A stretch of DNA of 33,270 nucleotides, from the NCBI RefSeq assembly GCF_023716945.1, contig NZ_JAMQQF010000021.1, positions 1 to 33,270 on the forward strand. Direction: 5' to 3'. This DNA comes from Frankia sp. AiPs1 (GTDB taxonomy: Bacteria > Actinomycetota > Actinomycetes > Frankiales > Frankiaceae). The translations under genes and the position numbers were made by a program. Under the pieces are notes generated by a model, which saw only the letters and a program-made list of their open reading frames with translations, was not told the DNA's origin and searched no databases. Shown piece after piece: positions 1 through 33,270 of this stretch. The first letter of the stretch is position 1. Every line of letters starts with the position of its first letter.

Positions 1-914
1 CGTGTCTGCATAGGTTCTGACCGGGCGGTGCAGGTGACCGGCGGGACCGTCCCGCCACCACCCATGTCAACAGATGAGGTCTGCACGACGGTCCGCGGCC
101 AGACCTGTCCGACGGCCTCAGGCAGGCCGGTCAGCCCGTCGCAGACGAGGATGAGCACGTCGGCGACGCCTCGGTTGCGCAGCTCGGTGACGATCTGCTG
201 CCACTGCTTGGCGCCTTCGCCGCCGGTGCCGGCCCACAGGCCGAGCACGTCACGTTCCCCGTCGGCGGTGACCCCGATCGCAGCGTAGATCGGCCGGTTC
301 GCGACCTGCCCGTCACGCACCTTCACCACGATCGCGTCGATGAACACGACCGCGTCGACCGTGTCCAGTGGGCGGGCACGCCAGGCATCCATCCCCTCGA
401 TCACCGTGTCGGTGATGGTCGAGATGGTCTGCCGGGATACCTCGGTGCCAGAGACCTCGGCCAGGTGCGCCTGGACCTCACCGGTCGTCAGCCCCTTCGC
501 TACCAACGAGAGGACGAGGTCCTCCACACCGGCGAGACGACGCTGCCGCTTGGCGACCAGCTGCGGAGCGAAGCTGCCGTCACGGTCGCGGGGCACCTCG
601 ATCTCCACCGGCCCGACCTCGGTGATCACCGTCTTCGATCGGGTGCCGTTACGGGAGTTCCCGCTGTTACGACCAGCCGGATCCCCCGACTCGTAGCCGA
701 GATGCGCACTCATCTCCGCGGCCAGCGCCTTCTCCAGGACCATCTTCGTCAACGTGCCGAGCATCCCGCCCGGCCCGGTCAACGACAGCCCCTCGGCGCG
801 GGCCCGCTCGACCAGGCCCTGCGCCAGGGCTTCATCGACCACCACCGGCGCCGCCGGCGCGGCACCGGCCACGGCCAGCTCCTCCGCGGTCGTCTCGGTC
901 ATCATCTCGGTCAT
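1..914 (-). pseudogene. IS256-family (mutator-type) transposase, truncated
   Basis: Reading the minus strand from ATG at 914 gives an open frame matching IS256/Mutator transposases: a helical N-terminus, a GYESGDP-like segment and the region around FIDAIVVKVRDG. The first catalytic Asp (FIDAI) and the second (VCDGLTG) are present. Family similarity stops abruptly after VWPRTVVQTS near position 75. Beyond that the frame runs on into unrelated sequence and leaves the window, and the usual C-terminal third with the last catalytic Glu is absent. About 280 of about 410 residues remain, so the enzyme should be inactive. The segment upstream of the start (about 945-990) looks like the outer end of such an element. 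It marks the left border of the cluster together with the next element. Confidence 0.82.
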
Positions 915-1011
915 CAGGTGCCTCCTCTACCTGCACATCCATACGCAGTGTGACGGTGTAGTTACACAGTTGTTCTTACGGTCCCGTAGCAGATTCGGTG
1001 GTGACGGAGAG

Positions 1012-2496
1012 TTAGCCGGGCGGGATCCGGTGTCGGAGGAGTGGGAAGCCTGCTCTGCCGTGCATCTGGCGCATGATCCGCTTGGTTTTGGTGTTGACGC
1101 CTTCAGTGCCGCCGTTGTGGTGGGGCAGGGTGAGTGCGGCCGTGACGGCGTCGCGGTCGAGTTCGGGGCCGCGGGTGAAGGCATGTAGGTGAGGCAGGTC
1201 GGCGGCCCGCGCGTTGGTAATCCATGTGGTGAGGCGTTCGTCGTTGCCGTCGGCTGGGTCGAGCAGCGCGGCGAAGTCGCGGACCAGGCTCGCGAGGGTG
1301 GTCATCTCGGGGCAGGCGGCGGTGAGCTCGCCGAGCCGGTTGCGCTGGGCGTCGGTGAGCCTGTCGGGTCTGGTGAGCAGGAGCCGGCTGACGGTGCGCG
1401 GGGAGATCGCGGGCCGGTCGCCTTCGAGGCGTCCCTGGTTGATGTAGCGGACGAGCAGGTTGTGGCTGCCTGTATAGCCCTGCTCGGTGATCTCACGGAA
1501 CAGGCGCAGGACCGGCACGGCGGGCTCTTCGGCGCGGCGGCGTTTGAGGTAGTCCCGGTAGGGATCGACCAGGGTCGGGCGAAACGCTGGTGCGCGGATC
1601 AGCCGGTCCGGTTCGGGGACGCGGGCGTAGCGCTTCACCGTGTTCAAAGCGAGGTTCAGTCGTCGTGCGCAGTCGAGCAGGCCCACCCCGGAGTCGAGCA
1701 GGTCGTGGATCTGCTACCAGCGCTGTCGGGTGGTCTGGACGCGGGGTCCGTCGTTCGGTGGCGGGCCGGCCTTCGCCCAGCAGGCGCTGTGCGCGGCGAC
1801 TTCGCGGCGGACCGCTTCGGCGAGGTTGTGCCACAGATGCCACCGGTCGGCGACCTGCACGGCGTCTGGTAGGGCGCGGCGGACCGCTCGGCATAGGCAG
1901 CCGAGCCGTCCCGGCAGGCGATCTGCACGCCGGGATGGGCGCGTAGCCAGGCTTCCAGCGTGTCCGCGCTGCGGTCGGGCAGGACGTCGACGCGGCGGCG
2001 GGTCTCAGCATCGATCAGGATCGTGGTGTAGCGCTGGCGGCGGCGTAGCGCGAAGTCGTCGCCCCCGAGCAGCCGCGGGACCTTCGGGCGGCGGTAGCGG
2101 CAGGCGCATCAGGGCGCGCAACGCGGTGTGCCGCGACAGCCGCACCGACGCGGCCAACACCCGAGCGCCGGCGCAGCCAGCCAGTTCCCGGACCACCGCA
2201 CCGATCTGGGCCGCAAGCCGCACGGTGCGCTGCTGGTAGCGCTCCAGCACGCCCGGGACCTGCTCCCGAAACGTCCGCAGACAGCCGGCCGTCGGGCACA
2301 CGAGGCGACGCATCCGCACCGCCAGGAGCATGCGGCGCGCATCCAGCGGCACATCCGCCACCGTCCGCACGTGATAGGCGTGCACCCGCGCCGAGAGCGC
2401 ACCACAAGCGGCGCCAACCCGGCAAACACCACCGCCACAAGACCATCCACGCCAGACATGACGCATCGTGACGTACACACTCACATCGGCGACCAC
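1012..2496 (-). pseudogene. ISL3-family transposase, broken by two frameshifts and a stop
   Basis: Minus-strand pieces of one ISL3-family transposase lie in order across three frames. An N-terminal part (about 2005-2440) includes SARVHAYHVRTVADVP and a zinc-finger-like segment. A middle DDE part reads GGDDFALRRRQRYTTILID and CRDGSAAYAE. The C-terminal part (1012-1686) ends with the family-typical MRQMHGRAGFPLLRHR. Frames change near 2075 and near 1890 (apparent loss of one G), and an in-frame TAG lies at 1714-1716 just before the C-terminal piece. No intact transposase can be made. The element abuts the end of the polyketide operon and, with the IS256 remnant, forms a junkyard boundary. Confidence 0.85.
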
Positions 2497-2577
2497 CGGA
2501 TCTGCGGCAGGCCCGGCCCGGAGACACCCCCGGCGGGCCGTCGGCTGCGGTCGGTCGAGGACCTTCTGGCACGCCGG

Positions 2578-3510
2578 TCAGGCAAGGCACTCCGGGAGGT
2601 GCCCACCGTTGAATTCCACCATTTCCGCGAAGAGCAGCTCGACCGGCAGCGGGGCTGCCGGCGGTGCCCCCTGATGCTCGGCGATCGCGCGATGCAGGTT
2701 GGGGACCAGCCGCTCCGGGTCCTTCCAGCCGGCGAATCGGCCTGCCGAGCATTGGCGGGCCGCCTGGATCGGTGTCAGCCCCTTACGCACCGCGTCTCCG
2801 GCGGCGTCCCGCAGCCACAGCAGGTACGCCTCCGTCTCGTCGAAGGCCTCGGGGCCGGCGACCGTTCCGTGCCCGCCGACCACGACTTGGGCACCCGTCT
2901 CGCGCATCCGGCGGACAGCGGTCAGCGACCCCGCGACCGTGCCCATCAACAGGAAGGGCGTACACCCCGGCAGCACCACGTCGCCGGTGAACAGCACCTT
3001 CTCGCCGGGGAGCCACACCACGGTGTCGTGCCCGGTGTGCGCGGGCCCCACGTTGAAAAGCTCGGCCCGGCGGTGGCCCAGGTGCAGCGTCAGCGCGTCG
3101 TGGTAGGTCACCATCGGTAGCACCGGATCGACATCGCCCCAATCCACCTCCGGCCAGAGGCCGGTCAGTGCCAGCCCCGTCTCCGCCATCTCGGCCCGGG
3201 TGCCGTGGTGGGCGATGATCGTCGCCGTGTCGGCGAAAAGGTGATTGCCGAAGGTGTGGTCGCCGTGGAAATGAGTGTTGACCAGGTACTTCACCCCGCC
3301 AAGACTGAGGCCGTCCACTGCGGCGCGCAGCAAGGTCGCGCGCCGCTCGGTGGCCGCGGTGTCGACGAGCAGGATGCCGTCGTCACCCACCACCACGCCA
3401 GCGTTGTTGAGACACCAGCCTCCGTCCGGCTGGACATAGGCGAACACGCCGTCCGCCACCTCCGTCATGCGCGCCGCGACCGCGCTGGCGGCGGCGCGAG
3501 TCGCTGTCAC
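2578..3510 (-). CDS. ActIV-like metallo-beta-lactamase-fold cyclase/thioesterase
   Basis: 310-residue metallo-beta-lactamase-fold protein. The metal-binding motif HFHGDH is at residues 80-85, with further ligands likely in PAHTGHD and FTGDVV. In actinorhodin biosynthesis the MBL-fold protein ActIV acts as second-ring cyclase and thioesterase releasing the bicyclic intermediate. The same position, directly after the ActVII-type aromatase, is kept here, so the same role is inferred. It starts with GTG at 3510, overlapping the TGA of the upstream aromatase gene by 4 bp, which implies translational coupling. It is the last gene of the operon before the insertion-sequence debris. Function is inferred from family and gene order; a generic MBL hydrolase cannot be excluded. 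Confidence 0.85.
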   Translation of the reverse strand: MTATRAAASAVAARMTEVADGVFAYVQPDGGWCLNNAGVVVGDDGILLVDTAATERRATLLRAAVDGLSLGGVKYLVNTHFHGDHTFGNHLFADTATIIAHHGTRAEMAETGLALTGLWPEVDWGDVDPVLPMVTYHDALTLHLGHRRAELFNVGPAHTGHDTVVWLPGEKVLFTGDVVLPGCTPFLLMGTVAGSLTAVRRMRETGAQVVVGGHGTVAGPEAFDETEAYLLWLRDAAGDAVRKGLTPIQAARQCSAGRFAGWKDPERLVPNLHRAIAEHQGAPPAAPLPVELLFAEMVEFNGGHLPECLA

Positions 3511-4484
3511 CGGACTTCTCGCTTCTCGGTGGAGGATACGGGCGCCGCCGCGCCGGCCAGCGTCCGGCGGCTATTGGCCCCCAGCGCGTCCCGGAGGTAG
3601 CGGCGTCCCTCGGCGAGGGAACTGCTCGGCCCGAGCACCGTGCGCAGCGCGTCCGGGTCCAACACGACGGTGTGTCTCGCCGTGACCACGTCGGGCCCGT
3701 CCGGCACCCGATGGAAGATCCACACCCCGCTGTGCCCGAGAAGCGTCGAGGGCGGCCGGGTCTGCTTGTAGGCGATGCTGTCGTTCGCCAGGCACACCCT
3801 CACCGAGCGGGTGGTGTGCGTCGACCCGTCATCGCCGCTGACCGTGTCCATCTCCAACTGTTGGACGCCCGGCGTCTCCTCGGTGAGCACCACACGGCGA
3901 ACGTGCGGGAGCAGATCCGGCCAGCGGTCCGCCCGGTCGATGAAGTCGTACGCCTCCTCGGCCGACCCGGTGAGCTCGACGGTGTCCTCGAAGGTGAAGA
4001 CGACTTCCGCGACCGGATGACCGAGCTCCGCCACCCGGCGCAGCGCCGCCAACTCTTCGACGCTGTTGCGTTCCAGGGCCGCACTGATCCACTGGACGGC
4101 AGCGGCGTCGTCGCCCACCGCGGTGAACTCGTGGTCCAGGATCACCTCGGTGCGGCCGCCGGGCAAGGGCAGGACCTGCCAGCGTCCGCTCATCGCCGCC
4201 ACCGGTGGCTGGCTCCGTTCCTGGCGGAAGCCGATCGTCCGCAGGTGCCGGTCGACCTCACGCCGCGACGTCCACGTCTTGACCTCGCCGCCGACCAGGG
4301 CCCAGAGCTGGAAGCGTTCCTCGCTCTCCGTACGCTCGAGGTAGCGCAAGAAGATGTTCGGACCGAAGATCGCCGGCCACCGGTCAGCCTCGGTGAGCAG
4401 TTCGAAGACCAGGTCCGCCGGGGCCGCCACCACTTCTCGATGCGATGTCCGGTGCTCCGTAGGCACAGTAGGCACACCCTTCAC
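3507..4484 (-). CDS. Bifunctional polyketide aromatase/cyclase (ActVII-like, two START-type domains)
   Basis: 325 residues containing two similar polyketide-cyclase/START-type halves, roughly residues 10-150 (AAPADLVFELLTEADRWPAIF) and 160-300 (SAEEAYDFIDRADRWPDLLP). Didomain enzymes of this size (ActVII, Gra-ORF4 type) dehydrate and aromatise the first ring of C9-reduced octaketides. The internal repeat of the DRWP motif shows the duplication. The start is GTG at 4484, overlapping the ACP stop (GTGA). A downstream GTGA joins it to the ActIV-like gene. The didomain form, rather than a monodomain TcmN type, agrees with a reduced polyketide and with the ActIII-like ketoreductase in the same operon. 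Confidence 0.92.
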   Translation of the reverse strand: MKGVPTVPTEHRTSHREVVAAPADLVFELLTEADRWPAIFGPNIFLRYLERTESEERFQLWALVGGEVKTWTSRREVDRHLRTIGFRQERSQPPVAAMSGRWQVLPLPGGRTEVILDHEFTAVGDDAAAVQWISAALERNSVEELAALRRVAELGHPVAEVVFTFEDTVELTGSAEEAYDFIDRADRWPDLLPHVRRVVLTEETPGVQQLEMDTVSGDDGSTHTTRSVRVCLANDSIAYKQTRPPSTLLGHSGVWIFHRVPDGPDVVTARHTVVLDPDALRTVLGPSSSLAEGRRYLRDALGANSRRTLAGAAAPVSSTEKREVR

Positions 4485-4759
4485 GACGTCTGCCGCAGCC
4501 GCTCGGCGCTGTTGACGGCGGCGCTGTTGACGGCGGCGAGCACGGCCTCCGGCGTACGCAGCTCCATGACCTGCTCGTCCGGCAACACGATGCCGTAGCG
4601 GCGCTGGATCCCGGCGGCGAGCTCCAGCAGGGCGAGCGAGTCGTAGCCGAGTTCGGTGAACTCCTGGGCGGCGAAGTCGCCGTCGAGGGTTCCGCTGTCG
4701 TCGGCGCCGGCGTTCTCCACCAGAATCGTTTTCAGGTCCTCGAGGGTCATCAGAGACAT
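4481..4759 (-). CDS. Type II polyketide acyl carrier protein
   Basis: 92-residue ACP, normal for the family. The phosphopantetheine attachment serine is Ser41 in LGYDSLALLE. It carries the growing polyketide on the KS-alpha/CLF dimer and hands it to the ketoreductase and cyclases. The start ATG at 4759 is preceded by a purine-rich ribosome binding site (AAGGGAAAG); a longer in-frame reading upstream lacks a better site. The gap to CLF is 73 bp and the stop overlaps the aromatase start. The C-terminus contains a short duplication, AVNSAAVNSAE, mirrored in the DNA around 4510-4535. Confidence 0.95.
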   Translation of the reverse strand: MSLMTLEDLKTILVENAGADDSGTLDGDFAAQEFTELGYDSLALLELAAGIQRRYGIVLPDEQVMELRTPEAVLAAVNSAAVNSAERLRQTS

Positions 4760-4832
4760 GTCTTTCCCTTCGTGAGAGTGCGCGCTTGACCTGATCGGTG
4801 ACTGGCGTGCGCCGGTGTCCGCGAGGATCTGG

Positions 4833-6035
4833 TCAGCCACGGACGACGATGGCGGAGTTGAAGCCCCACCGGCCACGGGCCAGCACCAGCGCGACGGTCA
4901 TGTTCCGCTCGCGCGGGGCGTTCTGAACGAGATCGATCCGATGTCCGGCGGCGACCTGCGCGTCGTGCGGGGTTGGCGGGATCACGCCCTCGCGCAGGGC
5001 CAGACAGGCGGTGACGACGTCGAGGGGGCCGCCGCCCGAGAAGAGCCGCCCGGTCCCGGCCTTGGGGGCGGTGACGGGCACCCCGTAGGGGCCGAACAGC
5101 CCGGTCACCGCCTCGGCCTCCGCACGGTCGAACTCGGCGGTGCCGGCGGCGTCGGCAAAGACGACCCCCACGTCGGCTGTCGTGACCCCGGCGTCCTCGA
5201 GGGCCAGTTCCGCGGCCCTGCGCAAGCCCGGCGGCCGGCCCGACCCCGGGGCGGGGTCGAAGGTCGCCGCATACCCGGCGATCTCGCCGTACCGGGGGCG
5301 GTCCCCACGCCTGTCCAGGCTCTCACCGCCCTCCAGGACGAGGATCGCACCGCCCTCACCCGGGACGTGCCCGGAGGCCGCCGCGGCGAACGGCAGATAC
5401 GCCTGCCCCGGATCGTCCGTGGTGCTCACCGTGCCACTGGAGAGATGCGCGACCCGGCCCCACGGGCCGAGTGCCGAGTCGACGCCGCCGGAGATCACCA
5501 GGGGCGTGCCCCGTCGGATCGCCCGGCGGGCGTAGCCGATGGCGTCCAGCCCGCCGGCCTGCTCGCCGACGAGCGCCGTACCCGGCCCGCGCAGGCCGTG
5601 CCGAATGGACACCTGTCCCGTCGTCACGGCGTAGAACCAGGCGAACGACTCGTAGACGCTGACGTGCTGGGGTCCGTCGTGCCACAACTTGTCGAACTGG
5701 CGGTGGGTGAAGTCGAAGCCGCCGCAGGCATTCGACGTCATGACGCCCATGTCGTACTCGTCCCGATCACCGGGGCGCACACCCGCATCGTTGATCGCCC
5801 AGTCGGCTGCGGTGAGCGCCAGCCGGGTAGAGACGTCGGTCTGGGGCAGCAACCGGCCCGGAAGGTGCCGGGCGGCATCGAAGCCGGTGATCCGGCCGGC
5901 GAGCGCCCCGACATGCCGGTCGTCGATTCTCGAGATGCCGGAGCGCCCCGCTAGCGTCGCCGCCCAGTACTCCGCGATACCCAGCCCGGTCGGCGCGACC
6001 ACGCCGACTCCGGTGACGAAGACCCGCTGCGTCAT
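4833..6035 (-). CDS. Type II polyketide chain-length factor (KS-beta)
   Basis: 400-residue ketosynthase-like subunit in which the active-site Cys is replaced by Gln (Q159 in LVGEQAGGLDAIG), the hallmark of chain-length factors. It pairs with KS-alpha, decarboxylates malonyl-ACP to prime synthesis and sets the chain length; an octaketide is expected from context but cannot be read directly. The start is ATG at 6035, overlapping the KS-alpha TGA as ATGA, so the two subunits are translated in a coupled, near-equimolar way. Longer upstream readings would lie inside KS-alpha and lack a ribosome binding site. Confidence 0.95.
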   Translation of the reverse strand: MTQRVFVTGVGVVAPTGLGIAEYWAATLAGRSGISRIDDRHVGALAGRITGFDAARHLPGRLLPQTDVSTRLALTAADWAINDAGVRPGDRDEYDMGVMTSNACGGFDFTHRQFDKLWHDGPQHVSVYESFAWFYAVTTGQVSIRHGLRGPGTALVGEQAGGLDAIGYARRAIRRGTPLVISGGVDSALGPWGRVAHLSSGTVSTTDDPGQAYLPFAAAASGHVPGEGGAILVLEGGESLDRRGDRPRYGEIAGYAATFDPAPGSGRPPGLRRAAELALEDAGVTTADVGVVFADAAGTAEFDRAEAEAVTGLFGPYGVPVTAPKAGTGRLFSGGGPLDVVTACLALREGVIPPTPHDAQVAAGHRIDLVQNAPRERNMTVALVLARGRWGFNSAIVVRG

Positions 6036-7306
6036 GCTGCCCGCCCTCCGGGCTGACGAAGCACCATTGCGCTCTGAAACCCGCCGAACCCGCTGCCGAT
6101 CGTCAGCACCGTGTCGAGGGTGGCCTCCCGGGCGACGAGCGGCACGTAGTCTAGGTCGCATTGGGGGTCCGGGAGCCGTAGGTTCGCGGTCGGGGGGATG
6201 ACGCCGTACCGTAAGGCGAGAGCGCAGGCGGCCACCTCGATGGACCCGATCGCGCCCAGGGAATGGCCCACCATCGACTTGATCGAGCTGATCGGCACCC
6301 GACGCGCGTGCTCACCGAGACTGGCCTTGACCGCCGCTGTCTCGTGTAGATCGTTCTGTTTGGTACCCGAGCCGTGCGCGTTGACGTAGTCCACGTCCGG
6401 CGGATCGAGCCGGGACTGGGCGAGCGCGGTGCGGATCGCCTCGGCCATCTCCCTACCGTCCGGTTTCAGACCGGTCATGTGGAAGGCGTTCAACCGGGTG
6501 GCGTACCCGGTGACCTCAGCGTAGATCTCGGCGTTGCGACGCCGGGCGTGCTCGTACTCCTCGAGCACGAACATGGCGCAGCCCTCGGCGAGGACAAAGC
6601 CGTTGCGCGATCGGTCGAACGGGCGCGAGGCCGTCGCCGGATCGTCGTTGTACGACGTGGTGGCCTTGATGGCGTCGAAGCACGCCAGCACGATGGGTGA
6701 GATCGGAGTGTCTGTCGCGCCCGCCGCCATCACATCCACTACGCCGTCCTGGATGAGGTGCAGCGCGTGGCCGATCGCGTCCAATCCGGAGGTGCACCCG
6801 TCGGAGACCATGGTGACCGGGCCCTCCGCGCCGACGGTCCAGGCCACCTCGGCCGCCATCACGCTGGGCACCATGTGATCGAACATGTGCGGCGTCAGGT
6901 ACCGGGTGTCCACCTCGCGGGTTTGGCCGCTGTCGAACAGCACGAGGTACTCGGCCTCCAGAGAGGTAGCCGCCGCGACAGCGCTGCCGAGGCTCACCCC
7001 GATCCGGTGGGGTTCCACCCGGTCCAGCTCCAGACCGCTGTCCTCGACCGCGTCGCGGGTGCAGACCACCGCGAACTGGGCCGCCCGGTCCATCCGGCGG
7101 ATCTGCCGTGGCGTCAGCCCTTCGGCCTGGGCATCGAAGTCGACCTCACCGGCCACCTGGCTGCGGAACGGCCCCGCATCGAAGAAGGAAATCCGCCGGG
7201 TCGCGGTCCGGCCGGCCGTCAGAAGGTTCCAGAAGTCCTTGGCTCCTCCGCCACCGGGTGCGCGTACTCCGATCCCGGTGATCACCACGCGCCGGTTCGG
7301 TTTCAT
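6032..7306 (-). CDS. Type II polyketide ketosynthase alpha
   Basis: 424-residue beta-ketoacyl synthase with the complete catalytic set: Cys171 in VSDGCTSGLDAIG, His311 in NAHGSGT, and Lys343/His348 in SIKSMVGHSLGAIGS. It catalyses decarboxylative Claisen condensation of malonyl units on the ACP as a dimer with the CLF encoded next. ATG at 7306 follows a clear GGAAAGGA ribosome binding site. It lies 25 bp downstream of the flavin hydroxylase gene in the same operon. The insertion of the hydroxylase between KR and KS-alpha differs from the actinorhodin order, where actIII is divergent from actI. Confidence 0.96.
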   Translation of the reverse strand: MKPNRRVVITGIGVRAPGGGGAKDFWNLLTAGRTATRRISFFDAGPFRSQVAGEVDFDAQAEGLTPRQIRRMDRAAQFAVVCTRDAVEDSGLELDRVEPHRIGVSLGSAVAAATSLEAEYLVLFDSGQTREVDTRYLTPHMFDHMVPSVMAAEVAWTVGAEGPVTMVSDGCTSGLDAIGHALHLIQDGVVDVMAAGATDTPISPIVLACFDAIKATTSYNDDPATASRPFDRSRNGFVLAEGCAMFVLEEYEHARRRNAEIYAEVTGYATRLNAFHMTGLKPDGREMAEAIRTALAQSRLDPPDVDYVNAHGSGTKQNDLHETAAVKASLGEHARRVPISSIKSMVGHSLGAIGSIEVAACALALRYGVIPPTANLRLPDPQCDLDYVPLVAREATLDTVLTIGSGFGGFQSAMVLRQPGGRAA

Positions 7307-7331
7307 GGAAATTCCTTTCCCCGTGGAGTAG

Positions 7332-8471
7332 TCACCTGTCGTTCACCGCCTCCGCCGCATGGCGGGCGAAGGCACCCGCCCGCGCGGCGAACTGGAGACC
7401 GCTGTGGCCCGCCCCGCAGACGACGTCCCGCCAGAACCGTCCGAGATCCTCGCCGTCGGCCTGCCCACGGCTACCCGAGCCACGCATCAGCCGGTCCACC
7501 GCAGCGGAGAGGTACTCCGCGGCCAGCGCGCAGTCACGACCGTTACGGGACTCCTCGTAGGGCGTCACCGCGCCCTCGTCGAGCACCCGCGCCACCCGTT
7601 CCAGCAGCAGGCCCGCCGTGTCGATCTCCCCGCCGGAACGGGCCAGCACCATGTCGTATGCCAGCCGGTCTACCGGGCCGGACACGGCCGGGCCGGGCTG
7701 CTGCAACTTCGGTCCGATCAGCGACCACCACCGGTGCAGGGCGCCGCGGGCCGCCCCGAGCAGTGGACCGGTGAGAGTAAGGCCGTTGGCCGCCTTCATC
7801 GGTACCTGATGGCAGGGCGCGTCCTCCCCGGGAGCTGGCCCGTCGGTGAGCACCCGCAGGGACACCGAGTGGGACGCCGGAACCCGCACGTCGTCAAGAA
7901 CGAGCGTGTTGCTGCCGGTGGCGCGCATGCCCACGTTGAACCACGTCGGTTCGATCCGGTACGCCGGCCGCGGCACCGCGAAGAACCGGTACTCGCCCCG
8001 GCCGTCACGGACCACCCGGGCGCACACCAGGGCCCAGTCCGAGTGGTCGACGCCGCTCACGTACGGCCACTGCCCGCTGAGCCGCCACGAGTCGCCCCCC
8101 GCCGCCGCCTCTCCTCCGGGCATCAGCCCCGCGACGATCAAGGCGTCCGGGCCGTCGGCCCAGACGGCGGCTCGGCCCGCTTCCGGAAGATAGGCTGCCA
8201 TCCGGGCGGCCGCGGCGATCAGTGACGCCACCCAGGCCGTCGAGGCGCAGGACGCGCCGATGGTGGCCACGGCGGGCAGCAGAGCACCGAAGGTGCCACT
8301 GTCCCCCCCGTACCTCGTGGGCACGAAGTGCCGGGCGAACCCCGCGGCGAGCACGGAGTCGATCGACGCACGCGGGAGTCGCCGGTCGGTCTCCGCCTCA
8401 CGCACGTGCTTGGCGGCCGACACCGCCACCTCCGCCGCCTGCAGAGTGGAACCGGCTGTGGTCAGCTTCAT
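7332..8471 (-). CDS. Acyl-CoA-dehydrogenase-fold flavin-dependent hydroxylase (ActVA-ORF5-like)
   Basis: 379 residues of the acyl-CoA dehydrogenase superfamily. The N-terminal helical domain has VPTRYGGDSGTFG and the central beta-domain has GDSWRLSGQWPYVSGVDHSDW, the pattern of group D two-component flavin monooxygenases. The likely role is aromatic hydroxylation of the naphthoquinone precursor with reduced flavin supplied by a separate reductase, as ActVA-ORF5 does with ActVB. No ActVB-type flavin reductase gene is visible in the window. The chosen ATG at 8471 has a GGGAGG site upstream; a start at 8495 would lie 24 bp further up without one. The gap to the KR stop is 30 bp, so it is the second gene of the operon. 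Confidence 0.82.
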   Translation of the reverse strand: MKLTTAGSTLQAAEVAVSAAKHVREAETDRRLPRASIDSVLAAGFARHFVPTRYGGDSGTFGALLPAVATIGASCASTAWVASLIAAAARMAAYLPEAGRAAVWADGPDALIVAGLMPGGEAAAGGDSWRLSGQWPYVSGVDHSDWALVCARVVRDGRGEYRFFAVPRPAYRIEPTWFNVGMRATGSNTLVLDDVRVPASHSVSLRVLTDGPAPGEDAPCHQVPMKAANGLTLTGPLLGAARGALHRWWSLIGPKLQQPGPAVSGPVDRLAYDMVLARSGGEIDTAGLLLERVARVLDEGAVTPYEESRNGRDCALAAEYLSAAVDRLMRGSGSRGQADGEDLGRFWRDVVCGAGHSGLQFAARAGAFARHAAEAVNDR

Positions 8472-8501
8472 GTCTGCCTCCCGGTGGTACGGCACTGGAC
8501 C

Positions 8502-9287
8502 TCAGTAGTTGCCGAGACCGCCGCAGACGTTGATGGCCTGGGCGGTCACGGCGGCGGCCTCGTCACTGACGAGGTACTCGACCATCGCGGCGACCTCGTC
8601 TGGCCGGACGTAGCGGCCGATCGGGACACGCGCGGTCACCCGGTCGTGCGCCTCGGCCTCGGTAACGCCCCAGAGCTTGGCGTAGGTCCCACGGACGGTC
8701 TGTGCCATGGGCGTCTCGACGAAGCCGGGGCAGACCGCATTCATGGTGACGCCGGTCTTGGCCAGTTCCAGGCCCCATGCCTTGGTCAGGCCCACCACAC
8801 CGTGCTTCGCGGCCGAATATGGTGCGCCGTTCAGCACTCCCTGCTTGCCCCCGGTGGAGGCGATGTTGATGATTCGCCCGCCCGCCCGGCCGGCCAGGCC
8901 ACCGGCGCGCAGCGCTTCCCGGGTGACGATGAAGACGCTGTTGAGGTTGGTGTTGATGACGTCGAGCCACAGCTCATCGGCGATCTCCGCGGTGACGCCG
9001 CCGCCGCTGCGTCCGGCATTGTTGACCAGAATGTCCAGCGGTCCGAACCGGTCGACGACCGCGCCGATCAGATCGGTGACCTGCGCCCCGTCCGTGACGT
9101 CGCAGACCCGGCCGTCCACGGCGAGGTTCTGTTCCTGTAGTGACTTCACCGTCGCGGCCACATTGTCAGCCGATCGCGCGCAGAGGTACACCCGGGCGCC
9201 GCGACGCGCGAGTCGGGTGGCGATCTCCAGTCCGATACCGCTGGTGGCACCGGTGACCAATGCCACCGGCTGGCTCTGCTGGCTCAT
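8502..9287 (-). CDS. Polyketide C-9 ketoreductase (ActIII-like SDR)
   Basis: 261-residue short-chain dehydrogenase, the same length as ActIII, with NADPH motif TGATSGIG (12-19) and catalytic Ser144, Tyr157 and Lys161 at the same numbers as in ActIII. The family reduces the C-9 carbonyl of the nascent octaketide on the ACP. In ActIII residues 94-96 are Pro-Gly-Gly, a motif linked to stereocontrol; here they read Ser-Gly-Gly (GRSGGG). ATG at 9287 follows GGAGGAAAC; an upstream in-frame start at 9329 has no ribosome binding site. First gene of the seven-gene operon, transcribed from the SARP-type promoter just upstream. Confidence 0.93.
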   Translation of the reverse strand: MSQQSQPVALVTGATSGIGLEIATRLARRGARVYLCARSADNVAATVKSLQEQNLAVDGRVCDVTDGAQVTDLIGAVVDRFGPLDILVNNAGRSGGGVTAEIADELWLDVINTNLNSVFIVTREALRAGGLAGRAGGRIINIASTGGKQGVLNGAPYSAAKHGVVGLTKAWGLELAKTGVTMNAVCPGFVETPMAQTVRGTYAKLWGVTEAEAHDRVTARVPIGRYVRPDEVAAMVEYLVSDEAAAVTAQAINVCGGLGNY

Positions 9288-9325
9288 GTTTCCTCCGAGG
9301 ACTCCGCCGTGGTCGGCCGACCCCG

Positions 9326-9371
9326 ACATTGCGGCAGCCCTCTCGAAACGCGGTCGAGCCGTCGTGGAGCA
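9326..9371 (-). promoter_or_regulatory. SARP-type operator and promoter of the polyketide operon
   Basis: On the minus strand three heptamers stand at an 11-bp period: TCCACGA (9362-9368), TCGACCG (9351-9357) and TCGAGAG (9340-9346). A -10-like CAATGT (9326-9331) starts exactly 8 bp after the last one. This is the ActII-ORF4/DnrI arrangement. Transcription would begin about 30 bp before the KR start codon. Read on the plus strand the same block also gives TCGAAAC, TCGAGCC and TGGAGCA (9343-9371), but with no -10 at 8 bp. Confidence 0.75.
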
Positions 9372-9396
9372 CCAGATAGGCCGCCGGGCGGCCGTT

Positions 9397-9428
9397 TCGA
9401 GTGTCTCTCAACCCACTCGCATTAGTTT
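9397..9428 (+). promoter_or_regulatory. SARP-type operator and promoter of the SnoaL-like gene
   Basis: TCGAGTG (9397-9403) and TCAACCC (9408-9414) are spaced 11 bp start to start. A good -10, TAGTTT (9423-9428), begins exactly 8 bp after the second heptamer. It faces the plus-strand gene at 9480, giving a leader of about 45 nt. The CTCGAAACG block at 9342-9350 and its reverse complement at 9393-9401 form an inverted pair, so the two divergent promoters carry mirrored operators. Confidence 0.65.
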
Positions 9429-9479
9429 CGGCGCAGCCCGGACCGCGGCCCGGCCGCGGGTCATCAGGAGAGGAAGCCG

Positions 9480-9914
9480 ATGTCCGCCACCGCGATCAGC
9501 ACCGATGTCTACACGCAGGTTCAGCAGTTCTACGCCCGGCAGATGCACGCGCTCGATGCCTGCCGCTTCGACGAGTATGCGGCCACCTTCACCGAGGACG
9601 GCGAGTTCAGCCACACGCCGGGGCGGCCCGCAGCCCACACCCGGGACGGCATCGCACGCGAGCTGCGGGCTTTCCACGAGGAGCGTTTCGCCACCGAGCC
9701 GGTGCAGCGCCGCCACTGGTTCAACATGATCCACCTGATCGAGGCCCCGGACGGGAGCCTGCGGTCTACCTTCTACGTGCTCGTGGTGACCAGCCGTCCC
9801 GGTGAGCGCCAGCCCGAGATCGCGCCCAGTTGCGTTGTCCACGACGTGCTGATCCGCGCGGACGGCGGGCTACTCAACCGCTCCCGGCGGGTCGAGCACG
9901 ACTACCTGCCGTGA
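9480..9914 (+). CDS. SnoaL/NTF2-like protein (possibly ActVI-ORFA-like)
   Basis: 144 residues with the NTF2/SnoaL-like pattern: a helical start (VQQFYARQMHALDACRFDEYAATFTEDGEFSH) and a beta-rich second half ending RRVEHDYLP. Small proteins of this fold serve as cyclases, hydroxylase helpers or steric chaperones in aromatic polyketide pathways; ActVI-ORFA of the actinorhodin cluster is a candidate relative. No catalytic residue can be assigned confidently. ATG at 9480 follows AGGAGAGGAAG. It is divergent from the polyketide operon and has its own SARP-type promoter. The next gene has a separate SoxR promoter, so this one may be monocistronic or may read through. Confidence 0.75.
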   Translation: MSATAISTDVYTQVQQFYARQMHALDACRFDEYAATFTEDGEFSHTPGRPAAHTRDGIARELRAFHEERFATEPVQRRHWFNMIHLIEAPDGSLRSTFYVLVVTSRPGERQPEIAPSCVVHDVLIRADGGLLNRSRRVEHDYLP

Positions 9915-9935
9915 GCCAAGCGTCCGGTGGGGAGC

Positions 9936-9966
9936 TTGACCTCAAGCGCACTTGAGATTGCAGGCT
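9936..9966 (+). promoter_or_regulatory. SoxR box in a 19-bp-spacer promoter (quinone oxidoreductase/frnE)
   Basis: The palindrome CCTCAAGCGCACTTGAGA (9940-9957) differs from the classical soxS box CCTCAAGTTAACTTGAGG only in the central bases and the last base. It sits between a -35 TTGACC (9936-9941) and a weak -10 CAGGCT (9961-9966), with the 19-bp spacer typical of MerR-family activated promoters. The downstream gene begins at 10026. Confidence 0.87.
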
Positions 9967-10025
9967 GGTCCTGACGTCCCCGGCCCTGATGGGCCGGCGT
10001 CGAGATGTCTGGGGAGAGGAGATCC

Positions 10026-10940
10026 ATGCGGGCCGCGGCATTTTACACCTTCGGTGGTCCGGAGGTGCTACAGGTGGTCGAGGTTGCCACACCCGGAGCT
10101 GGGCCGGGAGAGGTTCGGGTCCGAGTCGAGGCGGCGGGCGTGCAAGGGTACGACTCGGCGGTACGGTCCGGCTGGACACCGCCGGGGCAGACCCTGCAGT
10201 TCCCGCAGATAGTCGGCAACGACTTCGCCGGTGTCGTCGACGAGATCGGCACGGGCGTCACAGACTTCCGGATCGGCGACGAGGTGCTCGGCTGGGCCAT
10301 GCTCGCCAGCTGTGCCGAGTACGTCGTCGTCCCTCCAGGGCAAGTCGTCTCCAAGCCGTCTGGGATGACCTGGCCGCAGGCGGGCACCCTGTCGGCGTCG
10401 GCGCAGACCGCACACACCGCGCTGGACGAACTGAAGGTCAGCGCCGGCGACACTCTGCTGATCCACGGCGCCTCCGGCGGCGTCGGAACGGTCGCGGTGC
10501 AGCTGGCCCTGGCCGCCGGCGCGACGGTGATCGGAACGGCCGGCCCGGCGAACCAGGACTACCTGCGCTCGCTGGGGGCCACACCGACCACCTACGGCGA
10601 CGGACTGGCCGACCGCGTGCGAGCCTTGGCACCCGGTGGTGTCGACGTCGCCCTGGACGCCGCGGGCGGCGCGGCCCTGGATGCCTGCCTCGAGGTGGTC
10701 GCCGACCGGAGCCGGATCGGCACCCTGGTGGATTTCGCCCGGGCGGACGAGCTCGGCGTACGATTCCTGCGCAGCCAGCGCTCAGGGCAGCGGCTACGGG
10801 CGATCACAGACCTGTACCGCGCCGGGCGACTGACACTGACCGTGTCGGAGGCCTTCCCGCTGGACCGGATCGCCGACGCGCACCGCCGGATCGACACCGG
10901 CCATGCCCGCGGCAAGACCGCCGTCCTGCTCAGGGGGTGA
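10026..10940 (+). CDS. Zinc-free MDR quinone oxidoreductase, predicted SoxR target
   Basis: 304-residue medium-chain dehydrogenase/reductase of the NADPH:quinone oxidoreductase type. A GroES-like N-terminal domain (AAAFYTFGGPEVLQVVEVATPG) is followed by a Rossmann domain with HGASGGVGTVAVQLA; there are no zinc-binding cysteines. ATG at 10026 is preferred over one 21 bp upstream because GGGGAGAGGAG lies directly before it. It could be an ActVI-ORF2-like pathway enoyl reductase. Its SoxR-box promoter instead suggests reduction of, or protection from, the quinone product, as SoxR targets in Streptomyces coelicolor include a quinone reductase. Its stop overlaps the next gene as GTGA. Confidence 0.88.
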   Translation: MRAAAFYTFGGPEVLQVVEVATPGAGPGEVRVRVEAAGVQGYDSAVRSGWTPPGQTLQFPQIVGNDFAGVVDEIGTGVTDFRIGDEVLGWAMLASCAEYVVVPPGQVVSKPSGMTWPQAGTLSASAQTAHTALDELKVSAGDTLLIHGASGGVGTVAVQLALAAGATVIGTAGPANQDYLRSLGATPTTYGDGLADRVRALAPGGVDVALDAAGGAALDACLEVVADRSRIGTLVDFARADELGVRFLRSQRSGQRLRAITDLYRAGRLTLTVSEAFPLDRIADAHRRIDTGHARGKTAVLLRG

Positions 10941-11584
10941 GCGGCGTGCTGATCGAGGTCTTCTACGACGTGCTGTGCCCCTGGTGCTACATCGGAAAGC
11001 ACCGGCTGCGGCGGGTCCTGACGGATTTTCCCGGCCGCGACGAGGTTCGACTGCGGTGGCGCAGCTATCAGCTGTCACCGGACGAGGGGCGCATCCCTGG
11101 CCCGACCGCCGCCGAGGCGATGGCCACGTGGACCGCACCGGACCAGCTGCCCGGGCGGCTGGCCCTGATCGAGCAGCTCGGCACGGACCTGGGCTTGGCT
11201 ATCGACCTCGACAAAGCGCGTCCCGTCAACACTTTCGACGCGCATCGGCTGACCCATTTCGCGGCCGACCATGAGCGGGCCGACGCGCTCGTCGAGGCGC
11301 TGCTGCGGGCCTACCAGGCGGAGGGGCGGAACGTCGCCGACCACCTCGTCCTGCTGGAGTTGGCGCACGAGGTGGGCCTGCCCGAGGAGGAGACAGGCAC
11401 GGTGCTCGCCGGTGACCGGTACGCCGACGCCGTCATCGCCGATCAGCGCCGCGCCGCCAAGTTGCGGGTGAGCGGCGTGCCGACGCTCGTCGTCGACGGC
11501 GGCCCGCCGTTCTCGGGCATGCGGCCGCCGGAGATGGTCCGCGCCGAGTTGGACCGTGCCGCGGCGGCCTCCGGCGTCCGGTGA
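10937..11584 (+). CDS. FrnE-like DsbA-family oxidoreductase
   Basis: 215-residue thioredoxin-fold protein of the DsbA/FrnE family, named after a frenolicin-cluster protein. The redox motif CPWC is at residues 14-17 in YDVLCPWCYIGKHRL, and a cis-Pro loop is likely in VSGVPTLVVDG. There is no signal peptide, so it works in the cytoplasm. Its exact role in pyranonaphthoquinone pathways is not settled; thiol-disulfide or glutathione/mycothiol-type chemistry is likely. The start is taken as GTG at 10937, overlapping the preceding TGA; the GTG at 10946 is an alternative. It is co-transcribed with the quinone oxidoreductase and therefore probably under SoxR control. A strong hairpin follows. Confidence 0.9.
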   Translation: MSGVLIEVFYDVLCPWCYIGKHRLRRVLTDFPGRDEVRLRWRSYQLSPDEGRIPGPTAAEAMATWTAPDQLPGRLALIEQLGTDLGLAIDLDKARPVNTFDAHRLTHFAADHERADALVEALLRAYQAEGRNVADHLVLLELAHEVGLPEEETGTVLAGDRYADAVIADQRRAAKLRVSGVPTLVVDGGPPFSGMRPPEMVRAELDRAAAASGVR

Positions 11585-11598
11585 CCGATCCACCGCCG

Positions 11599-11631
11599 GG
11601 CGGGGCATCGCCGCATCGGCGATGCCCCGCC
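11599..11631. terminator. Bidirectional terminator hairpin between convergent genes
   Basis: A perfect 15-bp stem (GGCGGGGCATCGCCG, 11599-11613, pairing with 11617-11631) with a CAT loop lies between the convergent frnE-like and DUF6365-like genes. No U-tract follows, as is common in actinomycetes. Confidence 0.85.
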
Positions 11632-11666
11632 CTCGGGTGCCGCTTCCGGCGGTACTCCCGGACCGG

Positions 11667-12932
11667 TCAGAACGTGAGGCCGTGCACGCTCGCCACCTGG
11701 TGGAACGCCTCGATGGTAGCCGGCAACGCCGCCAGGGCACGGCGGTATCCGGCCCGCGCTTCGGCGAGCTCCGTACGAACGGACTCGTCGTACAACACGG
11801 CCTCCAAGGCCGTGCTGACGGACCCCTCGTCGAGGATCTCCGCGTGGGCCATCGTGTCCGCGAACGGGTTGCCGTTCCACGTCGGCCGGACGAGATCGTT
11901 CCACCGCATCGGCCAGGTTTGGTACGACGGCAGGGGCCCGGGATAGGCGTCCAGCCACGAGCGTACGGCGGGGCTGGGCTCCCCGATCGCAGCGTGCAGA
12001 CGTTCGACGCCGTTGTCGTCCGCCAAGTCGAAACCGTTGACGACGGCCACCCCGGACACATCGGCCCACACCGCCCGTTCCAGGGCGAACGACGGCAGCG
12101 AGAGCGCCAGAACGGCGTCCGCGGCGCCGAGCAGGTCGAGGTACTCCCGCGCGCCGTAGCGGGGCCGCCGGTGCAGCCGGCCCTCCGGAAGGCGGCCGAA
12201 GGCTCCGAAATCCGGGCCGGCGACGAGGAACTCGATGGTGGCCGGCAGCCGGGTGAGGTAGTGCAGCACCAGCTCCGGGATACGCGCCGCCAGTTCCCGG
12301 CTGGCCGGCCCGGCGCGGGTGAGCATGGTCTCCTGCCAGGGCAGGGTAGGGATCATCAGGAGCCGGGTGGCGCCGGACACCCCGAGCGCGCGCCGCACCC
12401 GGTCCCGGGCGGCGGCGGACGGCGGTGCGAGCGTCGTCGTGGCGCGGTAGGGCACGGCCGGATCCCCGAGTGCGCCGGTGAGCCGACCTGAGGGCACCGG
12501 CCGCAGCCGAGGCATGGACGCGATCCGGTCGCCGATCGGCGTGAGCCGACCCAGCAGCTCCACCTGCCGTTGGCCGGGACCCATGTCGTAGCAGTCCAGC
12601 GGAACGACCGGCAGATCGAAGGCGTCGATAAACCAGGGGTCCACCCGGTACGCCGTGTGGCAGCTGGTCCAGTAGCCCATGAAGTCGCTGGGCACCAAGA
12701 TGTCCGGACGCCAGTCCCCGATCGCGCCGGCGACGACGGTGACCAAATCCGCCCCGGCTCCGGGATGGACGACCCGGTGCGGATAACCGGCCTCGCGCAG
12801 CTGATCGACGCTGTACGAGTCGATGAGGAAACAACTCTCGACGCCGGCCTCGCGGAGCTGGTCGGCAAGGTCCAGCCCCATGGCGGTCTCGTGCAGCGTC
12901 TTGGCGAGAAAGCTCAGGAACAACAGGCGCAC
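11667..12932 (-). CDS. GT-B-like protein, possibly DUF6365 family (putative glycosyltransferase)
   Basis: 421 residues with a glycosyltransferase B-like outline: N-terminal MRLLFLSFLAKTLHETAMGLD followed by alternating alpha/beta segments (DWRPDILVPSDFMGYW) and a second half with PATIEFLVAGPDFG and EYLDLLGAADAVLALSLPSFALER. It does not carry the classical GT1 donor signature (HGG-type) seen in the neighbouring glycosyltransferase. It resembles proteins annotated DUF6365; that assignment is from memory and not verified. The start is GTG at 12932 after GGAGGAAG. It ends an operon after the aminotransferase (gap 40 bp), so a role in making or transferring the amino sugar, or as an accessory protein to the upstream transferase, is inferred. 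Confidence 0.6.
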   Translation of the reverse strand: MRLLFLSFLAKTLHETAMGLDLADQLREAGVESCFLIDSYSVDQLREAGYPHRVVHPGAGADLVTVVAGAIGDWRPDILVPSDFMGYWTSCHTAYRVDPWFIDAFDLPVVPLDCYDMGPGQRQVELLGRLTPIGDRIASMPRLRPVPSGRLTGALGDPAVPYRATTTLAPPSAAARDRVRRALGVSGATRLLMIPTLPWQETMLTRAGPASRELAARIPELVLHYLTRLPATIEFLVAGPDFGAFGRLPEGRLHRRPRYGAREYLDLLGAADAVLALSLPSFALERAVWADVSGVAVVNGFDLADDNGVERLHAAIGEPSPAVRSWLDAYPGPLPSYQTWPMRWNDLVRPTWNGNPFADTMAHAEILDEGSVSTALEAVLYDESVRTELAEARAGYRRALAALPATIEAFHQVASVHGLTF

Positions 12933-12972
12933 GGCTTCCTCCGGCTGGGCTGGCGCGTGGCGACGGCGGCGG

Positions 12973-14109
12973 TCAGGAACGCGCGGCGACGGCGGTGGTC
13001 AGCCGGTCGACGATGAGGCTGACGTCGCTGTCGTCGAGACCGGGATGCAGCGGCAGGCAGAGCGTCTCGCGACCGGCCCGGTCTGCGCCGGGGAGGGTGA
13101 CGGGTCCGGCGCCGTAGGTCGACACCCGGTGCAGGGGGGCGTACCGGACGGTGGTGTAGATCCCCGCCGCGAGCAGATCCTGGGCGACGGCGTCGCGCAC
13201 CGCCGGATCCAGCCGGACCCAGTAGAAGTAGTACGACGACTCGTGGCCGGGCGGCAGCGCCGGCGGACGCCGTACGCCAGGGACACCGGCCAGTTCGCGG
13301 TCGTACCGCTCTACGATGTCACGGCGCCGCGCCACCATCCGCGGTAGGCGCTCCAACTGGACGGCGCCGATCGCCGCGGTCAGATCGTTGCCGATGAGAC
13401 GGCGGCCGATCTCCGGAACGGCCAGTTCCCACCAGCGCTGCGAGACGCCCGCGTACCGGAATCCGCTCGAGCGTTCGAGCCCGTGGTAGGCCAGGCGCCG
13501 GGCCCGCTTGGCGCGCCCCTCGTCGCGCACGTACAGCATGCCGCCGTCACCGGTCACGATGACCTTCATCGCGTCGAAGCTCCAGATCGCCAGATCACCG
13601 AAGGTACCGACGGCCCGGCCGCCGACCCGCGACGCCGGCGCGCAGGCGGCGTCCTCGAGGAGCGTGAGACCCTCTTCGCGGCAGTACTCCGCGATCTCGG
13701 TGACCCGGCCCGGATAGCCGCCGTAATGCAGCACGACGACCGCCCGGGTGCGGGGTGTGACGACCCGGCGCACGTCCTCGACCCCCGGGTTCTGGGTGCC
13801 GGGGTCGACATCGCAGAACACCGGGCGGGCGCCGGTCACCATGATGGCGTTGGCGGCGGAGACGAAGCTCGTCGACGGCAGCACGACCTCGTCGCCGGGG
13901 CCCAGGTTCAGCGTTTCCAGACCGAGAAACAGCCCCGCGGTACCCGAGTTGAGAAAAATCACCCGGTCGGCGGGTACGCCGAGATGAGCGGCGAAGGCCG
14001 CCTCGAAGGCCTCGGTACGGGGCCCGTGACCGAGCCATCTGCTGGAGAAGACGTCGCTGACCGCTTTCAGTTCGTCGTCGCCCACCTGGGGTTGGAAGAG
14101 GCTGATCAT
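12973..14109 (-). CDS. NDP-hexose aminotransferase (DegT/DnrJ/EryC1 family)
   Basis: 378-residue PLP-dependent sugar aminotransferase. The Schiff-base lysine is Lys182 in IWSFDAMKVIVTGDGG, with LEDAACAP carrying the PLP-contacting Asp and NSGTAGLFLGLETL near the phosphate site. It would transfer an amino group from Glu or Gln to a 3- or 4-keto dTDP-deoxysugar. Combined with the 3-dehydratase and 3-ketoreductase in this window, a 4-amino-2,3,4,6-tetradeoxyhexose (forosamine/tolyposamine type) is one possible product; a 3-amino sugar of angolosamine type is less easily reconciled with 3-deoxygenation. ATG at 14109 overlaps the upstream glycosyltransferase stop (ATGA) and has GGAGGG before it. 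Confidence 0.9.
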   Translation of the reverse strand: MISLFQPQVGDDELKAVSDVFSSRWLGHGPRTEAFEAAFAAHLGVPADRVIFLNSGTAGLFLGLETLNLGPGDEVVLPSTSFVSAANAIMVTGARPVFCDVDPGTQNPGVEDVRRVVTPRTRAVVVLHYGGYPGRVTEIAEYCREEGLTLLEDAACAPASRVGGRAVGTFGDLAIWSFDAMKVIVTGDGGMLYVRDEGRAKRARRLAYHGLERSSGFRYAGVSQRWWELAVPEIGRRLIGNDLTAAIGAVQLERLPRMVARRRDIVERYDRELAGVPGVRRPPALPPGHESSYYFYWVRLDPAVRDAVAQDLLAAGIYTTVRYAPLHRVSTYGAGPVTLPGADRAGRETLCLPLHPGLDDSDVSLIVDRLTTAVAARS

Positions 14110-15299
14110 CGGAGGCCCTCCGTTTCGTCAGACGTCGCGCCGGTCGAGGTCGGCCGCCGAGCACCGCTCCGAGGGCCGTAGCGCTGCTCCAGGACGCCGA
14201 CCACCTCCGCCGGCAGCGGCATGGCCGCCATCTCCACGGCGATCCTTGCGGCCCGGTCCCGGTAGCCGGAGTCGGCCATGATCTCCCGGCAGACGGCGGT
14301 GATGTGTTCGGCGGTGTCGTCGCCCGGCGCGATCATGCGCGCGGCACCGGCCGCGGTGAGTCGTTCGCTGTAATCCACGACATAGGGCAGGTACGGGATC
14401 AGCACCTGCGGCACGCCGTGGGCCAGCGCGCTCAGCACGGTGGTCCCGCCGGCGTGGCTGATGACGACGTCGCAGGTCGGCGCGACCACATCGAGGGGCA
14501 GCCAACCGGCGCGTACGTTGTCCGGCAGCGGGCCGAGGAGCTCGGCCATGTCGTCCGGCGCGGCGACCAGCAGTTCGACGTCCAGGTGCTCCACCTTCTT
14601 GACCAGTCCGGTCAGGACGTCGAGGTAGAAATCCGGGGTGATCCTGCTGCCCGCGGTGAGCAGGACCCGTGGCCGATCGCCCCGGGTGTACATCCACGGC
14701 TGCGTGGCCCGGGGCGTGGCGTAGGGGACGTACCGCATCAGCTGGGCCGGGAGCGCGTCGGCGGGCCGCAGACTCGGCGGGCAGATGTCGATGAACAGGT
14801 CTGGCCGGGGCATGTCGTAGAGGCCGAGCCGCTCCAGCTGCGGGCCGAGCTCCGCGGCCGCGGCGAGATCGATGGTGCGGGGCTCGCCCATGTCGACGGC
14901 GTGCTTCACGTACGGCACCCCGGCGTGGCTGGCCACCAGGGGCGCGGCGAAGGCCAGCACGCCGCCCACCACGAGGTCGGGCTGCCACGCGCGGGCGAAC
15001 TCCAGCAGCGCGTCCAGACACCAGGTGGCGTACCGGCCGAAGCACCGGCCGTTGAAGATGAAACGCTCATGCAGATCGGTGGGGATCGGCAGCCGGTTGC
15101 CGTCCTCGTCCTCAAGGGTCTGCAGCATCGATCGGGAGGTCACCGCCACCCCCGGCAGACCGGCGCCGGTGACCGTCGGCATGACGTCCTTGGGCCCCGC
15201 CATAACGACCTGGTGCCCCGCGTTGCGGGCGGTCTGCGCCAGCGGCACCAGGGAGAAGATGACGCCGGAGGACCCGCCGGCCACGAAGAGAATCTTCAT
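14106..15299 (-). CDS. Family 1 (GT-B) glycosyltransferase
   Basis: 397 residues starting MKILFVAGGSSGVIFSLVPLA, typical of antibiotic GT1 enzymes. The C-terminal donor-binding signature includes GWLPLDVVAPTCDVVISHAGGTTVLSALAHGVPQVLIP. It uses an NDP-deoxysugar and the polyketide aglycone as acceptor. The overall style resembles transferases of granaticin, medermycin and urdamycin pathways (for example GraORF14, Med-ORF8, UrdGT2), several of which form C-glycosides, but O- versus C-linkage cannot be read from sequence by eye. The ATG at 15299 is chosen because similarity begins there; an in-frame extension to 15440 would cover the promoter repeats. First gene of a three-gene minus-strand operon. 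Confidence 0.9.
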   Translation of the reverse strand: MKILFVAGGSSGVIFSLVPLAQTARNAGHQVVMAGPKDVMPTVTGAGLPGVAVTSRSMLQTLEDEDGNRLPIPTDLHERFIFNGRCFGRYATWCLDALLEFARAWQPDLVVGGVLAFAAPLVASHAGVPYVKHAVDMGEPRTIDLAAAAELGPQLERLGLYDMPRPDLFIDICPPSLRPADALPAQLMRYVPYATPRATQPWMYTRGDRPRVLLTAGSRITPDFYLDVLTGLVKKVEHLDVELLVAAPDDMAELLGPLPDNVRAGWLPLDVVAPTCDVVISHAGGTTVLSALAHGVPQVLIPYLPYVVDYSERLTAAGAARMIAPGDDTAEHITAVCREIMADSGYRDRAARIAVEMAAMPLPAEVVGVLEQRYGPRSGARRPTSTGATSDETEGLR

Positions 15300-15330
15300 C
15301 GCCCGACCGTAGCGGCGGCGGATAGAACAC

Positions 15331-15416
15331 CGCTCGACACCGGCTGGAACGCGCCGGTCGCTGGCCGGTCCGCTCGACCGCAATTCGAGCTGCCGTCGAC
15401 GCCGGGTTGCGACCAT
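15331..15416. promoter_or_regulatory. Bidirectional SARP-type operator between glycosyltransferase and methyltransferase
   Basis: Because TCGA is palindromic the block reads both ways. Plus strand: TCGACCG (15374), TCGAGCT (15385) and TCGACGC (15396), period 11 bp, with -10 GACCAT (15411-15416) exactly 8 bp after the last, facing the methyltransferase. Minus strand: TCGACGG (15393-15399), TCGAATT (15382-15388) and TCGAGCG (15371-15377), plus a second pair TCCAGCC (15342-15348) and TCGAGCG (15331-15337) nearer the glycosyltransferase. The minus-strand -10 is less clear. Confidence 0.75.
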
Positions 15417-15454
15417 CGCCCGACGAGGTACCGAGACCACGAAGGAGCGGGCAC

Positions 15455-16276
15455 ATGACGCAACCGGAGGCGCTGACCCCGGAAGAAGTGGGCGAGTTCT
15501 ACGACGACAGAGGCTGGCTGTACGAGATATTCATGGGCCACAACCTGCACATCGGCTACTGGGACGACGTCGATCCGGCCGCCGATCCGAAGGACCGGCT
15601 CACCGACGTGCTGATCGAACGGACCCGGGTACGCGCCGGCCAGCGGGTGCTCGACGTCGGGTGCGGCACCGGCCGGCCGACGATCCGACTGGCCGCAGCC
15701 ACCGGGGCCGAGGTCGTCGGCATCAACGTCAGCGCCGAGCAGGTGGCACAGGGCAAGGAGCTGGCTCGGGAGGCCGGGCTCGGCGACCGCGTCGGCTTCG
15801 AACTCGTCGACGCGGCGGAACTGCCGTACGACGATGGTTCCTTCGACGCGGTGTGGGCGGTCGAGTCGCTGATGTACCTGGGTGACCGGCCTGGGGCCCT
15901 GCGCGAGATCCACCGGGTGCTGGCTCCCGGTGGACGACTGGTGCTGGCGGACTACGTCGAGTCGGGGGAGCTGTCGGCTCGATGGCGGCGGGTTCTCACC
16001 GAGGGGTTCACCGTCGCCTCCCTACCCACGGCCGACGACTACCGCGACATGCTGCGCGTGGCGGACCTCGAGATCACGGACTTCGAGGACGCGACGCCGC
16101 ACCTGCGCCGCTCGGCACAGCGCATCGACCGGCTCGTGGCGGACAACTACCATCTCGTCGAGGAGCGTGGCGGCGCCGCCTTCGCCGAGCAGTTCAAGGC
16201 ATCCATCTCGGACATCGCCACGCTGGAGCGTGACCACCTCGGATACGTCATCGTCATCAGCTCGCGCTCCCGGTGA
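15455..16276 (+). CDS. SAM-dependent methyltransferase (UbiE/RebM-like)
   Basis: 273-residue class I methyltransferase. A family-typical opening (FYDDRGWLYEIFMGHNLHIGYWDD) precedes SAM motif I VLDVGCGTGRPTIRLA and the post-motif segments AAELPYDDGSFDAVWAVESL and VLAPGGRLVLADYVE. Relatives such as RebM O-methylate deoxysugars; others methylate polyketide aglycones. It is not of the DesVI/SpnS sugar N-dimethylation type as far as can be judged, so the amino group made by the aminotransferase may stay unmethylated or be methylated by another gene. ATG at 15455 follows GAAGGAGCGG. It has its own SARP-type promoter and its stop abuts the convergent MDR gene. Confidence 0.88.
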   Translation: MTQPEALTPEEVGEFYDDRGWLYEIFMGHNLHIGYWDDVDPAADPKDRLTDVLIERTRVRAGQRVLDVGCGTGRPTIRLAAATGAEVVGINVSAEQVAQGKELAREAGLGDRVGFELVDAAELPYDDGSFDAVWAVESLMYLGDRPGALREIHRVLAPGGRLVLADYVESGELSARWRRVLTEGFTVASLPTADDYRDMLRVADLEITDFEDATPHLRRSAQRIDRLVADNYHLVEERGGAAFAEQFKASISDIATLERDHLGYVIVISSRSR

Positions 16277-17290
16277 TCAGCTGACGGTCAGAATGATCCG
16301 GCCGGTGTAGGCCCGGGACTCCATGATCTCGTGCGCCCGCGCCGCTTCGGCCAACGGGAGCACGGTGTGGATTTGCTGCCGCAACTCGCCGCCGACCAGC
16401 AGCTCGACCAGCCGTCGATGGTTGGCGAGGTACTCCTTCGGCCGTGCCGCGCGCCACGCCGACAGCGCGAAGCCGGTCACGAAGCGCATGCCGATCAGCG
16501 TCATCAGCGACACCGGCGGGACCGACCGTCCCCCGCCGGCGGAGCCGTAGAACACGAGACGGCCGAACGGCGCCAGCAGACCCACCTCCACCGGCAGCAG
16601 ATCGCCACCCACACCGTCCAGCACGACGTCGACGCCCTCCCCGTGGGTGGCCTCCCGTACGGTGTCCACCCAGCCGGGGTCGGTGTGGTCGACGACGACA
16701 TCGACACCCAGCGACTCGACGAACGCCCGTTTAGCGGTGGATCCGGCGGTGCCGATCACCTGCCCGGCCCCGGCCAGCCGGGCCAGTTGCACGCTCAGGT
16801 GCCCGATCCCGCCCGCAGCCGCCTGGACGAGGACCCGATCGCCGGGCCGCACCGGCGCGGTGTCCAACGTGCCCATGGCGATCGGACCGGTCCCGGGCAG
16901 CGCCGTCGCCAACACAGCGTCCAGGCCGTCCGGCACCGGTAGCAGTGTGTCCAGGGGAACCACCACCTTCTCCGCGTACCCGCCGTGCAGGGTGAAAGCG
17001 GCCACCCGGTCGCCGAGGCGTACCGTGCCGGTATCTGGGCCGGCCCCTGCGCCGGTCCCTGGGCCGGTGGCCGCCACCCGGCCGACGACGTCGCCGCCGA
17101 GCACGACCGGGAAGGACGGCTTCCACATCGGCGCAGGGAAGAGATCGCGCCGCATCTGGGTCTGGGCGAAGCCGACGCTGACCGCCTCGATGTCGATCAG
17201 CACCTCACCGCGGCCCGGGACGGGCTCGGGCGCCTCCGCCGGGCGCAGCACGCTCGGATCTCCGAACTCGTGGAAGCTGACGACCTTCAT
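16277..17290 (-). CDS. MDR-family enoyl reductase (ActVI-ORF2/ORF4-type candidate)
   Basis: 337-residue zinc-free medium-chain reductase: GroES-like domain from MKVVSFHEFGDPSVLRPAEAPEP, nucleotide-binding motif QAAAGGIGHLSVQLARLAGAG, and a Gly/Pro-rich loop near residues 94-106. In actinorhodin biosynthesis ActVI-ORF2 and ORF4 are MDR proteins tied to C-15 enoyl reduction and pyran tailoring. This gene shares a divergent SARP-type promoter with the ActVI-ORF1-like dehydrogenase, so it is the better candidate in the window for the pathway enoyl reductase; the other MDR gene (10026) is SoxR-linked. ATG at 17290 follows GGAGGAG. Its stop immediately abuts the convergent methyltransferase stop with no intergenic base. 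Confidence 0.85.
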   Translation of the reverse strand: MKVVSFHEFGDPSVLRPAEAPEPVPGRGEVLIDIEAVSVGFAQTQMRRDLFPAPMWKPSFPVVLGGDVVGRVAATGPGTGAGAGPDTGTVRLGDRVAAFTLHGGYAEKVVVPLDTLLPVPDGLDAVLATALPGTGPIAMGTLDTAPVRPGDRVLVQAAAGGIGHLSVQLARLAGAGQVIGTAGSTAKRAFVESLGVDVVVDHTDPGWVDTVREATHGEGVDVVLDGVGGDLLPVEVGLLAPFGRLVFYGSAGGGRSVPPVSLMTLIGMRFVTGFALSAWRAARPKEYLANHRRLVELLVGGELRQQIHTVLPLAEAARAHEIMESRAYTGRIILTVS

Positions 17291-17345
17291 TTCTCCTCCA
17301 GCAGGGTGTGCGCGGTGCCTGCCGAGTGGCCGGCCCTCGACCGGC

Positions 17346-17391
17346 AGCATCGCCGGAGGGCCTCGAATCCGCGTCGAGCGTTCATCGACGG
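17346..17391. promoter_or_regulatory. Bidirectional SARP-type operator between enoyl reductase and hydroxyacyl dehydrogenase
   Basis: Plus strand: TCGAATC (17363), TCGAGCG (17374) and TCGACGG (17385), three heptamers at exactly 11-bp steps, facing the gene at 17493. Minus strand: TCGATGA (17382-17388), TCGACGC (17371-17377) and TCGAGGC (17360-17366), followed after exactly 8 bp by -10 GATGCT (17346-17351), giving a leader of about 49 nt for the enoyl reductase. No convincing -10 lies 8 bp away on the plus side. Confidence 0.78.
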
Positions 17392-17492
17392 ATTCCTGGC
17401 GGCCTCGTCGATCGTGGTTCGGCCGGCTCCCGAGCCGCTTCCGGCACTGTGCGCGCGGGAACACCACGTCGTCTCGAAGGGAGCACGGGACC

Positions 17493-18446
17493 ATGGCGGA
17501 GGAGAATCGGCCGACAGTCGCTGTGATCGGCACAGGCACCATCGCCGTCGGCTGGATCACGCTCTTTCTCGCGTACGAGTTGCCGGTTCGGGTCATCAGC
17601 CGCCGGCCGGACGCCGGGCCGGAGGTCCTGGCCGGCGTGGCGGCGTTCGCTCCGGGGCTGGCAAACGGCGTGCCGAGGCGAGAGGGCTTGACCGAAGGCC
17701 TCGATGTGGGCACCGACTTGGAGAAGGCGCTGGAGGGCGCCGACGTGGTTCAGGAGAACGCGCCCGACGACCTGTCGATCAAACAGGAGCTGTTCGCCCG
17801 CATCGGCGCGGCGGCGGCGCCCGGGGCCCTGCTGCTGTCGTCCACCTCGAAGCTGCTGCCGGCCGACTTCACCGCCCTCATGGGCGACCGCGGCCGGGCG
17901 CTCGTCGGGCATCCGTTCAATCCTCCGCACGTCGTCCCGCTGGTCGAGGTGGTAGGCGGCCCGGAGACCGATCCGGCCGCGATTGAACAGGCTCTGGCCT
18001 TCTACCGGTCCGTGGGCCGGACCCCAGTCCTCATCCGGGAGCCGGTGCCGATGTTCGTCGCCAACCGGTTGCAGGCCGCGTTGTTGCGCGAATGCGTCCA
18101 CCTGGTCCGTGAGGGCGTGGTCACGGTGGCCGAACTCGACGAGGTGGTGACCACCTCGATCGGTCTGCGCTGGGCGACCACCGGGCCGTTCCGGTCTTTC
18201 CACCTCGCCGGTGGGCGGGGCGGCCTGCGGCACTGGCTCGGCAGCCTGGGGACCGGGCTGGAACGTAGCTGGCAGCAGCTGGGCAGTCCGGCGCTCGACG
18301 ACGGCACCGTACGGGCGATCCTGGATCAGGCCGACGCGGCCTTCGGCGACCGTACCTACGAGGAGCTCGCCGACGAGCGGGACCGGCGGCAGAACGCCGT
18401 CCTCCGGGCCCTGGCCGAGGTGTCGCGGGAGGAGTCCGGCCGCTGA
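17493..18446 (+). CDS. 3-hydroxyacyl-CoA-dehydrogenase-family ketoreductase (ActVI-ORF1-like)
   Basis: 317 residues of the 3-hydroxyacyl-CoA dehydrogenase family: dinucleotide motif GTGTIAVG (13-20), QENAPDDLSIKQELFARI, the active-site segment GHPFNPPH with His140, and a helical C-terminal domain. ActVI-ORF1 (RED1) of this family sets the C-3 stereocentre by reducing the side-chain ketone of the bicyclic intermediate, the step that commits to the pyran ring of benzoisochromanequinones. It is a strong class marker for this cluster. ATG at 17493 follows GAAGGGAG; the open frame extends far upstream but that part covers the divergent promoter and a shadow of the MDR gene. A hairpin terminator follows. 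Confidence 0.9.
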   Translation: MAEENRPTVAVIGTGTIAVGWITLFLAYELPVRVISRRPDAGPEVLAGVAAFAPGLANGVPRREGLTEGLDVGTDLEKALEGADVVQENAPDDLSIKQELFARIGAAAAPGALLLSSTSKLLPADFTALMGDRGRALVGHPFNPPHVVPLVEVVGGPETDPAAIEQALAFYRSVGRTPVLIREPVPMFVANRLQAALLRECVHLVREGVVTVAELDEVVTTSIGLRWATTGPFRSFHLAGGRGGLRHWLGSLGTGLERSWQQLGSPALDDGTVRAILDQADAAFGDRTYEELADERDRRQNAVLRALAEVSREESGR

Positions 18447-18452
18447 CCGCCC

Positions 18453-18490
18453 CGGCTGCCCGGCACCCCGATCCGGGTACCGGGCAGCCG
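18453..18490. terminator. Bidirectional terminator hairpin
   Basis: An 11-bp perfect stem, CGGCTGCCCGG (18453-18463) pairing with CCGGGCAGCCG (18480-18490), with further GGG/CCC pairing inside, lies between the convergent hydroxyacyl dehydrogenase and hexose 3-dehydratase genes. Confidence 0.85.
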
Positions 18491-18497
18491 ACCCCCG

Positions 18498-19799
18498 TCA
18501 GCGGTTCGCCAGGACGAACTCGCGGATCGAACCGGCCACGTAGTCCAGCATCTCGGCGGTCAGGCCGGGATAGACACCGATCCAGAAGGTGTGCTCGGTG
18601 ATGAGGTCGCTGTTGTCGAGCGATCCCGCGATGCGGTACTGCCTGTTCCGGTAGGCCGGGTGGCGGGTGAGGTTGCCGCCGAAGAGCCGGCGGGTGCCGA
18701 TGCGCCGCCCCTCCAGGTGGGCTACCAGGCCGGCGCGGGTGAAGCCGGCGTCCGGCCGCACGGTGATGACGAAGCCGAACCAGCTCGGATCGCCGCCGGG
18801 CGTCGGCTCCGGCAGCAGCAGTCCGGGCAGCCCGTCGAGCGCCGTGCGCAGACGCTGCCAGTTCCGCCGCCGGGCGGTCCCGAAGTCGTCCACCCGGCGC
18901 AGCTGGGAGAGGCCGAGAGCCGCCTGCAGATCGGTGGACTTCAGGTTGTATCCCACGTGCGAGAAGATGTACTTGTGGTCGTAGCCGTGCGGCAGGTCGC
19001 CGAGCTGCTGGTCGAAGCGCTTGAGGCACTTGTTGTCCTCGCCCGGCTCGCACCAGCAGTCCCGGCCCCAGTCCCGCAGCGACTCCACGATGCGAGCCAG
19101 CGCCATGTTGCTCGTCAGCACACAGCCGCCCTCGCCCATGGTGATGTGGTGCGCGGGATAGAAGCTGACCGTGGCGATGTCGCCGAAGGTGCCGGTGAGC
19201 CGGCCGTGGTAGCGAGTACCCACCGCGTCGCAGTTGTCCTCGATCAACACAAGTTCGTGCTGGTCGGCGAGGTCCGCGATCTCGGCCACCGGAAACGGGT
19301 TGCCGAGCGCGTGAGCGATGATGATGGCCTTCGTCCGAGGCCCGATCGCCTCCGCGACCCGGTCGACGGTGGTGTTGTAGGTGCCGAGGTCGACGTCTAC
19401 GAAGACCGGTATGGCTCCGTTGTGGATGATCGGGTTCACTGTGGTCGGAAAGCCCGCGGCGACGGTGATGACCTCGTCGCCCGGGTTCAGCCGCCGCTCC
19501 TCCAGGGCGGGTGACGTCAGCGCGCTGACGGCGAGCAGGTTCGCTGAGGACCCGGAGTTCGTGAGGTGAGCCTTGCGCAGCCCGAAGTACCTCGCGAAGT
19601 CGCGCTCGAAGCGTCGCGCGCTGACCCCGGCTGCGATACGCATGTCCAAAGCCGCCTCGACGAGGACGACGCGGTCACCCTCGTCGAGGACGGCGCCGGA
19701 CGACAGTACGGGCGTGACTCCGGGGATGAACTCGTCCCGGACAGTGTCCCGATGGTACTTGCGGACCTGCTCCAGGATCAGTGACTTGTCGTCAGCCAT
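18498..19799 (-). CDS. NDP-4-keto-6-deoxyhexose 3-dehydratase (E1/SpnQ/UrdQ type)
   Basis: 433-residue DegT-fold enzyme in which the PLP lysine is replaced by histidine (His217 in SFYPAHHITMGEGG), the mark of PMP-dependent C-3 deoxygenases. The iron-sulfur ligands are Cys190, Cys248, Cys250 and Cys258, matching the C-X57-C-X1-C-X7-C spacing of E1 exactly. It removes the C-3 hydroxyl of a 4-keto-6-deoxy (or 2,6-dideoxy) NDP-sugar using electrons from a reductase or ferredoxin. No dedicated reductase is visible here, as is common for SpnQ-type enzymes. ATG at 19799 follows GGAGG 9 bp upstream. It is 76 bp downstream of the 3-ketoreductase and probably co-transcribed. Confidence 0.95.
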   Translation of the reverse strand: MADDKSLILEQVRKYHRDTVRDEFIPGVTPVLSSGAVLDEGDRVVLVEAALDMRIAAGVSARRFERDFARYFGLRKAHLTNSGSSANLLAVSALTSPALEERRLNPGDEVITVAAGFPTTVNPIIHNGAIPVFVDVDLGTYNTTVDRVAEAIGPRTKAIIIAHALGNPFPVAEIADLADQHELVLIEDNCDAVGTRYHGRLTGTFGDIATVSFYPAHHITMGEGGCVLTSNMALARIVESLRDWGRDCWCEPGEDNKCLKRFDQQLGDLPHGYDHKYIFSHVGYNLKSTDLQAALGLSQLRRVDDFGTARRRNWQRLRTALDGLPGLLLPEPTPGGDPSWFGFVITVRPDAGFTRAGLVAHLEGRRIGTRRLFGGNLTRHPAYRNRQYRIAGSLDNSDLITEHTFWIGVYPGLTAEMLDYVAGSIREFVLANR

Positions 19800-19875
19800 A
19801 ATGTTGTGCCTCCTGTGCTAGCGGTCCCGGTGCCACCGGGCGTCGGAAAGGGAACCGGGTGTCGGCGTGCTGCCG

Positions 19876-20898
19876 TCAGCCGGCCGTGACCTGGCTTGCC
19901 ATCGTGCGGGCCCGGTCGACGATCAGCGCGTGCGCGAGCGTGTCGCCGTGGCTGGTGACGCGACGCGCGCGAATCGCCGCGACGAACGCCGTCAAGGCGT
20001 TCCGGCACTGGTCGTCGGGGGCCAGCGGGTGGCGCTCCCGGGCGCCACCTCGCTCGACCGTCACGACCGGGCAGTGTGCGGGCGGAGTGGTGAAGACATG
20101 CTCCACCCGGATCGAACCGCTGCTGCCGATCACCTCGAGCTGCGAGACGTAGCCGTGGGCCAGGCCGAAGGACAGGTGCGCCGTCACGCCGTCCGCGCGG
20201 TGCAGCAGGATGCCGCCGCCGAGGTCCACCCCGGTCCGGGAGTCCTGCCGGAGGGCCGCGCCGGCAACGGTCAGCTCCCGTCCGAGCGTCAGGAGAGCGG
20301 CCCGCAGCGGGTAGCCCGCCGTGTCGAGCAGCGCCCCGCCGCCGAGCTCGGGGCGCAGCCGGATGTCCCCCTCGGGCCGGGGCGGGATGGCGAACGTCGC
20401 GGTGAACAACTGCGGATCGCCGATCGTGCCCTCGGCCAGTAGCGTGCGGATCGCGGTGTGCTGACTGTGCCAGGGGAACATGTAATTCTCCTGGAGCACC
20501 AGTCCGTGGCGGGCCGCGAGGTCGACGAGCTCGGCGGTCTCGGCGTGGCTGGTGGTCAACGGCTTCTCGGCCAGGACGTGCTTGCCGCTGAGCAGCGCCC
20601 GCCGGATCCAGGTGGCGTGCAGGGCGGCAGGCAGCGGCAGATAGACGGCAGCCACGTCGTCGCGATCGAGTAGGTGCTGATATCCATGCACCGGCTCACC
20701 GCCGTAGCGCCGCGCGACGTCCGCGGCCTTGACCGGGTCGCGGCTCGCGACGGCGGTGAGCCGGGCCCCGGCGATACCCGCCAACGTCGGCAGAATCCGT
20801 CGCGTCGCGATGTCAGCGCAGCCGAGCAGCCCCACACCCACCGTGCGGAGGTCGTCGTTCCGGGCGGTTCCGGTGCTCGGCTCGGCGGGCTCAGGCAT
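19876..20898 (-). CDS. NDP-hexose 3-ketoreductase (Gfo/Idh/MocA family)
   Basis: 340 residues: an N-terminal Rossmann domain (VGVGLLGCADIATRRILPTLAGI), the family lysine in HVLAEKPLTTSHAE, and a C-terminal Gfo/Idh/MocA alpha/beta domain with GGGALLDTAGYPLRAAL. Members in antibiotic clusters (UrdT, LanT, SpnN type) reduce the C-3 keto group formed by a 2,3-dehydratase during 2-deoxygenation. No 2,3-dehydratase is in the window, so its partner must lie elsewhere or be lost. ATG at 20898 follows GGAAAGGGG. It is divergent from the LLM oxidoreductase; the SoxR promoter between them points only toward the LLM gene. Confidence 0.9.
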   Translation of the reverse strand: MPEPAEPSTGTARNDDLRTVGVGLLGCADIATRRILPTLAGIAGARLTAVASRDPVKAADVARRYGGEPVHGYQHLLDRDDVAAVYLPLPAALHATWIRRALLSGKHVLAEKPLTTSHAETAELVDLAARHGLVLQENYMFPWHSQHTAIRTLLAEGTIGDPQLFTATFAIPPRPEGDIRLRPELGGGALLDTAGYPLRAALLTLGRELTVAGAALRQDSRTGVDLGGGILLHRADGVTAHLSFGLAHGYVSQLEVIGSSGSIRVEHVFTTPPAHCPVVTVERGGARERHPLAPDDQCRNALTAFVAAIRARRVTSHGDTLAHALIVDRARTMASQVTAG

Positions 20899-20930
20899 CG
20901 ACTGTCCCCTTTCCTGCTGGTGGCCCGGCC

Positions 20931-20962
20931 AGCATGGACACGTGACCTAGAGACCCGCTTGA
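20931..20962 (-). promoter_or_regulatory. Weak SARP-like site before the 3-ketoreductase
   Basis: On the minus strand TCAAGCG (20956-20962) and TCTAGGT (20945-20951) are 11 bp apart, and CATGCT (20931-20936) begins exactly 8 bp later. The heptamers match the TCGAGCG consensus poorly, so the layout is suggestive only. Confidence 0.35.
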
Positions 20963-20991
20963 AGCCCGCCGGGGACGCCCGCGCCAAGTCC

Positions 20992-21022
20992 TTGACCTCA
21001 GGTTCACTTGAGGTTCGATAAT
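20992..21022 (+). promoter_or_regulatory. SoxR box in a 19-bp-spacer promoter (LLM oxidoreductase)
   Basis: CCTCAGGTTCACTTGAGG (20996-21013) matches the classical SoxR box with both outer arms kept. It lies between -35 TTGACC (20992-20997) and an excellent -10 GATAAT (21017-21022), spacer exactly 19 bp. Transcription would start near 21030, about 35 nt before the ATG at 21064. No equivalent -35 exists on the minus strand. Confidence 0.9.
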
Positions 21023-21063
21023 TCCGGATACTGACGGCAGCGCTGAGGAAAGGCACGAGCCCC

Positions 21064-21957
21064 ATGGACATCGGCGTAGGACTTCCCGGCCATGTACGAG
21101 ACCTCGACGGACGCACGTTGATCGAGTGGGCGACGCGAACGGAGGCCGCGGGGTTCTCCGCTCTGAGCGTCAGCGATCGGTTGAACTGGTCCTCCCCCGA
21201 ACCGCTGGTGACACTGGCCGCCGCGGCCGGTGCCACCCAGCGGATCAAGCTGATCAGCACCATTCTGGTGGCGCCGCTACGCGCCAACCACGCACTGCTC
21301 GCCAAGTCCGCGGCCACCGTGGACCGGCTGGCCGGGCCGCGGCGGCTCCATCTCGGCCTGGCACCCGGCGGCCGCGAAGAGGACTTCACACTGAGCAAGC
21401 TGGACTTCCGGCAGCGCGGGCGGCAACTGGATGAGCTGCTGGCCGACCTGCATACCTTCTGGCAGCCGGACAGCGAGGTCGGTCCATCCCCGGCCACCCC
21501 TGGCGGTCCGGCTCTGCTCTTCGGCGGTATGTCGGAAGCGACCCTGCGCCGCATCACCACCTACGGAGGCGGCTGGGTCATCGGCGACTGCACCGTGGAG
21601 GAGTTCCAGGGCTTCGTCCCCAAGGTCCAACAGGCGTGGGCTGCCGGAGGACACACCGGGTCGCCGAAACTGGTCGCGTCACTGATGTTCGCACTCGGCC
21701 CCGACGCGAGGCAGGCCGCCGCGGACGCCATCGGGCCGTACTACGCCTTCATCGGCGACGAATGGGCGCAGTACTCCATCGACGCCGCGCTCACCACCCG
21801 CGACGACATCGTCACCGCGGTCGAGCAGTTCGAGAAGGCGGGCTGCGACCAGCTTCTGTTCATGGGCAACAGCGCTGATCCCGATCAGGTGGACCTCCTC
21901 GCCGAGGCTGTCCGCGGCGCAGCGGGCGCACGTCGTGAGGCCACGGCGACCATTTGA
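21064..21957 (+). CDS. LLM-class (luciferase-like) flavin/F420-dependent oxidoreductase
   Basis: 297-residue TIM-barrel protein of the bacterial luciferase-like family (MDIGVGLPGHVRDLDGRTLIEWATRTEAAGFSALSVSDRL; RIKLISTILVAPLRANHALLAKSAATVDRL; HLGLAPGGREEDF). Such enzymes use FMNH2 or F420 for monooxygenation or hydride transfer. Two roles are possible: a tailoring redox step on the naphthoquinone, or product protection. The SoxR-box promoter directly upstream favours a step induced by the quinone itself. ATG at 21064 with GAGGAAAGG about 10 bp before it. It is followed 82 bp later by a glycosyltransferase stump. Confidence 0.88.
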   Translation: MDIGVGLPGHVRDLDGRTLIEWATRTEAAGFSALSVSDRLNWSSPEPLVTLAAAAGATQRIKLISTILVAPLRANHALLAKSAATVDRLAGPRRLHLGLAPGGREEDFTLSKLDFRQRGRQLDELLADLHTFWQPDSEVGPSPATPGGPALLFGGMSEATLRRITTYGGGWVIGDCTVEEFQGFVPKVQQAWAAGGHTGSPKLVASLMFALGPDARQAAADAIGPYYAFIGDEWAQYSIDAALTTRDDIVTAVEQFEKAGCDQLLFMGNSADPDQVDLLAEAVRGAAGARREATATI

Positions 21958-22039
21958 CGAGGTGGTCGGAAAGCCGCTCCAGTGAGACGCGACGACGATC
22001 TACGACATTGGGCTCCACCTACTTACTGGGAGGGCCCGC

Positions 22040-22105
22040 ATGCGCATACTCTTCACCGTCTCGTCGTGGGCGACGCATTACGCCGCGATGGTCCCCGTCG
22101 GCTAG
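22040..22105 (+). pseudogene. Glycosyltransferase stump (first 21 codons only)
   Basis: ATG at 22040, preceded by GGGAGGG, opens a frame beginning MRILFTVSSWATHYAAM, the conserved N-terminus of EryCIII/DesVII-type GT1 glycosyltransferases (usually followed by VPLGWAL). It ends at TAG 22103-22105 exactly where insertion-sequence debris starts. The remainder of the gene is not found on the other side of the debris. It was probably a second aglycone glycosyltransferase co-transcribed with the LLM gene, destroyed by insertion and deletion. Confidence 0.75.
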
Positions 22106-22316
22106 TACGGCAGCCGTAGTTTTGTGATCACTTGATCTGGATGAGCTGGTGGTGGGTGGCCGGGTGGGCCTGGCCGCGCGTCGGTGTCGGGGCGTGGAAC
22201 GGCCACCACCCTGCTGATCTCGACTGACTTTCGAGGCACAGTCGCTACGATGGGGCCACCTCGCCGGCGTCACCGCGACGCGGTGGACCACAAAGACATC
22301 CCAGGAGCGCTAAATG
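22106..22316. other. Gene-free stretch, probable insertion-sequence debris
   Basis: No convincing gene on either strand. It joins the glycosyltransferase stump to the IS110 remnant and is likely a mobile-element end or scar; no inverted-repeat pair could be matched with confidence. Confidence 0.4.
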
Positions 22317-22826
22317 TCAAGCAGCGCATTGTTGGCGATGGGTCCAGGCGGTGTCCTCGTTGTAGGGGGTGCCGGTTTTGAGGCATCCGTGGAGGATGCC
22401 GACCAGACGGTTGGCCAGCTGCCTGAGAGCGGCGTTGTGGGTGGCGCCGCGGGCGCGTTGCCGGTTTTCGCCGGGGTTGGCGCCTTGGCCAGCAACTCCA
22501 GGGCGTCGGTCGCGTCCAGGTCTTCGAACGCGGCCAGCGCGGCGGGGAAGTAGTCGCGCAGCGCGTGCCGCAGCCGCTGGACGTGGCGGGTGCGATCCCA
22601 GCTCAGCGACTTGTGCGCCCGCGGCGTCGCTCTTGGCGCCGGAGACTCCCAGCCGGTCCCGGAACCGGGCGGCCTGCAGGGGATTGACCGCCAGCACCGT
22701 GTATCCGGCCGCGACCAGTGCCGTGACCCCCCCGCCGTCGTCCATCACCTCCACGTCGTGGTGGTCCTGAGCCCAGTCGTCGCCGACGAACAGTCGCAAC
22801 GTTCCTCCGTCCACACGCTCGAACAC
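22317..22826 (-). pseudogene. IS110-family transposase remnant, internally deleted
   Basis: Minus strand. The N-terminus reads LRLFVGDDWAQDHHDVEVMDD, the DEDD-transposase start of IS110/IS116/IS902. It then jumps to LVAAGYTVLAVNPLQAARFRDRLGVSGAKSDAAGAQ, missing the segment between. A frameshifted part around 22500-22600 reads as a DYFPAALAAFEDLDATDALELLAKAPTP-like segment in another frame. The C-terminus (ARGATHNAALRQLANRLVGILHGCLKTG) follows with most of the second domain deleted. About 169 codons remain of about 400, so it is inactive. It disrupted the neighbouring glycosyltransferase gene. Confidence 0.85.
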
Positions 22827-23052
22827 CGGGTGCAGCCAACCGGAGAACCATCAGCGACCTAATCACGCAGTGCTCACACCAGCACAAAGCCGGTGGGCAC
22901 GACATCCCAGCAGCGATCAATCCTCCGGGCCAACCGACTAGGGCACGGTCTTTCTTCAGGACTCCACGTCCAGGAACACAGAGTGCTCACCCGCCAGCGG
23001 CTACCACCAGGAGTCTGCCGGACGGCAACTCCCCGAACTGATTGGGAGCAAC
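22827..23052. other. Intergenic region before the secreted protein
   Basis: No gene seen. It holds the end of the IS110 debris and the upstream region of the secreted protein, with GGGAG at 23044-23048 as its ribosome binding site. No SoxR or SARP site was found. Confidence 0.4.
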
Positions 23053-23724
23053 GTGATCAGAACCCGTAAGTGGGTCCGCGCACTGGCCGCACTGGCCGCA
23101 CTGGCCGCGCTGGCCGCCGGTGCCGCCATCACCGGCGCCGCTACCCCTGCCACCGCCGCGGACACGCCGGCCCAGGCGGCGGTTACCACCGCCAGCACCG
23201 TCCCGTACGTCTGCCAGACCAGGATTACGGGCACGTGGACACCGGTGCTCGACTACAGCCGAGGGTTCAGCGTCACCGCGCCCAACCAGGCCGCGCCGGG
23301 GTCGAAGGTGCGGATCTCGTTCAACCCGGATCCGATCGTGGCCGACGCACGGTTCAACAAGGAGATCCGCCTAGTGCCGGTGACCTACCGGCTGCCAGCC
23401 GGCGCGCAGTTGCTCGACTACAGCCTCTCCGAGGGAAGCGGCCTCGGTTCCTCTCGTCAGGTGGTGTCGCCGTTGGGTGACGAGATCCAGGTGCTCGCAA
23501 GCGGCCCGTTCCACGGGGGGACCGCGTTCGACCTGCCGACGCTGACGGTGACCCTCAAGGCGCCACAGTCGGGCGTGCTGACGACCGGCCCGGGTGGTGA
23601 CAGTTTCCTCGACCCGGGCTTCGGCTGGTGGCGCGAGCAGACCACCTCGCTGCAGTGGGATCCCTTCCAGTGCTATCCCGACCCGGCCCAGCCGACGGTG
23701 TTCTCCACGACCACGATCAGCTGA
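23053..23724 (+). CDS. Secreted protein of unknown function
   Basis: 223 residues starting with GTG at 23053. A basic start (MIRTRKWVRALAAL) and a run of Ala-Leu-Ala repeats form the hydrophobic core of a Sec signal peptide, with likely cleavage around ATAADTPA near residue 38. The mature part is beta-rich, with one Cys near its start (VPYVCQT) and one near its end (FQCYPDP) that could form a disulfide, and no recognised enzyme motif. The family is not recognised. The signal core is encoded by a 9-bp tandem repeat (GCACTGGCC-like, about four copies). It lies between IS110 debris and soxR, and may be cargo of a past insertion rather than part of the pathway. Confidence 0.75.
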   Translation: MIRTRKWVRALAALAALAALAAGAAITGAATPATAADTPAQAAVTTASTVPYVCQTRITGTWTPVLDYSRGFSVTAPNQAAPGSKVRISFNPDPIVADARFNKEIRLVPVTYRLPAGAQLLDYSLSEGSGLGSSRQVVSPLGDEIQVLASGPFHGGTAFDLPTLTVTLKAPQSGVLTTGPGGDSFLDPGFGWWREQTTSLQWDPFQCYPDPAQPTVFSTTTIS

Positions 23725-23845
23725 CAGCAGCTTCGACCCATTTCCGGAGAAGTGTGTACGCTCGCCTATCGGCGTACCCACTTCTCCGTTCGTGTTGTGC
23801 GTCGACCCGCGCCGTTGATCGCCGACCCACGAGGTTGACACTTCG

Positions 23846-24331
23846 ATGACCCGCGACGAGGACGTCTCCATTCCCATTGGTCGTAAGGAGCTGTCGATCG
23901 GCGAAATGGCGCAACGCATCGGCGTCTCGGTGTCCACACTGCACTTCTACGAGTCCAAGGGCCTGATCAGCGCGCGGCGGACCGCCGGCAACCAGCGCCG
24001 GTACGACCGGGAGATACTGCGTCGTATCGCCTTCGTACGCGCCGCGCAACGGTTCGGTATCCCGCTCAACGAGATCGTCGAGGTGCTGCGGCAACTGCCC
24101 GAAGGGCGCACCCCGACACGGCAGGACTGGGCGGTGCTGTCCGAGAACTGGCGGTCCGAGATTGATCGCCGGATGGAGGACCTCCGGCGGCTACGCGAGA
24201 ACATCACCGACTGCATCGGGTGCGGCTGCCTGTCCATCGCCCGGTGCGCTCTGGTCAATCCCGAGGATGAGTACGGCCGGCGGGGTCCCGGAGCGCACCG
24301 GCTGCTGCGCGGAGACACGGATCCGTCCTGA
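23846..24331 (+). CDS. soxR: Redox-sensing MerR-family activator SoxR
   Basis: 161-residue MerR-family regulator. The N-terminal winged helix is LSIGEMAQRIGVSVSTLHFYESKGLI and GNQRRYDREILRRIAFVR, with a dimerisation helix and the [2Fe-2S] motif C-X2-C-X-C-X5-C at Cys123, 126, 128 and 134 (CIGCGCLSIARC), nearly identical to Escherichia coli SoxR. In actinomycetes SoxR senses redox-active natural products directly rather than superoxide. Three matching SoxR boxes lie in this window (9940, 20996, 26440), so a local regulon is inferred. No box was found before soxR itself. ATG at 23846 has a weak upstream GAGG. It is convergent with the exporter gene, separated by a hairpin. Confidence 0.97.
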   Translation: MTRDEDVSIPIGRKELSIGEMAQRIGVSVSTLHFYESKGLISARRTAGNQRRYDREILRRIAFVRAAQRFGIPLNEIVEVLRQLPEGRTPTRQDWAVLSENWRSEIDRRMEDLRRLRENITDCIGCGCLSIARCALVNPEDEYGRRGPGAHRLLRGDTDPS

Positions 24332-24364
24332 CCCCACCGTTCCGGGCGCCGTCGGACGACGGAG

Positions 24365-24391
24365 AACCGCCGGGCCGAGGGTGCGGCGGTT
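24365..24391. terminator. Hairpin between convergent soxR and exporter genes
   Basis: AACCGCCG (24365-24372) pairs with CGGCGGTT (24384-24391): an 8-bp stem with an 11-nt loop, located in the 63-bp gap between the two converging stop codons. Confidence 0.7.
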
Positions 24392-24394
24392 TCG

Positions 24395-26029
24395 TCATTG
24401 CCGTGCGGATCCTCGGGGCAACGTCAGGGTCAGGCCGACCGCAATCGCCATGATCAGTGCGGCGATCAAGAAGATGGTGTTGATGCCGCTGGTGAACCCG
24501 TCGAGCAGCGGGCGGGCGATACGCTCGTCGATAGTGCCGAGGAACGATGTGTCCTTCAGGTCGCGGCCGGCGGTTCCGTCCCGCAGTTGCTCCAGCGTCG
24601 TCCGCGTGACCGGATCGCCCAGCACGGCGGGATCGGAGGCGGCGGCCTGGAAGCCGGGATCAGATCGCTGGGCCCCGTACGCGTCGGCGATCCTGCCCGG
24701 CACCAGGGCGAACAGAAGGGAGAACAGGATTGCCACCCCCACCGCACCGCCCATCTGACGGGAGAAGTTGTAGAGGCCACTGGCCACACCCAGGTTCTCC
24801 GGCGGGACGCTGTTCTGCATCGCGATGAGCACGACCTGCATGAATATTCCCAGGCCGAGACCCATCAGCACGACGACCGCACCGACGATCCACAGGGACG
24901 TGTCGTTGTCGACGAAGGCGATGGTCAGGTAGCTGACCATCATGGTGGCCAGTCCCGCAGCGAGTAGTTCCCGGTACCGGCCGGTGCGCTCGATCAGTGG
25001 GCCGCAGAGGCGTGCGCCGACGGTTGTCGCCAATGACTGGGGCAGCAGCATCAGGCCGGCGGCGGTGGGAGACATCCCCTTGCCGATCTGTAGGTAGAGC
25101 GGCAAGAACGTGAGGCCGGTGAACACCCCCACCCCGCCGAGGAAGTTGACGGTGTTGACCAGGCGGAAGACCCCGACCCGGAACAGCTTCGGCGGGAGCA
25201 GCGCGTCATCGCCTCGCCGGCGCTCCACGGCCACGAAGAGCACGAGCGCGACAACACCGACGGCGTATGCCACGATGGCGCGGGGCGACGCCCATCCCCA
25301 GTCCCGGCCGCGCTCGATGATCAGCAGCATCGGCACGATTCCCGTGACGAGCAGCAGGGAGCCGGCGTAGTCGATGCGCCGCGATCGGCGCGGTGTGGCA
25401 GGCGACCGGAAGAGTGTGCCGACCAGCACCAGCGCCACCAGCCCGATCGGCAGGTTCAACAGAAAAATCCACCGCCACCCCGCCAGACCGAACAACGAGT
25501 CCAGGCCGGCGAAGAAGCCACCGACGACCGGGCCCGAGACGCTGGCGACGCCGAAGACGACGCCGAGGTTGGCTTGGTACCGGGCGCGTTGCTCGCGCGG
25601 CAGGAGGTCGGCGAACACCGCGAGGGCGAGCGACATGAGGCCGCCCGCGCCGAGTCCCTGCACGCCGCGGTAGAGAGCCAGCTGGTACATGGACTGGGCG
25701 ATGCCGCACAGGAGCGAACCGACGAGGAAGAGGGAGATCGCGACGAGGTACAGCCGCTTGCGTCCGAAGATGTCGGACAGCTTGCCGTACAGCGGGGTCG
25801 AAATGGTGGAGGTGATGAGGTAGGCCGTGGTCGCCCACGCCTGGAAGGTGATGCCGTTCAACTGGTCGGCTATGGTGCGCAGCGCTGATGCCATGATCAT
25901 GCTGTCAAGCGCCGACAGGAAGACGCCGATCAGCAGCCCCGAGATGATGCTCAGGATCGTCCGCCGACTCAGTGGCGCGACGCTCACGGTCTCGACCTGT
26001 CCCACCATCGCGTGTTCAGCCCCTTCCAT
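24395..26029 (-). CDS. DHA2-family MFS drug exporter (EmrB/QacA type)
   Basis: 544-residue integral membrane protein with about 14 hydrophobic segments. Family motifs are visible: LDSMIMASALRTIADQL in the first helix region, YGKLSDIFGRKRLYL (motif A), and GVVFGVASVSGPVVGGFFAG (motif C of antiporters). It should export the quinone product in exchange for protons. ATG at 26029 lies inside the last codons of the upstream DsbA-like gene (14-bp overlap), so both are translated from one message starting at the SoxR-box promoter at 26431-26461. Control of the exporter by the product-sensing SoxR gives a self-resistance circuit. Confidence 0.93.
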   Translation of the reverse strand: MEGAEHAMVGQVETVSVAPLSRRTILSIISGLLIGVFLSALDSMIMASALRTIADQLNGITFQAWATTAYLITSTISTPLYGKLSDIFGRKRLYLVAISLFLVGSLLCGIAQSMYQLALYRGVQGLGAGGLMSLALAVFADLLPREQRARYQANLGVVFGVASVSGPVVGGFFAGLDSLFGLAGWRWIFLLNLPIGLVALVLVGTLFRSPATPRRSRRIDYAGSLLLVTGIVPMLLIIERGRDWGWASPRAIVAYAVGVVALVLFVAVERRRGDDALLPPKLFRVGVFRLVNTVNFLGGVGVFTGLTFLPLYLQIGKGMSPTAAGLMLLPQSLATTVGARLCGPLIERTGRYRELLAAGLATMMVSYLTIAFVDNDTSLWIVGAVVVLMGLGLGIFMQVVLIAMQNSVPPENLGVASGLYNFSRQMGGAVGVAILFSLLFALVPGRIADAYGAQRSDPGFQAAASDPAVLGDPVTRTTLEQLRDGTAGRDLKDTSFLGTIDERIARPLLDGFTSGINTIFLIAALIMAIAVGLTLTLPRGSARQ

Positions 26030-26423
26030 GACGCGCGGAGGGCGGGCGGGATCCGCCGGCCGGCACTGGGGCGGAGGTGTCCGGCAGCGCGCGTTCGGTG
26101 ACCTTCCTGAGCTCGAAGAATCCCACCCGGATGTCGGTCAGGGCGCCACCATCGTCGTGCAGGCGCTGTCCCAGGGCGGTGTAGAGCGGCCCCACCACGT
26201 GCTCGCCGTGAGCTTCCGCGGCCGCCGCGAGCACCCGTACCGGCCCCCGCGCCAGTTCCTGCAGCTCGTCGGGGGCGACTCCGGGCGCGGTGTGGAGCAG
26301 CCCCAGGCTCAGCGGGTGCCACAGTACGGTGACCGGCCGGTGCCGTTGCCTCTCCACCATCCAGCGTGAGGTGATCCACGAATAGGGGCACAGCGGATCG
26401 AACCAGAAGTCGACGTGATCCAT
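26016..26423 (-). CDS. Short DsbA-family (Rv2466c-like) protein, likely truncated
   Basis: 135 residues opening MDHVDFWFDPLCPYSW, the start of the mycothiol-dependent DsbA/nitroreductase family (Rv2466c-like, about 205 residues). Similarity runs to GPLYTALGQRLHDDGG. The rest is different and about 70 family residues are missing, the reading ending inside the exporter gene. The redox motif is CPYS, with one Cys instead of CPWC. ATG at 26423 has no ribosome binding site, and the predicted transcript begins about there, so it is probably leaderless. It may act in quinone reduction or conjugation, or survive mainly as a translational lead-in to the exporter. Confidence 0.75.
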   Translation of the reverse strand: MDHVDFWFDPLCPYSWITSRWMVERQRHRPVTVLWHPLSLGLLHTAPGVAPDELQELARGPVRVLAAAAEAHGEHVVGPLYTALGQRLHDDGGALTDIRVGFFELRKVTERALPDTSAPVPAGGSRPPSARHGRG

Positions 26424-26430
26424 GACCGCC

Positions 26431-26461
26431 AGCGTGCAACCTCCAGCGCGCTTGAGGTCAA
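26431..26461 (-). promoter_or_regulatory. SoxR box in a 19-bp-spacer promoter (DsbA-like/exporter operon)
   Basis: Minus strand CCTCAAGCGCGCTGGAGG (26440-26457) lies between -35 TTGACC (26456-26461) and -10-like CACGCT (26431-26436), spacer 19 bp. Transcription would start near 26424, essentially at the ATG at 26423, so the message should be leaderless. It is the third copy of the same TTGACC-plus-box layout in the window. Confidence 0.87.
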
Positions 26462-26488
26462 GCCGGCGTGCCCCACCTGGTGGCGTTG

Positions 26489-26531
26489 TCGGCCGACCTT
26501 CGAGCGGCGGTCGAGCGCACCGTCCCATCCT
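26489..26531 (+). promoter_or_regulatory. SARP-type operator and promoter of rmlA
   Basis: TCGGCCG (26489-26495), TCGAGCG (26500-26506) and TCGAGCG (26511-26517) stand at 11-bp steps, the last two perfect consensus heptamers. A -10-like CATCCT (26526-26531) begins exactly 8 bp after the last. It faces rmlA. The divergent SoxR promoter is only about 30 bp away, so the two regulators share one intergenic region. Confidence 0.8.
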
Positions 26532-26592
26532 CGGCCCCGGCGTCGTTTCGTGGCGGGACATCGCGCCACAGACCAATCCTCCGGAGGTAACC

Positions 26593-26640
26593 GTGCACAA
26601 GCCAGTGGGCTCCGCACCGCCGGGAACGGCAGCGCGATGA
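26593..26640 (+). CDS. 15-codon leader peptide coupled to rmlA
   Basis: GTG at 26593 has a strong GGAGG (26583-26587) 5-6 bp upstream and encodes MHKPVGSAPPGTAAR. Its TGA (26638-26640) overlaps the rmlA ATG as ATGA. rmlA itself lacks a strong ribosome binding site, so translation of rmlA probably depends on re-initiation after this short frame. It could be a true leader or the scar of a deleted gene. No attenuator-like hairpin or rare-codon run was seen. Confidence 0.5.
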   Translation: MHKPVGSAPPGTAAR

Positions 26641-27527
26641 AGGGCATCATCCTGGCCGGGGGGAACGCCACCCGGTTGCGGCCCGTCACCGCGGTGACCT
26701 CGAAACAACTTCTTCCCGTGTACGACAAGCCGATGATCTACTACCCGCTGTCCGTCCTCATGCTGTCCGGGATCCGGGAGATCCTGGTGATCACCACGGG
26801 CGAGGACCAACCTCAGTTCCGCCGGCTTCTCGGGGACGGCTCCGACCTGGGCCTGCGTCTGACTTACGCCGTGCAGACGCGCCCGCGTGGCCTGGCCGAT
26901 GCCTTCCTGCTCGGCGCCGACCACATCGGGGACCACAGCGTGGCGCTGATTCTCGGCGACAACGTCTTCCACGGCTCGTCGTTCATCCAGAACCTCCGGG
27001 CCGCGACTGAGCGGGTGGGCGGGTGCCGGCTGTTCGGCTATCCGGTCAGCGACCCGCACCGGTACGGAATCGCCGAGGTCGACGCGGAGGGCCGACTCCT
27101 GTCGCTAGCGGAGAAGCCCACCGCGACGCGGTCCAATCTGGCGGTCACCGGTCTGTACCTCTACGACAACGACGTGGTGTCGATCGCTCAACAGGTCCGT
27201 CCCTCCCCCCGGGGAGAACTCGAGATCACCGACATCAACCAGGTCTATCTCGACCAGGGCAGGGCGGCGCTGACCGAGCTCGGGCGGGGAACCGCCTGGC
27301 TGGACACCGGAACCTTCAGCTCCCTGATGGAAGCCGGCCAGTACATCGAGATCCTTGAGCGGCGGCAGGGCGCTCGGATCGCGTGCATCGAGGAGGTGGC
27401 GCTGCGGATGGGATACATCGACGCGGCCGCCTGCCTCCGGCTCGGCAAGACCATGGAGAATTCGGACTATGGCCGCTACGTCATCGAGGTGGCGACTGGG
27501 TCCCGGATCCCGGAGCTGGTCCCGTGA
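26637..27527 (+). CDS. rmlA: Glucose-1-phosphate thymidylyltransferase
   Basis: 296 residues, standard RmlA length. The nucleotide-binding start is GIILAGGNATRLRPVTAVTSKQLLPVYDKPMIYYPLSVLMLSGI; further conserved blocks are ALILGDNVFHG, SLAEKPTATRSN, GELEITDINQVYL and GRGTAWLDTGTFSSLMEAG. It makes dTDP-glucose from dTTP and glucose-1-phosphate, the first step of the deoxysugar branch. ATG at 26637 is fixed by the conserved N-terminus and overlaps the leader-peptide stop. Its stop overlaps the GTG of the broken rmlB (GTGA), so an rmlA-rmlB operon existed. It is driven by a SARP-type promoter. Confidence 0.96.
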   Translation: MKGIILAGGNATRLRPVTAVTSKQLLPVYDKPMIYYPLSVLMLSGIREILVITTGEDQPQFRRLLGDGSDLGLRLTYAVQTRPRGLADAFLLGADHIGDHSVALILGDNVFHGSSFIQNLRAATERVGGCRLFGYPVSDPHRYGIAEVDAEGRLLSLAEKPTATRSNLAVTGLYLYDNDVVSIAQQVRPSPRGELEITDINQVYLDQGRAALTELGRGTAWLDTGTFSSLMEAGQYIEILERRQGARIACIEEVALRMGYIDAAACLRLGKTMENSDYGRYVIEVATGSRIPELVP

Positions 27528-27890
27528 GCGACGATCAGCGGCGGGTGCTGGTGACCGGGGGTGCCGGGTTCATCGGTCGAACTATGTCCGCCGGCTGCTC
27601 GGCGGTGCGTACCCGGAGCCTTTCCCGGCCGAGGCGCTGGTCCTGGACATGTTCACCTACGCCGGAGACCCCCGCAATCTCGATCCGGTCGGGACGACCC
27701 GCGTCTCACGGTCACCGCCGGCGATGTCTGCGACGCGGACCTCGTCACCCGCCAGATGAAGGGGGTGGACTTGGTCGTCCACTTCGCGGCGGAGTCACAC
27801 GTCGATCGGTCGATCGCGGCATCGGCGGAGTTCGTCCGGACCAACGCACTAGGCACCCACACGCTGCTGGCCGCCGCGCTGTGGCGGATG
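27524..27890 (+). pseudogene. rmlB: dTDP-glucose 4,6-dehydratase, frameshifted and truncated
   Basis: Starts GTG at 27524 with RRVLVTGGAGFIG (NAD-binding motif). A one-base loss near 27576 shifts to SNYVRRLLGGAYPEPFPAEAL and DMFTYAGDPRNLDPV. A second one-base loss near 27692 shifts to DDPRLTVTAGDVCDADLVTRQMKGVDLVVHFAAESHVDRS. Similarity ends at NALGTHTLLAAAL about 110 residues in, so the catalytic Tyr-X3-Lys and two thirds of the enzyme are missing. Both frameshifts look like a lost C after GG and might be sequence errors, but the truncation is not. Without a second copy elsewhere, no 4-keto-6-deoxy sugar could be made. Confidence 0.88.
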
Positions 27891-28102
27891 GGGTGTACGA
27901 GCTGGTGCCTGTGACACCGGCCGACGCCTCTCGGGCCGCCATTCTGGTTGAGCGGTATGCGGATCTTCGGCTGGGTACCGCTGACGCCTTCGTCGTCGCG
28001 GTCGCCAAAAGGCTGAGGGCAGTGAAATTCGCTACGTTGGACCGGAGGCACTTCAGCGTGGTCCGCCCGGCCCATGTGCCCGCTTTCACCCTGCTGCCGT
28101 AG
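27884..28102 (+). pseudogene. PIN-domain (VapC-like) toxin C-terminal fragment
   Basis: The plus-strand frame following the rmlB break reads YELVPVTPADASRAAILVERYADLRLGTADAFVVAVAKRL and then TLDRRHFSVVRPAHVPAFTLLP, the C-terminal half of a PIN-domain ribonuclease with acidic residues in GTADAFVVA and LDRRHF. The N-terminal half with the first conserved Asp is missing. It joins rmlB without a gap and marks a recombination point at the right edge of the cluster. Confidence 0.7.
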
Positions 28103-28342
28103 CCACGCGCTGGGGCCAATGACCCGTCTTGTGTCGAGCTTCCGCAGCAGGGAAGGCCCCCTGCGTCGTGATCGATCTGACCCGCAAGCAGCTGACCACC
28201 GGTCCGGTTCGTCGTTCTGGCGCTTGCTATGACCCTCGAGAGCGTTCGTCACCAGACTGAGCAGCGGGAGCGTACGCCCCGACACATCCGACTTCTGGCC
28301 GGCTGGAAAGGCTCCAGCGGGACCTCATCAGGACGACCGACG
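28103..28342. other. Gene-free stretch
   Basis: Between the PIN fragment and the ancestral end of the response regulator I see no gene, RNA, repeat or clear promoter. Confidence 0.4.
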
Positions 28343-29122
28343 TCAGGTTTGGGCTCGCAGGTAGGCGAGGACCGCGAGGACCCGACGATGATCGTCAGCT
28401 TCCAGGTGCAGGCCCAGCCGGGTGAAGATGCTGCGCACATGGGAGTCGACCGTCTTCTCCGCGAGTTAAAGCCGCCGGCAGATTCCCTGGTTGGATCGGC
28501 CCTCGGCCATCAGGGCAAGGACCTCGCGTTCCCGCCGGCTCAGACTGCCGAGCTCGCGGCGCCGGGCCCGCATCAGCAGATCGACGATCGCGGGGTCGAC
28601 GACATGGCCGCCCCGGGCGACGCGGCGCACTGCGGCCACGAAACCCATGCTGCTGACCCGCTCCTTGAGCAGGTAGCCCACGGACCGCGGGTTGTCGCCG
28701 AACACCGCGTCGAGATAGTCCGACTCCAGGTACTGGGACAGCATGAGCACGGCAGTGTCGGGATGGGTCCGGCGGATCTCGACCGCCGCCTGCAGCCCTT
28801 CCGTCGTGCCGGTAGGCGGCATGCGGACGTCGACGACGGCGATGTCCGGCCGAACCGAACCGACCGCTGCCAGCAGGCTGACCGCATCGCCGACCTGCGC
28901 CGCCACGCCGAAGCCGTGGTCGCGCAGCAGGACAGCCACCGACGCGCGGATCAGCTCTGCATCGTCGGCGAGCAGCACTCGGATCGGCCTGTCCGGCGGC
29001 GTGGGCGGCATCAGGTCTTCATCGGGTGTCAACGTGACGGACGCCGTCGGGTTGCGGGACGCCGTCGGGATGTGGGACGCCGTCGGGATGTGGGACGCCG
29101 TCGGGGCCGGGTACGTCGTCAT
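28343..29122 (-). pseudogene. NarL/LuxR-type response regulator with a stop codon inside its DNA-binding domain
   Basis: ATG at 29122 overlaps the kinase stop (ATGA). The receiver domain starts at about residue 47 (IRVLLADDAELIRASVAVLL) with phospho-acceptor Asp98 (IAVVDVRMPP) and conserved Lys153 (GYLLKERV). The HTH begins LSRREREVLALMAEGRSNQGICRRL and is then cut by TAA at 28466-28468 after residue 218. The same frame continues with [19 protein letters not shown] and on to TGA at 28343-28345, the missing recognition helix and end of a normal LuxR domain. The truncated protein should not bind DNA. Residues 1-40 are an unusual repeat-encoded extension; the normal start may be the ATG at 29011. 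Confidence 0.85.
29039..29108 (-). repeat. 18-bp tandem repeat at the 5' end of the response regulator
   Basis: Nearly four copies of an 18-bp unit (plus strand GGACGCCGTCGGGATGTG; copies at 29039, 29057, 29075 and a 16-bp partial at 29093). Read on the minus strand it encodes repeats of Pro-Thr-Ala-Ser-His-Ile in frame. Confidence 0.9.
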
Positions 29123-30807
29123 GTCGCGCATCCCATCTGTCGTGGCTCGGATTCCCGACGTGCATGCGGAACGTGGGCGCAGGGGATGACCGCCGCGATG
29201 CGGGTGCCGGCGCCAGGTTCGCTGCGGACGGTCAACGTCCCGTCCAGGGCAGCGACGCGATCGCGCAGGCCGAGCAGGCCGGAACCGGCGCCGGAACTGG
29301 AACCGGCGCCGCCGACCCCGTCGTCGACAATCTCGACCCGCAGAGCACCGTCGCTGTAACCAGCGGTAATCCACGCGCCGGTCGCCTGGGCGTGCTTCAA
29401 CGTGTTGGCCAGCGCCTCGGCGATCACGAAGTAGGCCGCTGCCTCCGCCGACGGGTCCAGCCGCCCGAGCACCGGTGGATGCGCGGGACGGAGGTGGACG
29501 TCCAACGGGCATCGCTCCGCCAGGCCGCGCAGCGCGGGCAGCAGGCCCGCGTCGGTGAGGACGGCGGGGTGCAGGCCGCGGGCGAGTTCCCGCAGCTCGC
29601 TGATCGCCGCGTCGAGCCCGTCGGCGCAGTCGGCGAGATGCTGTGCGGCGCACGGGTCGGCGGTGCCACCGAGGCGCTGCCGTGCCCGCAGCAACGTCAG
29701 CGCGACCACCACCAGCTGCTGTTGCGCGCCGTCGTGCAGGTCGCGTTCCAGTTCGCGGCGGGCGGCGTCGGCGGCCGCGACGATCCGCCCGCGTGACGCC
29801 CGCACCTCCACCAGCTGGGCGCGCACCTCGGCGGTCAGCCGCTGGTTCTCCAACGCCAGGCCCGCGACCGACGTCACCACGTCCAGTAGGGCGGTGTCCT
29901 CCCGCAGTGCGGGGTCGTGCAGCAGCACGGCGACCCGTCGGCCGCCGCGCTCCACCATCCGGGTGCAGCGCTCGGCGTCCGCCGCGGGCAGCGTCATCGG
30001 CTGGCCGTCGCCGTCGACGAATGTCCCCGTCTCGGTCTGGGCGTACCCGACCTGCAACGACAGGTCGCCCAACGCCTGGGCCAGCTCGGTGCGCAGCTGC
30101 GCGGCGCTGACCGGCTCCCGCAGCCGGACGAGCAGCCTGTCGACCGCGCTGCGCCCCATCCGCAGCCGCAGCACCCCGACGACGAACCCCAGCGGCAACA
30201 GCCACAGGGCCACCAGGGAGATCCACATCGACTGTTCCCGCCACGGGTGGCCAGGGCCGAGCAGTCCACCGGCGGCCGTCGCCGCGCCGCCCAGCGCGGT
30301 GGCCAGGTAGACCGGCGCCAGCACTCGTCGCAGCGGCCGGCCGGCCCCCGCCCAGTCACGGGCCAGTAGCACCAGCACGGCGACGGCCACCGCGGCGGTG
30401 AGCAGGCTTGCGGCCCGGTCGAGCTGCCCGCTGAGCTGCTCGCTGTCGACGGCGAGCAGCAGGTTGCGCCGTGGGATCGGCAGCCCCTCGTTGTTGGTGA
30501 ACAGTGCCCGGATCGGCGTGAGTCCGAATGCCACGGCGTATGCCGCCGCGGCCAGTCCGCGCCGCGTCCGGGTGGTGAGCCTTCCGGTGGGGAACGCCAG
30601 CACCAGGTGGGTCAGGGCCGCACTGGACGCCCGGGGGAACAGCAGGCCGGCGGTGTGCACCCACGGGGTGGTCGACAACTGCAGGTCCTCCGCGGGCAGC
30701 GCGACGCCGACGAGCACCATGAGCAGTCCCACGCGGGTTTCCGGCCGGCGCAGATGCGCGACCACGCCGGCGATGAGGAAAAGCATTCCGCCGGCGCCGC
30801 TTGCCAC
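29119..30807 (-). CDS. Two-component sensor histidine kinase (NarL/DesK class), N-terminus frameshifted
   Basis: 562 residues from GTG at 30807. The first part has several membrane segments (MLFLIAGVVAHLRRP; VGLLMVLVGVALPA; SLLTAAVAVAVLVLLARDW; ISLVALWLLPLGFVVGVLRL). It is followed by the HisKA_3 box ELERDLHDGAQQQLVVVALTLL with the phosphorylated His, and an ATPase domain (EALANTLKHAQA; VEIVDDGVGG; GLLGLRDRVAALDGTL). An upstream minus-strand piece from ATG 30943 (VAPLWLAAGVGLPLTAAALT, stop 30842-30844) is evidently the missing first helix, in a frame shifted by one base near 30845. Together with the truncated regulator, the pair looks decayed. The signal is unknown. Confidence 0.85.
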   Translation of the reverse strand: MASGAGGMLFLIAGVVAHLRRPETRVGLLMVLVGVALPAEDLQLSTTPWVHTAGLLFPRASSAALTHLVLAFPTGRLTTRTRRGLAAAAYAVAFGLTPIRALFTNNEGLPIPRRNLLLAVDSEQLSGQLDRAASLLTAAVAVAVLVLLARDWAGAGRPLRRVLAPVYLATALGGAATAAGGLLGPGHPWREQSMWISLVALWLLPLGFVVGVLRLRMGRSAVDRLLVRLREPVSAAQLRTELAQALGDLSLQVGYAQTETGTFVDGDGQPMTLPAADAERCTRMVERGGRRVAVLLHDPALREDTALLDVVTSVAGLALENQRLTAEVRAQLVEVRASRGRIVAAADAARRELERDLHDGAQQQLVVVALTLLRARQRLGGTADPCAAQHLADCADGLDAAISELRELARGLHPAVLTDAGLLPALRGLAERCPLDVHLRPAHPPVLGRLDPSAEAAAYFVIAEALANTLKHAQATGAWITAGYSDGALRVEIVDDGVGGAGSSSGAGSGLLGLRDRVAALDGTLTVRSEPGAGTRIAAVIPCAHVPHARRESEPRQMGCAT

Positions 30808-30943
30808 CGTGTCAGCCGCCGAATGATAGTGCTGATCGACCTTATGTCAGCGCGGCCGCGGTGAGCGGCAGACCGACACCGGCCGCCAACCACAGCGGCG
30901 CGACGCCCCACCACTGCGATTGCCCCCGCGACTGCACCTGCAT

Positions 30944-31153
30944 TCCCGCACATTCACACCGGGCCGGACACGGTGTCAACGGGCCCCGCCCGGTCTGGTG
31001 GGTTTGATGGGTCTGGCCGGGAAACGGCCGCGGAACACCGCGTCCGCGCGGACGTTTTTCAGGGCCAGCCCTGATGCCGGGCGGCGTCGCCGCCGGCACG
31101 CTGAATCCGCATCCCACCCGTCCTCCGCATCCCGTGTTCCCGGAAGGTGACAG
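30944..31153. other. Divergent intergenic region
   Basis: Between the ancestral kinase start and the Tat-exported protein. No gene seen. The GGAAGGTG before 31154 is the ribosome binding site of the plus-strand gene. Confidence 0.4.
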
Positions 31154-32042
31154 ATGGAGCTTTCCCGCAGGCAGGTCCTGACCGCCGCATCCGTGGCGAC
31201 GGCAGGCGCGTTCGTCGGGCACCCCCAACCATCTGATCAACACCGCTCACGGCAGTGACCTGGCGCATCCACGGGTGCTGCCCTACCGGACCGGCGACGC
31301 CCTCGGCCTCGCCTGGGACGGCAGTGGCATGAGCACCAGCCTCACCCTCGCCTGGACGCACTATTACGACCGCACCCGGCGGCTCAACCTCGGCCGGTCG
31401 GCCAACGGCGCGACCTTCGACCTGTTCCCCGCGAGCAGTCACACGTGCCTCGGTGGGGTTGCCCTCACCCGGCACGACAACGCCGTCATCGTCGGGTGGG
31501 CAGGCGGCGGCGGTCCCGGTGGCGGCGCGCCCGACGGCCGGGTCAACGTCGCCGCCCTGGGCGGACGTCCGGTGACCCTGCCCTGGCGCACCCCGTCGGC
31601 GCCCGCCCTGGCGGGCGACCCGGGCATCTCCTGGCCGGACGGAGGGCCACGGCTCTACGTCTGCTGGTGGGACGCCGAAGGCTACATGTACTTCACCTAC
31701 TGTGGCTATCGCGATTTCGGCGAGTTGCTGGACCGCAGGCGCGTTCAGCGGGTGGAGACCCGCGGGAAAGCCGAACGGAGTTCCCAGAGCCCCGCCCTGG
31801 CGTTCAGCGGTGACCGCCTGTATCTGGCCTGGCCAGCCGTCGACCGTTCACGTCACATCAATTTCAAGATTATCGCCGGCGCCGGCGCCGGGCAGAAGAT
31901 GACCGGATCGGAGACCGCCTCCTCCGCCATCGCCATGCAGTCCCACTACCGAGGGTCGGCGAGGGGGTGGACAGGACGATACGTCTACCGCGGCACCGAC
32001 CGGATCGGCGGCGTCTACCTGACTGACGCGATGCCCCTGTGA
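31154..32042 (+). pseudogene. Tat-exported protein of unknown function, one frameshift
   Basis: ATG at 31154 after GGAAGGTG encodes a twin-arginine signal (MELSRRQVLTAASVATAGAFVG). The frame then breaks at a GGG run (31217-31219, apparently one G too many) and ends at TGA 31253-31255. The other frame continues TPNHLINTAHGSDLAHP and an open reading to TGA 32040-32042, about 270 residues. These include repeated Trp-rich strands (LAWTHYYD; IVGWAGGGG; VCWWDAEGYMYF; LAWPAVDRSRH) suggestive of a beta-propeller. Only one base separates it from an intact gene, so a sequencing error is possible. The family is not recognised. Confidence 0.7.
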
Positions 32043-32455
32043 TCCACCGGCAGACCAGAACGGGCACGGACGTTGCCGAAGCCGCGGTCGAGGGTGAACA
32101 CGATCCGACCATCGTCGCTGGCAGCTCGGCGGGCATCTGTGGGGCCGGCTCACCGGCGGGCAGGCCGCGCCGGCGGCCGAGGTGCTTGGCTGGCATCGCT
32201 CCGAGGCAACAGAAGGCCGCCCGGCTCAGCGAGGACCGTCCCGAACGGCCTGCCGACGAGCTACGGCACGACGCCGACGCCTACACCGCCGACGCCAGAA
32301 CCCGGGGCATCGACTACCTGACCTTCCGTCGCCTCGCCGAGGCATTGGACGTCAGCCCCGGCAAGCTGGACCAGCTACGCGCCGAGCTCCGCCAGGACCA
32401 GGCCACCGACGAACGCTTCCCCCTCTGGCCAGTCCAAGGCCAACGCCAACGCTGA
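32039..32455 (+). CDS. Hypothetical protein, weak
   Basis: 138 residues from ATG at 32039, overlapping the preceding stop (ATGA). Only the last 80 residues look coding: third-position G/C is strong and the segment RGIDYLTFRRLAEALDVSPGKLDQLRAEL could be a small helical or HTH-like domain. The first half is Arg/Gly/Pro-rich and may be spurious. No family is recognised; it may be a gene remnant. Confidence 0.3.
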   Translation: MIHRQTRTGTDVAEAAVEGEHDPTIVAGSSAGICGAGSPAGRPRRRPRCLAGIAPRQQKAARLSEDRPERPADELRHDADAYTADARTRGIDYLTFRRLAEALDVSPGKLDQLRAELRQDQATDERFPLWPVQGQRQR

Positions 32456-32491
32456 CCGAACGCAGCGGCGGCGTCCAATTATTGTGGCGGC

Positions 32492-33142
32492 ATGGGATTG
32501 CTGGGGGATCTGGTCAAGATCGTGTCCGATCTGGTGACGGGCGGCCGCCGCCAGGGTGAGGCACCCTCGCGGGAGGCGGGACGAGAAGGTCGGCGGCGGT
32601 CGGCGTCAACACCGAAGGCCCCTTCCCCTGCTTCGTCCTCCTCTTCGCCCTCGGGGGTAGCCGCGCGCCCGCACCCGCCCCGGGAGCGGGCGCGGTCGTC
32701 CCGCGCGCAGGCGGAGGTCTCGCCGGGCGAGTCCGGGCCGGCGGCCACCGTGGAGGTCGATCCGGGTCGGATCGGGCCGGTGCGGATGAGCTACGCGCCG
32801 CAGTCGGACGGGGCCCCGGATCCCGGCGAGATCGTCTGGACGTGGGTGCCGTTCGAGGAGAACGACGGGCGGGGCAAGGATCGGCCGGTGCTCGTGGTGG
32901 CCGTCGAATCCGCGGGCACCTACCTGGCTGTGCAGCTCACCAGCAAGGACCATGACGGCGAGGGTGACTTCGTGCCCGTCGGCGCGGGCGGGTGGGACAG
33001 CGAGCACCGACCGTCCTGGGTCAACCTGGACCGGGTGATCCGGGTGCACGAGGGCGGGATGCGCCGAGAGTCGACGGCCCTGCCGCGCGAGCCGTTCGAG
33101 CGGGTCACGGACCGGCTGCATCAGCGTTACGGCTGGCGCTAG
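32492..33142 (+). CDS. PemK/MazF-like domain protein
   Basis: 216 residues. The first half is an N-terminal helix (MGLLGDLVKIVSDLV) and a long Ser/Pro/Arg-rich low-complexity linker (about 18-90). The second half is a PemK/MazF-like SH3-type barrel: GEIVWTWVPFEENDGRGKDRPVLVVA, the usual DxxxGSEQxGxRP-like opening in an altered form, then YLAVQLTSKDHDGE and WVNLDRVIRVHEGGM. MazF/PemK toxins cut RNA and normally have an antitoxin just upstream; none is seen here. The extended linker and lone setting suggest a chromosomal housekeeping variant. ATG at 32492; the ribosome binding site is weak. The stop lies in the first unit of a heptanucleotide repeat. Confidence 0.8.
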   Translation: MGLLGDLVKIVSDLVTGGRRQGEAPSREAGREGRRRSASTPKAPSPASSSSSPSGVAARPHPPRERARSSRAQAEVSPGESGPAATVEVDPGRIGPVRMSYAPQSDGAPDPGEIVWTWVPFEENDGRGKDRPVLVVAVESAGTYLAVQLTSKDHDGEGDFVPVGAGGWDSEHRPSWVNLDRVIRVHEGGMRRESTALPREPFERVTDRLHQRYGWR

Positions 33143-33182
33143 GCGCTAGGCGCTAGGCGCTAGGCGCTAGGCGCTAGGCGCT
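33135..33182. repeat. Heptanucleotide tandem repeat GGCGCTA
   Basis: Six exact copies of GGCGCTA plus a 6-base partial copy. The TAG stop of the preceding gene (33140-33142) lies across the first junction. With a 7-bp period, TAG appears in all three frames, and the reverse complement TAGCGCC also contains TAG, so the array stops translation in all six frames. Confidence 0.95.
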
Positions 33183-33270
33183 GGTCGCTGGGCGGGTTCG
33201 GCGCGAGGTCCGCGGCCGTGGTCGCGACCGGCCGCCGCGCGGACCGGTCGAGGCGCAGGGCGGCCCGGAC
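33183..33270. other. Window end, no feature seen
   Basis: GC-rich sequence after the repeat with no gene that can be supported. Confidence 0.3.

Follow-up and report, generated by a model that had tools for sequence, protein, structure and literature searches.

A glycosyltransferase pseudogene bordered by an IS701-family end in a type II polyketide cluster of Frankia sp. AiPs1

Nearly all IS701 elements are described as having a strongly conserved target duplication that is exactly 4 bp long (PMC2266710). A literature search on IS701 and the tetranucleotide CTAG found no paper, and searches at title and abstract level brought up nothing that looked directly relevant either to a relation of SoxR to polyketide clusters or to an equivalent of the case described here, in which the 21-codon beginning of an EryCIII-like glycosyltransferase (GT) gene, hereafter the stump, stands in front of insertion-sequence debris. 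No PDB relatives of the 21-residue stump were found, and those of its full-length relative in genome G256 are antibiotic glycosyltransferases with names such as SnogD, SsfS6 and CalG1.

The window, i.e. the whole stretch of 33,270 bp that was analysed, is all of contig C337 of a draft assembly (7.35 Mb, 1203 contigs, 92% complete). By family matches, the contig carries a type II polyketide cluster with two ketosynthases, a protein with two polyketide-cyclase matches (aromatase), a metallo-beta-lactamase-fold (MBL-fold) protein and a short-chain dehydrogenase/reductase (SDR). Also present are an acyl-CoA dehydrogenase-like protein, two DegT-family proteins, a Gfo/Idh/MocA oxidoreductase, a methyltransferase, a luciferase-like monooxygenase (LLM) and SoxR; the pathway roles of all these genes are putative ones, read from sequence. 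One complete GT gene was recognised in the cluster, with its likely start, MKILFVAGG, inside the open reading frame:

14106..15440, minus strand: intact EryCIII-like glycosyltransferase (PF06722, PF21036; orthologues of 57–67% identity in sister clusters)

Another observation concerns positions 11667-12932, which encode a DUF6365 protein (PF19892, E 7.3e-116) whose N-terminus resembles, by eye, a GT-B fold. This protein could be an additional, unrecognised sugar enzyme.

The glycosyltransferase stump and its relatives

22040..22102, plus strand: GT stump, 21 surviving codons of an EryCIII-like glycosyltransferase gene (protein matches, aligned GT N-termini)

The stump opens with an ATG at 22040, preceded by the RBS-like stretch GGGAGG, and runs for 21 codons to 22102, where the sequence reads a TAG stop (22103-22105). 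With the 21-residue protein as the query, 42 of 393 genomes of the same class, its own included, gave a match at E <= 10. The best three besides its own were G256, G193 and G257, with identities of 81%, 71% and 76% and per-genome E values of 2.1e-7, 7.6e-7 and 2.1e-6, respectively. A match at E <= 0.01 was obtained in 11 of the 394 genomes of the family of G257, and 18 of the 341 genomes of the family of G256 also matched the stump. The identity to G256 extends over the 21 residues at the exact N-terminus of the protein, and the EryCIII-like GT N-termini as a group were 55–81% identical to the stump peptide. Among the full-length relatives, the closest three have lengths of 406, 406 and 407 residues, and the one that was scanned for domains displays EryCIII-like N and C domains. 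A motif read off these relatives for the N-terminus of the acceptor domain, MRxLFTVSxWxTHYxxMVPxGW, is followed by the stump through residue 21, after which a stop replaces Trp22. Residue 20 of the stump is V, while L is found in most aligned GT N-termini, a hint of drift or divergence. The first-pass annotation had described the start codon, ribosome binding site and 21 codons of a GT1 gene, and this description is upheld by the matches just given.

Stump-type GT genes were collected from 25 loci (23 genomic and two plasmid, 9.8–40 kb each). In 12 of them the fetched flanks contain at least one type II polyketide synthase (PKS) marker: a ketosynthase (KS) of at least 45% identity in four, an aromatase relative in ten and a ketoreductase with 60–64% identity to the SDR of the window in eight. 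The flanks of the other 13 have no such marker, and one of these loci adjoins a type I PKS. A Gfo/Idh/MocA gene was seen in nine of the 25. The protein matches, together with the type II PKS markers in 12 of the 25 loci, indicate that the stump once formed the N-terminal end of an enzyme that glycosylates in natural-product clusters. As such, it is a glycosyltransferase pseudogene, in itself an ordinary finding.

The C-terminal sugar-nucleotide binding domain (PF06722) expected for this GT is absent downstream of the stump, and the assembly has no orphan copy of it. Using three full-length relatives in tblastn, no remainder of the gene was detected below E 0.3 in positions 22103-23100. A full-length relative compared with the own genome gave nine matches, namely the stump, the intact GT and other GT pieces at 28 to 39% identity, none of them an orphan GT C-terminus. 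The best candidate, a match in contig C503 (37% over residues 111-404), was rejected because it has an N-terminal match of its own and is thus a different GT. So, the genome search that the first-pass annotation had proposed for the missing part did not find it in this draft, which is 92% complete, although with 1203 contigs the part could lie in unassembled sequence. Since the C-terminal part of this GT is gone from both the window and the draft assembly, the stump is to be taken as a relic and not as a functional member of the GT family.

As a separate observation on the same genome, contig C503 contains, at about 3001-4122, another EryCIII-like GT that is broken by a TAA codon (locus L099), and an open reading frame resembling, by eye, a transposase lies on the opposite strand at 2322-3035.

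Insertion-sequence relics beyond the stump

22106..22207, plus strand: 102 bp from the left end of an IS701-family element, with its inverted-repeat end and leader and without transposase (match to element ends elsewhere)
22208..22291, no strand: spacer of 84 bp between the IS701 and IS110 relics (best match 32 bp, 91%, E 1.8e-5, in locus L069)
22292..23041, ends approximate, minus strand: IS110-family relic, about 750 bp of an element of about 1490 bp, with internal deletions and frameshifts (PF01548, element alignment)
23053..23724, plus strand: gene whose product has a signal-peptide-like start (sister-cluster homologues)

Alignment to 97 related genomes resolved the debris into blocks that are independent of each other. 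The block nearest the stump, a 105-bp stretch (22103-22207), was 83.8–89.5% identical to loci L071, L074 and L075 and 73.6% identical to L072. The transposases of the L072 and L071 copies belong to NF033540 (transpos_IS701), over its cut-off, with E values of 7.2e-123 and 2.5e-107, and in two-ended copies elsewhere the start of the block is the terminal inverted repeat. On this basis, the element touching the stump is of the IS701 family and not of the IS110 family, and its end starts directly after the CTAG formed by the last base of the stump and its stop codon. The match ends at 22207, short of the transposase gene that full copies have, and the relic has no DDE transposase gene. A right IS701 end was not found in the window, the best reverse-strand match to the 25-base end having ten mismatches. 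So, the left junction with its CTAG alone survives, and there is no right-side tetranucleotide for comparison.

Outside the window, 21 IS701 ends were obtained from 18 of the 21 loci examined, the other three having no recognisable end. The terminal core of 23 specified bases was found without mismatch in ten of these ends and with 1 to 5 mismatches in eleven. In the own draft assembly, a pattern search with the 17-base start of the IS701 end gave one exact match, the next best having two mismatches, so that no second copy was seen; the reversed control pattern matched more often than the pattern itself (39 and 37 versus 8 and 7). Ten plasmid records yielded short matches only to the debris. 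In locus L071 (G033:C22) the two IS701 ends lie 3.9 kb apart, and the 731-codon frame between them (1510-3702) resembles, by eye, a large serine recombinase.

Concerning the IS110 relic, it begins at about 22292, 186 bp past the stop codon of the stump and 84 bp past the IS701 end, and it makes no contact with the stump. Within 22317-22826, matches were obtained to PF01548 (E 1.5e-7, profile positions 63-101 of 155) and, below its cut-off, to NF033542 (E 1.8e-7, positions 310-343 of 343). A full-length DEDD transposase of the IS110 type is absent, with fragments of the profiles only, while alignment to L087, L088, L044 and L049 located both ends of the element in the relic. The two relics are thus separate. 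Except for the match listed above, comparison of the spacer with the fetched loci gave E values of 0.03 or worse, and no clear source of it was found among them. No known RNA was detected in the window at the gathering threshold. The gene at 23053-23724 has an RBS-like GGGAG at the outer end of the IS110 relic, and neither Pfam nor NCBIfam gave a match to its protein at E <= 0.001. As homologues of 40–43% identity occur in sister clusters (one in G834 and two in G1022), it is probably a cluster gene.

The first-pass annotation had the stump end at insertion-sequence debris and ascribed the cut to IS110. Insertion-sequence debris does lie at the end of the stump, with an IS110 relic nearby; the second part of the claim is not supported, since the IS701 end occupies the junction and the IS110 relic lies beyond it. 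Such a misattribution is easily made where relics lie side by side, and it is corrected here.

Codon 22 and the order of events

22102..22105, plus strand: CTAG, made up of the last base of codon 21 and the amber codon at the Trp22 position; commonest IS701-type target tetranucleotide (aligned GT N-termini, IS701 ends)

Codon 22 was compared in 37 rows from the 25 GT loci, each with an identity of 50% or more and an alignment reaching residue 20 or 21. Two rows, one off-frame and one not a GT, were set aside as chance, and in the remaining 35 residue 22 was Trp (TGG) in 34 and Arg in one. With the base that precedes it, the codon reads CTGG in 23 of the 35, which is the commonest context, and CTAG in the window. 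The outer four bases at the 21 IS701 ends were CTAG in 12, CTAA/TTAG in three and other words in six, with CTGG in none; the IS701 copies of L072 and L071 have CTAG at both ends, and in the two-ended copy of L216 one flank is CCGG and the other CTAG. Because these tetranucleotides vary among ends, they look derived from the target, and probably are target rather than element.

The history that we consider probable is as follows. A GT such as occurs in type II polyketide clusters and other glycosylated ones would have sat 82 bp downstream of an LLM gene bearing a SoxR box. Most likely, its Trp22 codon changed from TGG to TAG, which would have killed the gene. Because the base before codon 22 is C, the new TAG would have created CTAG, a preferred IS701 target, and an IS701-family element would then have inserted there. 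A later deletion would have taken the other ~385 GT codons and all but the terminal 102 bp of the element. Separately, an IS110 element would have landed nearby and then decayed. We infer this order of events, the deletion and a lineage-private origin of the GT; nonsense first, followed by insertion into the new CTAG, is the likeliest order.

The same pseudogene and the same IS701 element are compatible with another order, in which the element entered a GT gene that still worked, at a non-canonical CTGG, and the target copy later acquired A as its third base. In favour of it, CTGG is the prevalent word at this place in the relatives, and six of the 21 IS701 ends have words other than CTAG and CTAA/TTAG, with a CCGG/CTAG pair in L216. 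Against it, CTGG occurs at none of the 21 ends, and the later change would have to strike precisely the base whose replacement gives the commonest target word. Insertion before mutation appears unlikely, even if, as it shares the pseudogene and IS701 core and differs in order only, the confidence given to it overlaps with that of nonsense before insertion.

Somewhat less likely again is an illegitimate join, in which a deletion brought an IS701 end, together with the CTAG that already flanked it, up against the GT, so that the TAG was never a GT codon. In favour of it, the region is heavily rearranged, with a truncated IS701, a half-deleted IS110 and an 84-bp spacer. Against it, the GT match extends exactly to the first base of CTAG, a word that shares three of its four bases with the CTGG of the relatives; a random join would give this by coincidence only.

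Returning to a nonsense mutation that precedes the insertion, it is evenly balanced, in our estimation, whether the mutation itself made the IS701 landing site, in which case IS701 ends may flag genes that had died beforehand, and pyrimidine-TA-purine targets (a pyrimidine followed by TAA or TAG) could couple gene death to IS701 capture. The stump site illustrates clearly how one set of bases can be both stop codon and insertion-sequence target. This coincidence of amber codon and IS701 target is a detail worth keeping. A general preference of IS701 for existing stop codons was also considered, and rejected: judged by eye, the 22 ends, that of the window included, show no bias towards the in-frame ends of long upstream open frames.

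The LLM gene, SoxR and the sister clusters

20996..21013, plus strand: SoxR box CCTCAGGTTCACTTGAGG before the LLM gene (consensus match)
21064..21957, plus strand: luciferase-like monooxygenase (LLM) gene (PF00296, E 1.4e-31; orthologues about 60% identical)
23846..24331, plus strand: SoxR gene (TIGR01950, E 1.1e-62, over cut-off)

The predicted SoxR box lies 50 bp upstream of the LLM gene and has two mismatches to the SoxR-box consensus. It was the only match in the window at up to three mismatches, and none was found in 100 shuffles. By eye, it is located within a promoter-like pair, TTGACC-(N19)-GATAAT; a promoter scan with spacers of 16–18 nt gave no hit, a 19-nt spacer being outside its range. 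Judged from its sequence, the box is real. The gap between the LLM gene and the stump is 82 bp, with no terminator-like site in between, so co-transcription of LLM and GT would have been possible.

A second SoxR-like box, with four mismatches, is found at 9940-9957 of the window, before a quinone-oxidoreductase-like gene (10005-10940) that is followed by a DsbA-like domain (region 10005-11584). A similar but weak palindrome, with five mismatches, precedes the quinone-oxidoreductase-like gene in G834 and G839.

LLM orthologues were searched for in 337 and 325 genomes, of which 43 and 6 (own included) matched at E <= 1e-60, and 21 loci were examined: the best 18 of 47 matches from the first search, two from the second, and G035. 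A SoxR box (up to four mismatches) just upstream of the orthologue was present in two of them (G1007, G130) and in none of the other 19. In 11 of the 21, a DsbA-like gene lies directly upstream of the LLM gene, while in the window the DsbA relative ends 9.5 kb from it. These two observations make the LLM gene look relocated in the window. In the 12 other genomes of the same genus no LLM of the grade of the sister clusters was found, the best full-length match being 45%, and an LLM scan of the genome contigs gave 12 distant relatives.

In three of the 21 loci (G834, G839 and G1022), the LLM gene belongs to a sister cluster of the type II PKS kind. These clusters are only about 60% identical to the window in LLM and are hence not from near-identical strains. 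With the GT of the window and three stump-type GTs as queries, no stump-type GT was found in any of the three, with the regions extended to 43.5, 60 and 60 kb. The next recognised gene after the LLM gene is KSalpha in G834, a KSalpha fragment in G839 and an MFS-like gene (29% identity) starting within 375 bp in G1022, leaving no room for a GT in between. One GT each is present in G834 and G839, orthologous to the intact GT of the window and, in G839, divided between two frames. The two GTs of G1022 are 44% and 67% identical to the intact GT, and neither is of stump type. As the sister clusters are without it, the lost GT seems to have been a private gain in the lineage of the window rather than a conserved step. 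The sister cluster of G839 (L259-L261, about 5.832-5.842 Mb) itself looks decayed, with a KSalpha of 72 residues, no full KSbeta, a DUF6365 of 60 residues, a DegT1 of about 106 residues, and GT and methyltransferase split over frames.

Seen from the side of the GT, no LLM or SoxR relative was detected at E <= 1e-3 within the fetched flanks of the 25 stump-type loci, nor a SoxR box at up to four mismatches, of which about 1.3 would be expected by chance in their 798 kb. Among the loci compared, the LLM-GT adjacency is thus particular to the window.

These results bear on an explanation in which the GT belonged to a second glycosylation step, once general and under SoxR control, and was cut by an IS110 insertion. 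The nearby IS110 relic, the SoxR box before the LLM gene and the short, terminator-free LLM-GT gap all speak for it, but the junction element is an IS701, a stump-type GT is missing from all three sister clusters and the GT loci lack LLM and SoxR relatives in their fetched flanks, so that we consider it improbable. The first-pass annotation had placed the stump after a SoxR-driven LLM gene, where box and gap are as described but the adjacency is seen in the window only; its SoxR-linked glycosylation is left unsupported, and the comparison it called for, with related clusters that might keep an uninterrupted GT after the LLM gene, gave no such gene in three of three, the outcome that it had itself named as refuting. 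It is possible that the cluster once attached a second sugar. Predictions of its product should reckon with a single GT1 enzyme and include no SoxR-controlled sugar. Finally, that the 21 codons are a chance frame or a leader peptide, as their small number could suggest, can be dismissed in view of identities up to 81% at the exact GT N-terminus, the same start position and the RBS-like stretch.

Compared with known systems, the stump has its 21 N-terminal residues and its start position in common with EryCIII-like GT1 enzymes of polyketide clusters (G256, G193, G257 and a plasmid of Kitasatospora sp. NBC_01302), whereas these have about 406 residues, of which just 21 are kept here, and their 25 loci, unlike the window, have no LLM or SoxR relative. 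With the IS110 family, the more distal relic shares both ends and parts of the transposase, but it is half deleted and frameshifted relative to an intact element and sits away from the GT junction. The element at the junction shares with the IS701 family its terminal inverted-repeat sequence and the CTAG flank, while from a length of about 1.46 kb, as in the L072 copy, the window keeps 102 bp, without transposase and without right end. The sister clusters (G834:C162; G839:C1, 5.84 Mb; G1022:C1, 1.376 Mb) resemble the window in LLM (59–61%), KSalpha (72% and 74%, and 82% over the 72-residue fragment of G839) and the orthologous GT (57–67%), and have MBL-fold, DsbA-like and quinone-oxidoreductase-like genes in common with it. 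They differ in the placing of the LLM gene, with DsbA ahead of it and KSalpha, a KSalpha fragment or an MFS-like gene following, and in having no stump-type GT.
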